A stretch of DNA of 64,000 nt, from the NCBI RefSeq assembly GCF_000340475.1, contig NZ_CM001792.1, forward strand, positions 802,132-866,131. The letters run 5' to 3'. The translations under genes and the position numbers were made by a program. Every line of letters starts with the position of its first letter. The stretch's first letter is position 1. This DNA is from Oceanobacillus kimchii X50 (GTDB lineage Bacteria > Bacillota > Bacilli > Bacillales > Amphibacillaceae). Below, piece by piece: positions 1-64,000 of this stretch. The notes under the pieces are model-generated. The model had not been told where the DNA came from, did not search any database, and saw only the letters and a program-made list of their open reading frames with translations.

Positions 1-37
1 AACACATGTTTTTTTACCCTATACAAATGACAGATTT

Positions 38-75
38 CCTGAGACGGTGTGGAAACCAGTTTCAGGTATTTTTTT
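38..75 (+). terminator. Terminator of an upstream gene outside the window
   Basis: An inverted repeat pairs CCTGAGAC (38-45) with GTTTCAGG (59-66), extended by GGT/ACC inside the loop, and is followed by a seven-T run at 69-75. This is a typical intrinsic terminator. The gene it ends lies left of the window; no coding sequence is visible in 1-237. Confidence 0.75.
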
Positions 76-173
76 GTTCATTTTTAGAAATAATGTATGT
101 CATTATTAAATTAAATAATTATGGCTAACTAGAAGATTTGCCTTTAATAAGCTATCTTTGCTATTATCAATAG

Positions 174-182
174 TGTTATAAT
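174..182 (+). promoter_or_regulatory. Extended -10 promoter of gatCAB
   Basis: TGTTATAAT is a perfect extended -10 element (TG-n-TATAAT). No good -35 hexamer sits 17 bases upstream. It lies 56 bases before the gatC start and is the best promoter candidate for the gat operon. Confidence 0.55.
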
Positions 183-237
183 AAGGGAATGAAAAAATTG
201 TAGATACATGTTAGAAAACATATAGGAGGTACTTATA

Positions 238-528
238 ATGGCAGAGATTTCAAAAGATCAAGTGAAGCATGTTGCTCACTTAGCTCGTCTAGAGTTAGAC
301 GATGAAGCTGTTGAAAAGATGTCGGACGAGTTGAGTGCGATTATTGATTTTGCTGAACAATTAAATGAACTAGATACGGATTCTGTAGAACCGACTACAC
401 ACGTACTTAATCTTAAGAATGTAATGCGAAAAGACGAACCGAAGAAATGGATTAGCCAGGAAGATGCATTGCGTAATGCTCCTGATCATAAAGATGGTCA
501 AATTCGTGTTCCATCGATATTAGAGTAG
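238..528 (+). CDS. gatC: Asp-tRNA(Asn)/Glu-tRNA(Gln) amidotransferase subunit C
   Basis: GatC (96 aa) is the small subunit that holds GatA and GatB together in the GatCAB complex, which converts Glu-tRNA(Gln) to Gln-tRNA(Gln) in the cytoplasm. The N-terminus ([12 protein letters not shown], then an acidic helix with [11 protein letters not shown]) and the C-terminal [12 protein letters not shown] are typical of the family and length is normal. AGGAGG at 224-229 fixes the ATG start. It is the first gene of gatCAB, with 16 bases to gatA. Identity is secure from sequence and gene order. Confidence 0.96.
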
Positions 529-544
529 GGAGGAGAAAATCATT

Positions 545-2011
545 ATGAGTTTATTTGATTACACAATAAAAGAATTAGAAGAAAAGCTACATAACAAGGA
601 AATTACCGTTGAAGATCTTGTGAAAGAATCATATCAACGTATTCATGAAGTAGATCAAGAGGTCCATGCTTTTCTTACATTAGATGAAGAAAAAGCGTTA
701 GAAAAAGCGAGAGAACTTGATCAACTCGAAGATAAAACAGGTATCTTATTTGGTATGCCTGGTGGTATTAAAGATAATATTGTAACGAAAGGGCTTCGTA
801 CAACTTGTGCAAGTCAGTTCTTAGATAATTTCAATGATCCTTTGTATGATGCGACAGTCGTTCAAAAACTACAAAAAGAAAACATGGTCGCTGTTGGTAA
901 GTTAAATATGGATGAATTTGCAATGGGTTCCTCTAATGAGAACTCTGGTTATGAACCAACACGTAACCCATGGAATATAGAGCACGTACCTGGTGGGTCT
1001 AGTGGTGGCTCTGCTGCTGCAGTAGCTGCAGGAGAAGTGCTATTTACATTAGGGTCTGATACTGGTGGTTCGATTCGCCAACCAGCAGCATTCTGTGGAG
1101 TAGTTGGAATGAAACCAACGTACGGTAGAGTTTCTCGTTTTGGATTGGTTGCCTTTGCTTCTTCTCTTGATCAAATTGGACCAGTTACTCGTACAGTAGA
1201 AGATAATGCACGAGTGCTTGAAGTTATTGCCGGACATGATCAAATGGATACAACAAGTGCGAATGTAGAAGTTCCTTCTTATACAGAAGCATTAAAACAA
1301 GATGTAAAAGGGCTTAAGATTGCAGTACCAAAAGAATATCTTGCAGAAGGTGTATCTAAAGAAGTAAAAGACGCAATTATAGAAGCGTTAAACGTATATG
1401 AATCCATGGGTGCTACATGGGAAGAAGTTTCTTTACCGCACTCTAAATATGCACTTGCAACTTACTATTTACTTTCATCTTCAGAGGCCTCTGCTAACTT
1501 AGCACGTTTTGATGGGGTACGCTATGGTGTGCGTTCAGAGAATGCAGATAACATGATTGATATGTTCAAAAAATCCCGTAGTGAAGGCTTTGGAGAAGAA
1601 GTGAAGCGTCGTATCATGTTAGGAACCTTTGCGCTAAGCTCTGGTTACTATGATGCTTACTATAAGAAAGCACAAAAAGTACGTACATTAATAAAAAATG
1701 ATTTTGATAAAATTTTAGAGGAATATGATGTTATCGTTGGACCAACAACACCAACTCCAGCATTTAAAGTCGGAGAAAAAACAAGTGATCCATTAACGAT
1801 GTATGCGAACGATATTTTAACCATTCCAGTTAACTTGGCTGGTGTACCAGGAATTTCTATTCCATGTGGGTTTTCTTCAGAAGGATTACCTATTGGGTTA
1901 CAAATTATCGGTAACTATTTCGATGAAAGTACAGTATACCGCACTGCATACGCATATGAACAAGCAACGGAACATCACAAGAAAAGACCTCAACTTGGAG
2001 GTGCAAAATAA
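545..2011 (+). CDS. gatA: Glutamyl-tRNA(Gln) amidotransferase subunit A
   Basis: GatA (488 aa) is the amidase subunit that releases ammonia from glutamine for transamidation by GatB. The amidase-signature Ser-cisSer-Lys triad is visible: the Lys in GGIKDNI (about residue 76), the glycine/serine-rich [14 protein letters not shown] stretch (about 150-165) and the nucleophile Ser in [10 protein letters not shown] (about 175-180). Length matches Bacillus GatA. A good RBS (GGGAGGAG, 528-536) precedes ATG 545. The stop codon overlaps the gatB start by one base (TAATG), implying translational coupling. Confidence 0.97.
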
Positions 2012-3441
2012 TGAATTTCGAAACAATTATAGGTCTAGAAGTACACGTAGAATTAAAAACAAACTCAAAGATTTTTAGTCCAAGTACAAATGAATTTGGT
2101 TCTAATCCGAATACGAATGTGAACCCAATTGACTTAGGCTATCCAGGTACATTACCTGTACTAAATGAAGAGGCAGTTAACTTTGCAATGAAGGCTGCAA
2201 TGGCTTTAAATTGTGAAATAGCAACAGATACAAAATTTGATCGTAAAAACTATTTCTATCCGGATAATCCGAAAGCTTATCAAATTTCTCAATTCGATCA
2301 ACCAATTGGCGAAAACGGTTGGATTGAAATTGAAGTAAATGGTGAGAAAAAGAAAATTGGCATCACACGCCTACATTTAGAAGAAGATGCTGGTAAATTA
2401 ACGCACGGTGAAGACGGATATTCCTATGTAGACTTTAACCGTCAAGGTACGCCGTTAATTGAAATTGTATCGGAACCAGATATGCGTTCTCCAGAAGAAG
2501 CATATGCATATTTAGAAAAACTAAAAAATATCATTCAATATACTGGTGTTTCCGATGTAAAGATGCAAGAAGGTTCTTTACGTTGTGATGCGAATATTTC
2601 TTTACGTCCAATTGGACAAGAAGAATTTGGTACGAAAGCGGAATTGAAGAACTTAAATTCTTTCTCTTATGTTCAAAAAGGATTAGAGTTTGAAGAAAAA
2701 CGTCAGGAAAAAGAATTGTTATCAGGTGGAGAGATTCTACAAGAAACTCGCCGTTATGATGAGAAAACAAAAGAAACAATTCTTATGCGTGTAAAAGAAG
2801 GTTCGGATGATTATCGTTATTTCCCAGAGCCAGATTTAGTCCCATTATATATTGATGAGGAATGGAAAGAACGTGTAAGAAGCGAGATTCCTGAATTACC
2901 TGATGCTCGTTTAGAACGTTATATTAATGAGCTTGGGCTTTCTGCATATGATGCCAATGTATTAACAGCTTCCAAGCAAATGTCTGATTTCTTTGAAGAA
3001 GCAACTGCACAAGGCGCTGATATGAAGCAAGTTTCTAACTGGTTGATGGGTGAAGTATCTGCTTATATGAATAAACACTATAAAGAATTAGATGAATTGG
3101 CAATCACACCTGAAGCACTTGCAAAAATGATTAACTTAATTGAAGATGGAACCATTTCTTCTAAAATTGCTAAAAAAGTATTCGCAGAGCTTGTAGAAAA
3201 TGGTGGCGATCCTCAGAAAATTGTGGAAGAAAAAGGGCTCGTACAAATTTCTGATCCAGAACAACTAAAACAGATTGTGAACGATATATTGGATGAAAAT
3301 GAACAGTCCATCATTGATTTTAAAAATGGAAAGAACAAAGCAAAAGGCTTCTTAGTGGGACAAATTATGAAAGCAACAAAAGGACAAGCAAATCCACCAT
3401 TAGTAAATAAAATTCTTGCAGAAGAACTTAATAATCGCTAA
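2011..3441 (+). CDS. gatB: Asp/Glu-tRNA amidotransferase subunit B
   Basis: GatB (476 aa) binds the misacylated tRNA, phosphorylates the glutamyl or aspartyl group and accepts ammonia channelled from GatA. The GatB/GatE N-terminal domain begins with [12 protein letters not shown] and contains [12 protein letters not shown] and [16 protein letters not shown]; the C-terminal YqeY-like domain fills roughly residues 330-476. Length is normal. It shares one base with the gatA stop and ends the operon, with a long hairpin just downstream. Confidence 0.97.
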
Positions 3442-3453
3442 TACTCTAAGAGA

Positions 3454-3480
3454 GGCTGTCATTATGAATTAATGGCAGCC
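3454..3480 (+). terminator. Hairpin after gatB, weak terminator
   Basis: GGCTGTCATTA (3454-3464) pairs with TAATGGCAGCC (3470-3480) through 11 base pairs with one G-U pair and a five-base loop. No T run follows, so it may act as a weak or factor-dependent terminator or as an mRNA 3' end stabiliser. Confidence 0.5.
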
Positions 3481-3662
3481 TACAAAATTATCGAATATCC
3501 TTTTCAAACTATAAAAAAAGGACTATGATATTGGGTAGGCATGATTATTAAGATCGATATCAAGAAACCTAGGAGATACTTCTTCAAAAAGTAAAACACC
3601 CAAGGGTTCTCCGATATATATGATAAAGTTTCTATCTGTTGAACGTATGGGGAGGAAATAAC

Positions 3663-4580
3663 ATGAAAAAGGCCCGAATCATCTATAATCCAACTTCGGG
3701 ACGCGAAGCAATAAAAAGAGCTTTACCGAATATACTTGAAAAATTAGAAGTTGCTGGTTTTGAGACATCTACACATGCGACAACATGTGAAGGAGATGCT
3801 ACGGAAGCTGCAAAAATAGCTGTGGAACGCAGATATGATTTAATTATTGCAGCTGGTGGAGATGGAACGATTAATGAAGTAATAAATGGACTAGCAGAAC
3901 AAGAACATCGTCCACAATTAGGAATTATCCCGGCCGGTACTACGAATGACTTTGCACGAGCTCTACATATTCCTCGAGATATTGACAAAGCAGTTGATAT
4001 TATTATCGAAGGAAATACAATGGAGCTTGATATTGGTAGAGTCAATGATGATCATTATTTTATTAATATTGCTGGTGGAGGAAAATTAACGGAACTCACA
4101 TATGAGGTTCCTAGTAAATTAAAAACGCTCCTTGGTCAGCTAGCTTACTATATAAAAGGTATTGAAATGCTCCCATTCTTGAAAGCAACAAGAGTGAAGA
4201 TAGAATATGATGACCAGGTCCTAGAAGATGATATTATGCTGTTTCTTATTTCCAATACAAATTCTGTAGGGGGATTTGAGAAGCTTGCCCCAGATGCAAA
4301 ATTAAATGATGGGTATTTCGATCTTCTAATCCTAAAGAAAACAAATCTTGCAGAATTTATACAGATCGCAACTTTAGCTTTACGCGGGGATCATTTTAGA
4401 AGTAAAAATATTATCTATACACAAGCAAAGCATATAAAAGTATCAAATGAAGAAAAAATGCAATTAAATATCGATGGAGAGTATGGCGGATTACTCCCCG
4501 GAGAATTTTTAAATCTGCGGCAGCATATTGAATTTTATGTGCCGAAGGACTTTATAGAAGCACAGGAAGACTTGGATTAA
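3663..4580 (+). CDS. dagK: Diacylglycerol kinase (DagK/DgkB family)
   Basis: A 305-aa soluble lipid kinase that phosphorylates diacylglycerol released during lipoteichoic acid synthesis and returns it to phospholipid synthesis at the inner membrane face. The DAGK catalytic motif AAGGDGTINEVING (about residues 64-77), PAGTTNDFARAL and the C-terminal NIDGEYGG are all present. An ATG at 3639 is in frame, but GGGGAGG (3649-3655) supports ATG 3663, giving MKKARIIYNPTSG as in relatives. Its place between gatB and rlmCD matches the B. subtilis order. A second DAGK-domain gene lies at 30365. Confidence 0.93.
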   Translation: MKKARIIYNPTSGREAIKRALPNILEKLEVAGFETSTHATTCEGDATEAAKIAVERRYDLIIAAGGDGTINEVINGLAEQEHRPQLGIIPAGTTNDFARALHIPRDIDKAVDIIIEGNTMELDIGRVNDDHYFINIAGGGKLTELTYEVPSKLKTLLGQLAYYIKGIEMLPFLKATRVKIEYDDQVLEDDIMLFLISNTNSVGGFEKLAPDAKLNDGYFDLLILKKTNLAEFIQIATLALRGDHFRSKNIIYTQAKHIKVSNEEKMQLNIDGEYGGLLPGEFLNLRQHIEFYVPKDFIEAQEDLD

Positions 4581-4630
4581 AAGTCTTCCTTTTGTATGTT
4601 TAGAAGTACAAAAAAGATGGGATTCTATTC

Positions 4631-4659
4631 TTGAGACGGCGCTTATGGTAGAATAATTA
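4631..4659 (+). promoter_or_regulatory. Candidate sigma-A promoter of rlmCD
   Basis: TTGAGA (4631-4636), 17 bases, then TAATTA (4654-4659), about 37 bases before the rlmCD start. The hexamers are imperfect, so this is a suggestion only. Confidence 0.4.
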
Positions 4660-4695
4660 TTTAAGACGAATATGGTAATAAAAAGGAAGAATGTT

Positions 4696-6075
4696 ATGGC
4701 AAAAACGAAGCCTCCAGTAAATAAAAATGAAATATATACACTTACCTTCGAGGATTTAACACATGAAGGGAACGGTGTAGCAAAAATAGAAGGATATCCG
4801 TTGTTTGTACCGGATGTTTTACCAGATGAAGAAGCGAAAGTAAAAGTAGTAAAGATCAACAAGAACTTTGGATTTGGGAAATTACTTGAACTAACGAAAA
4901 CAAGTTCCCATCGTGTAGAACCTACATGCCATGTACATTGCGGTGGATGCCAATTACAACATATGAGTTACGATCTACAGCTTCAAATGAAGCAAGATCA
5001 GGTGCATAATGTGATGAAGAAAGTAGCTCATCTTGATCATGTGCTGGTACATCCGATATTAGGGATGGAAGAACCTTCGCATTACCGAAACAAAGTACAA
5101 ATTCCTGTAGGAGAGAAAAATGGAGAAGTGATTGTTGGCTTTTATCAGAAACGAAGCCATCGAATTCTAAAGAATCAAGATACTTGTCATATTCAAGATG
5201 AAGCAATTAATGAGGTATTACCTTTCACTCGACAATTGATGAATAAATATGGCATCCAAGCTTATGATGAAAAATCTCATCGAGGTCAACTTCGTCATAT
5301 TATGGTTCGTGTCGGTCACCATACAAAAGATATTATGATTGTATTTGTGACGAAAACTTCCAAGTTCCCGGAAAAGGATCGAATTATTAAGGAATTAACA
5401 GAACAATTTCCTCAAGTGAAATCGATTGTTCAAAATGTGAATGATCAACGAACGAATGTGGTACTTGGTAAAAAGACAAAGGTTCTTTGGGGAGAGAATT
5501 ATATATATGATAAAATTGGGGATCTTACATTTGCGATTTCCCCTAAATCGTTTTTCCAAGTAAATCCTATTCAAACAAAGGTCTTATATGATAAAGCATT
5601 AGAATATGCCAATATTGATAAGGACGATGTAGTAATTGACGCGTATTGCGGTATCGGTAGCATTTCCTTATTCTTAGCTCAAAAAGCAAAGAAAGTATAT
5701 GGCATTGAAGTCGTTCCAGAAGCTATAGAAGATGCGAAAATGAATGCAGAGATAAATGGGATGAACAATGTGGAATTTTCTGTTGGACAAGCAGAAAAAG
5801 TGATGCCGAAGTGGAAAGAACAAGGATTAGATCCGGATGTCATTGTCGTCGATCCGCCTCGAAAAGGATGCGATGTCGATTTCTTAGAAGCAATGATTGC
5901 AATGAAACCAAAACGTATTGTCTATGTTTCTTGTAACCCTTCCACATTAGCTCGTGATCTTCGTATATTAGAAGATGGTGGTTTTGAAACAAAACAAGTA
6001 CAACCTGTTGATATGTTCCCTAGCACAAATCATGTTGAGTGCGTAGCGGAATTGACTCTAAAGTTGTCTAACTAA
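4696..6075 (+). CDS. rlmCD: 23S rRNA (uracil-5-)-methyltransferase RlmCD
   Basis: A 459-aa TrmA/RumA-type enzyme that uses S-adenosylmethionine to make 5-methyluridine in 23S rRNA; the single Gram-positive enzyme usually handles both positions modified by RlmC and RlmD in E. coli. A TRAM domain comes first (about 10-70), then the 4Fe-4S cysteines C78, C82, C85 and one in QDTCHIQD. The SAM-binding DAYCGIGS and the catalytic C413 in SCNPST follow. An upstream in-frame ATG (4672) precedes the RBS; AAGGAAGA at 4683-4690 supports ATG 4696. A strong terminator follows at once. Confidence 0.93.
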   Translation: MAKTKPPVNKNEIYTLTFEDLTHEGNGVAKIEGYPLFVPDVLPDEEAKVKVVKINKNFGFGKLLELTKTSSHRVEPTCHVHCGGCQLQHMSYDLQLQMKQDQVHNVMKKVAHLDHVLVHPILGMEEPSHYRNKVQIPVGEKNGEVIVGFYQKRSHRILKNQDTCHIQDEAINEVLPFTRQLMNKYGIQAYDEKSHRGQLRHIMVRVGHHTKDIMIVFVTKTSKFPEKDRIIKELTEQFPQVKSIVQNVNDQRTNVVLGKKTKVLWGENYIYDKIGDLTFAISPKSFFQVNPIQTKVLYDKALEYANIDKDDVVIDAYCGIGSISLFLAQKAKKVYGIEVVPEAIEDAKMNAEINGMNNVEFSVGQAEKVMPKWKEQGLDPDVIVVDPPRKGCDVDFLEAMIAMKPKRIVYVSCNPSTLARDLRILEDGGFETKQVQPVDMFPSTNHVECVAELTLKLSN

Positions 6076-6096
6076 AATAAACTCTTGCTAGTCCGA

Positions 6097-6141
6097 CCCT
6101 GATTTCGTAAAAATAAACATTTGCGAAATCGGGGTTTTTTT
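6097..6141 (+). terminator. Terminator of rlmCD
   Basis: CCCTGATTTCG (6097-6107) pairs with CGAAATCGGGG (6124-6134) and a seven-T run follows. A near copy of this hairpin occurs at 7407-7445, on the other side of the next gene. Confidence 0.85.
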
Positions 6142-6423
6142 AATACTATCCAGGTGTTTACCCCAATAAAATTTCAATGTTTTCCCACTCTTAGAACCAC
6201 CAAAAACCACTCTATTACTGGAATCTACCGCTATCATTTCAATGATTATTTTTAATAATAATCCAATAAAATTACTAATCATTTTTATCCGAACAACTTG
6301 CTTTGTAAAAAAGCGTGAATGTATGATTATTCGGGTACATATATTGATAGACTTTTCAATGCAGTAAAAGATATAAAAACTTGTCCCATTTAACATAGAG
6401 TTAATGAAATTAGGAGGATATAT

Positions 6424-7278
6424 ATGACTGATAATAATAACAAAGAATCTTCAAACCAGACAAATGAAACGAAAGAGATCCCAGAAAGGCAATTTTTATT
6501 TCCAGTCCAGGTAATGCAGTCGTTTAGTAATAAAGGAAAAGAACACCTTGATACAAATACTCCTTCGCAGTTAGTCCTTGCTTTAAAAGCAGGTTCATTT
6601 ATGACCTTTGGTGCTGTATTTTCTGTATTGTTAGCCATTGGTGTGGATGCAAAAGGACTAACATATATTTTACAGGGGATTGGCTTCACTGCAGGTTATC
6701 TAATGGTATTTATGTCACAATCAGTATTGTTTACGGAAGTTAATGTTCTTTTGCCAACATCTTATTTACAAAAGTCTTACTGGAGAAAGCATAAGTTTAT
6801 CAAATTTTGGGCTGTCGCATATGTTGGCAATCTTATAGGTGCGTTATTTGTGGCATTATTAATAATTATTTCAAACTCTTTAACACCTGAATTTTCAAAA
6901 GAGCTTGAAACACTAATCTCACATAAAATGAAATTTACTGAATATGGATGGGTAGGCTGGTTCCAAGTAATGCTGTCAGGAATTTTAGCCAATTGGCTTA
7001 TCGGTATGGCTACATTTCTAACAACATCTGCTAGGGACGTAGCAGGTAAGATATTAGGAACAGCCCTTCCCGTTATTTTGTTTGTGGCAGGTAATTTTCA
7101 ACATAGTGCGGCAAATATGGGGTATTTTAGTTTAGGGATTTTAACAACTGATAACTATGCGTGGCATGATTATATATTGTTAAATTTAATCCCAGCCAGT
7201 ATCGGAAATATTATTGGTGGAGCTATATTCATCTCCTTGTTGTTCTTATATGCTTTTCGGAAAGAGATGCGAGGTTAA
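6424..7278 (+). CDS. Formate/nitrite transporter (FNT) family channel
   Basis: A 284-aa integral membrane protein of the FocA/NirC family, pentameric channels that pass small monovalent acids such as formate, nitrite or hydrosulfide. It has a hydrophilic N-terminal tail of about 30 residues and then six hydrophobic segments. GNFQHSAANMGYFSLGI (about residues 222-238) corresponds to the central-histidine region of the family. AGGAGG sits 6-11 bases before ATG 6424. No formate or nitrite enzyme is adjacent, so the substrate cannot be assigned. The gene stands alone between two nearly identical terminators, which suggests insertion or local duplication. Confidence 0.85.
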   Translation: MTDNNNKESSNQTNETKEIPERQFLFPVQVMQSFSNKGKEHLDTNTPSQLVLALKAGSFMTFGAVFSVLLAIGVDAKGLTYILQGIGFTAGYLMVFMSQSVLFTEVNVLLPTSYLQKSYWRKHKFIKFWAVAYVGNLIGALFVALLIIISNSLTPEFSKELETLISHKMKFTEYGWVGWFQVMLSGILANWLIGMATFLTTSARDVAGKILGTALPVILFVAGNFQHSAANMGYFSLGILTTDNYAWHDYILLNLIPASIGNIIGGAIFISLLFLYAFRKEMRG

Positions 7279-7406
7279 ACAAAAATTTATACTCCTCTAT
7301 AGACTGAAGGCGTGTGACGTTTAATTCCTCTCTTTTTTTAGCGCTTTTATCTACAATGTACAACTAAATAAACCTTTGCTCGTAAAATAAAACAATTGTA
7401 AAATCA

Positions 7407-7445
7407 CCCTGATTCCGTATAAACATTTGCGAAATCAGGGTTTTT
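7407..7445 (+). terminator. Terminator after the FNT gene
   Basis: CCCTGATTCCG (7407-7417) pairs with CGAAATCAGGG (7430-7440), followed by five T. The hairpin, its loop and part of the 5' flank closely resemble the rlmCD terminator. The rest of 7279-7669 shows no gene. Confidence 0.8.
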
Positions 7446-7559
7446 GTGTTTATGGAATAGTCTTGGTTGAGTCAAATGTAATACGACAGAGAAATCCTAA
7501 ACCAATAAGATAATAAAAGATGAATTTGTCGAATTTTTAATAAAAATGTAAAAAATATA

Positions 7560-7588
7560 TTGATTCTAAATAAAGAGAGGTATAGAAT
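7560..7588 (+). promoter_or_regulatory. Candidate sigma-A promoter of the M42 peptidase gene
   Basis: TTGATT (7560-7565), 17 bases, TAGAAT (7583-7588). It lies about 80 bases before the start codon in the otherwise empty stretch 7446-7669. Confidence 0.45.
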
Positions 7589-7669
7589 TAACAGTAATTA
7601 TCTAAATATGTAGACAAATTACGGTTTTCTATTAATTGTGATAAGGACTATAGAGAAAGGGATGAAATA

Positions 7670-8734
7670 ATGGACAATCTTGTAAGGCAACTGAGTGAAT
7701 TAAACGGTCCTTGTGGCTATGAACAAGATGTTGCTTATTTTATTAGAGACTATGTAAAGGATAAAGTGGAAAGTGTAGAAGTTGATGCAATGGGGAATGT
7801 AATTGCAAGGAAAAAAGGTGGCAAGCCGGGTCCGGTTACACTTATAACAGCTCATATGGATGAGGTCGGTTTTATCATAAAGAAAATTGAAAATAATGGA
7901 TTATTACGTTTTGAAAAATTGGGTGGCCATGATGATCGTATTTTGCTGGCACAGGCTGTGAAAGTGCTAGGTTCAAAGCAAGAGCTTGATGGTGTAATCG
8001 GGACGATGTCTGCACATTTTGTGAAATTTGACGATCCAAAAAAAGTACGACCACACGCTAATTTATACATAGACATTGGAGCAACATCGAAACAGGATGC
8101 CCTTAAAATGGGAGTAGAGGTAGGAACACCTGTTACATGGGCTACTAAGAGCAGGTTTATTGGTCCTGAAGATAAACAATTGATTGTTGGAAAAGCACTT
8201 GATGATCGGGCAGGATGTGCCGTACTTTTATCCGTATTAGATGAGATTGACAAACAAGAATTTGCAGGAGAAATTGTTTTCCTTTTCACGGTACAAGAGG
8301 AAGTGGGATTACGTGGTGCACAAACGGCAATTAATGGTTTGGAAGATGTAGACGTAGCTATTGCAATTGATACGACTGCTGTAAGTGATACACCTGAAGA
8401 AACGATGGATCAAAGTCTTTTCCTTGGCGATGGGACTGGGATAAAGGTGTTAGATTTTAGCTTGATTGTACAAAAGAGCATATTGGAAGAATTGAAAAAA
8501 ATCGCAGCCCAAGAAGAAATTATACATCAGATGGAAGTTTTTCCTGGGATTGGAACAGATGGGGGAGCAGTAGCTCTAGCCAATAAAGGTATACCAACAG
8601 GAGTGCTATCCATTCCTTCCCGTTATGCACACTCTCCTGTTGAAGCAATCAGTTTATCCGATCTAATTGCAACGAAAGAATTAGTGAAAGCATTTATATT
8701 CAATTTAACCGATAATACCAAATTTACATTTTAA
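7670..8734 (+). CDS. M42 family metallopeptidase (aminopeptidase)
   Basis: A 354-aa cytoplasmic dinuclear metal aminopeptidase of the M42 (glutamyl aminopeptidase/FrvX/YsdC) family. Metal ligands and the catalytic acid are recognisable: His in TAHMDEVG, Asp in ALDDRAG, the Glu pair in QEEVGLRG, Asp in AIDTTAV and His in RYAHSPVE. Length is typical. The next gene, a peptide-binding lipoprotein, starts 22 bases downstream and is probably co-transcribed, suggesting a joint role in peptide use. Which residue it removes cannot be read from the sequence. Confidence 0.9.
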   Translation: MDNLVRQLSELNGPCGYEQDVAYFIRDYVKDKVESVEVDAMGNVIARKKGGKPGPVTLITAHMDEVGFIIKKIENNGLLRFEKLGGHDDRILLAQAVKVLGSKQELDGVIGTMSAHFVKFDDPKKVRPHANLYIDIGATSKQDALKMGVEVGTPVTWATKSRFIGPEDKQLIVGKALDDRAGCAVLLSVLDEIDKQEFAGEIVFLFTVQEEVGLRGAQTAINGLEDVDVAIAIDTTAVSDTPEETMDQSLFLGDGTGIKVLDFSLIVQKSILEELKKIAAQEEIIHQMEVFPGIGTDGGAVALANKGIPTGVLSIPSRYAHSPVEAISLSDLIATKELVKAFIFNLTDNTKFTF

Positions 8735-8756
8735 TACATAATGGAGGAAGATCAGC

Positions 8757-10349
8757 ATGACAACACGTAAAATCTTAGCTGCACTTATCGTAACATTTGT
8801 GTTCAGTTTATTGCTTGCTGCCTGTGCCAGTGAGCCAGAAGAAAATAGTGACAGTAATTCAGAAGAAGGTGGAAGTCAGGACGGTGACTTAGTAATTGCT
8901 AGTCAAGCAGATGCAGTATCACTAGATCCTCATGCAACAAATGATACACCTTCTGCAAATATTCGTATTAATATTTTTGATAATTTGGTTACACAAAATG
9001 AAGATATGGAACTGCAGCCTGCTCTAGCAGAAAGTTGGGAGCAAGTAAATGATACAACATGGGAATTTAAGCTTCGAGAAGACGTCACTTTTCATGATGG
9101 TTCCGTGTTCAATTCAAACGTAGTAAAAGCAAATATCGAACGTATACTTGATCCTGATATTGGGTCACCAGTAGCATTTATGTACGATATGATAACAGAG
9201 GTTCAAGTGGTTGATGATTATACGGTACGCTTTAAGACAGAATATCCTTTTGCCCCGTTGCCAGCTCATTTAGCACATCCGGGTGGACAGATGGTGTCGC
9301 AGGAATTAATTGAAGAGGATTATGCAGCAATGGAAAATGGGGAAGATCCAAGCAATGTAATTAATTCAAATCCAGTGGGTACTGGTCCTTTTAAATTTGA
9401 GAATTGGCAAACTGGTGAATCCGTTAAGCTAGTGAAGAATGAGGGTTACTGGCAAGAGCCAGCAATGCTCAATTCAGTTACCTTTAAAGTAGTTTCAGAG
9501 GATTTGACTCGTATCTCTGAATTATCTACGGGTGATTCTCATATTATTACACCTTTAAGTCCATCCGATGTTGCAGAAGTTGAAAATACAGATGGAATGA
9601 AGGTACAGCGCCAGGAAAGTTCTTCTTTAGCTTATATAGGTTTCAATATGGAAAAAGAACCATTTGATGATGTGCGTGTACGACAAGCAATTTCGATGGC
9701 TATTAACAAAGAAGAAATCATTAATGGAATTTATGAAGGAGCTGGAATCCCAGCCAAGGGACCAATTGCACCAGGGATTTTTGGTTATGATGAGCAACTA
9801 AATGGATTGGAATACAATATGGAAGAGGCAAGGGCATTGTTAGAAGAAGCTGGTTATCCAGATGGATTCTCTGCAACGATCTGGACGAATGATGATCGCC
9901 AACGGATTGATACAGCAACAAATGTTCAGGCTCAACTTGCCGAAATTGGAATCGATTTAGAGGTTGTAACAATTGAATGGGGCGCGATGCTAGATCAAAC
10001 TGCCAATGGAGAACATGAGATGATGGTATTTGGTTGGACAACTGTTACCGGTGATGCGGATAATGGCATGTATCCACTTTTCCATTCTGAAAATGTTGGA
10101 TCAGCAGGAAATCGCACATTTACAGTAGATAAAGAATTGGATTCTTATTTGCAAGAAGCGCGTCAAACGGCTGATCCAGAAAAACGTCTAGATTTATATA
10201 GTAAGACACAGGAAAAGCTAGTTGAGCTTTCTCCATTTGTATACTTACTTCACCAAGAATATTTACTTGGAGTTCGTGATGAAGTGAAGGGTCTGACCCA
10301 GTTGCCAACGCAGTTACTGCAATTGAAAAATGTTTCTTTAGAAGAATAA
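8757..10349 (+). CDS. Peptide-type ABC transporter substrate-binding lipoprotein (SBP_bac_5)
   Basis: A 530-aa extracellular lipoprotein of the OppA/DppA/GsiB class. The signal peptide ends in the lipobox LLAAC with lipidated Cys23, followed by an acidic Ser/Asn linker to about residue 40. The rest fits family 5 (for example the stretch around DPHATNDTPSANIR, the GTGPFKFENW motif and the VRQAISMAINKEEI motif). A ribosome site (GGAGGA) precedes ATG 8757. No permease or ATPase genes are adjacent, so it must feed a transporter encoded elsewhere. Peptides are the likeliest ligand given the M42 peptidase upstream; nickel or glutathione cannot be excluded. Confidence 0.9.
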   Translation: MTTRKILAALIVTFVFSLLLAACASEPEENSDSNSEEGGSQDGDLVIASQADAVSLDPHATNDTPSANIRINIFDNLVTQNEDMELQPALAESWEQVNDTTWEFKLREDVTFHDGSVFNSNVVKANIERILDPDIGSPVAFMYDMITEVQVVDDYTVRFKTEYPFAPLPAHLAHPGGQMVSQELIEEDYAAMENGEDPSNVINSNPVGTGPFKFENWQTGESVKLVKNEGYWQEPAMLNSVTFKVVSEDLTRISELSTGDSHIITPLSPSDVAEVENTDGMKVQRQESSSLAYIGFNMEKEPFDDVRVRQAISMAINKEEIINGIYEGAGIPAKGPIAPGIFGYDEQLNGLEYNMEEARALLEEAGYPDGFSATIWTNDDRQRIDTATNVQAQLAEIGIDLEVVTIEWGAMLDQTANGEHEMMVFGWTTVTGDADNGMYPLFHSENVGSAGNRTFTVDKELDSYLQEARQTADPEKRLDLYSKTQEKLVELSPFVYLLHQEYLLGVRDEVKGLTQLPTQLLQLKNVSLEE

Positions 10350-10358
10350 ATATTATAA

Positions 10359-10400
10359 AAGTCTGATGTCCACTGTTTTATGTGGATATTGGGCTTTTTT
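10359..10400 (+). terminator. Terminator of the M42-SBP operon
   Basis: AAGTCTGATGTCCAC (10359-10373) pairs with GTGGATATTGGGCTT (10382-10396) over 15 positions including several G-U pairs, ending in six T. Confidence 0.8.
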
Positions 10401-10789
10401 AGTGGTTCTAGAGAAAATCAGATTCTACTGGTTCACAACTTTAAATGAAAACGCTCAATCATTTCCTCCTTAAACCGGAAATAGGTTAGGTTTAGTTAAA
10501 AAATGGTATCAAATAAAATATAACTATAGAAGAAAAAGCTTTATATACAGGAAGCGAGCAGATGATGAACTTGGTCACTCGGTTATCCCCCAAGGCAGTT
10601 AGTCACTTAAGAATGAACCCATAAGCATAGTCCAAGCTATTTCACTCATATTCAGAGCCCGTCGGTAACAAACAAGCCTGAAACAAGCGGAAGCGGGATT
10701 TGTGTTTTTCTAAAGTGGTTATTTTTTAAAATATCTGTATTTTTTGGATATTTTTATAGAATTATAGGATATCAAGAATATAGGTGAAT
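10401..10789. other. Intergenic region, no gene recognised
   Basis: About 390 bases between the SBP terminator and the sugar operon promoter. No supported coding sequence was found on either strand. The central part (about 10550-10710) is less AT-rich than its flanks and could be decayed coding or repeat DNA, but nothing specific is recognisable. Confidence 0.4.
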
Positions 10790-10798
10790 TGCTACAAT
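10790..10798 (+). promoter_or_regulatory. Extended -10 promoter of the sugar ABC operon
   Basis: TGCTACAAT (TG-n-TACAAT) at 10790-10798. No convincing -35 is present. Transcription would start near 10805, inside the cre site described next. Confidence 0.5.
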
Positions 10799-10801
10799 CT
10801 T

Positions 10802-10815
10802 TGTAAGCGCTTAAT
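10802..10815 (+). promoter_or_regulatory. cre site (CcpA operator)
   Basis: TGTAAGCGCTTAAT matches the catabolite-responsive element TGNAANCGNTNNCA except for one position. It overlaps the predicted start of transcription of the ABC transporter operon, a position at which CcpA usually represses. This points to glucose repression of the whole locus. Confidence 0.7.
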
Positions 10816-10832
10816 AAATGAGGGGGAATATG

Positions 10833-12113
10833 ATGAAAACGATTAAGCTTTTACTGCTGGGTGTAGCAATTACTTTTATTCTTGCAGCCTGTGGGGACAA
10901 TGAGGAAGCACAATCCGAGGATGGGGTGATTGAGCTAACTTTATGGAATGATTGGACAGAGGATCGACCTGAAAATACAGTGTACAAAGATATAATAGAA
11001 AAATTCAATGAACAACATGAAGACATTCAAATTATTAACGAAAGTATTCCACATGATGATTATGAGATAAAGTTGCGGACACAGGCAGCTGGTAATCAGT
11101 TGCCGGATATGATGCGTGTCTGGCCAGGGACTCGTATTCAACCATTAGTTGAAGGTAATGCACTGCTGCCTTTAAATCCGATTATTGATCATTGGGAAGG
11201 ATTGATTCCTGAAGAGATTTTACAGGATTATGCAGTAGATGGAAATTATTTTGCTATTCCATCTAATATTAGCGAAACAAGCTTGATTTTTTATAATAAA
11301 GCAATTGTGAGCGAAGCTGGGTATGATGAATTTCCAACAACTTATGATGAATTTAAAAGTTTAGTAGAGGAATTGAAATCAAATGATATTACACCAATTT
11401 CTCTTGGCAATAAGGCGATTTGGCCATTGCAATCTGTATTTATTTCAGGAATTGCGGATCGTTACACAGGAAGTGATTTCCTGGGAAATGTTCTAAATGT
11501 TGATGGTACGTTTGAGGATGAACAGTTCATTAATGCTTTATCTGTAATTGATGAATTGACCAAATTAGAAGCGTTTAATGAAGATATGAATACAGTAGAT
11601 GAGGCTCAATCAAGAAACGAATTTATTAAAGGATCTACTGCAATGCATTTTGCAGGTTCCTGGGCAATCGGACCAATAATGGACAGTGTAGAGGATGTGG
11701 AAAATATCGGCGTTGCTGCGTTCCCTTCTTTTGAAGGTGGTGAAGGAGACCCATCTAAAATTTCTGGAGTTGCTGGTGGTGGAATTGCGGTTAATAGTAA
11801 TTTAAGTGAGGCGGAACAAGAGGCAGCTTTTGAGTTTCTTAAATTTTACTATAGTGAAGAGCTGTTCCAGCAGCTTGTTCAGGCAAATATAATTGTACCC
11901 GCTGATGTAGAAATGGATGATAGTATTCCGCAAGTGTTTAAGGATGCAAATAGCATGGCTCAAAATGGGTTATCACCTGTTTATGACGCGACATTAACAC
12001 CTGAATTAACTGACATTATTAATAATGGTCTCCAATCAATAACACTTGGTGATAAAACACCAGAAGAGCTTGCTGCAGAAATGCAGGCAGAATGGGATAA
12101 ATCTAATGAGTAA
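10833..12113 (+). CDS. Sugar ABC transporter substrate-binding lipoprotein (SBP_bac_1)
   Basis: A 426-aa extracellular binding lipoprotein of the carbohydrate uptake (CUT1) class. The signal peptide ends in FILAAC with Cys20 as the lipidation site. Typical family-1 features follow: ELTLWNDWTEDRP at the start of the mature domain, LPDMMRVWPGTR, AMHFAGSWAIGP and the C-terminal SPVYDATLTPEL. AGGGGG (10821-10826) fits ATG 10833; ATG 10830 is also possible. It heads an operon with two permeases and a two-component system. The ATPase (usually a shared MsmX-type protein) is not encoded here. The sugar is inferred to be a beta-glucoside oligosaccharide from the GH1 and ROK genes downstream. Confidence 0.92.
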   Translation: MKTIKLLLLGVAITFILAACGDNEEAQSEDGVIELTLWNDWTEDRPENTVYKDIIEKFNEQHEDIQIINESIPHDDYEIKLRTQAAGNQLPDMMRVWPGTRIQPLVEGNALLPLNPIIDHWEGLIPEEILQDYAVDGNYFAIPSNISETSLIFYNKAIVSEAGYDEFPTTYDEFKSLVEELKSNDITPISLGNKAIWPLQSVFISGIADRYTGSDFLGNVLNVDGTFEDEQFINALSVIDELTKLEAFNEDMNTVDEAQSRNEFIKGSTAMHFAGSWAIGPIMDSVEDVENIGVAAFPSFEGGEGDPSKISGVAGGGIAVNSNLSEAEQEAAFEFLKFYYSEELFQQLVQANIIVPADVEMDDSIPQVFKDANSMAQNGLSPVYDATLTPELTDIINNGLQSITLGDKTPEELAAEMQAEWDKSNE

Positions 12114-12124
12114 TCAATTAATTT

Positions 12125-12153
12125 ACAGGTTGCCGGTTTTACTGGCAACCTGT
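12125..12153 (+). terminator. Intercistronic hairpin between SBP and permease genes
   Basis: ACAGGTTGCC (12125-12134) and GGCAACCTGT (12144-12153) form a perfect 10-bp stem with no T run. Such hairpins after binding-protein genes usually protect the upstream mRNA or attenuate expression of the permeases rather than ending transcription. Confidence 0.6.
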
Positions 12154-12173
12154 GAAAATTGGAGTGATAGAAG

Positions 12174-13049
12174 ATGCAGCTAACGCGTAAAAGCAAAGCA
12201 GCGATCATCATTGGGTTACTTCCAGCTTTTCTTATCTATGCTGTTTTTGCTATTTATCCAATCCTTCAATCATTTTATTACTCATTAATGGAATGGGATG
12301 GATTTACCGATATGACCTTTATTGGTCTTGATAACTTCAGAAATCTATTTGAAGATCCCTTGTTCTGGAACTCAGTCAAAAATAATCTTTACGTTGTTTT
12401 TGCTTCTGTTTTAGGTCAGGTACCAATAGCACTATTCTTCGCGCTTTTACTGAACCGTAAGATTAAAGGAGTAAAGTTTTTTAGAACAGTTGGTTTTCTT
12501 CCAGTAGTCTTATCAACGGTTGTAATTTCTTTAACATGGAGCCTTATTTATAATTCTCAGAATGGAATGCTGAATGAGTTTTTGCGAAGTATTGGTCTTG
12601 GATTCATGGCGCAAAATTGGCTTGGTGATACGAAATGGGTCATGATTGCCGTTTTAGTTACCGTGGTTTGGCAATTCGTTGGGTTGTACTTCATTATTTT
12701 TCTGGCGGCATTACAAAACGTGCCGACGGAAGTACTGGAAGCAGCTAAAATGGACGGTGCTTCAGAATGGACGACCACGTTCAAAATTACGATACCGATG
12801 ATATGGGATACGATTATTGTGGCAGTTATTCTATGTATTTCTGGAAGCTTGAAGACATTTGATCTAATTTATGTGATGACGAATGGTGGTCCAGCCCATT
12901 CATCAGATGTTATGGCGCTCTATATGTTCCATGAGACATTTAATAACCTGCAATATGGGTACGGTAGTGCAGTTTCTGTATTTATCTTCTTCTTTAGTCT
13001 CATTTTAATTTTTATAGTTACGAAATTACTAGGAAAGAAAATGATATGA
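12174..13049 (+). CDS. Sugar ABC transporter permease, MalF/UgpA type
   Basis: A 291-aa inner-membrane permease of the CUT1 family with six predicted transmembrane segments, the first at about residues 11-33 (GLLPAFLIYAVFAIYPIL). The EAA loop that contacts the ATPase is visible as EVLEAAKMDGASEWTTTFKITIPMI (about residues 187-211, with the EAA..DGA core). GGAGTG lies upstream of ATG 12174. It is followed after 12 bases by the second permease; together they form the heterodimeric channel for the sugar bound by the preceding lipoprotein. Confidence 0.93.
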   Translation: MQLTRKSKAAIIIGLLPAFLIYAVFAIYPILQSFYYSLMEWDGFTDMTFIGLDNFRNLFEDPLFWNSVKNNLYVVFASVLGQVPIALFFALLLNRKIKGVKFFRTVGFLPVVLSTVVISLTWSLIYNSQNGMLNEFLRSIGLGFMAQNWLGDTKWVMIAVLVTVVWQFVGLYFIIFLAALQNVPTEVLEAAKMDGASEWTTTFKITIPMIWDTIIVAVILCISGSLKTFDLIYVMTNGGPAHSSDVMALYMFHETFNNLQYGYGSAVSVFIFFFSLILIFIVTKLLGKKMI

Positions 13050-13061
13050 GGAGGGGTGTAA

Positions 13062-13934
13062 ATGGAGTCCACTGTGACTACTAAAAATAACCGACGGACC
13101 AATGGAACGATAAAAAAACGAATATCAAGAATTATCATCTATACCTTGCTTGGCTTATTCGCAATTGTGAATGTTTACCCGATTATCTGGATGGCGATCA
13201 ACTCTTTTAAGTCTGAACAGGAATTTACGGTGAATCAGTTTGGTTTTCCAAATGAATTTATATTGGACAATTATGCAAATGCATGGGAAATCGCTAATCT
13301 TGGTGTGTTGTTCAAAAATAGTATATTCGTCTGTGTCACAGCAACAGTCGTCACCGTAATTATTGGAGCATTGGCATCGTATTTCTTAGCTAGATTCAAG
13401 TTTAGATTTAATAAGATTATGTATACATTTTTTATATTCGGTTTATTAATTCCGATTCACGCTACGCTCGTTCCGATGTTTATTCTGATGAAAAATCTCG
13501 GATTGCTTAATACTGAAATTACACTATTATTCCCGTATGTGGCTTTCCATCTGCCAATTACGATATTTATTTTAACAAGTTTTATGAAAGCTTTTCCAAA
13601 GGATATTGAAGAATCGGCAATTATGGATGGTGCTGGAATATTCCGGATCTTTTGGTCGATAATCCTTCCTATGTCCAGACCAGCAATTGCTACGGTTGTT
13701 ATTCTTAATTTCATCTATAACTGGAATGAGTTTTCTTTTGCATTAGTACTAATTAATGATCCAGAGTTGCAAACATTGCCACTTGGATTAGCGAATTTTG
13801 CTGGGCAATTTACAACCAACTATGGGGCACAGATGGCAGGATTAACGATGTCATTAGTTCCGATTGTCATCTTCTATTTATTTATGGAGAAAGAGATTGT
13901 GAATGGAATGACTTCTGGAGCCGTAAAGGGTTAA
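13062..13934 (+). CDS. Sugar ABC transporter permease, MalG/UgpE type
   Basis: A 290-aa partner permease of the CUT1 family. After a basic N-terminal tail, the first membrane helix is IIIYTLLGLFAIVNVYPIIW (about residues 24-43); five more follow. The EAA loop reads IEESAIMDGAGIFRIFWSIILP. A strong RBS (GAGGAGGGG) precedes ATG 13062. Its 3' end is 31 bases from the histidine kinase gene, so transport and sensing genes are probably co-transcribed. Confidence 0.93.
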   Translation: MESTVTTKNNRRTNGTIKKRISRIIIYTLLGLFAIVNVYPIIWMAINSFKSEQEFTVNQFGFPNEFILDNYANAWEIANLGVLFKNSIFVCVTATVVTVIIGALASYFLARFKFRFNKIMYTFFIFGLLIPIHATLVPMFILMKNLGLLNTEITLLFPYVAFHLPITIFILTSFMKAFPKDIEESAIMDGAGIFRIFWSIILPMSRPAIATVVILNFIYNWNEFSFALVLINDPELQTLPLGLANFAGQFTTNYGAQMAGLTMSLVPIVIFYLFMEKEIVNGMTSGAVKG

Positions 13935-13965
13935 TGAAGAAATAAATGCTAAAGGACTAGGTTGG

Positions 13966-15699
13966 ATGAAGAGATGGGGATTAAAGAGGAAGTTCATTAC
14001 ATTTTTTCTTGCATTAATGATACCAATACTGTTTGTTAGTTTATTAATCTATTATCAAACAAGTATAGCATTGAAGAATCAAGCAATAGAGGAAGCAACG
14101 GAAAGACTAAGCAGAAATGAACAAAATTTATTGACCGTATTTTCAACAGTAGAAGCGATGTCGTCCTATATGATTTACGATCGTAATTTCCGGAAAATTT
14201 TTATCTCCGAAGAGCATGAAATGTATCAACCCGAATACCAAGAGGCTATGGAAGTTATTAAAGGCTATTTTACATTTCAGCTAATATCTAATCCATATAT
14301 TAATTCCATTTTATTAGAAGGAAGAGATGGGCATTTGGTGAAACATGGAGAACCAGTTACTGGGGAAGAAGAGGAGTTGGATAAAGTCGCCAAGGAATCG
14401 AAAGGAAGTCCAGTATGGAGTAATCCCTATCAAGTGAAAAGTGATTGGAATGATGATAAAAATGTAATCAGCTTAACCAGAATAATTAATGATATGAACA
14501 ATATCAGTGAACAAATCGGAATCGTACGGATACGACTTGATCAAATGGAATTGTATAACCAAATTGAGGTGCCGTCTCAACAGAGTGATTATTTTATTGT
14601 ATCTGATAAAGGGGATGTCATCTTACATCCGGATGCAGATCTGGTCGGTAAGCAATTTCCAGACACAGGTTTGATTAAATGGGTCATGGATGGAAAGGAG
14701 GAATCATACAGCTATCAGGATGGAGAAAGCCATTTTGTAGTAGTAAAAAATCAACTTACGAATACCGATTGGTTTTCTGTTACTGCCATCGATGAAGATA
14801 GGCTTGCAGCGGATTTAACAGAAGTTCGAGCATTGATCGGGTATCTAATTGGTATCCTTCTTCTTGCAGGTATGCTGTTCTTTATCTTCTTTTACCATTC
14901 CAATATTAAACGAATAGTAGAATTGACTAAACAGACAAAGCAATTGGAAAATGGAAATTTTACTGCAAGTGTTCATGTGGACTCTGACGATGAGATTGGG
15001 AAGCTAGGGTACCGTTTTAATAAGATGGTTAAAACCATTCAGAAACATATTGATACAGAGTATCGATTAAAAATAAAGCAGAAGGAATCAGAGCTAAGAG
15101 CCTTGCAAAATCAAATAAATCCACATTTTCTCTATAACACACTTGATATGATCCGTTGGAATGCAAGACTGGAAAACGCACCAGAAACTGGTCAATTGAT
15201 AGAACGACTTTCCAAAATATTTCGCATGAATCTAAATAATGGAAAATCCTTGGTAACGTTTGAGGAAGAAGTGGAATATAGTCAGGCTTATCTCGAACTA
15301 CAAAAGAAACGATTAGGTGAAAAACTCGATTATCAAATTGTGATGGAGGAGCAACTTAAAGGCTTTTATGTTATGAAGCAAATGATTCAACCTTTAATAG
15401 AGAATAGCATTCAGCATGGTTTTAAGAACCTTCCGAAACAAGGGATTATTCGAATTCATTATTATCGTAATGAAAATCAAGCAGTAATTGATGTTATCGA
15501 TAATGGTTGGGGATTTAGTGAACACAAGAAGAATGGTCAACTGCGTGCTGGATATGCTTTGAAAAACCTAAACGATCGGATCTCGATTGTTTTTGGAGAA
15601 CCTTATGGGCTTTCTATTTTGGATCCAGATGAAGGTGCATTCCTTCGCATGATCCTTCCGCTATTAAATGAGGATAAATCAAAAGAATTAGGTGATTAG
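13966..15699 (+). CDS. Sensor histidine kinase, YesM/LytS-type
   Basis: A 577-aa membrane sensor. One transmembrane helix at about residues 13-30 and another at about 285-305 bracket a 250-residue extracytoplasmic sensing domain (dCache-like by position). A HAMP segment follows (about 306-358), then the His_kinase domain with the phosphoacceptor H387 in NQINPHFLYN and an ATPase domain with LIENSIQHGF and DNGWGF. This is the HPK8 group found beside sugar ABC importers. The stop codon abuts the start of the AraC-type regulator gene, a normal partner arrangement. It probably senses the operon's sugar or its liganded binding protein. Confidence 0.93.
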   Translation: MKRWGLKRKFITFFLALMIPILFVSLLIYYQTSIALKNQAIEEATERLSRNEQNLLTVFSTVEAMSSYMIYDRNFRKIFISEEHEMYQPEYQEAMEVIKGYFTFQLISNPYINSILLEGRDGHLVKHGEPVTGEEEELDKVAKESKGSPVWSNPYQVKSDWNDDKNVISLTRIINDMNNISEQIGIVRIRLDQMELYNQIEVPSQQSDYFIVSDKGDVILHPDADLVGKQFPDTGLIKWVMDGKEESYSYQDGESHFVVVKNQLTNTDWFSVTAIDEDRLAADLTEVRALIGYLIGILLLAGMLFFIFFYHSNIKRIVELTKQTKQLENGNFTASVHVDSDDEIGKLGYRFNKMVKTIQKHIDTEYRLKIKQKESELRALQNQINPHFLYNTLDMIRWNARLENAPETGQLIERLSKIFRMNLNNGKSLVTFEEEVEYSQAYLELQKKRLGEKLDYQIVMEEQLKGFYVMKQMIQPLIENSIQHGFKNLPKQGIIRIHYYRNENQAVIDVIDNGWGFSEHKKNGQLRAGYALKNLNDRISIVFGEPYGLSILDPDEGAFLRMILPLLNEDKSKELGD

Positions 15700-17256
15700 A
15701 TGTCGTCATACAGAATATTGATTGTCGATGATGAACCGATAATTCAATTAGGTCTTCAGCAAACTATACCATGGGGAAAATATCAGATAGACAAGGTCGA
15801 GATAGCTTGTGATGGATTGGATGCCATTCGAATAATAGACGAGTTGGGCGGTATCGATCTTGTCTTATCTGATGTCCGCATGCCGAACATGGATGGATTA
15901 CAATTAGCATCCTATTTACACAAAAACCATCCACAGACAAAAACTATGCTAATTAGTGGATATGATGAATTCGCATACGCAAAAAAAGCAATCCAGTCAG
16001 GTGTGAAGGATTACTTATTAAAGCCAGTGGACATAAATGAACTGGAATCTAAAGTGAATACCCTTGTAAATGAACTCGAAGAGGAACACAATGTGAAAAA
16101 CGAAAGTAGACAAAAGGAAATAAAGAATACAATTTTTCAACAGGTTTATCATTTTCCAGAAGATACTGTAAACCCTAATAGATATCTAGATAACAAGATT
16201 TACCCATTTATCAGTACGGTAAAAGAATATGATAAACAAACTGCTCATCTATCTGAACAAGGTCTAGCATCCTTTAACGAACAATGGAAGGACACAATTG
16301 AGCAGACGACGAAAATGCTTGGGTTTGACACTGTATCGATTTTTGTTCATTGCAATCAATTACTTACCTGTTTGATACAACCAATAGATTCTGAAATTAA
16401 TCCAATCCAGGTAGCTGAAATAATCAAGGACAAACATTCCTTTTCTTTTATAGGGAGCGATTCGGTTATTAATGTGATGGATTTAAAAAACAAATATAAT
16501 CAGCTAAAAACAGTCTATGACTATTTACCGTTAATTAGAGAACATGATGTTATTTTCTCCAATTATCAAATGGACCGACCTGATATGCAAACTTATCCGT
16601 ACAAAATAGAGAAGGAATTGATAGATACATTATTTCACAGGAAACCAATACAACATAACCAAGTAGGAAAAAAGATAACAGACTTATTTGACTATTTTCG
16701 AAGTCATTCATTTTTACTTCAAGAAGTACAAGAGGTATGTAGCCATATGCTGAAGGTAATTATGAAAGAATATGAGGCACTACTTGGGGAAATATCTGTA
16801 AAGTTAGATTGTCATTTCTTAAAAGAACTGGATCTCATTCTTTTTAATTCCTATTCTTCAATACAGTATTTATTTGAACAGGATTTGGAGCTAATTATCA
16901 AAAAGCTAGCTCATCATAAGATTGAAAAAGCAGATTGGCTCATTAAACAGGCAGAGGAATACATCAAGGAATATTTCCGTACGACAATAAAAGTTCAGGA
17001 GGTTGCGGATGTCATAAATGTATCATCCAATTATTTTAGCACCTTATTTAAACAGAAGACAGGAGAAAATTTCAATGAATATGTCAACAAATTAAGGGTA
17101 GACGAGGCCAAAACATTGCTCATAAATACCCCTTTTAAAGTAAGTGAAATTTCAAGACAAGTAGGCTTTCAGGAGTATAAATATTTTGTCAGTGTGTTTA
17201 AGAAGTTTTCTGGATTGACTCCAACAAATTACCGGAAATTAACTGCAATTGAATAG
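15700..17256 (+). CDS. Response regulator, YesN type (receiver + AraC HTH)
   Basis: A 518-aa transcription activator. The receiver domain (about 1-125) carries the acidic pair in LIVDDEP, phosphoacceptor Asp58 in LSDVRMPNMDG and Lys108 in LLKPVDI. A middle region of about 280 residues is poorly conserved. The AraC-family double HTH covers about 415-515 (KVQEVADVINVSSNYFSTLF and VSEISRQVGFQEYKYFVSVF). The gene starts on the base after the kinase stop. It is expected to activate the sugar operon, acting against the cre-mediated repression upstream. Confidence 0.93.
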   Translation: MSSYRILIVDDEPIIQLGLQQTIPWGKYQIDKVEIACDGLDAIRIIDELGGIDLVLSDVRMPNMDGLQLASYLHKNHPQTKTMLISGYDEFAYAKKAIQSGVKDYLLKPVDINELESKVNTLVNELEEEHNVKNESRQKEIKNTIFQQVYHFPEDTVNPNRYLDNKIYPFISTVKEYDKQTAHLSEQGLASFNEQWKDTIEQTTKMLGFDTVSIFVHCNQLLTCLIQPIDSEINPIQVAEIIKDKHSFSFIGSDSVINVMDLKNKYNQLKTVYDYLPLIREHDVIFSNYQMDRPDMQTYPYKIEKELIDTLFHRKPIQHNQVGKKITDLFDYFRSHSFLLQEVQEVCSHMLKVIMKEYEALLGEISVKLDCHFLKELDLILFNSYSSIQYLFEQDLELIIKKLAHHKIEKADWLIKQAEEYIKEYFRTTIKVQEVADVINVSSNYFSTLFKQKTGENFNEYVNKLRVDEAKTLLINTPFKVSEISRQVGFQEYKYFVSVFKKFSGLTPTNYRKLTAIE

Positions 17257-17278
17257 AAGCTACAAAGGAGGAGTTTGA

Positions 17279-18718
17279 ATGAAAAATGTAACAATAAAGG
17301 TGCCGAGTAATTTTATGCTAGGGGCAGCAGTTTCGGCCTGGCAGACAGAGGGATGGATAGGAAAGAAGGACTCCCAGGACTCTTATTTGGATATCTGGTA
17401 TAAAAACAATAAACATGTTTGGCATAACGGGTACGGTCCTGCCGGAGCAACGAATTTCTATCAACGTTATGAGGAAGATATTCATTATATGAAAGAAATA
17501 GGATTAACCCATTTTCGGACATCGATTAACTGGTCACGTTTTTTAGTAGATTATGAGAATGCTACTGTTGATGAAGAATATGCAGCATATATGGATAATG
17601 TTATTGAGAAATTAATCCAAAACGGTGTAGAGCCAATGATCTGTCTGGAGCATTATGAAATTCCAGCTGTTTTATTTGAAAAATACGGTGGATGGGAATC
17701 AAAGCATGTAGTGGAATTATTTGTTCAATATGCTAAAAAAGTTTTTGAACGGTATGGAGACAAGGTAAGGAACTGGTTTACCTTCAATGAACCCATCGTA
17801 GTTCAGACTCGCGTTTATTTAGATGCTATTCGCTGGCCATTTGAACAGAATACAAAAAAATGGATGCAGTGGAACTATAACAAAGTATTGGCGACAGCCA
17901 AGGTAGTAAGATTATTCAAAGAGATGCAACTTAAAGAAAAAAATGGAGCAAAAATAGGTGTCATCTTAAATCCTGAGGTCACCTATGCACGTTCAACTGC
18001 CGCACATGATCAACAAGCAGCAAAGATGTACGATTTGTTTTTCAATCGTGTATTTCTCGATCCCTCGATTAAAGGAGAATATCCGGAGGAATTATTTGAT
18101 GTAATGAAGAAACATGAGATTACATTTGATTATACAGAAGAAGAGTTAGCTTTGATTAAGGATAATACGGTTGATTATGTCGGGTTAAATCTATATTTTC
18201 CACATCGAGTTAAAGCACGTACAGCTGTGTGGAATGAACAGACCCCATTTCACCCTGCGTATTATTATGAAATGTTTGAACTTCCGGGAAAGAAAATGAA
18301 TCCCTATCGTGGATGGGAAATATATCCGCAAATTATGTATGATATGGGAATTCGGATGAAAGAGGAATATGGCAATATCGAATGGTTTATTGCGGAAAAT
18401 GGGATGGGAGTAGAAAACGAGAAAAGATTTAAAGATGCTTCTAATATAATTCAGGATGATTATCGAATCGAATTTATTCGTGAGCATTTGAAATGGTTAT
18501 TAAAGGCAGTAGAAGAGGGCGTAAATTGTAAAGGTTATATGCTCTGGGCATTTACCGATAATGTATCACCTATGAATGCTTTTAAAAATAGATATGGATT
18601 AGTAGAAATTGATTTGGAAAATAATCGTAATCGTCATTTGAAAAAATCTGCTTATTGGTATAAACAGCTAATAGAATTGAGGGAATTTGAAGCGGAAAAT
18701 GATGAGAATTTCAAATAG
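17279..18718 (+). CDS. Glycoside hydrolase family 1 (beta-glucosidase or 6-phospho-beta-glucosidase)
   Basis: A 479-aa cytoplasmic retaining glycosidase. The acid/base is Glu171 in FTFNEP and the nucleophile Glu373 in IAENGMG; FMLGAAVSAWQTEG at the N-terminus is the family start. Overall style (LEHYEIPAVLFEKYGGW) resembles the 6-phospho enzymes. In the phosphate-binding loop, however, the expected Lys two residues before the RYG tyrosine is Asn (AFKNRYG), with a Lys one place earlier. Specificity for phosphorylated or free glucosides is therefore open. The strong RBS AAAGGAGG sits just before ATG 17279. Next to a ROK kinase and a PTS IIC gene, a phospho-glucoside substrate is favoured. Confidence 0.9.
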   Translation: MKNVTIKVPSNFMLGAAVSAWQTEGWIGKKDSQDSYLDIWYKNNKHVWHNGYGPAGATNFYQRYEEDIHYMKEIGLTHFRTSINWSRFLVDYENATVDEEYAAYMDNVIEKLIQNGVEPMICLEHYEIPAVLFEKYGGWESKHVVELFVQYAKKVFERYGDKVRNWFTFNEPIVVQTRVYLDAIRWPFEQNTKKWMQWNYNKVLATAKVVRLFKEMQLKEKNGAKIGVILNPEVTYARSTAAHDQQAAKMYDLFFNRVFLDPSIKGEYPEELFDVMKKHEITFDYTEEELALIKDNTVDYVGLNLYFPHRVKARTAVWNEQTPFHPAYYYEMFELPGKKMNPYRGWEIYPQIMYDMGIRMKEEYGNIEWFIAENGMGVENEKRFKDASNIIQDDYRIEFIREHLKWLLKAVEEGVNCKGYMLWAFTDNVSPMNAFKNRYGLVEIDLENNRNRHLKKSAYWYKQLIELREFEAENDENFK

Positions 18719-18777
18719 GAAAGCAAGTAATCTTTACTAGCAGAAGATTTATAGATAAATCATTAAGGGGTGGATAA

Positions 18778-19683
18778 ATGGACAGGTATTTAGCGTTCGA
18801 TATTGGTGGAACCTTTTTGAAATATGGAGTGGTAGCTGAGAATATGACAGTGGTAGAAACCAATAAAGTGAAGACTCCAGATTCATTGGAAGGATTATTA
18901 CGTACTATGGAGGAGATCTCACATTTGAATAACGAAGTGAAAGGAGTGGCGGTGGGCTGCCCAGGAGCAGTTTCGCCAGAAGGAATTATAAAAGGTTCTA
19001 GTGCACTTCATTATTTACATGGGCCAAATATAAAGCATTTAATAGAAGACCGACTAAACGTACCTATTTTTATGGAAAATGATGCACACTGTGCTGGCTA
19101 TGCAGAATTTTGGAAAGGTGCCGCAAAAGGAAAGAAAGACGTACTTGTTATGGTGCTTGGAACTGGTATTGGTGGTGCTGTATTTAAAAATGCGGAGCTC
19201 CATAAGGGAGCAAATTTGCACGGTGGTGAGTTTGGCTACATGCTTTTGAACTCGGATATTCATGATAGTAATGATGTGTGGAGCAGAGTAGCTTCAACAA
19301 AGGCATTAGTGAGAGTGGTCGCCGAACGAAAGAACATTGCTGTGGACTCCCTTTCCGGTGAACAAATTTTTAGCATGGCAGAGGCTGGAGATGCGGATTG
19401 TTTGCAAGCATTAGATAGATTTTATCATCTATTAGCAGTAGGCATTTATAATCTCCAATATATTTACGATCCGGAAGTTATCTTACTTGGTGGGGGCATT
19501 AGCGCTAGAGAAAATTTAATAGAAAAAATTGATGAAAAGCTGGACGGAATTTTGGCAGTTGTGGATTTAGCGAAGGTCAAACCTAAGATAGCAGCTTGCA
19601 AGTTTAAACAAAATGCTAATTTATTAGGTGCTGTATATGGCTGGTTGAAAGAATTTAATCGTTCAAAAGTTGCTTCTATTTAA
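18778..19683 (+). CDS. ROK family sugar kinase, possible beta-glucoside kinase
   Basis: A 301-aa ROK protein. The ATP-binding DIGGTFLKYGVV (residues 8-19), the substrate-site ENDAHCAGYAEFWKGA with catalytic Asp in NDAH, LGTGIGGAVF and GGEFGYM are clear. The zinc-binding CxCGxxGC of glucokinases and NagK is missing, as in BglK-type beta-glucoside kinases, and there is no N-terminal HTH, so it is a kinase and not a repressor. Beside an ABC importer and GH1, it may phosphorylate imported cellobiose-like sugars so that GH1 can split them. This assignment is inference; a plain glucokinase role is possible. Confidence 0.85.
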   Translation: MDRYLAFDIGGTFLKYGVVAENMTVVETNKVKTPDSLEGLLRTMEEISHLNNEVKGVAVGCPGAVSPEGIIKGSSALHYLHGPNIKHLIEDRLNVPIFMENDAHCAGYAEFWKGAAKGKKDVLVMVLGTGIGGAVFKNAELHKGANLHGGEFGYMLLNSDIHDSNDVWSRVASTKALVRVVAERKNIAVDSLSGEQIFSMAEAGDADCLQALDRFYHLLAVGIYNLQYIYDPEVILLGGGISARENLIEKIDEKLDGILAVVDLAKVKPKIAACKFKQNANLLGAVYGWLKEFNRSKVASI

Positions 19684-19795
19684 TTGATTGCTGCTGGTTA
19701 AATTTTAATAGACGCTTTGAAGCGAAGTTTGTGGAAACAGGATGATTATGGAGTAGATGAATACAAAAAATCGTGAGTCTTAATCACTTTAATGG

Positions 19796-19809
19796 ATGAT
19801 TATAATCAT
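19796..19809 (+). promoter_or_regulatory. Palindrome covering the -10 of the PTS IIC gene
   Basis: ATGATTATAATCAT is a perfect 14-base palindrome whose centre contains a TATAAT (-10 consensus, 19801-19806), about 60 bases before the IIC start. The position suggests a repressor operator over a promoter. The -35 is poor, which fits an activated or weak promoter. Confidence 0.45.
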
Positions 19810-19867
19810 ATCGTGGTCAGAACTAGATTTACTAGTTTAAATAAAAGATTTACAAAGGGAGTTTAAA

Positions 19868-21184
19868 ATGGAAAACAGCAAATTTATGCAGTTTATGGAA
19901 CGGTTCTTTTTACCTATTGCAGATAAGCTCAATAACAATCGTTACTTAGGTGCTTTGCGTGATGGATTTATGGTAGCATTGCCTATCATTATCTTTGGAT
20001 CAATTTTTGTCGTTATTGCTAATATCCCATTTTTAGATCAATTACTAAGTGAAGATGCTTACAATGCATATAAAGATGCACTCGGACCAGCATCAGCGGC
20101 TACGTTATCAATAATGGGGATGTTTGTTATTGTTGGAATTGCCTATAAACTGACAGCCTATTATGGTGGAGACGCTATTTATGGTGGAGTTACTGCATTA
20201 GCATCCTTCCTCATTTTGACACCTCAAGTACTAGAAGATGTCACAGGAGTAATTCCGACATCAAGTTTAGGAGCGGAAGGACTGTTTCTTGGAATCTTAA
20301 CGGCATTTATTTCGACAGAGCTCTTTCGATTTTTTGTAAAGAAAAATTGGATGATTAAAATGCCACCAGGTGTTCCAGAAGCAGTATCAAGGTCGTTTAG
20401 TTCTTTAATTCCAATTTCGTTTACATTGTCTATATTTTTGTTAATTCGTATTCTTTTTAGCATCACACCTTTTGAAACGATACAAAACTTTATTTATTCT
20501 GTTATCCAAGAACCAATAACAGCATTGGGAAGCGGATTGCCTGCAGCGATCATTGCAGTCCTTTTAATCCAAGTTTTTTGGTTCTTTGGTTTACATGGTC
20601 AGATTATCGTTAATTCAATAATGGATCCAATTTGGATGACGTTGTCTTTAGAAAACTATGAAGCATATCAAGCAGGAGAAGAAAGACTGCATATCGTAAA
20701 CAACCAATTTATCGATACGTTTATTGTTGGAATGGGCGGATCAGGAATGACAATGGCAGTTATCCTTGGTCTATTTATAATAGCTAAAAGTAGACAATTA
20801 AAGCAGCTCGGTAAGATTGGTGGTCCGCCTTCGGTATTTAATGTAAATGAACCTATTATATTTGGGTTACCAATTATTCTTAATCCGCTAGTTTTAATAC
20901 CTTGGTTATTAGCACCAGTTATTATTACAATTGTTACTTATTTTTCCATGTCGATAGGTCTTGTTCCTGTTTCTACTGGAGTACATGTACCTTGGACGAC
21001 CCCCATCTTCATCGGTGGGATGCTGACAACAAATTCGATAGCTGGTGGAATTATGCAGTTAGTGAACTTAGTAATTGTTACGCTTATTTGGATTCCTTTC
21101 CTAAAACTTTTGGATAAGCGGTATTTTAGTGAGGAATTGGCAGGTGCGAGTAAGGAAATTGCAGCTGGTAAAGATAAAGGATGA
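19868..21184 (+). CDS. PTS system IIC component, cellobiose/lichenan (Lac) family
   Basis: A 438-aa integral membrane permease of the PTS Lac family (CelB/LicC-like) with about ten hydrophobic segments. It begins with the family hallmark FMERFFLPIADKLNNNRYLGALRDG and contains FWFFGLHGQIIVNSIM and FNVNEPIIFGLPIILNP, the substrate-translocating loop. GGGAG lies before ATG 19868. No IIA or IIB gene is next to it, so it must use components encoded elsewhere. It probably imports beta-glucosides as 6-phosphates, feeding GH1 here and LicH at 45.2 kb. Confidence 0.92.
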   Translation: MENSKFMQFMERFFLPIADKLNNNRYLGALRDGFMVALPIIIFGSIFVVIANIPFLDQLLSEDAYNAYKDALGPASAATLSIMGMFVIVGIAYKLTAYYGGDAIYGGVTALASFLILTPQVLEDVTGVIPTSSLGAEGLFLGILTAFISTELFRFFVKKNWMIKMPPGVPEAVSRSFSSLIPISFTLSIFLLIRILFSITPFETIQNFIYSVIQEPITALGSGLPAAIIAVLLIQVFWFFGLHGQIIVNSIMDPIWMTLSLENYEAYQAGEERLHIVNNQFIDTFIVGMGGSGMTMAVILGLFIIAKSRQLKQLGKIGGPPSVFNVNEPIIFGLPIILNPLVLIPWLLAPVIITIVTYFSMSIGLVPVSTGVHVPWTTPIFIGGMLTTNSIAGGIMQLVNLVIVTLIWIPFLKLLDKRYFSEELAGASKEIAAGKDKG

Positions 21185-21251
21185 TTGGTCTTGCTTAAGA
21201 AAACTATGGGGAAGACTAATCTTTTAATTGTTTAAAAAAAAAGAAGAGAAT

Positions 21252-21277
21252 AGCCCTGCGTTACAGCAGGGCTTTTT
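21252..21277 (+). terminator. Terminator of the PTS IIC gene
   Basis: AGCCCTGC (21252-21259) pairs with GCAGGGCT (21266-21273) and five T follow. The stretch 21278-21536 after it shows no supported gene; a 12-codon reading frame with a purine-rich leader near 21432 is too short to call. Confidence 0.8.
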
Positions 21278-21536
21278 AGCATAATAGTAAATAAGTTTTC
21301 TGGTGGTTATGTTGTTCATTGTTTTTAGTCTATTACAGTTCCTTGTAATTTCGTATAAAAGAATATTTTTATATATGAATTTTGACATCTTTTTCTTAAA
21401 TACTTTTACAACTATAAGTAAAAGGAAAAATATGAAGGTAGGTTTCGCATTTATCCAATGTACTTTATAATATAGTAGTGCTCTATCCAGTCGCAATAGT
21501 GGCGATTATTGGAAGGGTCTATTTGAGGCAATCCGT

Positions 21537-21565
21537 TTGTTTAACGTGCGGAAAAATGATATAAG
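21537..21565 (+). promoter_or_regulatory. Promoter of the dihydrouridine synthase gene
   Basis: TTGTTT (21537-21542), 17 bases, TATAAG (21560-21565), with TG one base before the -10. It lies about 70 bases upstream of the coding sequence. Confidence 0.55.
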
Positions 21566-21636
21566 TGTAAAAGAAGAAAAGATATATTGGGATAAGGGTT
21601 AGCTATAACCCACAATGAGAGGATTGAAATGTAACA

Positions 21637-22617
21637 ATGATAGATAATTTTTGGCGCGATTTACCACGTCCGTTTTTTATACTTGCACCAATGGAAGATG
21701 TGACAGATGTTGTTTTCCGTCATGTAGTAACAGAAGCAGCTAGACCGGATGTGTTTTTTACAGAGTTTACAAATTCAGAGAGTTATTGCCATCCAGATGG
21801 ACGACAAAGCGTGCGAGGACGCTTAACATTTACGGAAGACGAGCAACCAATTGTCGCTCATATTTGGGGAGATAAACCAGAGTACTTCCGACAAATGAGT
21901 ATTGGTATGGCCGAAATGGGATTTAAAGGCCTAGATATTAATATGGGTTGTCCTGTAGCAAATGTAGCAGGGAATGGAAAAGGTTCTGGTCTGATTAATC
22001 GTCCAGAGGTCGCTGCTGAATTGATACAAGCAGCAAAAGCTGGAGGGTTGCCTGTTAGTGTGAAGACAAGGCTTGGTTACACGTATATCGATGAATGGAA
22101 AGAATGGCTGAGACATGTATTGGAACAAGATATTGTGAATTTATCGATCCATCTTCGAACGAGAAAAGAAATGAGCAAAGTAGACGCTCATTGGGAACTT
22201 ATTCCTGAGATTAAAAAACTTCGTGATGAGATTGCACCAGATACCCTGTTAACTATAAATGGAGATATTCCTGATCGCCAAACGGGTTTGAAACTGGTTG
22301 AAGAGTACGGTGTTGATGGAGTAATGATTGGACGAGGTGTGTTTAAGAATCCTTTTGCTTTTGAGAAGGAGCAGCAAGAGCATACCAGCCAAGAAATGCT
22401 TGACCTTTTACGATTGCATTTGGACCTTCATGATAAATATGACAAGTTAGAATCACGTTCATTTAAACCACTTCACCGTTTCTTTAAGATTTATGTTAAA
22501 GGGTTTAGAGGCGCAAGTGAGTTAAGAAATCAAATGATGAATACAAAATCCACTGCAGAAGTACGTGCATTACTTGATAACTTTGAAATAGAAAATACGA
22601 TTGAAGTAGAGCAATAG
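21637..22617 (+). CDS. dus: tRNA-dihydrouridine synthase
   Basis: A 326-aa FMN-dependent enzyme that reduces uridines in tRNA D-loops using NADPH. The TIM-barrel start [15 protein letters not shown], the catalytic Cys in [20 protein letters not shown] and the FMN-phosphate site [16 protein letters not shown] are present; length is typical. The in-frame codon four positions upstream is a stop, which fixes ATG 21637. An ATG directly followed by TAA (21629-21634) sits at the ideal distance from the GAGAGG ribosome site, so initiation here may involve a start-stop and reinitiation. It stands alone with its own promoter and terminator. Confidence 0.93.
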
Positions 22618-22635
22618 AAGTTGTACAGAGCTACT

Positions 22636-22680
22636 ATAACAAAAAAGGCTGAAAATCATAATTCCAGCCTTTTTTGTTAT
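22636..22680. terminator. Bidirectional terminator after dus
   Basis: ATAACAAAAAAGGCTG (22636-22651) pairs with CAGCCTTTTTTGTTAT (22665-22680). The stem carries A and T runs on both sides and can serve both strands. Confidence 0.8.
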
Positions 22681-22740
22681 ATACAATGCTTGCATTAAAG
22701 TTGTACTTGATTCAGTGCATTCAAAGGAGGCAGAATATTG

Positions 22741-23055
22741 ATGAAAGTCTATGGGAAGGTTGTCGACCATCAATCTCGATGTGAACACTATCATTCTGAG
22801 AAAGATATTATCAGCATTAAATTTAAATGTTGCAATACTTACTATCCTTGTTATAAGTGTCATCAAGAGTGTGAAGATCATGAAATAGAGAGATGGCCGA
22901 AAAGAGAATTTGATAAAAAAGCTATCTTATGCGGTGTTTGTCAGACGGAATTAACGATAAATGAATACATGAAAATGAATTCTTGTAAAAATTGTAAGGC
23001 TCTATTTAACCAAAATTGCCAATACCATTATCATCTTTATTTTGATTATAAATAA
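22741..23055 (+). CDS. CHY zinc-finger protein
   Basis: A 104-aa protein that is almost entirely a CHY-type zinc finger: CEHYHSEKD..., FKCCNTYYPCYKCHQECEDHE, LCGVCQTEL and CKNCKALFN supply the Cys/His ligands for about three zinc ions. Bacterial single-domain members are of unknown function. AAAGGAGG (22723-22730) allows start TTG 22738 or ATG 22741; ATG is preferred here. The gene is followed by a hairpin and then the convergent MerR gene. Metal binding is near certain from the motifs; a biological role is not inferred. Confidence 0.85.
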   Translation: MKVYGKVVDHQSRCEHYHSEKDIISIKFKCCNTYYPCYKCHQECEDHEIERWPKREFDKKAILCGVCQTELTINEYMKMNSCKNCKALFNQNCQYHYHLYFDYK

Positions 23056-23058
23056 TAG

Positions 23059-23098
23059 AGAGCCCGCCCACTTAATAAAGAAAAGTTAGGCGGGCTCT
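23059..23098. terminator. Hairpin between convergent CHY and merR genes
   Basis: AGAGCCCGCC (23059-23068) pairs perfectly with GGCGGGCTCT (23089-23098). It lies between convergent genes and lacks a long T run on either strand, so it is probably a shared, moderately efficient terminator. Confidence 0.6.
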
Positions 23099-23099
23099 G

Positions 23100-23348
23100 T
23101 TAGTTAGTAGAGTAAATATCTAATTTTTTGTTTTTATGAATATCTTCTGTCCCTGCATCTAAAGCAGTCTTATAATAATCGCATTTATGATCGATAATTG
23201 CCATTGTTTTAGTTAATTCTTCTAATTGCGCTTTTACATTTGCTTTTCTTTCCACGAAAGGCAGTAAGCCTTCCTTATCATAATAACGTAGTGTATATAC
23301 AGTGAGATTCAGTTTATTTGCAACTTCACTGATAGAATATGTTTTCAT
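23100..23348 (-). CDS. Internally shortened MerR-family regulator (AdhR-like)
   Basis: An 82-aa protein with an intact MerR N-terminal HTH (TYSISEVANKLNLTVYTLRYYDKEGLLPFVER) joined directly to the typical C-terminal coiled segment (KANVKAQLEELTKTMAIIDHKCDYYKTALDAGTEDIHK). Full-length AdhR-type proteins have about 45-50 more residues here (wing, second HTH helix pair and linker); the join lies where two Glu-Arg pairs normally flank that section, near 23255. The deletion is in frame. AAGGAG precedes GTG 23351/ATG 23348. It is divergent from adhA, its expected target. Whether it still dimerises or activates is doubtful; it may be a decaying gene. Confidence 0.8.
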   Translation of the reverse strand: MKTYSISEVANKLNLTVYTLRYYDKEGLLPFVERKANVKAQLEELTKTMAIIDHKCDYYKTALDAGTEDIHKNKKLDIYSTN

Positions 23349-23378
23349 CACCAGTATCTCCTTTCAGTTAAATTTATA

Positions 23379-23396
23379 CTTCGAGTTAACTCTAGG
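23379..23396. promoter_or_regulatory. AdhR-type operator, copy 1 (merR side)
   Basis: CTTCGAGTTAACTCTAGG is a dyad centred on GTTAAC. It lies 31 bases upstream of merR and recurs 96 bases away before adhA, in the same orientation. Likely the autoregulatory site. Confidence 0.6.
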
Positions 23397-23470
23397 ATTT
23401 TGAAACAGTCTACCATATTATATTTTGATGGTCAAAATTAACTGATTTCTAAAAAATATTGGAGAACCTA

Positions 23471-23501
23471 TTGACTTCGAGTTAACTATAAGGGTTACCA
23501 T
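23471..23501 (+). promoter_or_regulatory. MerR-type promoter and operator of adhA
   Basis: TTGACT (23471-23476) and TACCAT (23496-23501) are separated by 19 bases, the over-long spacing of MerR-activated promoters. The spacer holds the second operator copy CTTCGAGTTAACTATAAG (23475-23492). This matches the arrangement in AdhR-controlled aldehyde-response promoters of Bacillus. Confidence 0.7.
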
Positions 23502-23540
23502 TATTTTGTAATAAACTTAAATTTCTAGGAGGTTCTTTTT

Positions 23541-24581
23541 ATGTATACTGCTAAAGCAAGGGCTGTCGATGGGCCACATCAACCATTTCACGCAACGGAA
23601 ATTAAACGACGTAATCTGGATTCACATGATGTATTAATTGAAATTAAATATTCAGGTATATGCCATTCTGATATACACACTGCTCACGGTGAATGGGGAG
23701 AAGTAAACTATCCCCTAGTCCCAGGACATGAAATTGCTGGGGTAGTATCAGATGTTGGACCTGAGGTCACCAAATACAAAGCTGGTGATCGAGTAGGAGT
23801 CGGATGTATGGTTGACTCTTGTGGCGAATGTGAGAATTGCCGCAGAGGAGAAGAACAATATTGCCATCAAGGAAATATTCAAACATATGGTGGTGTTGAT
23901 AAATATGGTGAACCAACTCAAGGTGGATACTCTACTCATATTGTCGTAACGGAGGATTTTGTACTAAGAATTCCTGACAATATCGAATTGGATGTTGCAG
24001 CACCGTTACTATGTGCTGGTATTACAACATATTCTCCACTAAATCATTGGAATGCTGGTCCTGGCAAGAAAGTAGCTGTTGTTGGTATGGGTGGCCTTGG
24101 TCATATGGCTGTTAAGATTGCACATGCCATGGGAGCAGAAGTTACCGTTCTATCCAGAACATTAAATAAAAAAGAAGATGGATTGGAATTCGGAGCAGAA
24201 AACTATTATGCAACTAGTGAACAAGAAACTTTCGAGAAACTTGCGGGATCATTTGATTTAATCATTAATACAGTAAGTGCTAAGCTTGATATGGATGCTT
24301 ACTTTAGTCTTCTAAATCTGGATGGTGCTTTGGTAAATGTTGGAGCACCGGCAGAGCCATTGTCCGTAAATGTATTCTCTCTCATTGGACATCGTCGCTC
24401 ATTCGCAGGTTCTTTAATTGGAGGCATTCGAGAGACTCAAGAAATGTTAGACTTCTGTGCGGAGCATCACATTGTTCCAAAAATTGAAGTGATTTCTGCA
24501 GATCAAATTGATGAAGCATATAAACGAGTATTAGATTCAGATGTAAAATATCGTTTCGTTATTGATGTTAGCACAATTTAA
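23541..24581 (+). CDS. adhA: Zinc-dependent alcohol dehydrogenase, NADP type (AdhA-like)
   Basis: A 346-aa cytoplasmic medium-chain dehydrogenase of the cinnamyl-alcohol/YahK group that reduces aldehydes. Catalytic zinc ligands lie in [15 protein letters not shown] and LLCAGITT; the structural zinc Cys set is [15 protein letters not shown]. The Rossmann motif is [21 protein letters not shown] (23528-23533) fits ATG 23541. Divergence from an AdhR-like gene and the MerR-type promoter point to induction by reactive aldehydes such as formaldehyde or methylglyoxal, by analogy with B. subtilis adhA. If the shortened regulator is inactive, induction may be lost. Confidence 0.9.
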
Positions 24582-24601
24582 ATATAATAGTTAAAAGATT
24601 A

Positions 24602-24641
24602 AGATGTTCCATATACTTCGCGTTATGGGACATCTTTTTTT
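24602..24641 (+). terminator. Terminator of adhA
   Basis: AGATGTTCCATA (24602-24613) pairs with TATGGGACATCT (24624-24635), one G-U pair, followed by seven T. Confidence 0.85.
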
Positions 24642-24689
24642 GAGCAGATGTTATCGATTAATGGATAAGGCTTCAATCTTTACAAAAAA

Positions 24690-24737
24690 TATAATTACAA
24701 TTATAGTTATTAAAGAGTAATTATATCTGTAATTATT
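24690..24737. promoter_or_regulatory. AT-rich inverted repeats upstream of the methyltransferase gene
   Basis: TATAATTAC (24690-24698) and GTAATTATA (24717-24725) form an inverted repeat, and a third half-site GTAATTAT follows at 24729. The cluster occupies the promoter region and could bind a dimeric regulator. No regulator is encoded next to it. Confidence 0.35.
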
Positions 24738-24764
24738 ATGAAGTATAAAGGAGATAGAAATATA

Positions 24765-25394
24765 ATGGAATTCTGGGAAGCAAGTTTTATAGAAAAACAA
24801 GCGATGTGGGGATATCAACCAACTGATTCTGCTATTAAAGCAAAAGACATCTTTATCGATAAAAATGTAAAGGAGGTTTTATTACCAGGGATCGGATATG
24901 GGCGAAATGCGAAAGTATTCATAGAAGAAGGAATAGATGTTACTGGCATAGAAATATCAAAAACAGCAATCGATCTCGCTAGAAAAAATGGATTAGATAT
25001 TCCTATTTTTCATGGTCCTGTGAGTGATATGCCTTTTGATAACAAGCAATACGATGGGTTATTTTCTCATGCACTAATCCACTTACTAAATAAAGAGGAA
25101 AGAGAACAGTTTTTCCGAGATTGCTTTAGTCAACTCAAGCCAAATGGATATATGATATTCACAACTGTTTCAAAAGAAGCTCCCATGTATGGTAAAGGGA
25201 AACAATTGGGTAAAGACTACTTTGAGACAAAGGACGGTGTGAAGTTGTATTTTTATGATGCGGAATCCATCGATCAAGATTTTAAAGATTATGGGTTAGT
25301 AGATTTTTTCGATGTGGAAGAGCCAAATAAAGATAGTAATAATAAACCGTCGATGAAATTTACGATGATTATTTGTAGGAAAGATGAAAAGTAA
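24765..25394 (+). CDS. Class I SAM-dependent methyltransferase
   Basis: A 209-aa methyltransferase of the thiopurine/tellurite-type (TehB-like) group. Motif I is VLLPGIGYGRNAKVF (about residues 38-52), followed by DVTGIEIS (acidic loop) and a post-I motif near PVSDMPFDNKQYDGLFSHAL. An in-frame ATG at 24738 lies before the RBS; AAAGGAG (24747-24753) supports ATG 24765. The substrate is unknown. It is a single-gene unit between adhA and an unrelated hydrolase. Confidence 0.82.
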   Translation: MEFWEASFIEKQAMWGYQPTDSAIKAKDIFIDKNVKEVLLPGIGYGRNAKVFIEEGIDVTGIEISKTAIDLARKNGLDIPIFHGPVSDMPFDNKQYDGLFSHALIHLLNKEEREQFFRDCFSQLKPNGYMIFTTVSKEAPMYGKGKQLGKDYFETKDGVKLYFYDAESIDQDFKDYGLVDFFDVEEPNKDSNNKPSMKFTMIICRKDEK

Positions 25395-25498
25395 GTTTAG
25401 GCAGCTTTGGGAAAAATACTAAATTCTTGCCTTTTTGCTGTTCATTTCTATGGTGAAGTGGAATATAATAAACAGTTAAAGTTACGGGAGGGGATTGG

Positions 25499-26335
25499 AT
25501 GAAGGTTACGATAACTAATGGAGAAACAATACATTACAAAAAAAGAAATGGTGGAGAAGCTATACTCTTATTGATCCATGGAAATTTTGCCTCTTCAGAT
25601 CATTGGGATAAATTAATGGAACAGTTAACGATGAAATATACGATTTATGCCTTAGATTTGCGTGGGTATGGACAATCTACATATCATACACCAATAGAAT
25701 CTTTTAACGATTTTGCAGAAGATATAAGATTATTTTGTGATGCATTACATATTCAAATGTGTCATGTGATGGGTTGGTCGAATGGTGGGGGTGTGGCTAT
25801 GCAATTTGCAGCTAATTATCCAACAAGGGTGAAATCAGTAACTCTACTTAATTCTATTTCTACCAAAGGTTATCCAGCATTAAATTCGAATGGAGAAAGA
25901 ATGACCACAAGGGAGGAAATTTCAGTTGATCCAATGATCAATAGAATGCTTCAAGCGCAAACGAACAAAGAAAGGTCATTTTTTGAAGCTGCTATGTTAC
26001 AACTAATGTTTGTTATTAAAAAACCAGAGGAAACTAGATTTAAGAAGTACATCGAAGCAGCATTGAATCAACGGAATATAATCGATGTAGCCAATGCGGC
26101 AAATAAGTTTGATATAAGCCGCAACCTAAAAAATATTACTTCTCCAATTCTTATTTTATGGGGAAGGTATGATTTAATGGTTTCGGAGACAATGACATTA
26201 GAATTAATGGATGAAATGAAAGAGAATAATGTATCTTTTATTTATAAACAACTGAATACAGGGCATGCTCCATTAGTTGATAATATTGACAGCGTCATTT
26301 CAGAAGTAGATTCTTTTTTAGATATAACTTCTTAA
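25499..26335 (+). CDS. Alpha/beta hydrolase
   Basis: A 278-aa serine hydrolase. The oxyanion HGNFASSDHWD segment, nucleophile elbow GWSNGG (G-x-S-x-G), acid Asp in LWGRYDLMV and the catalytic His in NTGHAPLVD are in the expected order. The lid region (about 120-190) is family-specific. GGGAGGGG precedes ATG 25499. Similar proteins are annotated as esterases or haloperoxidase-like hydrolases; the substrate cannot be predicted. No operon partner is evident. Confidence 0.85.
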   Translation: MKVTITNGETIHYKKRNGGEAILLLIHGNFASSDHWDKLMEQLTMKYTIYALDLRGYGQSTYHTPIESFNDFAEDIRLFCDALHIQMCHVMGWSNGGGVAMQFAANYPTRVKSVTLLNSISTKGYPALNSNGERMTTREEISVDPMINRMLQAQTNKERSFFEAAMLQLMFVIKKPEETRFKKYIEAALNQRNIIDVANAANKFDISRNLKNITSPILILWGRYDLMVSETMTLELMDEMKENNVSFIYKQLNTGHAPLVDNIDSVISEVDSFLDITS

Positions 26336-26415
26336 ATACGTTTACTGTATTATCAATTTTAGTTATAGTTAGATTATCATTAAATGATTGATTTTTCAAA
26401 AAAAGAGGTAAATAA

Positions 26416-27067
26416 TTGAATAAGAGTAAATTGCTATTTATTATCATTACACTATATTTGGTTGTGTTTACTTTTTTTATTTCAAAATCTATTTATCTCT
26501 TTTTTACTGCCCATATAGAAAAATGGAATAGTGTGATAGATATTATCGCGATAGTCATATTGGTAGTTATTGTCCTCCCGATAACCATATTTATATCTGA
26601 AAAACTAACCACTTCTATTTTAAAGAGAAAGTTAGCAGAGAAAAAAATTTATTATACTTTATTACTGTACTAATGTTTATACCAATCATTGTTTTTTCAG
26701 TTAGCATGCTGAATGAATATAAAACGAAAAGTCTAAAAGACTACTCGAATACGATAAATCTAGTTTTGAATCGGTATTCGTGAATCATCAAAAGATGACA
26801 GAAGATCATCAAGCAGTTAAGAAGATGGTGGAATTTCTTAGTCAATACCAAGTGAAGAAGATAAACGATCGAGATTGGAATTCCGATGTCAGTAAAGAGA
26901 CTGGTTTTATGATTGAAATTAGGACCGAGAACGAGGTCGTCATGGCTAGTATTTATGAAAATCAATTAATGTCGATAAATAATAATGGTGACTATTATAA
27001 AGTAGTGAATGGTCCAATTGAAATACGATGGGTATATGATTATATAAAAGGTTTTGATAATTTTTAG
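26416..27067 (+). pseudogene. Frameshifted membrane protein gene
   Basis: Three consecutive reading frames look like one disrupted gene. From TTG 26416 the first frame encodes two membrane helices (LFIIITLYLVVFTFFI and IIAIVILVVIVLPITIFI) and ends at 26671-26673. In the next frame a third helix reads LLYFITVLMFIPIIVFSV; the A7 run at 26641-26647 looks one A short. A third frame, open from 26723, carries the soluble C-terminal domain (KMVEFLSQYQVKKIND ... MASIYENQLM) to 27067, so a second frameshift lies at about 26720-26780. The family is a hypothetical membrane-anchored protein of Bacillaceae. An alternative is two real small genes. Confidence 0.65.
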
Positions 27068-27129
27068 AGGCGCTCCGGTTATTATTTATTCGTACTGAAA
27101 ACACAAAAAAACTTAGAAGGATGATATAG

Positions 27130-27603
27130 ATGAATGAACAATCTGTAAAAGATATGTGGAATGACTATACAAAAATACAAAGAGATACTCCGAATTTTGA
27201 TGAAGTAGATGTATGGGCATTTGGAGATGCTCCAGATCACGCTGACGGGCTCGCAAAATTAGTAATGGAAGGGAAGAAAACGGCTACCTCATCAAGCTAT
27301 AGAAACTATCTAGTTGATGGTGATTCATTGCCTGAACGAGGGCTGCACAATATTATTCTCAATAGCGATGGAGAGGCAGTTGCAATCATTGTTACTACGG
27401 ATGTAGAAATAGTACCTTATCATGAAGTAACAGAAGAACATGCTTATTTAGAAGGGGAAGGAGATCGTTCTTTGCGCTATTGGCAAGAAGTTCATGAAGC
27501 TTTTTTTACTAGGGAGCTGCAACGAATTGGCAAAGAATTTAGTGATGATATTCCAGTTGTTTGTGAAAGATTTGAATTAGTTTATAAACAAAAAAGTAAG
27601 TAA
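27130..27603 (+). CDS. ASCH domain protein
   Basis: A 157-aa protein dominated by an ASCH domain, a PUA-like fold thought to bind RNA or modified nucleosides. The MEGKKTATSS motif (about residues 55-64) and EGDRSLRYWQEVHEAFF (about 115-131) are the conserved core; some relatives hydrolyse N4-acylcytidines. AGAAGG lies ten bases before ATG 27130. It is followed by a decayed fragment and the Nudix gene. Function beyond the fold is not assigned. Confidence 0.85.
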   Translation: MNEQSVKDMWNDYTKIQRDTPNFDEVDVWAFGDAPDHADGLAKLVMEGKKTATSSSYRNYLVDGDSLPERGLHNIILNSDGEAVAIIVTTDVEIVPYHEVTEEHAYLEGEGDRSLRYWQEVHEAFFTRELQRIGKEFSDDIPVVCERFELVYKQKSK

Positions 27604-27637
27604 TTGATTAGAAGGATAATAGAGAAGTAGTGGATCA

Positions 27638-27793
27638 CTACCAGAGAGCAATAGAATTCCCTTTGTTTATAATAAATGCAATTAGTGCGATTCCGACTGA
27701 TATTAAGAAGAGAGTTATTGCAACATATAAATTAAGATCTAAATATTTTCCAGTTTTAGCTAAACAATTATATTCGCCAAATATATAAGTTAG
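27638..27793 (-). pseudogene. Remnant of a membrane protein gene
   Basis: A 51-codon open stretch on the minus strand ends at TAG 27638-27640 and encodes a soluble start (FGEYNCLAKTGKYLDL) followed by one strong membrane helix (LYVAITLFLISVGIALIAFI). There is no start codon or RBS; a stop in the same frame closes its 5' side beside the Nudix gene. It looks like the C-terminal part of a lost small membrane protein. Confidence 0.4.
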
Positions 27794-27814
27794 TTAATGG
27801 AGGTAAGAAGGACA

Positions 27815-28444
27815 TTGGAAAAATGGAAGACTTTGCAATCTGAATACATACATAAAAGTGATTTTGGAAACATCAGAAAAGATAATTGTGAATTATTAGA
27901 CGGAACAATAATCGAAGCTTATCATGTAAATGAATATCCTGATTGGGTTAATGCTGTAGTGATAACTAAGGAGAAAGAAATTGTAATCGTTGAACAATTT
28001 CGGTATGCAGGAAATGATACATTTTTAGAGATACCTGCAGGGAATCTTGAAGAATTTGAAACCTGTGAAGCGGGTATTGTACGAGAGGTAATGGAAGAGA
28101 CAGGCTATATTTCACCTCATCGACCAATCTTATTAGGAGAATTTATGGTGAATCCTGCAACACAAACAAATAAAATTAAAACATTTTTAATACTAGATGC
28201 TGAAAAAGAGAAGGAACAAAACTTAGATGATATCGAGGATATAAATGTTCATCTGTTTAATTTTGATACATTTGGTCATATGCTCCGTAGTAGCTCTCTT
28301 AAAACTCAATTATTTACCTGCACATGCTTATTATATGGCGAAAGATTATTTAACTTGGGGCCGCAAATTAATAGGCAAATAAGTTACTGTAAAGATAAGG
28401 GGATTGATACGTTAAAGGGAGAATTCGATAATACAAGAAGATAA
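27815..28444 (+). CDS. Nudix hydrolase, ADP-ribose pyrophosphatase-like
   Basis: A 209-aa Nudix enzyme. The box G-x5-E-x7-R-E-x2-E-E-x-G-x is intact in GNLEEFETCEAG..REVMEETGYI (about residues 88-111), preceded by VEQFRYAGNDTFLEIPAG, which is typical of ADP-sugar pyrophosphatases. An in-frame ATG at 27797 overlaps the RBS; GGAGG (27799-27803) fits TTG 27815, giving the family-like N-terminus. Its tail overlaps the open frame of an orphan sortase signal, suggesting a deletion joined the two. Confidence 0.8.
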   Translation: MEKWKTLQSEYIHKSDFGNIRKDNCELLDGTIIEAYHVNEYPDWVNAVVITKEKEIVIVEQFRYAGNDTFLEIPAGNLEEFETCEAGIVREVMEETGYISPHRPILLGEFMVNPATQTNKIKTFLILDAEKEKEQNLDDIEDINVHLFNFDTFGHMLRSSSLKTQLFTCTCLLYGERLFNLGPQINRQISYCKDKGIDTLKGEFDNTRR

Positions 28445-28670
28445 TGACAATACTGGAGGAGAAGCAGTAAAAGGTTCAGACATAAATAAAAATCCTGAAC
28501 CAAATAATAACAACAAGACTAAAGGGACTACAACACTTCCAAATACTGCAACGAATCTATATAACTATTTAACAATAGGTATCGTCATTATATTAACAGG
28601 AGCGGGAATTTTATTCTTTCAACGGAAAAGAAAGTTAGCTGTGGATTTATCCGAAAAAGGTAACTCATAG
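28416..28670 (+). pseudogene. C-terminal remnant of an LPXTG-type surface protein
   Basis: An 84-codon open frame without a start codon carries a complete sortase sorting signal: LPNTA (28536-28550), a hydrophobic span YLTIGIVIILTGAGILFF and a basic tail QRKRK. A Asn/Lys/Thr-rich linker precedes it. The 5' part of the surface protein is absent; the frame begins inside the Nudix gene's 3' end. A GGAGGAG at 28455 has no start codon behind it. The stop codon lies inside the first unit of the 51-bp repeat array. Confidence 0.6.
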
Positions 28671-28976
28671 AGCTGATGAGTGCCGAAAAATATTGATATC
28701 GAGAAAAAAGGTAACTCATAGAGTTAATGAGTGCCGAAAAATATTGATATCGAGAAAAAAGGTAACTCATAGAGCCGATGAGTGCCGAAAAATATTGATA
28801 TCGAGAAAAAAGGTAACTCATAGAGCCGATGAGTGCCGAAAAATATTGATATCGAGAAAAAAAGGTAACTCATAGAGCCAATGAGTTACCAAAATTCTTG
28901 ATATCGAGAAAAAAGGTAACTCATAGAGCCAATGAGTTACCAAAATTCTTGATATCGAGAAAAAAGGTAACTCATT
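28652..28976. repeat. Tandem array of 51-bp hairpin repeats
   Basis: The core GGTAACTCAT begins at 28659, 28710, 28761, 28812, 28864, 28915 and 28966, giving six full units of 51-52 bp and a partial seventh. Each unit has GGTAACTCAT, a seven-base loop, a partner arm, then a spacer ending in TTGATATCGAGAAAAAA. In units five and six the partner is ATGAGTTACC (perfect 10-bp stem); in the first four it is ATGAGTGCC (shortened stem). Spacers also co-vary (AAATATTG versus AAATTCTTG). The array starts within the last codons of the LPNTA fragment. Decayed relatives lie at 62953-63085. Confidence 0.85.
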
Positions 28977-29007
28977 TAATCATTTCTTGTTTACTGTACA
29001 ATCACTT

Positions 29008-29916
29008 TTATACATAATAAGTCCATTGACTATTTCCCTTTACCTCATAGTTCTCACTTAGTATTTTGCGTATCCGTTTTTTTGAAGAAATAATAGCGCA
29101 CCAATCTTGAACTCTGTTTGTAGTAATTTTTAAATCAGGAAAGAGAACTTTTATTTCTTCCACGCTTTTAAGTACACTAGTATTCACATCTTCCTTTTTA
29201 CCACAATAGTTACATACAAGATATTTACCATTAGCATGATTAAAATAGTGATTACAATCATGACAGTAAATTCCTTTTTTAAGATCTTTGTATTGGTATT
29301 TAGGGGTATTTTGAAAAGGAGATGGAGAGGTGTGCAATTTTAGTAGTTGTTCAGCGATCTGTTGTTGATGTTTAATGATTATGTTGGTGGAATTACGCTT
29401 GATTTTTTGTACAAATGATTGGACTTGAGTTGGTAAGACAAAGGGGGTTTTTACAGGAGCTTGATATAGTGTGAAGTGAGGATGTATAAAGATAACCAAA
29501 GACTTAATAGGGAGAGTATATTTAAATCCTGTCATCAAATTACGAAATAATGCTTCACTTCGATGCAGTTGATGAAGCGGTTGTATAATTTCAATATTCG
29601 GCATTTTAATTAACCTATCATTTTCATAAATATATTCGCCTTTATAGTTCTTTATTTCTAATAAATAAATTGTATCTTTAGTAATAATCACCGAATCGAT
29701 TTGGAAAGTTGTATTATTATGTGTAAACAATAAATCTTGTAGTATTAAGTTATTACCATCGATCTCATCACATAATTGGTCGAATCTTCTTTCTCCTTCA
29801 TATCCTTGTTTTATCTTTTCATAGATTTGCCGTTCTTTATTAGAGAAATCCATTCTGTGAACCAATAAATCATACAACATTAAATCCCTTGTTTTTTCTC
29901 TGCGCTTTGTAATCAT
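29008..29916 (-). CDS. NERD domain protein with C-terminal zinc ribbon
   Basis: A 302-aa protein. The nuclease-related NERD domain occupies about residues 35-150 (GYEGERRFDQLCDEI, QIDSVIITKDTIYLLEIKNYKGEY), with the E..Q/D..E-x-K pattern of restriction-like folds. A zinc-ribbon pair CHDCNHYF...CNYCGK lies at about 220-240, followed by a helical tail resembling small DNA-binding regions. ATG 29914-29916 has a purine-rich leader. NERD proteins may process nucleic acid; no partner gene is present. It is transcribed toward the repeat array. Confidence 0.82.
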   Translation of the reverse strand: MITKRREKTRDLMLYDLLVHRMDFSNKERQIYEKIKQGYEGERRFDQLCDEIDGNNLILQDLLFTHNNTTFQIDSVIITKDTIYLLEIKNYKGEYIYENDRLIKMPNIEIIQPLHQLHRSEALFRNLMTGFKYTLPIKSLVIFIHPHFTLYQAPVKTPFVLPTQVQSFVQKIKRNSTNIIIKHQQQIAEQLLKLHTSPSPFQNTPKYQYKDLKKGIYCHDCNHYFNHANGKYLVCNYCGKKEDVNTSVLKSVEEIKVLFPDLKITTNRVQDWCAIISSKKRIRKILSENYEVKGNSQWTYYV

Positions 29917-29991
29917 AAATCAATTCCTTTCCTATTTTTCCTCTATTATATATGAATATTTAGACAAGTATATGAACTAGTGAAAAAAGAA

Positions 29992-30000
29992 TGATATAAT
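29992..30000 (+). promoter_or_regulatory. Extended -10 promoter of the small membrane protein gene
   Basis: TGATATAAT at 29992-30000 is a perfect extended -10 (TG-n-TATAAT), 30 bases before the start codon at 30030. No -35 is recognisable. Confidence 0.5.
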
Positions 30001-30029
30001 TTTAAGAAACGGTTATAAAGGGTGGTCTA

Positions 30030-30206
30030 ATGAATTATTTACTTTTCACACTTTATGCTATTCTACTCGCAGTACTTGCATTTTTCACTGGAGAGATCGT
30101 CACGTTTATTATGTTAGGGATTATATTAGTGGCGTTGCAGAATATTCATGGCACTTTAAAAAATATTCTTAAAATCTTAAAGGAAAATAAAAGTCCTAAA
30201 GTGTAA
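30030..30206 (+). CDS. Small membrane protein of unknown function
   Basis: A 58-aa reading frame below the usual size cut-off: two hydrophobic stretches (YLLFTLYAILLAVLAFF and IVTFIMLGIILVALQNI) and a basic tail (LKNILKILKENKSPKV). It has its own extended -10 promoter and a good RBS (AAAGGGTGG) six bases before ATG 30030. It is not recognised as a known family. The promoter, RBS and hydrophobic profile make translation likely. It lies between the divergent NERD gene and a lipid kinase. Confidence 0.6.
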   Translation: MNYLLFTLYAILLAVLAFFTGEIVTFIMLGIILVALQNIHGTLKNILKILKENKSPKV

Positions 30207-30364
30207 CCAAATATTGAAAATCTTTGGATGGCTGACTTACTTACATTCGGTCTTCATTTTGTAACGGCTTTTTAGTTGAAAATAACCTCTTCATTAAAAA
30301 AATGATCAAGATCATAAAAATTAGGGAATGATAATAGAAGAAGCTCGATAAGGAGAGAGGATTA

Positions 30365-31270
30365 ATGAAGACAGTTGCAGTCATAATAAATCCAAATGCA
30401 GGAAATCAAAAATTAAAGAATGAAATAAATACAATTGAAGCGAGATTAAAAGATGTTTTTGAAGAAGTTACCGTATATACTACAGCAAAAGAAGGCGACG
30501 GTAAAAAGATCATTGAAAAAATCTATAGTAAATTGGATTTAATTATTGGTGGAGGTGGAGATGGAACAATATTTGAGCTTGTAAATGCTCTTGCTCCATT
30601 AGATCATCGACCAACCTTTGCGGTATTGCCAGGCGGTACATGTAATGATTTTTCTAGAACAATAGGAATGAATCAAAATCCGCTGGTTGCACTGGAACAA
30701 ATAGTACAAAAACAAACAAAAACAGTTGATGTGGGAAAATACAATGATTATTATTTCCTGAACTTCTGGGGAATTGGACTAATATCTAAAGTAGCTGAAG
30801 AAATGGATGGAGGAAATAAAAAGTTACTTGGAAAAATGTCATATTACATCAATACTTCCAAAGTTGTTTTTCAGAATGAAACATTTCAACTGAAAATAAC
30901 TAGTGAGGAAATGAACTATGATGGGGAAGCGGTAATGATGGTCGTTGGCAATGGACCTTTTCTAGGTGGTATGAAGTCATTTTTCCCTCATGCTGATATT
31001 CAAAATGGAAAATTTGATGTACTTATTATTAAGTTAGCGAAGTTACAACACTTTTGGACATGGTTAGAAACGCAAATGCAAAATGATTACCCAGATAATA
31101 GAAACGATGAAGTTATTTATTTTAGAACAAGTAAACTTCACGTGGAGAGTTCGCCAGAGCAAAATATTGATAGTGATGGAGAGGTGTTGACGCAAACACC
31201 TTCTGAAATTACAATACTACCAAAACATCTAAATGTAGTTATAGGTGATGAAGCATTTGGCACAGTTTAG
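30365..31270 (+). CDS. Diacylglycerol kinase-family lipid kinase (YtlR/YegS-like)
   Basis: A 301-aa soluble DAGK-catalytic-domain protein. GGGGDGTIFELVNAL (about residues 59-73), LPGGTCNDFSR and the C-terminal NIDSDGEV motif are present. It is the second such gene in the window and differs from DagK at 3663 in the N-terminal and C-terminal details; it resembles the YtlR/YerQ-paralogue group whose lipid substrate is unsettled. GGAGAG precedes ATG 30365. The next gene, a small membrane protein, starts 21 bases after its stop and probably forms an operon with it. Confidence 0.88.
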   Translation: MKTVAVIINPNAGNQKLKNEINTIEARLKDVFEEVTVYTTAKEGDGKKIIEKIYSKLDLIIGGGGDGTIFELVNALAPLDHRPTFAVLPGGTCNDFSRTIGMNQNPLVALEQIVQKQTKTVDVGKYNDYYFLNFWGIGLISKVAEEMDGGNKKLLGKMSYYINTSKVVFQNETFQLKITSEEMNYDGEAVMMVVGNGPFLGGMKSFFPHADIQNGKFDVLIIKLAKLQHFWTWLETQMQNDYPDNRNDEVIYFRTSKLHVESSPEQNIDSDGEVLTQTPSEITILPKHLNVVIGDEAFGTV

Positions 31271-31291
31271 ATGAATAAGAAAGGGGATTGT

Positions 31292-31549
31292 ATGAAAAAA
31301 GCAGCATTATTTATCTGTAGTGTGATTATAGTATATTTTGTCTTACAAGTAGGCTCGGGTATGATTTTAACGACATTATATGTACCTAATATATCGGAAG
31401 TGTGGCTTAGTATTGAAGGACTCTTACCTGAAATTACTTTCGGATCGAGTTCAATTGCTTTAGCTCCTGTCCTAATTTTTGGGGTTTTATCCATTTTCAT
31501 CGCTTATGCGATTACATTGTTGTTCAGCAAAAAATTAAACATAAATTAA
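31292..31549 (+). CDS. Small membrane protein downstream of the lipid kinase
   Basis: An 85-aa protein with two membrane helices (about residues 4-25, LFICSVIIVYFVLQVGSGMIL, and 55-77, LAPVLIFGVLSIFIAYAITL). AAGGGGA (31281-31287) supports ATG 31292 over the in-frame ATG 31271. Co-transcription with the kinase suggests a membrane partner, but no family is recognised. A perfect 19-bp terminator follows immediately. Confidence 0.65.
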   Translation: MKKAALFICSVIIVYFVLQVGSGMILTTLYVPNISEVWLSIEGLLPEITFGSSSIALAPVLIFGVLSIFIAYAITLLFSKKLNIN

Positions 31550-31550
31550 T

Positions 31551-31592
31551 CAAAAGGAAGTCCAAGCTATGGTTAGCTTGGACTTCCTTTTG
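31551..31592. terminator. Strong bidirectional terminator
   Basis: CAAAAGGAAGTCCAAGCTA (31551-31569) and TAGCTTGGACTTCCTTTTG (31574-31592) form a perfect 19-bp stem with a four-base loop; A and T runs flank it on both strands. Confidence 0.85.
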
Positions 31593-31722
31593 ATAATATT
31601 ACAGATGGTTCAGGATTGCTTGCTAATTGCAAAAGGATGAAAAGCTTAGGTGGAAAATTAAGTAAATAAACTGGGTGGATGCTATCAATTAAAAATTACT
31701 AAATAATTATGTAACAAAAAGA

Positions 31723-31749
31723 TGTACCCTTATTGAAGGGTGCATTTTT
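31723..31749 (+). terminator. Orphan terminator without a visible gene
   Basis: TGTACCCTT (31723-31731) pairs with AAGGGTGCA (31736-31744), one G-U pair, followed by five T. No gene lies between it and the preceding terminator at 31592, so it may end a short untranslated transcript or act as a back-up. Confidence 0.6.
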
Positions 31750-32099
31750 GTCATTTATCATTGATTTCTCTTTTATTTCACAGTTCTCCAATCACTTCTA
31801 ACACAAACCTTTTTACCCAAATAAATCTCTTTTAACAATCCAAAATATCTAATTATTTTATATGGTATTGGATAATCAATACTTTAAACCCATTACGTTA
31901 TAATTATGAAAAATTTTTATTTTCTTAATTTACAATACATTAACGTTAACTCCACAATCTATTAATAGTACTCCACTATACTTCAAATAGAGAAAGAGAA
32001 TCTATTAAAAATGGAAGTGTAAATAGTATTACATATATTCAAAAATGTAAGAGTACTTTCACATACCAAACACACCTCTAAATTTCTAGGAGTGATTAC
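31750..32099. other. Intergenic region upstream of the sipW-tasA locus
   Basis: About 350 bases, very AT-rich, with no coding sequence recognised. A TATAAT at 31899-31904 lacks a -35 at normal spacing. The promoter of the downstream biofilm operon should lie here. No SinR-type box was identified with confidence. Confidence 0.4.
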
Positions 32100-32540
32100 G
32101 TGAAAAAACACCATATGAAGATAAAATTCAATATACCTTTTCAATTATTCGCCATATTGTTTTTATCCATTTATATTGTTGCGTTGGTAACATCACCAAC
32201 AACCGCCGTATTCCGGGCTGAAACGGAGTTGTTGCAAGGATATATTTTGGCTACCGATCCATTTGCAGGATATGAGGATGATGACGAAGCTAATAAAACA
32301 GATGAAACAATTGATAATGAATTAGAAAATGAATCAACAGATAGTATGAACAAGCAATCAATAGATGAACCAAATTATAAATCAACGAATGGCACGAACA
32401 AGCAATCAGCTGAGGAAACAAACGATTCCAACAAGCCATTAACAGAAGATGCAGTAGAGAAAAGTGAGAAAGATGAAAATGAATCACCAGAGAAAGATAC
32501 AGATGCAGAACTTGACGATACAACAGGCGATGCATCATAG
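32100..32540 (+). CDS. Short TapA-like protein of the sipW-tasA locus
   Basis: A 146-aa secreted or membrane-anchored protein. A signal segment (PFQLFAILFLSIYIVALVTS, about residues 13-32) is followed by TTAVFRAETELLQGYILA, which resembles the start of mature TapA and camelysins. The rest (from about 56) is a highly acidic Asn/Thr/Glu-rich tail with loose repeats (NKQSIDE, NKQSAEE). TapA of B. subtilis has a folded core of over 100 residues between these parts; here it is missing. The start is GTG 32100 with AGGAG nine bases upstream. The gene heads the operon with sipW and tasA, which supports a role in anchoring or starting TasA fibres. Confidence 0.65.
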   Translation: MKKHHMKIKFNIPFQLFAILFLSIYIVALVTSPTTAVFRAETELLQGYILATDPFAGYEDDDEANKTDETIDNELENESTDSMNKQSIDEPNYKSTNGTNKQSAEETNDSNKPLTEDAVEKSEKDENESPEKDTDAELDDTTGDAS

Positions 32541-32613
32541 CGTAGAAAGTTTTCTATCAACGCCATTTAAATAAGAAAAATTCAAGGAAATAAAATATAT
32601 GAGGTGGTATTCG

Positions 32614-33186
32614 ATGATGTGGAGAAGAATGAAAAAGTTAACCAGTGGTCTGATAACAACCGTGCTCTCTATATTACTGATTGTTACGGCGTTCACAGTG
32701 ATTTTTCATCAAGCAACCGATGGAGAGCCAAATGTATTCGGTTATCAATTAAAAACAGTTTTATCTGGATCCATGGAGCCAGAATTTCAAACCGGATCCA
32801 TCATTGCTATTCAAGCAAAAGAAAATATTACAGAATTTCAAAAGGGTGACATCATTACTTTTCATAATTCTGATGGAATGGTAATCACTCACAGAGTTGA
32901 TGAAGTAAAGGATAATGGAGCGCAATATGTGACTAAAGGTGATAACAACAATAGAGCAGATTCTGAGTTGGTGCTCGCTGAGAGTATCGTAGGGCAATAC
33001 ACCGGGTTCACCATTCCGTATGCAGGATATGTGACTCAATTTGCCAATTCAAAAGAGGGTGCACTTTTCTTATTGATCTTACCCGGCGTAATACTAGTTG
33101 GCTATTCGATTATCAATATTGGACGAGCGTTAAGGCAATTAGAAGCCTCAAGTAAACAAGAACCGGAAGTAAGTAATAATCAGTGA
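32614..33186 (+). CDS. sipW: Signal peptidase I, SipW (ER) type
   Basis: A 190-aa membrane protease that removes signal peptides of TasA-type proteins. Catalytic Ser53 lies in VLSGSMEP, and His93 in VITHRV replaces the Lys of ordinary bacterial SipS, the mark of the ER-type class. A membrane helix at about residues 12-31 and another near 160-180 are visible. GAGGTGG (32601-32607) favours start ATG 32614 over in-frame ATG 32599. Position between the TapA-like and TasA genes is the conserved order. Confidence 0.95.
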   Translation: MMWRRMKKLTSGLITTVLSILLIVTAFTVIFHQATDGEPNVFGYQLKTVLSGSMEPEFQTGSIIAIQAKENITEFQKGDIITFHNSDGMVITHRVDEVKDNGAQYVTKGDNNNRADSELVLAESIVGQYTGFTIPYAGYVTQFANSKEGALFLLILPGVILVGYSIINIGRALRQLEASSKQEPEVSNNQ

Positions 33187-33259
33187 CTCCGCCTTATTCA
33201 GGTCTTTCACCTGATGAAGCGTTCACAAATAAAATCAAATATCTTAAGGAGGAATCATG

Positions 33260-33847
33260 ATGGGAATCAAAAAGCAATTGGGCATGGGTGTGGTGACAGC
33301 AGTACTGGGGTTATCATTAATAGGAGGGGGAACATTCGCATACTTTAGTGACACCGTAGAAACAAGCAACACATTCGCTGCGGGCACGTTGGATCTAACA
33401 GCGAAGCCAACGGAGATTATTAATGTTGGAAATATGGCCCCTGGAGATTCGATGGTTCGTGACTTTGAACTTCATAACAGTGGCACACTCGACATTAACA
33501 CAGTATATTTAGAAACTAATTATACTGTTGAAGATGCACAGGGTGATAATTCGGAGGATTTCGGAGAACACATAGTAGTAGAATTTCTTTATAACGTAAA
33601 TAACTTGGATGAAGTGATTTACCAAACAACATTGGCAGAATTGCAAGAAATGACACCGGAAGCGATTAATGAGCATATTTTTTATCCAGCAATTGGTGAT
33701 GAAGGTCTTGCAGCAGGAGACTCCCATGACTTTGTGGTTCAATTCAATTTCAATGATAACGGGGAAGACCAAAATCAGTTCCAGGGTGACGCTTTAAACC
33801 TTGAATGGACATTTATTGCTACGCAAGGTGATGGAAAAGATATCTAA
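33260..33847 (+). CDS. tasA: TasA/CalY (camelysin) family fibre protein
   Basis: A 195-aa secreted protein of the TasA family, the main protein fibre of Bacillaceae biofilms. The signal peptide (GMGVVTAVLGLSLIGGGTFA) is followed by the family start YFSDTVETSNTFAAGTLDL; NVGNMAPGDSMVRDFEL is the conserved beta-strand motif. Length is somewhat shorter than B. subtilis TasA, nearer to CalY. AAGGAGG (33246-33252) allows ATG 33257 or 33260. SipW encoded just upstream should process it. Confidence 0.94.
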   Translation: MGIKKQLGMGVVTAVLGLSLIGGGTFAYFSDTVETSNTFAAGTLDLTAKPTEIINVGNMAPGDSMVRDFELHNSGTLDINTVYLETNYTVEDAQGDNSEDFGEHIVVEFLYNVNNLDEVIYQTTLAELQEMTPEAINEHIFYPAIGDEGLAAGDSHDFVVQFNFNDNGEDQNQFQGDALNLEWTFIATQGDGKDI

Positions 33848-33950
33848 ATGAAAAAAGTGATTATCTATTAAATTGGCGAACTGATAATGTAATTTTTTTA
33901 TTGCTCTAATAAACTAAGAATCTTGATTTTTTCAGGGAGGAAACTTAATT

Positions 33951-35582
33951 ATGAAAAATGTAATAAGAGATTTGAAAGGTGAGAAAGATTTGAAATTGAA
34001 AAAGCGTTCCATAGCTGCGTTGCTTGCAGTGGGGATTATCTTACCAAGTGCAGTAGCTGTGGCCGATCAACAAGAGCATCCAGATGCAGAAACGTACAAA
34101 CCTAGTCCGGTTCCAGACCGAGTTTTATTAGGATGGGAAGGCGATACAACTACTACTCAGTCTGTTTCATGGAGAACGGATGATAGTGTTACGACTCCTG
34201 TTGCAGAGATTGCAGCAGCTGAAGAAGGTCCTAATTTTACAAGTAATACGTTAACGGTTGAGGCAGAAACTAGTGAAGAAATTGAGGCAAACCTTGGCTA
34301 TACGAATCAATACCATACAGTGAATTTTGAAGGTCTTGAACCAGGTACGCAATACTTGTACCGCGTAGGTGATGGTGCAAACTGGAGTGAGTGGTATGAG
34401 TTCACTACAGCAGCAGCTGAAGATGAGCCATTTTCATTTATTTACATGGGTGACGCTCAAAATGATATAAAAGAACATTGGTCACGCGTGATGCGTAGTG
34501 CTTATTCAGATTTAGCTGATGCGAGCTTTATTGTGCATGCTGGAGATATGATTAATCACGGTGACGCAGATCAGCAATGGGGTGAGTGGTACGAAGGAGC
34601 TGGATGGATAAACGGTATGGTACCTAGTATTGCGACAGCAGGGAACCATGAGTATTATAGAACTACAAATGAACCTAGAAAACTGTCCGAATATTGGGGG
34701 CCTCAATTTGCATATCCTGGTAACGGTCCCGAGGGATTAGAAAAGCAAGTGGGCTACTGGGATTACCAAGATATGCGAATTATCTCTTTAGATTCAAATG
34801 TCGGATATGCAGATATTGATCAGCAAGCAGAATGGTTAGATGAAGTTCTTGAGAATAATCCGAATCAATGGACAGTCATTACGTTTCACCATCCCATTTT
34901 TTCTTCTGGTGAGGGACGTGATAACGTAGAGCTTCGTGAAGCGATACTTCCTGTAATCGAAAAGCACAATGTAGACTTAGTTTTTCAAGGTCATGATCAC
35001 ACGTACGCTCGAGGACATTTGAGTAATGAACAAAATGGGGAAAGAGAGTACACTACTGGTACGATGTTCGTTAACTCTGTATCTGGTCCAAAAATGTATG
35101 ATAGATCTGAAGTAGTTTGGGAGGAAAATAACGCATATGTGAGAAGCGGGGCAGAAGATACCCAGATGTATCAACATATTTACGTTGATGGTGAAGAGCT
35201 GAAATATGAATCATATAACGCTTTGGGTGAATTATTCGATGAGTTTACAATGACAAAACAGTCTGATGGTCAAAAACAAGTTACAGAAGCAGAAGGATCG
35301 GAAGAAGAACCTATTGAATCTTCTATCGAACAAGTGCAAACACAAGTGGACGAATTTTTAGTTTCGGGAGATATTACGAGTCAAGAAACAGGTAGACATT
35401 TACAAACTCACTTGACCTCCGTAGGGCATTACCAAGAGGCACAATCAGTGGATAAGGCGATAAAACACATGAATAGTTTTATAGAGTTATTGGAAGTTAT
35501 AAAAGAAGAACAATTAATCACTGAGAATGCTTTTAATTCACTTAAAGCTAGCGCGGAAGAATTAATTGAGCAGTGGGGATAA
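33951..35582 (+). CDS. Secreted purple acid phosphatase-like metallophosphoesterase with FIMAH domain
   Basis: A 543-aa exported enzyme. A signal peptide (AALLAVGIILPSAVAVA, about residues 24-40) with a long basic N-region is followed by a fibronectin-like PAP N-terminal domain (about 50-150), then a dinuclear metal phosphatase domain with YMGDAQND, HAGDMINHGD, AGNHEYY, FHHPIFS and QGHDHTYARGH. The last 90 residues match the FIMAH type (STIEQVQTQVDEF-like helices, repeated IESSIEQVQTQ and SGDITSQETGRHL). GGGAGG precedes ATG 33951. It follows tasA by 103 bases and may be part of the matrix regulon; the substrate (phosphate ester, teichoic acid or nucleotide) is unknown. Confidence 0.88.
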   Translation: MKNVIRDLKGEKDLKLKKRSIAALLAVGIILPSAVAVADQQEHPDAETYKPSPVPDRVLLGWEGDTTTTQSVSWRTDDSVTTPVAEIAAAEEGPNFTSNTLTVEAETSEEIEANLGYTNQYHTVNFEGLEPGTQYLYRVGDGANWSEWYEFTTAAAEDEPFSFIYMGDAQNDIKEHWSRVMRSAYSDLADASFIVHAGDMINHGDADQQWGEWYEGAGWINGMVPSIATAGNHEYYRTTNEPRKLSEYWGPQFAYPGNGPEGLEKQVGYWDYQDMRIISLDSNVGYADIDQQAEWLDEVLENNPNQWTVITFHHPIFSSGEGRDNVELREAILPVIEKHNVDLVFQGHDHTYARGHLSNEQNGEREYTTGTMFVNSVSGPKMYDRSEVVWEENNAYVRSGAEDTQMYQHIYVDGEELKYESYNALGELFDEFTMTKQSDGQKQVTEAEGSEEEPIESSIEQVQTQVDEFLVSGDITSQETGRHLQTHLTSVGHYQEAQSVDKAIKHMNSFIELLEVIKEEQLITENAFNSLKASAEELIEQWG

Positions 35583-35601
35583 AGTTAAAACCAATTAAAA
35601 A

Positions 35602-35644
35602 ACATCTCTTGTGGCCGAATGAAAATTTGCTGCAAGGGATGTTC
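35602..35644 (+). terminator. Hairpin after the phosphatase gene
   Basis: AACATCTCTTGTGGC (35602-35616) pairs with GCTGCAAGGGATGTT (35630-35644) with three G-U pairs. Only a short T-rich tail follows, so it is a moderate terminator. Confidence 0.6.
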
Positions 35645-35760
35645 TATTTTGTTTCTTAATCTTAATTATAGTAAGAGGGTGACAACAACTGTTCCCTAAG
35701 CTAGAATATTTTAATGTGTAAAATGATTAAACTAGCTAGGTTAGTCATTGTATTTTACTG

Positions 35761-35788
35761 TTGCATTTATCCATAAAATAAGTATAAT
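35761..35788 (+). promoter_or_regulatory. Promoter of the argS T-box transcript
   Basis: TTGCAT (35761-35766), 16 bases, TATAAT (35783-35788), just upstream of the T-box leader. Confidence 0.65.
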
Positions 35789-35807
35789 AATCTTAAATAT
35801 TACATCG

Positions 35808-36051
35808 TCGATGACAAAGAGAGTAATTGCTGTAGCGTGCACAGCGAACTAGGGGAAGTGAGAGCCTAGTCATTAAGCAGTAATGAACCGCACTTTGGAG
35901 ACTCTTGTTCGAAAAATTGGAGTAGAATAAGACGGGGATGACCTCGTTATCAACTAAAGCGGTAATAATTATTAAATTACAAGTGGAGTGGTACCACGGG
36001 ATTATAGACTCTCGTCTCTTTTTCAAATAGAAAAAGAGGCGAGAGTTTTTT
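35808..36051 (+). ncRNA. T-box riboswitch controlling argS
   Basis: A complete T-box leader. Stem I carries the AGTA/GAA loop-E pair, and the specifier is read as CGC (35889-35891, context GAAC-CGC-A), an arginine codon. The T-box proper AAGTGGAGTGGTACCACGG lies at 35981-35999. The terminator pairs ACTCTCGTCTCTTTTTC (36008-36024) with GAAAAAGAGGCGAGAGT (36030-36046) and ends in six T. Uncharged tRNA(Arg) should stabilise the antiterminator and switch on argS. Confidence 0.9.
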
Positions 36052-36065
36052 AGGAGGAATAACTA

Positions 36066-37754
36066 ATGGATGCAAAACAAATCTTCGTTCAATCATTATA
36101 TGAATGCATGGACGGGAATTTAAAGAAGGAACGATTATATTCTTTAATTGAAAAACCAAAACAAGCAAAGATGGGGGATTTAGCTTTTCCTTGTTTTGAA
36201 TTAGCACGTAATTATAGAAAAAATCCTCAAGAAATTGCGACACAGCTAGTCGAAGAAATAAATTCTATTTACTTTGAGCGGGTAGAGGCAGTGGGAGCAT
36301 ATGTCAATGTTTTTCTGAATAAAGCTTTATTCACAAAAAAAATTCTCCAACAAATTAGTAAGGAAAAAACAAATTTTGGTTATTCAAATCTTGGTGAAGA
36401 AAAAGTAATCACAATCGACCTCTCGTCTCCTAATATCGCAAAACCTTTTTCAATGGGACATTTACGTTCAACCGTAATTGGAAATGCAATTGCTAATATT
36501 GCAGAAAAAGTAGGATATAAAACGGTTCGTATCAATCATTTAGGAGATTGGGGTACACAGTTTGGTAAATTAATGGTGGCATATCAAAAATGGGGAAATG
36601 AGGATCAAGTACGAGCGAATCCAATTAAAGAATTACTTCAACTTTATATTCGTTTTCACGAAGAAGCGGAAGTTGATACTAAGCTCAATGATATAGGAAG
36701 AAAATGGTTCAAGCGATTAGAAGATGGAGATGCACAAGCTGAAGAATTATGGGGTTGGTTTCGTGAAGAATCGTTAAAAGATTTCTCAAGAATTTATGAG
36801 CTATTAGGGATTTCATTTGATTCTTATAATGGGGAAGCTTTTTACAATGACAAGATGGATCGTGTCGTTCATGAACTGCAGCAAAAAGGTTTATTAATTG
36901 AATCGGAAGGAGCAAAAGTTGTTACGTTAGAGGAAGAAAACTTACCACCTTGTTTGATTCAAAAACGTGATGGAACTACGTTATATGCAACACGTGATTT
37001 AGCTGCTGCTATTTATCGTTATGAAACATATCATTTTGCAAAATCCTTATATGTTGTAGGCAATGAACAGACTCTGCACTTTACACAGCTGTCTTATGTA
37101 CTACAAAAAATGGGATATAATTGGGCTAAGAATATGAAGCATATTTCGTTTGGTATGATGTTAAAAGAAGGAAAGAAAATGTCTACTCGAAAAGGAAAAC
37201 TTGTGTTATTAGAAGAAGTACTACAAGAAGCAATTCAGTTAGCAAATAATAATATTATGGAGAAAAATCCTTTATTAGAGAAGAAGGAGGAAGTAGCAAG
37301 ACAGGTTGGCGTAGGAGCTGTTATTTTCCATGATTTAAAAAATGATCGACACAACGATGTGGAATTTTCTTTAGAAGACATGTTGCGTTTTGAAGGGGAA
37401 ACAGGTCCGTATATTCAATATACCCATGCAAGAATGAATTCATTGCTGAAAAAAGGAGGATATCGTGAAACGAACAATGTTAGCGTAGTTGATATAAATG
37501 AAGCATGGCCTATAATTACGCGTCTTATGGCTCTTCAAGATACAGTTATGAAAGCTTACAATGCTTCTGATCCTTCTAAAATAGCAAAATACCTTATTGA
37601 GCTAGCAAGAGAATTCAACAAGTATTATGCGAATGTACGAATTTTAGGGGATGAGGAGAATAAACAGGCGAGATTACAACTTGTATATTCGGTAAAAACA
37701 GTTTTAAAAGAAGGACTGCGATTATTAGGAATTCAAGCGCCAGATGCTATGTAA
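36066..37754 (+). CDS. argS: Arginyl-tRNA synthetase
   Basis: A 562-aa class I synthetase charging tRNA(Arg). The N-terminal Add1 domain covers about residues 1-110. The HIGH-like motif is PFSMGHLRSTVIGN, the KMSKS-like loop is KKMSTRKGK, and the C-terminal DALR helical domain follows from about 440. AGGAGG (36052-36057) fits ATG 36066. The T-box leader with an Arg specifier confirms the assignment. Bacillaceae usually have a housekeeping argS elsewhere without a T-box, so this may be a stress-inducible second copy; that cannot be tested from this window. Confidence 0.95.
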   Translation: MDAKQIFVQSLYECMDGNLKKERLYSLIEKPKQAKMGDLAFPCFELARNYRKNPQEIATQLVEEINSIYFERVEAVGAYVNVFLNKALFTKKILQQISKEKTNFGYSNLGEEKVITIDLSSPNIAKPFSMGHLRSTVIGNAIANIAEKVGYKTVRINHLGDWGTQFGKLMVAYQKWGNEDQVRANPIKELLQLYIRFHEEAEVDTKLNDIGRKWFKRLEDGDAQAEELWGWFREESLKDFSRIYELLGISFDSYNGEAFYNDKMDRVVHELQQKGLLIESEGAKVVTLEEENLPPCLIQKRDGTTLYATRDLAAAIYRYETYHFAKSLYVVGNEQTLHFTQLSYVLQKMGYNWAKNMKHISFGMMLKEGKKMSTRKGKLVLLEEVLQEAIQLANNNIMEKNPLLEKKEEVARQVGVGAVIFHDLKNDRHNDVEFSLEDMLRFEGETGPYIQYTHARMNSLLKKGGYRETNNVSVVDINEAWPIITRLMALQDTVMKAYNASDPSKIAKYLIELAREFNKYYANVRILGDEENKQARLQLVYSVKTVLKEGLRLLGIQAPDAM

Positions 37755-37818
37755 AAAAAATCAGGATAATGTATAAGTAGTATTTTTGGCGATTATAGTA
37801 ATACAATTCGTCGCCGTT

Positions 37819-37912
37819 ACAGGAATATACTCTGCTTATCAGAGGCGGCTGGTGAGCCTCCGGGTGCTCCGCATTCCGGGACTCATCTATGCCTTCCTCC
37901 AACAGTCATCCA
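37819..37912 (-). repeat. Fragment of a dispersed repeat related to 56.1 kb
   Basis: A patch richer in G and C than its surroundings. Its forward sequence aligns for about 90 bases with the reverse strand of 56100-56190: AATATACT, GGCTGGTGAGCCT, then a GCAT-containing segment and GGGACTCATCTA have close equivalents in order. The terminal repeats seen at the 56-kb copy are absent here. It fills most of the 265-base gap after argS. Confidence 0.55.
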
Positions 37913-38019
37913 TGTATCCTAAAAAATAGCTATACACCACAGAAAATTGAATTCCTTATTTGTACGAGTTCCGTATAGTTCTTACGCTTATTCTTACTAT
38001 TTGTCTTTTGAACTTTTTA

Positions 38020-38805
38020 CTATCTCCCAACCTCATTCCCAAATATATTCAAGTAACCTAGCTCATACGATGTGTAATAAGCTACGATTAATGCAGAAAT
38101 CATTCCAAATAGGAATATCCAGTCGTTCCTATTAATCTTCATTTGATGATAGTACGTACGCTCACGTTCTCCCGTGAAACCTTTGGATTCCATTGCAATT
38201 GCAACTCGTTCGGCTTTTCTTATCGAGTTAGCAAGTAATGGAATAGCATATTGTTTCATATTTTGTATTCGATTCTTCCAGCCTTCTGCTCTGCTAATTC
38301 CACGGATACGATGCGCTTGTTTCAGTAATTCAAATTCATGTTGTAACGTTGGTAAAAAGCGATAACCAGCTAATATACCATAGGTTAATTTTGGAGATAA
38401 TTTACATTGTTGCATTAAACTCAACATGAAATTCGTAGGATTGGTAGTGAATACAAATAATAAGGATAACGCTATAAAACATAAAGATCGTAGTGCAAGA
38501 CTTATCCCGACTTCAGCACTACCTGTAGTTATTTCAAACCAAAGAAATTTAAATACGACGTCTCCAGTTGCATAGGATTCATCGGTGTAAAGCATCGTCA
38601 TCCAAGCGAGTGATATCGCAAACAACGAAAGTGGCATGAAAATGAGTAACCATCTCTTCAATGGGATGTTTGCTAGAAAAAATGTTATCGCTAAAATATA
38701 CAATAAATAGATTAATGGTGTAACAATATCGAAAGAGAAACTAAGAAATATCCCGGGAATTAAAACTGCCACAGCTTTCATGCTAGGATTTCTATTCTCT
38801 ATCAT
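38020..38805 (-). CDS. ykoC: ECF transporter transmembrane protein EcfT (YkoC)
   Basis: A 261-aa EcfT-type membrane scaffold of the thiamine-precursor ECF transporter. Five or six hydrophobic segments fill residues 10-250. The coupling helices carry [12 protein letters not shown] and [13 protein letters not shown], counterparts of the paired Ala-Arg-Gly motifs that bind the two ATPase sites. ATG 38803-38805 overlaps the ykoD stop (ATGA), the usual coupling; an in-frame start further upstream would run into ykoD. Last gene of ykoFEDC. Confidence 0.9.
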
Positions 38806-40385
38806 CGTACATGCACCACATTTCGATTTCGGCACTCACGAACGCGATAAGGTTCTCTCAATCTAGCATCTTGTAATAACTCTTTCTGATTCCAAAGTGA
38901 TTGCGGGCTTCCGTCAAAGCATACTCTTCCTTCATTTATCACTAATGCCCGTTCACAATATGTATCTACTAAATCCATATCATGTGTTACAAAAATAATA
39001 GCGGTCCCTTGACCTTGAAGATCCAATATCATATTCATCAGTTCCTTTGTTGTATGAGCATCTTGACCAAATGTAGGTTCGTCAAATAATAGTAAGTCTG
39101 GTGTTTCATCTAACATCGTAGCTACACTCAAACGACGCTTTTGACCGCCACTCAATGTAAAAGGATTCTTCCATTGATGATCTAAAAGACGAAATGCCCG
39201 CAGTAACGGAATAGTACGTTTATTAATTTCACTAGTAGAATAATTGTTTAAACGCATACCAAAAGCGACTTCATCAAATACTGTATCACAAATAAATTGA
39301 TGCTCAGGTTGTTGAAAAACAAACCCAGTATGTTTCGATAATGTTTTTCTATCCAAATCTTGTAGCTCTTTTCCTTGAAACAAGATACTGCCACTGTAAT
39401 ATTTTTTTAATCCGATTAAACATTGCAGTAGGGTTGATTTTCCCGCACCATTTTCTCCTAAAATCGCCATAAACTCACCTTGGTTAATAGAAAAAGAGAT
39501 TTCATTCAATATAGCAGACTTCTTCTGGTAATAGTGAAGATGATGAACTTCTAAACACACATCCATAGTTTTTTTGTGCGCTACTTTCCTAGTCGTTGAT
39601 GGATTATCAAGATACTTCATTGGAATTGCGATTTGATGTTTTTCCAGTACATTTTGATGTACTTCAAAAGCTGTTTTGGGCTTTTCATCTAGTTGAATTT
39701 GACTTTCCTTACTCAAAACGACTAGCCGGTGCGCATAGATTTCCCAATCATCGACTTGATGTTCAATAACTAGTATGCCGATATTTGTTTCCTTTTGTAT
39801 TGCAATAATAAGCTCAATAAATTCTAACCTTGACATAGGGTCAAGATTTGCTGTAGGTTCGTCTAAGATAATGTATCTTGGTTCCATTAATAAGACGGAT
39901 GCTAAAGCGATTTTTTGTTTTTGTCCTCCGGATAAATGGTGAATGTCGGTATTCATGTACTCGAGCATTCCTATTTGTTGCAACACATTCGTTATTTTTC
40001 TTTTCATCTCAGAACGTGGAATAGAAAGATTTTCTAACACAAAAGCTAGTTCATCTTCTACTCGAACCATACAAAATTGACTTTCAGGGTCTTGAAATAC
40101 GATACCAACTTCTTGATTAATAACACCTCTTGGATAATCAGCAATAGTCTTCCCTTTATACAAAAGAGTTCCTTTCGTGGTTCCTTCTACGGCTTCTGGA
40201 TAAAGTCCATTTAAACAAAGCGCTAAAGTACTTTTCCCTGAACCGCTGGCCCCCATAAGAATAGTGATTTCATTCTCATAAATCGATAGAGATAGCTGGT
40301 TAATACTAGCAGTTTGGTTTGTATTATAAAAGAATGAAAAATTATTTAATTTAAAAAGAGGTTGGTCAAGAAGCTCTTTGTTCAC
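38802..40385 (-). CDS. ykoD: ECF transporter ATPase with two ABC domains (YkoD)
   Basis: A 527-aa fused double ATPase powering the HMP/thiamine ECF importer. Domain 1: Walker [10 protein letters not shown], signature LSGGQKQK, Walker B YIILDEPT. Domain 2 (from about residue 270): Walker [10 protein letters not shown], signature LSGGQKRR, Walker B LLLFDEPT. Both sites look intact. The start is GTG 40383-40385 and overlaps the end of ykoE by 20 bases; its stop overlaps the ykoC start. Confidence 0.94.
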
Positions 40386-40971
40386 GTTTTTTCTGACGCT
40401 CCCTTCCTAGTGGATATCCACTCAGCACTCCAGTTGAGGCAAGTTGATCAGCTATTACTTTTCCAAGAAGACCAGATAAGATTGCGCCACTTATAATTCG
40501 AGTGACAAACATTAATCCTACTAACCATGAGGCATATGCATCGTATCCAGACATGAAGTAATGGTAAGGAAAACTGATCACTGCGGCACCGATTCCTGAA
40601 AATATAAGTATTCTTAGGCGATAATCTTTCCAACCAGTAGCTGCGAAAGCAAGTTCTGCCCCGAGACCTTGTACCATACCAGATAATATTAATGTTGGTC
40701 CAGAAGTAGATCCAATTAGTACTTCTGTAAGAGCGGCAATCGTTTCAGAAGTAAAAGCGACTCCTGGTTTTCGGATAATGTACGCAGCAACAATAGATAC
40801 AATAAACCATATCCCAAATATAAATTCATAACCTAATGGGCCTAACCCTAATGGAGTTAACGCTCCAAACAATATATTTCCCACTCCAAAGAAAGCAAGA
40901 TAAATTAATCCAAAAACCACTCCTAGCATTGACATTAAGACAACATCTTTTAATTTCCAGTTTTTAGTCAT
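40366..40971 (-). CDS. ykoE: ECF transporter substrate-specific component YkoE
   Basis: A 201-aa membrane S-component of the YkoE family, which binds the hydroxymethylpyrimidine moiety or thiamine. About five hydrophobic segments; [21 protein letters not shown] and [23 protein letters not shown] are characteristic stretches. ATG 40969-40971 overlaps the ykoF stop by eight bases. It forms the complex with YkoC and YkoD. The TPP riboswitch upstream supports a thiamine-related substrate. Confidence 0.9.
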
Positions 40972-41575
40972 CGCTATCCACCTTATAATCTTTATTTGAA
41001 GGACTATTTGCAGATATAGTAAACGTCATCGTCACATGTGATACGACTTTTTGCACATTATCAAATGATTGTTGCAGTGCAGAGAAAATAGCATTTACAT
41101 CTCCATCAAGCCGTGTTGCATAATGAGAGTGACTGACCTTTACACCTGTATTTTTCGATAAATCGATTTGTTCATAGATTTTATCCATATAATCTTCACG
41201 TCCAAGAGGATAAAGAGAAAATTTACATCCTGCTTGTTGTTTCAGGCTTATTGAGTCGGATTCGTTCATTAATATATCAGACTCTTCCATATATACATCT
41301 CCAGAAGAATCACCTGGGCATCCAATAGAAAATGTTCCACTCATTGCTACATGTTCTCCAGTTTTTGCTGCATGTAAGAATATAGACTTTGTAACATCAA
41401 AGATATGAATCGATTTTCCGCGAATACATGTAGTTACATCATCAGTTTCTTTCCATACTTTTGACGTGTCCACTTCTTCAAGGGTAGATAAAATAATATC
41501 TACAAAGTCATTACTCATTGGAAATAAAGTAAATTGGCATCCTGTAATCCTGCTTGTACTGCAAATTTTTGTCAT
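40964..41575 (-). CDS. ykoF: Thiamine/HMP-binding protein YkoF
   Basis: A 203-aa soluble protein with two repeated ferredoxin-like halves (ITGCQFTLFPMSNDFVDIIL and QAGCKFSLYPLGREDYMDKI mark the starts), each able to bind thiamine or HMP. AAGGAGGAAG (41581-41590 on the minus strand) supports the start ATG 41573-41575; a longer in-frame extension would run into the riboswitch terminator. First gene of ykoFEDC. Confidence 0.92.
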   Translation of the reverse strand: MTKICSTSRITGCQFTLFPMSNDFVDIILSTLEEVDTSKVWKETDDVTTCIRGKSIHIFDVTKSIFLHAAKTGEHVAMSGTFSIGCPGDSSGDVYMEESDILMNESDSISLKQQAGCKFSLYPLGREDYMDKIYEQIDLSKNTGVKVSHSHYATRLDGDVNAIFSALQQSFDNVQKVVSHVTMTFTISANSPSNKDYKVDSDD

Positions 41576-41603
41576 CTTGTCTTCCTCCTTATTATTGGGT
41601 AAT

Positions 41604-41635
41604 AAAAAAACTGCACTCCTAAGGGAATGCAGTTT
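41604..41635 (-). terminator. Riboswitch terminator before ykoF
   Basis: On the minus strand AAACTGCATTCC (41635-41624) pairs with GGAGTGCAGTTT (41619-41608) around a four-base loop, followed by a seven-T run (41610-41604). It lies between the TPP aptamer and the ykoF RBS and is the expression platform. Confidence 0.85.
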
Positions 41636-41682
41636 GTGTATGTCAATGAAAAGAATCGTAAATATATATCCATACAACGAAC

Positions 41683-41765
41683 TACACTTCCCCACGCTAG
41701 TATTATCTAGTTCGGGTTATAAGGGTCAGGCATTGCCTTCTCAGCCATAAAAATAGCACCCCTAG
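41683..41765 (-). ncRNA. TPP riboswitch (THI element)
   Basis: Minus-strand aptamer with the conserved segments in order: GGGGTGC, GGCTGAGA, CCTGACCCTTATAACC, GAACTAGATAATACTAGCG and TGGGGAAG. This is a canonical thiamine pyrophosphate sensor; with the terminator 50 bases downstream it should shut off ykoFEDC when TPP is plentiful. Confidence 0.93.
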
Positions 41766-41848
41766 TGCGTACGATAGAATATGCAGTTTTGTTTATTGTA
41801 GTTTCATCATAAGCAATATTCAATCAAATGTAAACCATTCATTTTATT

Positions 41849-42094
41849 TTATATTTTTAATTGTTTTAAATACTTGTCTGCCTCTTTTGCGCTCTTTGAA
41901 TAGCTATTGTTTTTCCAATGATTCCAAATCTCCGACAATGCTAATGCCAGTACTGATAATCCCGTGGCAATTTCTTCATTCGTAAAAGGAATGAGTTGAT
42001 GGCCAAATATCATAGATACTGTATTAGCAAATACAACGATAAGTATAAACAGGCGGACCCATTTATTATTGATACTTTCTAAAGCTGCTCTCAT
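41849..42094 (-). CDS. Phage holin, SPP1-type
   Basis: An 81-aa protein with two hydrophobic helices (VRLFILIVVFANTVSMIFG and ATGLSVLALALSEIW) and the family ending WKNNSYSKSAKEADKYLKQLK, as in SPP1-type holins. Such holins open membrane pores for endolysin; lone chromosomal copies are common in Bacillus. AAGGAGGGA (42102-42110) favours ATG 42092-42094 over TTG 42098-42100. No amidase or other phage gene is near, so it is either domesticated or a relic. Confidence 0.75.
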   Translation of the reverse strand: MRAALESINNKWVRLFILIVVFANTVSMIFGHQLIPFTNEEIATGLSVLALALSEIWNHWKNNSYSKSAKEADKYLKQLKI

Positions 42095-42216
42095 GGACAA
42101 TCCCTCCTTAATTAATAAATATGGAGTGCACGTATAAGTTATGATTAAGTTCGGAAAATTTTGTTATAATTGATGTAGTAGATATCGTTATATGAAGAAG
42201 GAAAGGAGGATGAAAA

Positions 42217-42774
42217 CTGAAAGGGAAAATTGTATTTTTAAATGGCGTACCACGAGCAGGAAAATCAAGTGTTATAAAAGAACTTCAATCACTATCAAAG
42301 GAAATATGGATTAATCTAGGGGTAGATCAAACAGCAACCATGATAGATAAAAAATTTTCGCCTGGAATGGGATTGAGACCTGGTAAGGAGTTTCCTGAAA
42401 TAGAAGGGACCGTAAAAAATCTATACATTGCTTTGTTTCATTCAGTTGCTTGTTATAATAACCAAGGTTTTCACGTTATTGTCGATGTAGGTTTTCATAC
42501 AGATTATCATATTGAATTTAATCCATACGATGAAATGAAAAAAATACTCAACGAAGAAAATGTGCATCTTTTTACTATATATTGTCCACCTGATGTTGTG
42601 ATGGAAAGAAGAAATCAAACATGGAGACAAGAATGGGACGGTAAACAGGTGCCAGAATATGTTTATCGTTGGGATCACGCAGTTTATAAGAGCAATTTAT
42701 CAACATATCAATTTGATACTTCGTGTATCTCTAGTAAACAAATAGCTCAAAAGATTCTTCAAATAATCAATTAG
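42217..42774 (+). CDS. P-loop kinase, chloramphenicol phosphotransferase-like
   Basis: A 185-aa cytoplasmic kinase-like protein. The Walker A motif GVPRAGKSS (residues 9-17) follows KGKIVFLN; DVGFHTDYHIE and CPPDVVMERRNQTWRQEWDGKQVPE resemble the CPT group that phosphorylates small alcohols. No ATG, GTG or TTG precedes the P-loop in frame at a usable distance; AAAGGAGG (42202-42209) points to a CTG start at 42217. An ATG at 42211 is out of frame and soon ends. Chloramphenicol resistance cannot be inferred. Confidence 0.7.
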   Translation: MKGKIVFLNGVPRAGKSSVIKELQSLSKEIWINLGVDQTATMIDKKFSPGMGLRPGKEFPEIEGTVKNLYIALFHSVACYNNQGFHVIVDVGFHTDYHIEFNPYDEMKKILNEENVHLFTIYCPPDVVMERRNQTWRQEWDGKQVPEYVYRWDHAVYKSNLSTYQFDTSCISSKQIAQKILQIIN

Positions 42775-42786
42775 AGGGTGGCTTTG

Positions 42787-43293
42787 GTGAAGAAAGTGCT
42801 TATTATATTTTTGACTGGATTGGTATTTCTTACTTTTCTTGGTATGGTTACATTTTTTATACTACCTAGTTCCAATCAACCGTCTTCGGGCACCTCCAAC
42901 TTAAACGATTCAGATATGCAAGATCATGAAATTCCTATAAATGAACAAGAAGGAACTCTGCAAGGATATTATTTCAATGGTTATATCGATATGCGTGATT
43001 CGTTCGAAAATTTTGAGGAAGAATCAGAGTACATTTACTATATGAGTCACCATTTTGACTATTATCGTAATCAAGCTTTTGTCCATGGTAAAGATGAACC
43101 AAAAGAAGAATATGTAGAGTATTTTAAGCAATTAGATCCTTTAAATGCTCTTGTCTCTTTCTCTAACAATACAAAAACGGACCTACAAAATGGTGACTAT
43201 ATAAAAGTGACCTTCAAGGGTGGAATTATGGAATCCTATCCAGCACAGATTGGAGAGGTTGTTGATGTAGTAGTAATTGACCGAAGAAAGTAA
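42787..43293 (+). CDS. Membrane-anchored DUF3221-like protein
   Basis: A 168-aa protein with an N-terminal membrane helix (VLIIFLTGLVFLTFLGMVTFFIL), an acidic Ser/Asn linker and a C-terminal domain ending in DLQNGDYIKVTFKGGIMESYPAQIGEVVDVVVI, which fits the DUF3221 beta-barrel pattern. GAGGGTGG (42774-42781) supports GTG 42787. It lies 12 bases after one P-loop gene and 16 before another, probably one operon. Function unknown. Confidence 0.65.
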   Translation: MKKVLIIFLTGLVFLTFLGMVTFFILPSSNQPSSGTSNLNDSDMQDHEIPINEQEGTLQGYYFNGYIDMRDSFENFEEESEYIYYMSHHFDYYRNQAFVHGKDEPKEEYVEYFKQLDPLNALVSFSNNTKTDLQNGDYIKVTFKGGIMESYPAQIGEVVDVVVIDRRK

Positions 43294-43309
43294 TAAAGGA
43301 GTTTATGAA

Positions 43310-43879
43310 ATGAAACGCTATGTCATTATCACTGTAGGAAAGACACATAGTGGTAAATCCACCTTTGCCAAATTATTGAATAAACAACTTACTAATTCAA
43401 TCATTGTCGATCAAGATAACCATGCAGAATTCATTAATCAATATTACTCGAATTTGCAGCCCAAATCGGGACCAAATATATTGAAACACGCCGTATCAAA
43501 GCTAGTGGTTGCTTATGCGGTGGAACACACAAACGATCACCTAATTATTTGTAACTCGAATCGAAACAAAATTAGAAGACAACACTTAATCCAGTGGTAT
43601 AGAAATAATGAATTAATCCCAGTTATCGTTCATTTTGATATACCAGATGACGTTCTTTTGAAACGGGTTCAAACATCTACACGTAAAACGAATATATTTC
43701 GATTTGCTAGTAATTTTGAAGAGGTTTTGGCACGTCAATGTGAAGATGCTAAAGATGACGATATTCAAGAACCTAATGAAAATGAAGCAGATTACTTTTT
43801 CCGGATAACACATGAAATGGATACAGATCTAGTTATTCATAAAATACAAGAAATAGTTAGTTCTCAATTCGAAAATTAG
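43310..43879 (+). CDS. P-loop ATP-binding kinase-like protein
   Basis: A 189-aa AAA/zeta-toxin or polynucleotide-kinase-like protein. Walker A is GKTHSGKST (residues 10-18); IVDQDNHAEF (about 35-44) and ICNSNRNKIRR (about 80-90) fit substrate-binding positions, and PDDVLLKRVQTSTRKTN resembles a lid. AAAGGAG (43296-43302) supports ATG 43310; a longer in-frame start overlaps the previous gene. The substrate is unknown. It may form an operon with the two genes before it. Confidence 0.7.
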   Translation: MKRYVIITVGKTHSGKSTFAKLLNKQLTNSIIVDQDNHAEFINQYYSNLQPKSGPNILKHAVSKLVVAYAVEHTNDHLIICNSNRNKIRRQHLIQWYRNNELIPVIVHFDIPDDVLLKRVQTSTRKTNIFRFASNFEEVLARQCEDAKDDDIQEPNENEADYFFRITHEMDTDLVIHKIQEIVSSQFEN

Positions 43880-44092
43880 TCGGAAATAGTATTCTAACGA
43901 ACTGTTTTTTGAATTATTCACATACTAGTAAAACATAATATTTAAATATGATATCGTTATAATGTTTAATAACATATTATTTATAACTTATAGCAATTAA
44001 TGATGACTTATTAATTGAAATCGTAAAGAATAAAATCCTTTAAAATTACATTCATGTTAAAATTTTACATTATTGTAAAACATTATAATCTT
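43880..44092. other. Intergenic region before the LPMO promoter
   Basis: About 210 very AT-rich bases without a recognisable gene, terminator or repeat. Confidence 0.4.
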
Positions 44093-44106
44093 TGTTGACG
44101 CTTTCA
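44093..44106. promoter_or_regulatory. cre-like site at the LPMO promoter
   Basis: TGTTGACGCTTTCA matches the reverse-oriented cre consensus TGNNANCGNTTNCA at all but one fixed position and overlaps the -35 of the promoter. CcpA repression of the chitin enzyme is plausible. Confidence 0.5.
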
Positions 44107-44123
44107 AAACGTCCATGTAAGAT
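44095..44123 (+). promoter_or_regulatory. Promoter of the LPMO gene
   Basis: TTGACG (44095-44100), 17 bases, TAAGAT (44118-44123). The implied 5' leader is about 185 bases, unusually long; a second weak cre-like stretch (TGCGCTTACA) occurs near 44237 inside it. Confidence 0.6.
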
Positions 44124-44314
44124 ATAAAAATATAGGCGGTTCAGAAAATTAATGCAATTTAATCAATTTCATAGCTGTGATACTCCACTTATAAATGAAG
44201 CAAATAATACTTCGTTTTGACTGAAATCTATTCGTATGCGCTTACAAACTCATTCAATTATGAAATTGTTTTCTCATGTATTAATACCGCTAATATTTTT
44301 AAAGGAGGAGTAAC

Positions 44315-45172
44315 ATGAAAGCAGTGTTTAGAACAAAGTCGATGAAATTATTGGGAACATCTATTGCTACACTCGCCTTTTTTACGTTTGTTGCTTGGCA
44401 AACAGCTTCTGCACATGGTTACATCGAAGAACCACAATCAAGGAGTCTATTATGTCACGAACAAGTGAATACGGAATGTGGAGCGATTCAATGGGAACCG
44501 CAAAGTCTTGAAGCACCAAAAGGATTTCCAGGGCCAAGTATTCCTGATGGACAAATTGCATCTGCTGGAGGAGCTTTTCCAGAATTAGATGAGCAATCTG
44601 CAGACCGTTGGGAAAAAGTTAATTTGAACTGGGGAACCAACACGTTTACTTGGCATCTAACTGCGATGCATGCAACTACAAAATGGCATTATTACATTAC
44701 AAAACCCGATTGGAATCCAAATGAACCACTTACAAGAGATCAATTTGAATTAGTACCATTTTATGAAATCTATGATGGTGGAGCACGACCAGGGCAAACA
44801 GTTACGCATCAAGTAACTATACCAGAACGATCAGGATATCATGTGATCTTGGGAGTTTGGGACGTAGATGATACGGCAAATGCTTTCTATAATGTTATTG
44901 ATGCTAATTTTGGTGGTGAATCTAGTAATCCTGATCCAGATCCAGGTAATCCAGAAGAACCTGAATTACCAGATGTGCCGGAATGGAATGCTAGTACGGT
45001 ATATGTTGGTGGTGACCAAGTAACTTATAATGGTAAATTATATCAAGCGAAATGGTGGACCAGAGGAGAGACTCCTGGTAACTCTCAAGTTTGGGAAGAA
45101 GTAGTTACAAGCGCGACTACATCTCAAGATGCTTTTGAATCAATTACTGCTTGGAATACTTTTGCGTATTAA
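44315..45172 (+). CDS. Lytic polysaccharide monooxygenase, AA10, with CBM5/12
   Basis: A 285-aa secreted copper enzyme that oxidatively cleaves chitin or cellulose. The signal peptide is cut after ASA so that His34 becomes the N-terminus; with His119 in TAMHATTKW it forms the histidine brace. The AA10 domain runs to about residue 205, then a Pro/Asp linker (NPDPDPGNPEEPELP) and a CBM5/12 chitin-binding module (WNASTVYVGGDQVTYNGKLY.AKWWT, about 223-263). A short tail of about 20 residues follows. AAAGGAGGAG precedes ATG 44315. No chitinase is adjacent. Confidence 0.94.
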   Translation: MKAVFRTKSMKLLGTSIATLAFFTFVAWQTASAHGYIEEPQSRSLLCHEQVNTECGAIQWEPQSLEAPKGFPGPSIPDGQIASAGGAFPELDEQSADRWEKVNLNWGTNTFTWHLTAMHATTKWHYYITKPDWNPNEPLTRDQFELVPFYEIYDGGARPGQTVTHQVTIPERSGYHVILGVWDVDDTANAFYNVIDANFGGESSNPDPDPGNPEEPELPDVPEWNASTVYVGGDQVTYNGKLYQAKWWTRGETPGNSQVWEEVVTSATTSQDAFESITAWNTFAY

Positions 45173-45191
45173 TAGAATTATATAATAAGAA

Positions 45192-45230
45192 AAAAGTTCC
45201 GATCACTAGTCTAAAATGGTCGGAACTTTT
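45192..45230. terminator. Bidirectional terminator between LPMO and licH
   Basis: AAAAGTTCCGATC (45192-45204) pairs with GGTCGGAACTTTT (45218-45230) with one G-U pair. A and T runs on both sides suit these convergent genes. Confidence 0.8.
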
Positions 45231-45235
45231 CATTG

Positions 45236-46558
45236 TTATTGAACTTTTTTAAAAAAGTTTGGTAGATAATCTTTATGTGCTTCTAACATTTCATTTAGAA
45301 TCTTCTTAGCAATCGTATCCGATGGTACAAGGGGATTAATCGTCATTGCTAAAAGCGCTTTGTTGTAATCACCTGAAATAGCAGCCTCAGATGCTACTCT
45401 TTCGAAAGACTTGATTTGACTTACTAATCCTTGAACTGATACAGGAAGCTCATCCATGATAAGCGGCTTTGGTCCTTCTTTGGTAATAACACAACTGATT
45501 TCAACTGCAGACTCATAAGGAATACTTTGAATCGCACCACGATTAATCGTATTTACTGGTTGAATGTCTCTACGATCATTGTATATTGAATCAATTAAGC
45601 TACATGCAGCATCACTATAGTATGCTCCGCCCCGCTTTTCCAATTGAGGTGGTTTAATTGATAAAGTCGGGTCTTTATACAGTTCAAATAATTCATCTTC
45701 TAATTTTTTTACTACTTCTGCACGAGTACCGCTTGAAGCTGCATTTTCTTTTTCATTGTCAAGCATCTCATCTGTTTTAAAATAATAACGATGGTATGGA
45801 CATGGTAGTACACCTAGTCCTTCAACGAAAGAGGGTTCCCAACCTAAGTCAATGATATTTTCCATTGTTCCAGTCGAATTTGTCTCTGTCATTCGCTTTA
45901 ATACATCAGATGTAGATTCTTTTCCGTCTACATAAATATGTAAACCAAAGACCATATGATTGAGGCCAGCGAAGTCAATTTCCACTCGATGTGCCTCAAC
46001 TTCTAAAAATTTTGCAACCATCATTTTCATTCCGATTGGCACATTGCACAGACCAACAATATTTTTCCAATTTGTATGTCTCAGCACAGCTTCAGTAACC
46101 ATTCCGGCTGGGTTTGTGAAGTTAATTAACCATGCATCTGGACATAGTTCTTCCATATCTTTGACAATATCTAGAATGACAGGAATAGTTCGAAGTCCTT
46201 TAAATAATCCACCTGGCCCATTTGTTTCTTGCCCAATTACTCCATATTTTAAAGGGATCCGTTCATCTTTTGCCCTAGCTTCAAGCAGTCCAACACGAAA
46301 TTGTGTGGTCACAAAGTTTGCGTCTTTAAGTGCTTTTTTTCGGTCAAGTGTCAGATGAATATCGATAGGTACATTTGCTTTTTTTACCATTCTTTTTGCT
46401 AATTCACCTACAATTTCTAACTTTTCTTTTCCTGCTTCAATATCTACTAACCAGATTTCATTCACGGGTAATTCTTCATAACGCTTAATAAAACCTTCAA
46501 TAAGTTCAGGAGTGTAGCTTGATCCTCCACCTATAGTGACAATTTTAATTCCATTCAT
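45236..46558 (-). CDS. licH: 6-phospho-beta-glucosidase, GH4 (LicH)
   Basis: A 440-aa NAD- and metal-dependent GH4 enzyme that hydrolyses cellobiose-6-phosphate and related phospho-glucosides in the cytoplasm. The Rossmann start is [38 protein letters not shown] (metal-binding Cys) and [10 protein letters not shown] (metal-binding His) are intact. Length matches LicH. The RBS AGAAGGGATG lies upstream of ATG 46556-46558. It is divergent from an RpiR-type regulator that probably controls it. PTS IIC at 19.9 kb could supply substrate. Confidence 0.93.
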
Positions 46559-46579
46559 AAAATGAAAACATCCCTTCTA

Positions 46580-46594
46580 ATAATTTTAAATTAT
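46580..46594. promoter_or_regulatory. Candidate RpiR operator between licH and its regulator
   Basis: ATAATTTTAAATTAT has two perfect 7-base arms around one central base. It lies in the 88-base divergent gap at the point where the licH promoter should be. RpiR-family proteins bind short AT-rich dyads, so it is a reasonable operator. Confidence 0.45.
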
Positions 46595-46646
46595 CAAAAT
46601 CTGATTTATAATAAATATACATACTAAAGAAATGGCGAGTGAATGC

Positions 46647-47378
46647 ATGATGTTTACCAATATTGAAATTACTGAATTCTCCGATCTAGAGTTCTCTTTA
46701 TATAATTTTATCGTAACTCATCCAGAAAAAGTGATTTATATGCGTATTAGAGACTTAGCTAATGAAACGCATGTTTCACCAACTAGTATTTTGCGTTTTT
46801 GTAAAAAGCTTGGATATGATGGATTTACCGAATTCAAAGTTCAACTAAAAATGTACATGAATCAAACGGAAAATTTAAGTTTTATTCATTCTACTACCTC
46901 TTTAACAGAATACTTAGAACGTACAATGCAACATGACTATAATCAGCGAATTAGTACAATATCTCAATCCATTGCTGCTGCACAAACAATTATTTTTATT
47001 GGAAGTGGAACATCGGGTATTCTAGCAGAATATGGTTCTAGGTATTTTTCTGCTTTAAAAAAATTTTCACTGCATATAAATGATCCTTATTTTCCAATGT
47101 ACACTTCTTCTTTGGAAAATAGTGTTGCTATTGTATTATCTGTTTCTGGTGAAACGGAATCTATCATAAATATTGCAAATAGAGCAAAGGAAGAAGGAAC
47201 AAAAATAATTAGTATAACCAATTACCCCGACTGTACTTTGGCAAAGTTATCCGATTACAATCTTTCTTATTTCGTTTCTACCGAGTATCGTGAAACATTC
47301 AATCTGACTACGCAAATACCTGTCATTCATTTATTAGAAAGTCTAGCTAAAGAAACGTATAAATATATTAATACTTAA
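46647..47378 (+). CDS. MurR/RpiR-family transcription regulator
   Basis: A 243-aa regulator with an N-terminal HTH_6 domain (IRDLANETHVSPTSILRFCKKLGYDGFTEFK, about residues 33-63) and a C-terminal SIS sugar-phosphate-binding domain (IIFIGSGTSGILAEYGSRYF; VLSVSGETESIINIA). It is divergent from licH and likely responds to a phospho-glucoside or its product. The N-terminus is uncertain: ATG 46632, 46647 and 46650 are all in frame and none has a strong RBS; relatives start with MFTN, favouring 46647 or 46650. Confidence 0.88.
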   Translation: MMFTNIEITEFSDLEFSLYNFIVTHPEKVIYMRIRDLANETHVSPTSILRFCKKLGYDGFTEFKVQLKMYMNQTENLSFIHSTTSLTEYLERTMQHDYNQRISTISQSIAAAQTIIFIGSGTSGILAEYGSRYFSALKKFSLHINDPYFPMYTSSLENSVAIVLSVSGETESIINIANRAKEEGTKIISITNYPDCTLAKLSDYNLSYFVSTEYRETFNLTTQIPVIHLLESLAKETYKYINT

Positions 47379-47679
47379 GTTTTATTCAATAGTTAAGCGC
47401 TTATATCTAACTTATATGAGATAACTAATTTCTGTAAATAGATATACGATGTTCTGTTTTTTGTTTCATCATGTTGGGAGCTGTTTCAAAGTAGGAACAG
47501 GGTGTACCTTTATTTTTTTATATTAAGTATGCTAATTTTTGTACTTGAATTTCATAATAAGATATTTCGTATGAAATCCCAATGTTACGCTGCTTGATTT
47601 CCAATGCATATGGAAAACTTTAACTCACCTTTATAAAAGTTTTTTAGATTTCAAGCGTATTAGTTTTTGTACACAATAG
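47379..47679. other. Intergenic region before the sigma-54 activator
   Basis: About 300 bases with no gene recognised. It contains a 10-base palindrome TAAGCGCTTA near 47393, which resembles a cre core but misses three outer positions. Confidence 0.4.
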
Positions 47680-47688
47680 TGCTATAAT
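47680..47688 (+). promoter_or_regulatory. Extended -10 promoter of the sigma-54 activator gene
   Basis: TGCTATAAT at 47680-47688 (TG-n-TATAAT) lies 46 bases before the start codon, with a poor -35. This sigma-A-type promoter would serve the regulator itself. Confidence 0.55.
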
Positions 47689-47734
47689 TAAATAACAGAA
47701 TTTTTATAATTTAAATTCAGAATGGGGGCCACAC

Positions 47735-49459
47735 ATGACTAACAAAATCATTGATTGGATGCACCCAAATCCACTTTTTGTACATCCAGAAGACCCTTTA
47801 AAACGTGTGCTTCACATCCTATTGGAAAATAATAGGACAGAAATAGCAGTAGTAGAGGAACAGAAATGGAAAGGAATTATTAAGTTACAAGATGTGATTC
47901 AAAAAGATAGTAGTGGTAAAGGAATTAGCTTATTCGTAAGGAATTGTGATCGTGTCGCTTCTGCTGATTTACTAATTGATAAGCTTCAGGATATTCCTAC
48001 ATATATTGTTAATGATGAAGGAGAATTAATTGGAGAAATAACAGCTAAGGAATGGTTTCATTATCATACAGAGATAACAAAACAATTAAAACAAAAAGAT
48101 GAAATGTTAAGTTTGTACGAAATGGTTTTTGATACGGCATACGAAGGTTTGACGGTGGTAGATGATAAAGGAATAATTCGTTTATTTAATGAAGCATATA
48201 GTAGATATGTAAATGTACCTACAGAAGAAGCAATCGGAAAAGATGCTGCATTAATTATAGAAAATACGCGATTACCGGTGGTATTAAAAACAGGTGTACC
48301 AGAACGAAGTCAGGCGCATCGATTACAAGGGCAAAATTTAGTCGTGCATCGAATACCAATATGGAAAGATAATAAGGTGATTGCAGCAGCTGGTATTTTG
48401 GTTTATGAAGGTGTATCTGAAATTTATCAAGTAATCGATCAGATGGAAGAATTAGATAAAGGGAAGCATAGTAAATTAAAAAAGGATCAACCGTATAAGA
48501 AAAATTTGCTGACTCGATTTGAAGATTTACTAGGCGATAGCCCTTGTTTTACAAAGACCAAAAAAATAGCTAGAAAAGCTTCGCAATCAAAAGCTCCGGT
48601 ATTAATAACAGGAGAGAGCGGAGTTGGGAAAGATATTGTTGCAAAAGCTATTCATAATGAGAGTCCTTTAACTAACGGAAGATTTATAAGCGTAAATTGT
48701 GCTGCTATCCCGGAAGCATTATTAGAATCAGAATTGTTCGGTTACAGTTCGGGAGCATTCACAGGAGCAGAAAAAGGCGGGAAACCTGGAAAAATAGAAT
48801 TAGCCCATAGGGGGACGCTTTTTCTAGATGAAATTGGTGACATGCCATTAACAATGCAAGCTAAAATTTTGCGTGTTATTCAAGAGAAAAGTGTGGAAAG
48901 GGTAGGAAGTAATCATCAATCAAATATCGATTTCAGGTTGATAACTGCAACAAATAAAGATATCAAGCAGATGGTACTTGATGGAACATTTAGAGATGAT
49001 TTGTATTATCGTTTGTATGTTATACCTATTCATATTCCTCCTTTACGAGAGAGGGCGGAGGATATCCCAATCATTGTTTCACATAAAATAGCCGAATTAA
49101 ATAATGAATATGGTGATGAAAAAACGATTGATCAATTAGTAGTTCAATGGATGTATACTCAACCATGGAAAGGAAACATTAGAGAGCTTATCAATTTTTT
49201 AGAAAGATTATATGTGCTAGCAGAAAATCAACATATGACATTAGAAAATATACCTGATCTAGATGACAGACAACGATTAACATCTTATAACTTTCTAACA
49301 AATAAAAAAGCATCAGAGTCGTTATCGGGAGAAGAAGAGAAGGAACGTATAAAAGAAACATTGGAACATGTAAATGGCAATAAGACAAAGGCTGCAAAAT
49401 TATTAGGAATATCCCGTGCTACGCTCTATAATAAAATATCTCGCTATACCCTTGAATAA
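47735..49459 (+). CDS. Sigma-54-dependent transcription activator (CBS-PAS-AAA-HTH)
   Basis: A 574-aa enhancer-binding protein. Two CBS-like repeats fill about residues 1-115, followed by a PAS domain (LSLYEMVFDTAYEGLTVVDD onward, about 125-235). The AAA+ domain begins LLGDSPCFTKTKKIARKA, with Walker A GESGVGKD, the sigma-54 contact loop GAFTGA and Walker B GTLFLDEIGDM. The C-terminal Fis-type HTH is GNKTKAAKLLGISRATLYNKI. A clear sigma-54 promoter lies 93 bases downstream in front of the valine genes, so local control is very likely. The signal may be an acyl-CoA or branched keto acid. Confidence 0.93.
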   Translation: MTNKIIDWMHPNPLFVHPEDPLKRVLHILLENNRTEIAVVEEQKWKGIIKLQDVIQKDSSGKGISLFVRNCDRVASADLLIDKLQDIPTYIVNDEGELIGEITAKEWFHYHTEITKQLKQKDEMLSLYEMVFDTAYEGLTVVDDKGIIRLFNEAYSRYVNVPTEEAIGKDAALIIENTRLPVVLKTGVPERSQAHRLQGQNLVVHRIPIWKDNKVIAAAGILVYEGVSEIYQVIDQMEELDKGKHSKLKKDQPYKKNLLTRFEDLLGDSPCFTKTKKIARKASQSKAPVLITGESGVGKDIVAKAIHNESPLTNGRFISVNCAAIPEALLESELFGYSSGAFTGAEKGGKPGKIELAHRGTLFLDEIGDMPLTMQAKILRVIQEKSVERVGSNHQSNIDFRLITATNKDIKQMVLDGTFRDDLYYRLYVIPIHIPPLRERAEDIPIIVSHKIAELNNEYGDEKTIDQLVVQWMYTQPWKGNIRELINFLERLYVLAENQHMTLENIPDLDDRQRLTSYNFLTNKKASESLSGEEEKERIKETLEHVNGNKTKAAKLLGISRATLYNKISRYTLE

Positions 49460-49490
49460 ACATGTCAAATTAGGCAGTGCTGACATTAAG

Positions 49491-49509
49491 TGTCTAGACA
49501 GTTAGACAA
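49491..49509. promoter_or_regulatory. Candidate upstream activating sequence
   Basis: The perfect palindrome TGTCTAGACA (49491-49500) is followed by TTAGACA, and a wider dyad ATGTCA...TGACAT (49462-49485) lies just upstream. Centred about 55 bases before the -24 element, this is a plausible binding site for the activator encoded upstream. Confidence 0.5.
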
Positions 49510-49551
49510 TAATAAATCCTTGAAATGGAGATGCAGTAACTTTGACCTGAG

Positions 49552-49569
49552 TTGGCATACTTTTTGCAT
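49552..49569 (+). promoter_or_regulatory. Sigma-54 (-24/-12) promoter of the valine operon
   Basis: TTGGCATACTTTTTGCAT contains the invariant GG (49554-49555) and GC (49566-49567) ten bases apart, close to the consensus TGGCAC-N5-TTGCA. It lies about 28 bases before the first gene. Confidence 0.85.
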
Positions 49570-49596
49570 GTATACAATTGAAAGGAGGTTTTTAGC

Positions 49597-51249
49597 GTGA
49601 AACTTACTGAAACGAGATCTTTGTTTCCTGAAGAAAAAGGAATAGAAAAAGTTAGCTATTCCATTACTTTAAGTGAGGACGAACAACTAATTTCTAAAAC
49701 GATACATCAATTAGTGGACGAGAAAATTCTCCCTTATATGGACCAATTGGAAGATCATGATTATACGTTACAGAAAAAGAGAATGAAAGAAGTTGGCCAA
49801 TTAGGTTTAATGGGTGCAGAAGTTCCTGAAAAATATGGTGGACTTGAAGCTGGAAAACGTATGTCTGGAATTATTGCAGAAAAAATGGGGTATGCTGCTT
49901 CCTTTAGTGTAGCATTTAATATTCACTCTGGTGTAGGTACGTTACCATATGTATATTTTGGAAATGAAAATCAGAAAAATCAATATCTACCAAAACTTGC
50001 TTCAGGAGAATGGGTGGGGGCGTACGCTCTAACCGAACCAAACGCTGGGTCCGATGCATTGGCTTCCAAAACGACTGCAAAATGGAACGAAGAGAAGCAG
50101 GTGTGGACATTAAATGGAGAGAAGCAATGGATTACAAATGCACATATTGCAAATGTATATGTTGTATTTGCTAATACAGAACAAGGTATTACTGCCTTTA
50201 TTGTTGAGAGAAAGTTTAAAGGAGTATCCATAGGGCCTGAAGAAAAGAAACTAGGTATCAAAGGTTCATCCACAGCAACATTAATTTTAGAGGATGTAGA
50301 ATTGGATTCTGCACAGGTTCTAGGAGAAATTGGAAAAGGTCATTATATCGCCTTAAATATATTAAATCTAGCAAGGTTGAAAATTGCTTTTTCCAACATT
50401 GGCATGTCAAAACAAGCACTTGAACTTGCTATTAAATACGGAAATGAACGTCAACAGTTTGGCAGAAATATTGTTGAATTTGGATTAATTCAGGAGAAAA
50501 TAGCGAATATGGCTACAGCCATCTATAAGTCAGAGTGTACAGCATACTACACTGCTAGTTTACTTGATCAGCATTTAATAGATAATGGTAAAGATAATTT
50601 TATAACATTACTTGCGCGTTATTCTATGGACTGTTCCATCAATAAAGTGCTAGCATCTGAGTCGCTTGATATGATTGTAGATGAAGCATTACAAATCCAT
50701 GGTGGATATGGTTATATGCAAGAATATGAGGTAGAAAGATTGTACCGTGATGCGAGAATCAATCGTTTATTTGAAGGTACATCTGAAATTAATCGCTTAA
50801 CGATAGCGAAATCGTTTTTGAAACAATACAATCAAGACAAATTAAATAAGGAAATTGAATTAGAACAAAATGTATATATTCGATACGGGAAATTATTATT
50901 AAACAAAATGTTGAAAGCAGTTACTTCGGGTGATGATGAAGTAAATCAAATTTATCAGGGAGTAATTGCAGACAGTGTGATGGATGTTTATGTGATGATA
51001 ACGGCTGAGATTAATAGTGATCACTCCGAAGTAACAAAGCAAATGGCACAAATAATATTAGAAGAGAATTTACAACGTATTCTTGAAAGAACCAAGCGTA
51101 TAATTGTAGCTCTAGTGGAGGATGAATTAGTACAACAGAAGTATTTAGATGAAATCGAGGAATTAATCATTCCTAATTATATTAATATATATGAAGCTAA
51201 GGAGAATATAGCAAAATCACTAATAAGAAAAGGGGGATATTATGTCTAA
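49597..51249 (+). CDS. Acyl-CoA dehydrogenase, probable isobutyryl-CoA dehydrogenase
   Basis: A 550-aa FAD flavoprotein. The core acyl-CoA dehydrogenase (about residues 20-410) has the FAD/substrate motif YALTEPNAGSDA, the QWITNA stretch, ERQQFGRNIVEFGLIQ and the catalytic Glu in FEGTSEINR. A further 130-residue C-terminal extension resembles very-long-chain-type enzymes. AAAGGAGG (49581-49588) supports GTG 49597. It is first in an operon with mmsB and mmsA, hence the inferred isobutyryl-CoA (valine) substrate; medium- or long-chain substrates cannot be excluded by sequence. Confidence 0.88.
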   Translation: MKLTETRSLFPEEKGIEKVSYSITLSEDEQLISKTIHQLVDEKILPYMDQLEDHDYTLQKKRMKEVGQLGLMGAEVPEKYGGLEAGKRMSGIIAEKMGYAASFSVAFNIHSGVGTLPYVYFGNENQKNQYLPKLASGEWVGAYALTEPNAGSDALASKTTAKWNEEKQVWTLNGEKQWITNAHIANVYVVFANTEQGITAFIVERKFKGVSIGPEEKKLGIKGSSTATLILEDVELDSAQVLGEIGKGHYIALNILNLARLKIAFSNIGMSKQALELAIKYGNERQQFGRNIVEFGLIQEKIANMATAIYKSECTAYYTASLLDQHLIDNGKDNFITLLARYSMDCSINKVLASESLDMIVDEALQIHGGYGYMQEYEVERLYRDARINRLFEGTSEINRLTIAKSFLKQYNQDKLNKEIELEQNVYIRYGKLLLNKMLKAVTSGDDEVNQIYQGVIADSVMDVYVMITAEINSDHSEVTKQMAQIILEENLQRILERTKRIIVALVEDELVQQKYLDEIEELIIPNYINIYEAKENIAKSLIRKGGYYV

Positions 51250-52141
51250 AATCGGGTTTATTGGATTAGGGAATATGGGGTTACCGATGTCTATTGGATT
51301 AATGAACAGTGGATATGAAGTCATAGGCTATGATGTAAATGAGGAAAGGTCGCTGCTTTTTAAAAAGTCTGGAGGAAATATTGCTCTTTCATGCGCTAAC
51401 TTAGTTGCAGAAAGTGATGTAATCCTTACTAGTTTGCCATCTAATAAAGCGGTTGAAGCTGTATACCTAGACAAAGATGGCTTGCTTGTTCATTGTAATT
51501 CTTCACAAGTAGTGATTGATACAAGCACAGTTGCTCCTGAGTTAAATCAGCAATTGGAAGCCTCCTTGTCGGAAAAATCGATTCCATTCTTAGCAGCTCC
51601 GGTTAGCGGTGGTGTGGTTGGTGCAGAAAACCAAACCTTAACCGTGATGGTGGGAGGGAAGAAAGAGTCTTTCCAAAAAGTAAAAGATATTCTGAATGTC
51701 ATTGGAGGAAACGTCTTTCATGTTGGCGAACAAATAGATAAAGGAACGACTGTTAAACTTATCAATAATCTATTGATTGGATTTTATACTGCAGGAGTAA
51801 GTGAAGCACTTCAAATTGCTAATCAAAAAGACATTGATTTAAATGATTTATTTTCGATGATGAATGTTAGTTACGGACAAAGTAGAATTTATGAAAGAAA
51901 TTATAAAACATTTATAGAGCCCAATGATTTTAATCCAGGTTTTGCATTAAAGCTATTAAGAAAAGATTTAGAGTTTGCTATGGAAGTTGCAGACAATAAT
52001 CAATTGGATTTGCCAATTAGTAAATCGTTGTTAGATTTGTATAGGAATTTAGAACAACAAGGTTATGGAGATCAAGATATGGCAGTTTTATATAAATATT
52101 TAAAAGATACCATTGATAAAAATAAGGAGGCGACGACATGA
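51242..52141 (+). CDS. mmsB: 3-hydroxyisobutyrate dehydrogenase
   Basis: A 299-aa NAD-dependent beta-hydroxyacid dehydrogenase. The Rossmann motif [17 protein letters not shown], substrate-binding [22 protein letters not shown] and catalytic Lys region [13 protein letters not shown] are intact; length is typical. It oxidises 3-hydroxyisobutyrate to methylmalonate semialdehyde, the substrate of the next enzyme. It overlaps the preceding gene by eight bases and the following one by four (ATGA), so the three are translationally coupled. Confidence 0.9.
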
Positions 52142-53598
52142 TCAGTTCTGAAACAAAACATATGCAAAATTATATAAATGGGAAATGGGTAGATGCCAAA
52201 AGTGGGAAGCAAGAAGTGATTCCTAATCCCGCAACTGGAGAAACAATAGCTACGGTCACTATCTCTGATGTAGAAGATGTCGATATGGCAGTTGCTGCGG
52301 CAAAAGAAGTGTTTCCAGAATGGTCAGACACACCAGTACCAAATCGTACAAGATATCTACTCGATTATTGGAAGTTACTACAAGATAATAAGCAAGAGTT
52401 AGCTAAGATCATTACTTTAGAAAATGGAAAATCACTGAGAGATGCACAAGGTGAGGTGCAACGAGGAATTGAAGTAGTTGAATTAGCTACTTCCACTCCT
52501 TCTATGATGATGGGGGATGCGCTTCCTAGTATTGCAAAAGGTATAGATGGTTCGATATGGCGCTATCCTTTAGGGGTAGTAGCTGGAATTACGCCTTTTA
52601 ATTTTCCGATGATGGTTCCACTATGGATGTTCCCTTTAGCAATTGCGTGTGGAAATACATTTGTATTAAAGACTTCAGAAAGAACACCAATATTAGCAGA
52701 AAGACTCGTTGAATTATTTTATGAAGCTGGATTTCCAAAAGGAGTTTTAAATTTAGTCCATGGCGGAAAAGAAGTCGTTAATCGATTCTTAACTCATCCA
52801 GATATTGAAGCAATTTCTTTTGTTGGTTCGGAGCCTGTGGCTAAACATGTTTATCAAACAGGAACTGCCCACGGGAAACGTGTTCAGGCTCTTGCTGGAG
52901 CAAAAAATCATGCAGTAGTAATGCCTGATTGTGACATGGAAAAGACAATTCAAGGGGTTATTGGAGCAGCATTTGGAAGTAGTGGAGAAAGATGTATGGC
53001 ATGTTCGGTAGTTGCGGTAGTTGATGATATAGCTGATGAATTTTTAGAGCAGTTAGTAAAAGAAACTAATAAACTTCGAGTTGGGGATGGAATGGATGAC
53101 GCTAATTTTATTGGACCAGTTATTCGAGAATCCCATAAAGAACGAGTACTCCGTTACATCGATTCTGGTGTAGAGGAAGGAGCGCATCTTTTAGTTGATG
53201 GAAGGAAAATCAAAGAAGATACTCCAGATGGTTACTATGTTGGAGCAACGATTTTTGATCATGTAACACAAGAAATGAAAATCTGGCAAGATGAGATTTT
53301 TGCACCAGTTTTAAGCGTAGTACGTGTATCAGATTTGGAAGAAGGTATTCAGGTAACCAATCAATCGAAATTTGCAAATGGTGCTGTGATTTACACAAAT
53401 AGCGGCAAATCTGCTCAACAGTTTCGTAACAGAATAGATGCAGGGATGATAGGGGTAAATGTGAATGTTCCTGCACCGATGGCTTTCTTCTCCTTTGCAG
53501 GAAATAAAGCATCTTTCTATGGTGATCTAGGAACGAACGGAAAAGATGGTGTACAATTCTATACTCGTAAGAAAGTAGTTACCGAAAGATGGTTTTAA
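52138..53598 (+). CDS. mmsA: Methylmalonate-semialdehyde dehydrogenase (CoA-acylating)
   Basis: A 486-aa aldehyde dehydrogenase that converts methylmalonate semialdehyde, CoA and NAD to propionyl-CoA and CO2. The N-terminal [13 protein letters not shown], the [20 protein letters not shown] motif, [13 protein letters not shown] and the catalytic Cys in [11 protein letters not shown] are diagnostic of the MmsA/IolA clade. GGAGG precedes ATG 52138. Without inositol genes nearby and next to mmsB, the valine role is preferred over IolA. A hairpin terminator follows. Confidence 0.93.
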
Positions 53599-53618
53599 AT
53601 TTAGATTAACTAAGATTG

Positions 53619-53650
53619 ATGGGAGAGGTCATCTGGATGACCTCTCCCAT
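53619..53650. terminator. Bidirectional terminator after mmsA
   Basis: ATGGGAGAGGTCATC (53619-53633) and GATGACCTCTCCCAT (53636-53650) form a near-perfect long stem between convergent genes; the innermost pairs must open. T-rich sequence follows only weakly. Confidence 0.75.
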
Positions 53651-53675
53651 TATTATAGTGCGTGGAGCCGGATTA

Positions 53676-54716
53676 TTAATTAAAATAGGAATCTACTAAA
53701 TCACTTTTAACGTCATCTAACTTCTTATATTGATAGTTTGGTTTTTTATCTTTATCGATAACGATAGATCTCACTCCTTCATAAAAATCATTTGATTTTA
53801 AGAAGTTCTTAGCAAGTATTAAATCCATATTAAAGCAATCCTCTAAAGATTTTTCTTTCCCTCTCCTTAATTGCTCTAATGTTACTTTCAAGGAAATAGG
53901 TGATTTTGTTAATAATAGTTGTTTAGTTTTGTTGGAAAAATCACTATCCGCACTCTCTAAAGATGCAAAAATCTGTTCTAAAGTGGAATGAGAAAAATAT
54001 TTGTCGATTGCAGAACGGCGATTCTCTAAATTACTTTGACCTAATGATGAAGTGAATTTCTGCACAATATTATCTATAGAATGGTTAATATCCTTCTCTG
54101 TTGTCCAATCTTTTTCCATAATTTCTTGGATGAACGTGTCTAAGTTATCTGTTGTAATATAGTGATCTGCTGCATTTGCATAAATCGCATCAGTCCCAGA
54201 AATAACGGATGCAGATAAAGCAAGATAATAACCAATTTTTCCTGGAGCTTGATTAAAAAAGTAGGATGCTCCAACGTCAGGGAAAAAGCCAATATTCATT
54301 TCTGGCATTGCCCATTTTGTTCGTTCTGTTACAATGCGGTGACTTGCCCCGTACGTTAATCCAACTCCTCCTCCCATCGTAACACCGTCTAGAATCGCTA
54401 TTATAGGTTTTGGATAATGATAAATAAGAGCATCTGTCTTGTATTCTAGTTGAAAAAAACGAATAGCTTGTTGATATTTAGATTCACTCTCTTTTGCTTG
54501 ATAAAGTGTTTTGATGTCTCCTCCTGCACAAAATCCTTTAGGGCCATTCCCTGAGAATATGATAAATTTAATACTGGAGTCATTTTTCCAACTTTTTAAT
54601 TGTTGATAAATCAATTCAATCATGCGTTGAGATATCGAATTAATCGCTTTTGGACGATTTAACTCTATGGTTCCAACCCCATTTTTTTCACTAAATAATA
54701 CAACATCTTGTTCCAT
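53676..54716 (-). CDS. 3-hydroxyisobutyryl-CoA hydrolase (enoyl-CoA hydratase family)
   Basis: A 346-aa crotonase-fold enzyme of the HIBCH group. The oxyanion-hole segments are CAGGDIKTLYQ and GVTMGGGVGLTYGASHRIVTE; MPEMNIGFFPDVGASYF carries the expected catalytic acidic residues, and the C-terminal SLKVTLEQLRRG is family-typical. AAGGAGAGA fits ATG 54714-54716; a longer in-frame start is not supported. It releases 3-hydroxyisobutyrate, the MmsB substrate, completing the cluster although it is convergent to it. A cre lies 30 bases upstream. Confidence 0.9.
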   Translation of the reverse strand: MEQDVVLFSEKNGVGTIELNRPKAINSISQRMIELIYQQLKSWKNDSSIKFIIFSGNGPKGFCAGGDIKTLYQAKESESKYQQAIRFFQLEYKTDALIYHYPKPIIAILDGVTMGGGVGLTYGASHRIVTERTKWAMPEMNIGFFPDVGASYFFNQAPGKIGYYLALSASVISGTDAIYANAADHYITTDNLDTFIQEIMEKDWTTEKDINHSIDNIVQKFTSSLGQSNLENRRSAIDKYFSHSTLEQIFASLESADSDFSNKTKQLLLTKSPISLKVTLEQLRRGKEKSLEDCFNMDLILAKNFLKSNDFYEGVRSIVIDKDKKPNYQYKKLDDVKSDLVDSYFN

Positions 54717-54745
54717 TTCAATCTCTCCTTCACTCTTCGATTTTT

Positions 54746-54759
54746 GGATAACGCTTACA
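54746..54759 (-). promoter_or_regulatory. cre site upstream of the HIBCH gene
   Basis: On the minus strand TGTAAGCGTTATCC matches TGNAANCGNTNNCA at all fixed positions but the last. It lies 30 bases upstream of the start codon. The hydrolase would be under CcpA control separately from the sigma-54 operon. Confidence 0.65.
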
Positions 54760-55021
54760 TAACCGAAGATCAAATCTTGAATTTAATCATCTATTCTAAG
54801 TATTCTATTAATTATATTGTACCATCCATTACTATAAAGTGAAACTTCATTCAATGGGTATTCTCCACTGAATGAACGATCAGTTTATCCACTTCTATCA
54901 CCTTTGATAAGCAAGGATTACTGCATCTTACATACGGAATAAAATCACATTGTATAATAATGATTAAATTATCTTATTATAGGGAACAAAAGATGTAGAA
55001 CTTAAAAGAAAGAGGGATAAG

Positions 55022-55957
55022 ATGAAAGCAATTGTAATTCATAACTATGGACACGCGGATGAACTTTATGAACAAGATGTCCCTGAACCTAAATTAAAAG
55101 ATAATCAAATTTTAATCGAACAATATGCAACATCTATTAATCCAATCGATTGGAAAATACGTGAAGGTTATTTTAAGGATGGATTTAATTTCGATTTTCC
55201 AGTTATTTTAGGCTGGGACTCTGCTGGTGTCGTAGCTGAAGTTGGAAAAGATGTAAGTCAGTTTAAGGTTGGTGATCGTGTATTTTCACGACCAGCAACA
55301 ACAGCTCAAGGAACTTATGCAGAATTCGTAGCTGTAGATAAATCGAGAGTGGCGAAACTTCCAGAAAATGTATCGTTTGAAGAAGCGGCAAGTGTTCCTC
55401 TGGCAGGTCTTACTGCTTGGCAATGTCTGATAGATTTCTCAAATATAAAGAAAGGTGACAACGTTCTTATTCATGCTGGCTCTGGTGGGGTTGGTAGCTT
55501 CGCCATTCAATTTGCCAAACATTTTGGTGCTTATGTAGCCACTACGGCAAGTGACAAAAATGAATCATTAGTAAAAGAATTAGGGGCCGATCGATTCATT
55601 AATTATAAAGAAGAGAATTTTCACGAAGTTCTAAAGGATTATGATATTGTTGTCGACACATTAGGTGGAGACATATTAGAACAAAGTTTTGAAGTATTAA
55701 AAGAAGGTGGAAAACTAGTTTCCATTGCTGGTAATCCAGATGAAGAAAAAGCAAAAGAAAAAGGGATAAAAGCTGGGTTCCTTTGGTTAGAAGAGAACGG
55801 CAAACAACTTAGTGAAATAGCTGAGCTTTTGAAAACAGGTGAAGCAAAACCGGTTATTGGTCACACATTCCCATTTACGGAACAAGGATTGCGAGAAGCA
55901 CATCAATTAAGTGAAACACATCATGCTAGAGGGAAAATTGTAATAAAAATTAAATAA
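55022..55957 (+). CDS. NADP-dependent zinc-independent oxidoreductase (quinone reductase type)
   Basis: A 311-aa medium-chain reductase without zinc ligands. MKAIVIHNYG, the YATSINPIDWKIREG segment, LGWDSAGVVAEVG and the nucleotide-binding HAGSGGVGSFAIQFAKHFGA show the quinone oxidoreductase/enoyl reductase subgroup. GAGGGAT lies ahead of ATG 55022. It is a single-gene unit; the substrate is probably a quinone or an alkenal. A MITE-like element starts six bases after the stop. Confidence 0.86.
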   Translation: MKAIVIHNYGHADELYEQDVPEPKLKDNQILIEQYATSINPIDWKIREGYFKDGFNFDFPVILGWDSAGVVAEVGKDVSQFKVGDRVFSRPATTAQGTYAEFVAVDKSRVAKLPENVSFEEAASVPLAGLTAWQCLIDFSNIKKGDNVLIHAGSGGVGSFAIQFAKHFGAYVATTASDKNESLVKELGADRFINYKEENFHEVLKDYDIVVDTLGGDILEQSFEVLKEGGKLVSIAGNPDEEKAKEKGIKAGFLWLEENGKQLSEIAELLKTGEAKPVIGHTFPFTEQGLREAHQLSETHHARGKIVIKIK

Positions 55958-55962
55958 AATTG

Positions 55963-56254
55963 AAAGAGGATGGGACATAATTAAAAGCTTTGCTCAAAAT
56001 ACGGATGGATATCTAGAATAAGCGTAAGAAATATAGGACTCCTTGAAAATCAAAAATTGATTTTCTGCGTGCGATGCAATGCTGTCGAGGTCTTCCTTGT
56101 CCTGTGGGAAAAAGGACTAGGTGAGCCCCCGATGCATTAGCAACCGTAGGCTCATCAGCCACCCACGAAAAACGAAGTATATTTCTGAAGCGGGTTTTCA
56201 AAATTCAATTATTCGGATTTAGCTTTTGTATGTATACTTTTGTCCCCTCCTTTT
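55963..56254. mobile_element. MITE-like non-coding element
   Basis: About 290 bases between two unrelated genes. The left end AAAGAGGATGGGACATAA (55963-55980) and the right end TTTTGTCCCCTCCTTTT (56238-56254) are imperfect terminal inverted repeats. Inside are the hairpin AAAATCAA/TTGATTTT near 56046-56064 and a GC-richer segment (56085-56190) that is related, in reverse, to 37819-37912. No transposase or credible reading frame is present. Target-site duplications were not identified. Confidence 0.55.
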
Positions 56255-56269
56255 GAATGATTAAATTGT

Positions 56270-56659
56270 CTACTGAGTTAGAAATACAATATATTGTAGG
56301 CCATCTTTGTTTTTATACAATTCCACTAGAAAAGGAATTTGTTGTATACAAATTAAATTAGAGCTTCTTACTACTTTTAATTTATGTATAGAAAGAACAT
56401 CTAGGAGATTATTCAAAACTTCTATATTGGTATTATCACTAGCTGAAATTTCGAAAACATATCCATCTAACCCTTCTATTTGGGCACATTTACAAAAATG
56501 TATAAAAGAAGGGACGCTTTTCTCAATATTGTTCTCTATACTTCTATTAGAATTCCATTCATAACTGCCCCATAGTTTCTTTTCTGTAATTTTACCAGTC
56601 GATTGATTGATAAGAGCTCTATATCTTTTTAATGACAATGTTGTTGTTGGATCATGCAT
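56270..56659 (-). CDS. Hypothetical protein paired with a MazG-like gene
   Basis: A 129-aa soluble protein (MHDPTTTLSLKRYRALI ... LQYIVFLTQ) without a recognised domain, signal peptide or membrane helix. Its ATG overlaps the stop codon of the MazG-like gene (TAATG), so the two are translated together. Composition is ordinary for the window. No function is proposed. Confidence 0.65.
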   Translation of the reverse strand: MHDPTTTLSLKRYRALINQSTGKITEKKLWGSYEWNSNRSIENNIEKSVPSFIHFCKCAQIEGLDGYVFEISASDNTNIEVLNNLLDVLSIHKLKVVRSSNLICIQQIPFLVELYKNKDGLQYIVFLTQ

Positions 56660-57192
56660 TAAGGAAAAGCGGTTTTTATCTCTTTTAGCAGATTTTTTAA
56701 CACACGATCAATAGAATGGAATAAGTTAAACTTAAAGTTATTTGCAAGAAGAAAGAGATATTTATGTAAAAAAGCAACTTCCAAACCTAAATTTCGATCT
56801 TTTTCAGTAGGTTTTTTTATTTTGTCTCCATCATAATGATTAATGATTCGTGCAATTTTACCTGCTTGAATTTGGATATAAAAAAATAGATCCGTGACAG
56901 AATGATCACTGCTTAGCTCTTGTAATTCTTTTGTTTTTGTTGGAATATCTATTTTATTATATACTTTTTCTAAATTATTTTTATATTGGTTAGCTAAGCA
57001 AGTGGAGATAATATAAATATCCGCTATTTCTTCTTTCAACTCATCTATTTTAGAATTTTTTTCTAAAATTAACTCTGCTAATTCCCCAATCTCTTCTTGT
57101 AGCCTGGCAAGCGCAGATATGGATCGCCAGTATCCGCCTAAGTTTTGAATATGTTTGTCAATATTACTCTGATATATATAAATGTCATGCAT
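56659..57192 (-). CDS. MazG-like nucleotide pyrophosphohydrolase family protein
   Basis: A 177-aa all-helical protein. The MazG metal-binding signature is visible as RLQEEIGELAELI followed by ELKEEIADIYI (E-x2-E ... E-x3-D), residues about 28-60. The C-terminal hundred residues form further helices as in the MazG-like family. AAAGGAGGGG precedes ATG 57190-57192. Members hydrolyse non-standard or alarmone nucleotides, but this one's substrate is unknown. It is first of a two-gene unit. Confidence 0.72.
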   Translation of the reverse strand: MHDIYIYQSNIDKHIQNLGGYWRSISALARLQEEIGELAELILEKNSKIDELKEEIADIYIISTCLANQYKNNLEKVYNKIDIPTKTKELQELSSDHSVTDLFFYIQIQAGKIARIINHYDGDKIKKPTEKDRNLGLEVAFLHKYLFLLANNFKFNLFHSIDRVLKNLLKEIKTAFP

Positions 57193-57285
57193 ATATACCC
57201 CTCCTTTTCGTAAGTATAACAAAAAGTTTTAATCTAATTATTCAAACAATTATTCCTTTTAATTTTAATATCGTATACAATACAT

Positions 57286-57301
57286 ATAACTAAAAAGTTA
57301 T
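57286..57301. promoter_or_regulatory. Candidate ArsR-family operator
   Basis: ATAACT-AAAA-AGTTAT is a perfect dyad 20 bases before the arsR-type gene, within its likely promoter. Its position suggests autoregulation. Confidence 0.4.
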
Positions 57302-57321
57302 CTAAAGGAAGTAACACACAT

Positions 57322-57627
57322 ATGGTGAATTTATATAAATTACTTGCAGATCCAACTAGAAAAAAAATACTCTCCCTAACAGCGAAGAGAGAGTATACAC
57401 AAAAAGAACTGGTTTCGTCATTTGACATGAGTCAGCCTGGAATTAAGAAACATATTGATATGTTAATTGATGAAAAATTACTTTTAATAAGAAGGGAGGG
57501 AAAGTACAATTACTATCGTTTAAATCAATCATTGTTTGAAAAAGAAGCAATACAGGCGAAGAAAGAAATTAATCATATACTGAAGTCTAAACTAGATCGT
57601 CTAAACGATTTTTTAGAGGAGGAATAG
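57322..57627 (+). CDS. ArsR-family transcription regulator
   Basis: A 101-aa winged-helix repressor: LYKLLADPTRKKILSLTAKREYTQKELVSSF leads into the recognition helix MSQPGIKKHIDMLIDEKLL and the wing REGKYNYYRLN. Metal-binding Cys residues of ArsR/CadC are absent, so it belongs to the metal-independent group that usually pairs with SRPBCC (AHSA1) proteins, as here. AAAGGAAG lies 12 bases ahead of ATG 57322. The stop is one base before the next start codon. Confidence 0.87.
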   Translation: MVNLYKLLADPTRKKILSLTAKREYTQKELVSSFDMSQPGIKKHIDMLIDEKLLLIRREGKYNYYRLNQSLFEKEAIQAKKEINHILKSKLDRLNDFLEEE

Positions 57628-57628
57628 A

Positions 57629-58316
57629 ATGGAATGGGTTAGTATAGCAAAAAAGGAAATAGTTATAAATACACGTATTGAAAAGGTTTTGGGAAGCAGT
57701 AACGATACCTGAGCTTCGAAATAAATGGGAAACAAGGCAGTGTGAAATTGATTTGCGAAAAGGAGGTAAGATATATTTAGATTATGGTTGGAATGTAACT
57801 TATGAAGGGGTAATTATTGAATTTATAGAAAATGAAAAATTAGTATTAGAAGATGTAGATGGTTTTCATACTACATGGACGCTTCAATCACAGGGAGAAG
57901 GAACGAAAGTCTCCATTGAATACACGGGAAATTGGATTGGTGATCACGGTATTGCAGAAATGGAAAATATGCTTTTTGGAACATTTCAGTTCATGTTAAA
58001 TCTAAAAACTGTAATCGAGGACAATTATGACCAACGTAAGCAGTTCTGGAATAGTTGGTTAGGATTAAATACTCGAACAGAAATAGATCGAATTAAAGTT
58101 GTTCATGTGCATGAAAATACTCCTGCTTCGGGTAAAGTTAAAGAGGGAGACTATATTCATGCTGTAAATGGAGAAGTTGTGAATCATTATGATGGTTGTG
58201 AAATTGCTATAACACATCAGCCGGTGGGAACAAAAATAAAGCTTGATATAGTAAGAAATGATGAAAAAATCAAAGTTACAGCAAACACCATTCCTTTTGG
58301 AACGATAATAAAATAA
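57629..58316 (+). pseudogene. SRPBCC (AHSA1)-PDZ fusion gene with a frameshift
   Basis: From ATG 57629 (RBS AGAGGAGGAA) the frame begins MEWVSIAKKEIVINTRIEKV as in AHSA1 proteins, then goes off frame at the T4 run 57687-57690, which appears to hold one extra T. The other frame continues WEAVTIPELRNKWETR to the end. SRPBCC covers the first 140 or so residues (lipid/ligand-binding fold). The last 80 form a PDZ-like domain (RIKVVHVHENTPASGKVKEGDYIHAVNGE), an unusual fusion. A TTG at 57678 could start a shorter product. Pseudogene, sequencing error and phase variation are all possible. Confidence 0.65.
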
Positions 58317-58345
58317 TAGATTATTGCCTTTTTCTGAAAATAGCC

Positions 58346-58374
58346 TTGCGAATTAATTTAAAATTGTGTAAGAT
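58346..58374 (+). promoter_or_regulatory. Promoter of the tandem T-box thrS transcript
   Basis: TTGCGA (58346-58351), 17 bases, TAAGAT (58369-58374), just before the first T-box. Confidence 0.6.
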
Positions 58375-58379
58375 ATGTT

Positions 58380-58630
58380 TAATATTAAGAAGTGCGAAGA
58401 TAAGGACATGAATTACTTGGTATAGTTCCCAGAGAAGGAAGAATTGGTGAGAACTTCCTAACTAGTAAAAGTAATTTACCACCTTGGAGTTGTGTTAGGG
58501 TAACAACTAACACCGTTAGCGACGTTATAGCAATTAAGCCAAGAATAGCTATAAGCAGCTGTTCGGAAATTTGGGTGGAACCACGGAAAACACATTTCGT
58601 CCCTTGTTATAGGGAGAATGTGTTTTTTTT
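58380..58630 (+). ncRNA. T-box riboswitch 1 of thrS
   Basis: Complete T-box with specifier ACC (58478-58480, threonine) followed by the conserved A, the T-box sequence ATTTGGGTGGAACCACGG ending at 58586, and a terminator pairing ACACATTTCGTCCCT (58590-58604) with AGGGAGAATGTGT (58611-58623) and eight T. Confidence 0.9.
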
Positions 58631-58735
58631 ACAATTTTTTCTCGCATGTAATAGGTAGCAAGTCTATGTAGCTTAGTCAGACAGGATAAGTAGGGGAAGA
58701 ACAAACCCGCCATTAAATCAAGTATAAATTTATAT

Positions 58736-58977
58736 TAAATGTTGAAGAGGACATGAGAAGCTTTACTACATTTACAGAGAAGGAAGATAGCTGAGAACTT
58801 CCTAATTGTTTGTAAGTTTCTTACCACCTTGGAGTTGTGTTTGGGGTAACAACCAACACCGTGAATGCGACGTTATAGCAATGAAGCCGAGGATAGTTAG
58901 AATAGCTATTCGGAAATTTGGGTGGAACCACGGATAGAACATATTCGTCCCTTGTATAGGGATGGATATGTTTTTTT
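58736..58977 (+). ncRNA. T-box riboswitch 2 of thrS
   Basis: A second full T-box very similar to the first: specifier ACC (58823-58825), T-box ATTTGGGTGGAACCACGG ending at 58932, terminator pairing ACATATTCGTCCCT (58939-58952) with AGGGATGGATATGT (58958-58971) and seven T. Two units in series should give steep, AND-like induction when tRNA(Thr) is uncharged. Confidence 0.9.
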
Positions 58978-59005
58978 ATATATTTAAAAAAAGGAGTGAA
59001 AGAAA

Positions 59006-60916
59006 TTGAATGAGTTCATAGTTATCGAATTAGCAGATAATCAACAAATAAAGGTGGAGAAAGGTACGGCACTTATAGAAGTGGCAAGGAAGATTGCAAC
59101 AAGTTTGGGTAAAAAAGCAATTGCAGGTAATTTCAATGGTTTACCTGTCTCAATAAACGATTTATTAATGGAGTCTGGCAAGCTAGAAATCATTAGCATC
59201 GATTCAAATGAAGGCTTATCCGCTATAAGACAAACAGCAGCACGTGTATTCATCCATGCAATACAAAGAGTATTTGGCGATGCAAATTTAGGAGTTGGGA
59301 ATCAAACAGAGAATGGATTCTATTATGATTTTCACTCAAATTATCGTATATCAAAAGAAAATTTTAACGTTATTGAAGAAGAAATGAAAAAGATTATTTC
59401 CGAAGATATCCCGATTGTCGCAAAATTGCTCTCACGTCAGGAAGCAATTCAACTATTTGAATCATATAATCAAAGTTACAAAGTGGAACTTATAAATGAG
59501 TATAAACAAGATATGGTAAGTGTGTATCGACAAGGACAATTTGTTGATATCTTTGAAGGTCCTCATCTTCCTTCTACAGGTTGGTTAAAAGCATATAAGC
59601 TTTTAGAAGTATCCGGAGTTTATTGGAAAGGAGAAGATACAAATGATGTTTTGCAACGAGTATATGGTATTGCCTTTCGTAACAACAAAGAATTAAATGA
59701 ACATTTAAAAAGGATAGAAGAAGCTAAGAAAAGAGATCATCGAAATTTAGGCAAACAACTAGAATTATTCATGTTTTCAAATGAAGCGCCAGGTATGCCT
59801 TTTTACTTACCTAAAGGTCAAATAATACGACAAGCTTTAGAAGATTATTCAAGAGAAGTACAGCGTAAATCGGGATATAATGAAGTACGCACACCGTCTA
59901 TGATGAATCAAAAGTTATGGGAAGAATCCGGTCATTGGAATCATTATCATGAAAATATGTATTTTTCGGAAGTAGATAAAACGAACTTTGCTTTAAAACC
60001 GATGAATTGTCCTGGTCATATGCTGATTTTTAAAGATAAATTGTATTCTTATCGTGATCTTCCTGTACGAATCGCAGAATTTGGTCAAGTGCATCGGCAT
60101 GAATTTAGTGGTGCATTAAATGGACTCCTCCGTGTACGAACTTTTTGTCAAGATGACGCTCATATATTTATACGTGAGGATCAGATGGTAGAAGAGATAC
60201 GCAATGTTTTTCGACTAGTTGATGAGGTATATCAAACATTTGGTTTTTCATACAAAGTAGAATTATCTACTCGACCTGAAAAATCACTAGGAAATGATGC
60301 GTTTTGGAACGATTCTGAGGCAGCACTTATACAAGTGCTGGATAGTTTGGGCATAGACTATGTGCTAAACGAAGGGGATGGTGCATTTTATGGCCCAAAA
60401 ATCGACTTCCATATCGAGGATGCTTTACATCGGAGTCATCAATGTGCAACGATTCAACTGGATTATCAAATGCCAGAGAAATTTAATTTGTCTTATATTA
60501 ATGAGAATAATGAGAAAGTGCGACCAGTAGTTATTCATCGCGCAATTTTTGGATCAATTGACCGTTTCTTAGGAATTCTAATCGAGCATTATGCTGGTGC
60601 TTTTCCAACATGGTTAGCTCCGACTCAAGTCAAAATATTACCAGTAGCCGGGGCGCATGAAGAATACGCTAATGCTCTAAAAGAAATTTTGCTTAGTCAC
60701 AATATTCGTGTGGAAATTGATTACCGTAATGAAAAGTTAGGATATAGAATCAGGGAAGCACAGTTAGAAAAACTTCCGTATGTTTTAGTAGTTGGTAATC
60801 AAGAGGTAAATGAAAATATTGTTAATGTAAGAAAATATGGAGAAAAAACATCGGTGATTGTAAATGTTGAGGATTTTATTTCAAAAGTATGTGATGAGAT
60901 AAAGACAAAAAGATAA
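59006..60916 (+). CDS. thrS: Threonyl-tRNA synthetase, paralogue-like with degenerate editing site
   Basis: A 636-aa class II synthetase. TGS domain (1-65), N2 editing-type domain (66-230), catalytic domain and anticodon-binding C-terminus. Zinc ligands in MNCPGHM, CQDDAHIF and VIHRAIFGS are intact, as is motif 2 (VHRHEFSGALNGLLRVR). In the N2 domain the first His of H-x3-H is Arg80 (H84 kept) and the Cys of C-x3-H is Phe183 (H187 kept), so post-transfer editing of Ser-tRNA(Thr) is probably impaired. AAAAGGAGTG (58989-58998) supports TTG 59006. Two T-boxes mark it as an inducible enzyme like thrZ. Confidence 0.94.
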   Translation: MNEFIVIELADNQQIKVEKGTALIEVARKIATSLGKKAIAGNFNGLPVSINDLLMESGKLEIISIDSNEGLSAIRQTAARVFIHAIQRVFGDANLGVGNQTENGFYYDFHSNYRISKENFNVIEEEMKKIISEDIPIVAKLLSRQEAIQLFESYNQSYKVELINEYKQDMVSVYRQGQFVDIFEGPHLPSTGWLKAYKLLEVSGVYWKGEDTNDVLQRVYGIAFRNNKELNEHLKRIEEAKKRDHRNLGKQLELFMFSNEAPGMPFYLPKGQIIRQALEDYSREVQRKSGYNEVRTPSMMNQKLWEESGHWNHYHENMYFSEVDKTNFALKPMNCPGHMLIFKDKLYSYRDLPVRIAEFGQVHRHEFSGALNGLLRVRTFCQDDAHIFIREDQMVEEIRNVFRLVDEVYQTFGFSYKVELSTRPEKSLGNDAFWNDSEAALIQVLDSLGIDYVLNEGDGAFYGPKIDFHIEDALHRSHQCATIQLDYQMPEKFNLSYINENNEKVRPVVIHRAIFGSIDRFLGILIEHYAGAFPTWLAPTQVKILPVAGAHEEYANALKEILLSHNIRVEIDYRNEKLGYRIREAQLEKLPYVLVVGNQEVNENIVNVRKYGEKTSVIVNVEDFISKVCDEIKTKR

Positions 60917-60991
60917 TATTCGCTGATTATTGAGTGAATATTCGTCTATAAGAATAGGATACAAACATAAGAGTTTGTGGTCAGTTTTAGT

Positions 60992-61048
60992 TCGGTTCTA
61001 TTAACGAGAGTTGCTACAGAATGCGATGAAAGTGGTGAATAGAACCGG
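60992..61048. repeat. Inverted repeat downstream of thrS
   Basis: CGGTTCTATT (60993-61002) pairs with AATAGAACCG (61038-61047) across a 35-base loop, plus one G-U pair. No T run follows. It lies in the 277-base gap after thrS, which holds no other feature seen; an RNA processing or non-canonical 3' end signal is possible. Confidence 0.35.
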
Positions 61049-61193
61049 TCTATAAACAGAAAAAGCTTTAGAATTTCATGATAATCGTAAACAGGATGAG
61101 CTATTAACTAAAAGACTATCGAATTTAAACAAGCTTTATATATTCAGAAATATAAGATAATATATAGATATGAAATGATAAAGGAGAATTGTA

Positions 61194-61664
61194 ATGACAA
61201 TTACTTTTAGGAAAATAGATGCTTCTAATTATAAAAACGCAATATCCTTAAAGGTGAATGAGAATCAAGCAGACTTTGTAGCACCGAACTGGTTCTCGAT
61301 ATTGGAAGCAAATTATGAATCAGATGAAAAGCATCCATATGCGATTTATAATGATGAGGATCTTGTCGGTTTTTTCATGTACTGTTTTTATCCTGCTGAT
61401 GAAGATTATCCACGTGACTCATGGTGGTTGGAACGTTATATGATTGGAAAGGATTTTCAAGGAAGAGGTTACGGTAAGAAAGCATTAAAGCAATTTTTGA
61501 AATACTTTTTTGAAAAATATAAAGTTAATGACATTCTTATTTCTGCTGTCCCTGAAAATTATCTTGCCCTTACATTGTATGAACAAGTTGGATTCATGAG
61601 GACTGGAGAATACGTGGGTAAAGAGATAGTTTTAGAGTTATCATATTCAAGATTTAAAAAATAG
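61194..61664 (+). CDS. GNAT family N-acetyltransferase
   Basis: A 156-aa acetyltransferase. The acetyl-CoA motif A is RYMIGKDFQGRGYGKKAL (Q/RxxGxG/A core QGRGYG), followed by SAVPENYLALTLYEQVGFMRTGE (motif B). It resembles polyamine acetyltransferases of the PaiA/BltD type, but the acceptor is not determinable. AAAGGAG precedes ATG 61194. The next small membrane protein gene follows after 17 bases. Confidence 0.87.
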   Translation: MTITFRKIDASNYKNAISLKVNENQADFVAPNWFSILEANYESDEKHPYAIYNDEDLVGFFMYCFYPADEDYPRDSWWLERYMIGKDFQGRGYGKKALKQFLKYFFEKYKVNDILISAVPENYLALTLYEQVGFMRTGEYVGKEIVLELSYSRFKK

Positions 61665-61681
61665 TAAGGTATGGTGATAGT

Positions 61682-61966
61682 GTGCAGGGTAAAAAAATAA
61701 TTACACTTCTCGCGTTGATTTTAACCATCTTTTCTGTCGTTTTAATGATGACTTTGTATTTTGACTGGAATTACTTAATGAACATCACATTTATTCGTGT
61801 GGGAAATTTTTTTATATTAACCTCATTAGCCTTTTCCATCTTAGCATTTATAATGGCAATCTTTTCTCATAATAAATGGAAATTAGTTTTACAATTAATA
61901 AATTTTTCATTAGTAATCATATTAGCTGTAATTAATATTATGGCTTTAGGGTTTAATGATCCGTAA
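61682..61966 (+). CDS. Small integral membrane protein
   Basis: A 94-aa protein with three hydrophobic helices (IITLLALILTIFSVVLMMTL, FFILTSLAFSILAFIMAIF, LVLQLINFSLVIILAVINIM). GTG 61682 has a modest RBS (AAGGTATGG). It lies between the GNAT and DUF4269 genes in the same direction and may share their transcript. No family is recognised. Confidence 0.6.
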   Translation: MQGKKIITLLALILTIFSVVLMMTLYFDWNYLMNITFIRVGNFFILTSLAFSILAFIMAIFSHNKWKLVLQLINFSLVIILAVINIMALGFNDP

Positions 61967-61988
61967 ATTTATATAAAGGAGTTTGGAA

Positions 61989-62516
61989 ATGAATAGCCTA
62001 CAAATTTTAAAAGATGGTAACTTAGAACAAAAAAAGGTATATCAGGCTGTGCAGAAATTACAAGTTTTAGAAGATTTCACCACATATCATCCTGTGGTTT
62101 GTGGTACATATCCAATTGATGTTTATACCGAAGAATCCGATATTGATATCATCATGTTTGTTGAAGATTTTCAATTATTTTCGCAAAAACTACAATTGCA
62201 TTATTGTCACTTAAGAACATTTAATGTAAAAGAAAAATTCATTCGTCGCAATCAAGTTGTTAAGTCGCAATTTGATTTCAAAGGATACAAGTTTGAATTA
62301 TTTGGTCAAAATGTTCCTACTTCTGAACAATACGCGTATTTACATATGAAAATTGAAAATCATATATTGAAGTTAAATCCTTTGATGAAAGATGAGATTC
62401 GCTTATTAAAAAAAGCAGGAATCAAAACAGAGCCTGCTTTTTGTATGTTGTTGGGAATTGCAGGAGATCCATATGAGGAATTAATTAGTTATGGGATAGA
62501 TCAAGGGATTATTTAA
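61989..62516 (+). CDS. DUF4269 nucleotidyltransferase-fold protein
   Basis: A 175-aa protein with the nucleotidyltransferase-like core VVCGTYPIDVYTEESDIDIIMFVED (G-S-like followed by D-x-D; residues about 36-60), as in DUF4269. EGD-poor C-terminal half is helical with KKAGIKTEPAFCMLLGIAGDPYEEL. AAAGGAG (61975-61981) supports ATG 61989 over TTG 61983. Its 3' end overlaps the convergent next gene by eight bases. Substrate and role are unknown. Confidence 0.75.
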   Translation: MNSLQILKDGNLEQKKVYQAVQKLQVLEDFTTYHPVVCGTYPIDVYTEESDIDIIMFVEDFQLFSQKLQLHYCHLRTFNVKEKFIRRNQVVKSQFDFKGYKFELFGQNVPTSEQYAYLHMKIENHILKLNPLMKDEIRLLKKAGIKTEPAFCMLLGIAGDPYEELISYGIDQGII

Positions 62517-62805
62517 TATTTCTACTAGACTCTTTCCTCTTTAGCCAATCGACATAACGTTTACCCTCAAGTAAAGAAAATCCAAACGTTTCACGTGCTA
62601 ATTTTACTGCCTTTACATCTTGTTGTTGATCAATGAGCAGTAATAATTGTTGATGTATTGGATGATCAGTATGATGGAAGTTTTCCTTTTTATTCACAAT
62701 TTGGGTATTTGATTCAATAGATTTTAATTTACTTCGAGTTTTCATTAATTGAATTGTCAAATAAAGTACGATGAGAATAAGTAAAATAATGATTGTCAAC
62801 TCCAT
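62509..62805 (-). CDS. Membrane-anchored protein with L7/L12-like C-terminal segment
   Basis: A 98-aa protein: an N-terminal membrane helix (LTIIILLILIVLYLTIQLM), a polar linker, and a C-terminal helix-turn-helix like segment DVKAVKLARETFGFSLLEGKRYVDWL, which resembles the KAxKxxRExTGxxLxEAKxxV pattern of ribosomal L7/L12 C-termini seen in small Firmicutes membrane proteins. ATG 62803-62805 has a purine-rich leader. Function unknown. Confidence 0.65.
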   Translation of the reverse strand: MELTIIILLILIVLYLTIQLMKTRSKLKSIESNTQIVNKKENFHHTDHPIHQQLLLLIDQQQDVKAVKLARETFGFSLLEGKRYVDWLKRKESSRNIK

Positions 62806-62889
62806 ATTTTATCCTCCATTTGTTTATTTTTAAATACATTGTAACACCAAAAAGAATCAAGTGCTCTCCTTCGATTCAACTATTACTCG

Positions 62890-62973
62890 TGGTATACTTA
62901 TAGATATAACAACTAGGTGATTTTTCAATGAATATTATTGAAAATGTACGAGTACCAAAATGAAGCGTAACCA
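62890..62973 (+). promoter_or_regulatory. Promoter with an 11-codon reading frame leading into repeats
   Basis: TGGTATACT (62890-62898) is an extended -10. About 15 bases later AGGTGA precedes ATG 62928 and an 11-codon frame (MNIIENVRVPK) that stops as the repeat region begins. It may be a real leader peptide, or the start of a gene cut off by the repeats. Confidence 0.35.
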
Positions 62974-63085
62974 GAAAAGAAGTAACACATAATTGATGAA
63001 TGCCCAGCGTAGCAAGGGAAAAAGGTAACTCATAAGTAAGATGAGAGTCCAGAATGAAGTATAGCCAGAGAGAAAGGTAATTTCT
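62953..63085. repeat. Degenerate copies of the 51-bp hairpin repeat
   Basis: GGTAACTCAT at 63024-63033 is an exact match to the core of the 28.65-28.98 kb array; a decayed core (AAGTAACACAT) lies at about 62980 and another (GGTAATTTC) at 63076. Partner arms (ATGAATGCCC, ATGAGAGTCC) and CCAGAATGAAGTATAGCC-type spacers are diverged. About three units remain. Confidence 0.6.
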
Positions 63086-63136
63086 TTATTGTTCTGATGG
63101 AACCACCATCCATATTGGGTTATAAGGAGTGTGAGG

Positions 63137-63871
63137 ATGGGGACGATTTTAGCTTTTATTAGTATTATTATAATCGCTAGTATATTTCAAACAAGTACTG
63201 GATTTGGCTTTTCAATTATGGCCACTCCTTTTTTACTTTTATTATTTTTACCACAGGATGCTATTCAGCTAAACATTGTACTTTCGTTAATTATATCAAT
63301 TGCATTGATATGGAAGATTAGAGCAGATGTAGACAAAATATTATTGAAGCGGATGGTAGTTGGAAGTATTATTGGGGTGCCGCTTGGGATTATTATTTAT
63401 ATGACGGTGGATATTATAATATTTAAATTAATGATTAGTATTATATTATTGTTATTAACACTCCTTCTTTTATGTCGTGTAAAGATGATTTCAACACCCA
63501 AAAGAGATTATTTCGTTGGATGGATCTCTGGTATTTTAACTACTAGTATTGGCATGCCAGGACCTCCCCTATTGTTGTATTTTACTGGTACTAAAATAAC
63601 AAAAGAAAAGCTTCGTGCAACTACACTTGCTTTCTTTCTATTCATTTATAGTATTAGTCTGATTACGCAAATAACATTTAGCGGGACGACAACATCGGTT
63701 TGGCTCTCAAGCTTGTATGCTATACCTCTAGTGATTATTGGTTTAGGATTGGGACAATACTTATTTAAAAAGATGAACCAACAAATATTTACAGTCATTA
63801 CTTATGCTTTGTTGCTAATAACAGGTATATATTTATTATTTGATAGTATGAATTCAATTTTAACAGCTTAG
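63137..63871 (+). CDS. TauE/SafE family sulfite/anion exporter-like protein
   Basis: A 244-aa membrane permease of the TSUP (TauE/SafE) family with seven or eight helices. The duplicated motif G-x-G-F-x(2)-S-(I/L) appears as STGFGFSIMATPFLLLLF near the N-terminus, and TTSIGMPGPPLLLYF in the second half is the paired motif. Substrate could be sulfite, sulfoacetate or another organosulfur anion. AAGGAG (63123-63128) supports ATG 63137 over GTG 63131. It is followed by another gene after 16 bases. Confidence 0.83.
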   Translation: MGTILAFISIIIIASIFQTSTGFGFSIMATPFLLLLFLPQDAIQLNIVLSLIISIALIWKIRADVDKILLKRMVVGSIIGVPLGIIIYMTVDIIIFKLMISIILLLLTLLLLCRVKMISTPKRDYFVGWISGILTTSIGMPGPPLLLYFTGTKITKEKLRATTLAFFLFIYSISLITQITFSGTTTSVWLSSLYAIPLVIIGLGLGQYLFKKMNQQIFTVITYALLLITGIYLLFDSMNSILTA

Positions 63872-63887
63872 ATATGGAGGAGAAATT

Positions 63888-64000
63888 ATGGATTGGTTTG
63901 AGCGATTAAATAATTATTTCCCAGAGGATGAAATGAAAGCAAAACAACAGATGGATATACTGCTTAAAGAAAAAGGAGACCACTATCATAAAGATGAAAG
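63888..64000 (+). CDS. N-terminal part of a gene cut by the window end
   Basis: An open frame of 37 complete codons (MDWFERLNNYFPEDEM ... LKEKGDHYHKDE) starts at ATG 63888 behind GGAGGAG and runs off the end. The start resembles the N-terminus of a Bacillus GNAT acetyltransferase, but too little is present to be sure. It probably shares a transcript with the TauE-like gene. Confidence 0.5.
   Translation, partial: MDWFERLNNYFPEDEMKAKQQMDILLKEKGDHYHKDE

Follow-up and report, generated by a model that had tools for sequence, protein, structure and literature searches.

The window analysed here, a stretch of 64,000 nucleotides (64 kb) from Oceanobacillus kimchii X50, encodes a T-box-led second threonyl-tRNA synthetase (ThrRS) of the ThrZ type, in which three of the four residues that form the editing site are replaced. 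Loss of editing residues recurs among the ThrZ proteins of the order, extending in one clade to removal of the whole editing domain, and every editing-less genome of our tree also holds a housekeeping ThrS. We lean toward reading the window protein as an inducible, synthesis-only backup whose Ser-tRNA(Thr) would be cleared in trans by ThrS, and we consider this reading moderately probable.

A ThrZ-type synthetase with its synthetic-site residues in place

The gene and the residues discussed below are located as follows.

59006..60916, + strand: thrZ-type second threonyl-tRNA synthetase, 636 aa ("window ThrZ")
59201..59677, + strand: N2 (editing) domain, about residues 66-224
59231..59233, + strand: Gln76, in place of E. 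coli His73
59243..59245, + strand: Arg80, in place of E. coli His77
59552..59554, + strand: Phe183, in place of E. coli Cys182
59564..59566, + strand: His187, equivalent to E. coli His186 and retained (Tyr in P0001-P0003)
59732..60916, + strand: catalytic core and anticodon-binding domain
60008, 60161 and 60536: C335, H386 and H511, zinc ligands of the synthetic site

The open reading frame starts with TTG, with GGAG at 58993-58996 upstream as its ribosome-binding site, and its product lies above the cut-offs of the Pfam models TGS, tRNA_SAD, tRNA-synt_2b and HGTP_anticodon and reaches 726 bits with the NCBIfam thrS model (cut-off 384). The N2 domain, whose bounds we take to be those of E. coli ThrRS, has kept its tRNA_SAD sequence match (PF07973, E 5e-8). 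All three zinc ligands are present in the alignment, and the remaining synthetic-site positions that we checked match those of intact ThrZ; judged by these residues, the synthetic site is intact, as the original prediction had stated. The open reading frame that it described, with its coordinates, its TTG start, Arg80 and Phe183, likewise proved correct when the sequence was re-read. On a tree, the window ThrZ falls within a clade of T-box-led second ThrRSs, the branch that splits three ThrS from all ThrZ rows having a support of 100.

Loss of the editing residues

We assigned the editing-site residues from phmmer alignments to 6VU9, S. aureus 1NYQ and E. coli 1QF6 and from two MAFFT alignments, all of which agree that three of the four residues are lost (H73 to Q76, H77 to R80 and C182 to F183), H186 staying as H187. 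The editing centre is thus broken, as originally claimed, although not at two positions but at three: Gln76 had been overlooked, and Arg80 had been assigned to the first His, whereas the alignments set it against the second (H77) and place Gln76 at the first. The nearest relatives of the window ThrZ, P0001 (92% identical), P0002 (88% identical, labelled Oceanobacillus iheyensis) and P0003 (88% identical), read Q, R, Y and Y at these positions, so that all four residues are absent, and HHCH is found in the other 117 of the 120 proteins listed (the best 120 of 7995). Since Gln, Arg and an aromatic third residue (Tyr) are common to P0001-P0003, we do not regard the changes as due to chance.

In E. 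coli ThrRS, C182A loses editing, and kcat is down 7000-fold in H73A and 70-fold in H186A (PMC4041444). As the positions of both C182 and H73 are changed here, we strongly infer a loss of editing, and the window ThrZ is very likely unable to hydrolyse Ser-tRNA(Thr). No alternative residues that would restore the pocket of the window ThrZ were seen by eye in the alignments. His84, which lies one helical turn past Arg80, was considered as a compensating residue and rejected because E. coli also carries His there.

Two T-box leaders precede the gene

58388..58607, + strand: T-box leader 1 (RF00230, 92.5 bits, E 7.8e-21), conserved motif at 58573-58585
58476: putative ACC (Thr) specifier of T-box 1, in TTACCACCT
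58585..58630, + strand: terminator hairpin and T-run of T-box 1, T-run at 58623-58630
58733..58955, + strand: T-box leader 2 (RF00230, 81.2 bits, E 6.2e-18), conserved motif at 58920-58932
58821: putative ACC specifier of T-box 2, in TTACCACCT
58936..58977, + strand: terminator hairpin and T-run of T-box 2, T-run at 58971-58977

The two T-boxes that had been predicted upstream of the gene were recovered with RF00230 matches, conserved motifs, hairpins and T-runs; a default Rfam scan omits both of them because their scores fall just below the 93-bit gathering score of RF00230. The terminator of T-box 1 (58575-58630) folds with an MFE of -21.2 (z -4.75) and that of T-box 2 (58925-58975) with an MFE of -22.5 (z -5.80), both hairpins beating all 200 shuffles in stability. 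The region that we take to be the specifier position in the window T-boxes reads TTACC, then AC or GC, across ten aligned leaders, consistent with the Thr codon ACC. By these features the window ThrZ gene is T-box-led and would be induced when charged tRNA(Thr) is lacking.

One T-box stands before thrS of the same genome (locus L067). T-boxes are also found upstream of the ThrZ genes that are reduced to the core (see below): all 17 such loci scanned by covariance model have them, two or three in 16 cases, and a simple motif scan of the core-only loci L081-L110 detected at least one in 29 of 30 and at least two in 27 of 30, the motif scan being stricter than the covariance model (none vs two at L054, none vs one at L066). 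In G068, which has a shortened ThrZ, a T-box lies directly before the gene.

Editing loss recurs among ThrZ proteins of the order

We searched 397 genomes of the order with a core query, calling a ThrZ-clade gene at E ≤ 1e-140, and found such a gene in 138. Forty of these are core-only, with open frames of 400-469 aa; in three of them (G375, G363 and G356) the match contains one stop. Among the core-only loci, 30 were fetched, and in these the core is preceded by 9-81 codons, counted stop to stop, which is too few for TGS and N2. Besides the window ThrZ there are 97 longer ThrZ, of which 87 read HHCH, a count that includes G187, in which HHCH is legible only by crossing a frame break; L171 and L194 each have one stop. 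The other 10 are degraded: the editing site reads HHCL in G142, QHCE in G133, YQSL in G244 and G219, HQYQ in G374 and G137, KQCL in G310 and EYVL in G215, and the first half of N2 is missing in G068 and G334. Altogether, 51 of the 138 ThrZ-clade genes (40 core-only and 11 degraded, the window included) are without at least one editing residue or without the whole domain. Within the genus of the window, a ThrZ-clade copy is present in 9 of 28 genomes, and the other eight copies read HHCH.

Some loci hold rearranged or broken copies. At L165 (G334), the frame upstream of the shortened ThrZ looks like a LysR-type helix-turn-helix start fused in frame to the second N2 half and the core; this may be a gene fusion or a wreck, the LysR label being read from the letters. 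Broken ThrZ remnants or split frames occur at L068 (G088) and L058 (Paenibacillus plantiphilus).

Independent losses and selection on what remains

On a tree of 133 rows of cores, P0001 and P0002 included (quick IQ-TREE, SH-aLRT only), the editing state changes nine times by parsimony, with five independent pairs on starred branches. The count itself is directionless; the intact site of ThrS and of the E. coli enzyme leads us to read the nine changes as losses. The 30 core-only rows form a single clade (99), and the window subclade (100) is placed apart from it, a separation that is also seen on a tree with nine core-only rows; the exact placing of several degraded rows is unsure because of their long branches.

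The cores of the core-only genes are under strong purifying selection: 10 of 11 pairs have dN/dS values of 0.028-0.124, and the eleventh is saturated. On the stem of the window subclade, judged by the ratio of N2 to catalytic rates, N2 ran fast: the ratio is 3.17-4.6 in nine pairs, two of which sit at the edge of the baseline; the matching baseline bins, of 85 and 179 pairs, average 2.58 and 2.25 and peak at 3.51 and 3.17. Within the subclade, the window ThrZ and P0001-P0003 are 95-96% identical in the catalytic domain and 85-92% identical in N2, which corresponds to ratios of 2.2-3.2 (3.8 for P0001 vs P0002); the seven closest baseline pairs have 2.5-10.3, and one pair of the subclade (3.14) lies just above the 1.7-3.0 of its bin. 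Because these ratios are about usual for close pairs, N2 is still conserved within the subclade, perhaps because of its contact with the tRNA acceptor stem, which is contacted by N2 of bacterial ThrRS (PMC4267643). In another genus, two degraded pairs have N-part dN/dS values of 0.31, based on very few changes, and 0.25, vs 0.01-0.23 in 14 intact pairs.

A housekeeping ThrS accompanies editing-less ThrZ

The genome of O. kimchii X50 (3.83 Mb, one contig) has a second, housekeeping ThrS (L067), a possibility raised in the original prediction; aligned with the window ThrZ it is 44-46% identical, and its HHCH editing site is complete. The free-standing trans-editing factor that had also been suggested was not found in this genome by profile searches (E ≤ 0.001): neither PF08915 (archaeal-type ThrRS-ed) nor PF04073 (YbaK-like editing domain) has a match in it, and PF07973 matches only ThrS, AlaRS and the window ThrZ. 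Among the editors looked for in the genome, ThrS alone remains. The same genome has a ProRS-like frame (L231 1189-2625, near 518 kb) of the short family I type (TIGR00408, 597 bits), which is also T-box-led.

Across the tree, ThrS is present in all 41 editing-less genomes (30 core-only, 10 degraded and the window), the check having taken in all but 9 of the 40 core-only genomes. By PF07973 search, all 33 genomes examined (O. kimchii and 32 core-only) have a frame of ThrS size, and a ThrS query returned a full-length ThrS in 30 of 30 (10 degraded and 20 core-only), every one of them with HHCH and CHH. HHCH was also read in 19 of 19 aligned Bacillus-type ThrS, two of whose genomes are shared with the 30. 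By comparison, ThrS was found in 43 of the 87 genomes with intact ThrZ, a tally made with the ThrS query for 75 and by separate checks for 12 more. Its absence from the other 44 is confirmed by the PF07973 search for 8 and rests for 36 on the ThrS query, which could miss a very divergent ThrS. The difference in ThrS presence (41/41 vs 43/87) has a Fisher p of 3e-10, a value inflated by kinship; on the tree, there are at most three independent pairs for ThrS presence vs editing loss, and a phylogenetic sign test of this association is without power because the contrasts are too few.

In the 44 genomes, for example G376, G158 and G179, the only ThrRS found is of the ThrZ type with an intact editing site, and ThrZ appears to have displaced ThrS there. 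All 44 ThrZ that are the sole ThrRS found in their genome have an intact editing site (counting G187 with its frame break).

Proposed division of labour and its alternatives

Under the reading that we prefer, an accumulation of uncharged tRNA(Thr) would cause both T-boxes to be read through, and additional ThrRS would be produced. The extra ThrZ would charge tRNA(Thr), yet could not itself hydrolyse Ser-tRNA(Thr), and the housekeeping ThrS with its intact editing site would clear the mischarged tRNA in trans, acting on it after release or inside ThrS-ThrZ heterodimers, the latter route having the low identity of the two proteins (44-46%) against it; a ThrS inhibited in synthesis could likewise remain an editor. 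In Anabaena, T2 makes Ser-tRNA(Thr), T1 edits in trans even with its synthetic site inactivated, and T1 and T2 heterodimerise (PMC4787780). We propose that the presence of ThrS allows ThrZ to do without its editing half, and that this is why that half has repeatedly been lost. The loss would have taken several routes, namely point substitution (the window subclade and others), cutting of the gene down to its core behind the T-boxes (the core-only clade) and partial deletion.

The alternative that survives best, and that we still think unlikely, is that inhibitor tolerance is the main reason why ThrZ is retained as a backup, its loss of editing being incidental since expression is rare. The pockets of the two enzymes do differ: ThrS has H336, L381, T479, L480 and G513 (19 of 19), vs mostly G, Q, Q, C and A in ThrZ. 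At these five positions ThrZ is mostly E. coli-like and the housekeeping ThrS (L067 and 18 others) is non-canonical, which may affect inhibitor sensitivity, and these differences keep the inhibitor idea alive. Furthermore, the second ThrRS ObaO confers immunity to obafluorin, and two of its residues, A316N and L489M, also occur in ThrZ (for ObaO, PMC11252418). However, the substitution G463S, which gives resistance to obafluorin and borrelidin (PMC11252418), is absent, Gly being present in 128 of 128 ThrZ where ObaO has the resistance residue Ser463, and none of the seven neighbour proteins scanned points to a biosynthetic cluster. The inhibitor resistance originally suggested thus gains no support from the one resistance residue checked.

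It is also conceivable that mistranslation is itself the function. In its general form, which we regard as rather improbable, this would make the editing-less, T-box-induced ThrRS a widespread Bacillus-type class by which the cell would spend serine on threonine codons when threonine is scarce or ThrS is poisoned, the level of mistranslation being set by the ratio of ThrZ to editing-competent ThrS. To the related idea of regulated mistranslation, in which ThrZ responds to threonine shortage by deliberately charging tRNA(Thr) with serine, keeping translation going with Ser at Thr codons, we assign a slim chance. The joining of T-boxes, expected to sense uncharged tRNA(Thr), with absent editing would suit it, as would the repeated loss. 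Yet the full-length ThrS in 41 of 41 editing-less genomes should clear Ser-tRNA(Thr), its editing site is complete in the 30 of 30 genomes checked by residue and in O. kimchii itself, and the synthetic-site positions checked are unchanged vs intact ThrZ.

Highly doubtful, in our estimate, is the reading that the synthetic site itself keeps fidelity, through kinetic discrimination or pre-transfer editing. The yeast mitochondrial ThrRS (MST1) resembles the core-only clade in consisting of a core without the editing domain, and it has pre-transfer editing (PMC4267643); it differs in being the mitochondrial enzyme of a eukaryote, and pre-transfer editing alone fails to prevent formation of Ser-tRNA(Thr) (PMC4267643). 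Compared with intact ThrZ, 14 positions are changed in the core-only clade alone and four in the window ThrZ, but at the thresholds used none is changed both in the window and in most core-only rows.

That ThrZ is a redundant gene decaying toward loss strikes us as very improbable. The fast N2 on the branch to the window subclade, the raised N-part dN/dS of the two degraded pairs elsewhere and the remnants and frame breaks (G088, L058 and G187) would fit such a decay, but the window frame is open, its N2 remains close to that of P0001-P0003 with rates largely in the baseline range, and the core-only genes are held by strong purifying selection.

Finally, another protein, for example of the AlaX type, might clear Ser-tRNA(Thr) in the core-only genomes, the least probable of these readings. 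Of 32 core-only genomes, 26 encode an AlaRS-like editing protein of about 400 aa, vs 17 of the 40 comparison genomes, in which ThrZ is intact or missing (Fisher p 0.0015, uncorrected), and the four such SAD proteins taken (L233-L236) all match AlaRS C-terminal and AlaXM models, below the equivalog cut-offs; the enrichment makes this protein a second possible editor in core-only genomes. Nevertheless, it is absent from the O. kimchii genome and from 6 of the 32 core-only genomes, known AlaX proteins act on tRNA(Ala), and the enrichment is not corrected for kinship.

Relation to known systems

B. subtilis ThrZ is likewise encoded by a second ThrRS gene behind multiple T-boxes. Its editing site, however, is presumably intact, as it is in 87 of the 97 longer relatives surveyed, whereas the window ThrZ has lost its editing residues. 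A split of synthesis and editing between proteins is also found in the crenarchaeal ThrRS-cat/ThrRS-ed pairs, in which the two functions sit on separate proteins; the O. kimchii genome differs from these in having no match to the archaeal-type ThrRS-ed (PF08915). Several T-boxes in front of thrZ have been described in bacilli (PMC2494555).

With T2 of Anabaena PCC 7120 the window ThrZ would share the character of a conditionally induced second ThrRS with impaired proofreading and an accurate constitutive partner, the activity of the O. kimchii ThrS being predicted. The precedent nevertheless differs in cause, since in T2 the motif residues HxxxH and DxCRGPH are retained and a 20-aa insert accompanies the impairment, and it differs in regulation, T2 being induced by zinc deficiency and not through T-boxes; a similar impairment is expected in ThrRSs of Mycoplasma and of high-G+C Gram-positive bacteria with such inserts (PMC4787780). 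In a 2022 review of duplicated synthetases, the bacterial ThrRS example named is T2 (PMC9437257), and a 2014 paper describes bacterial ThrRSs as containing the N2 editing domain (PMC4267643).

Second ThrRSs, T-box-led thrZ and an impaired inducible ThrRS (T2) are already known. Among the matches listed from the open-licence literature, which consisted mostly of titles and the beginnings of abstracts, we found no account of a core-only or editing-dead bacterial ThrZ. Our results suggest that a division of labour between duplicated synthetases, as established for one cyanobacterium, may be widespread, and the ThrZ family offers a natural system for asking when cells tolerate, outsource or use the loss of proofreading. 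They also call for caution with genes annotated 'threonine--tRNA ligase', which may be error-prone alone.

Other features of the window

At 57630-58316, an AHSA1-like domain is joined to a PDZ domain in a gene whose first codons seem to have a broken reading frame near 57690, and an ArsR-type regulator at 57322-57627 adjoins this gene. The 64-kb window also carries a further T-box at 35802-36022 on the + strand and a TPP riboswitch at 41672-41773 on the - strand.
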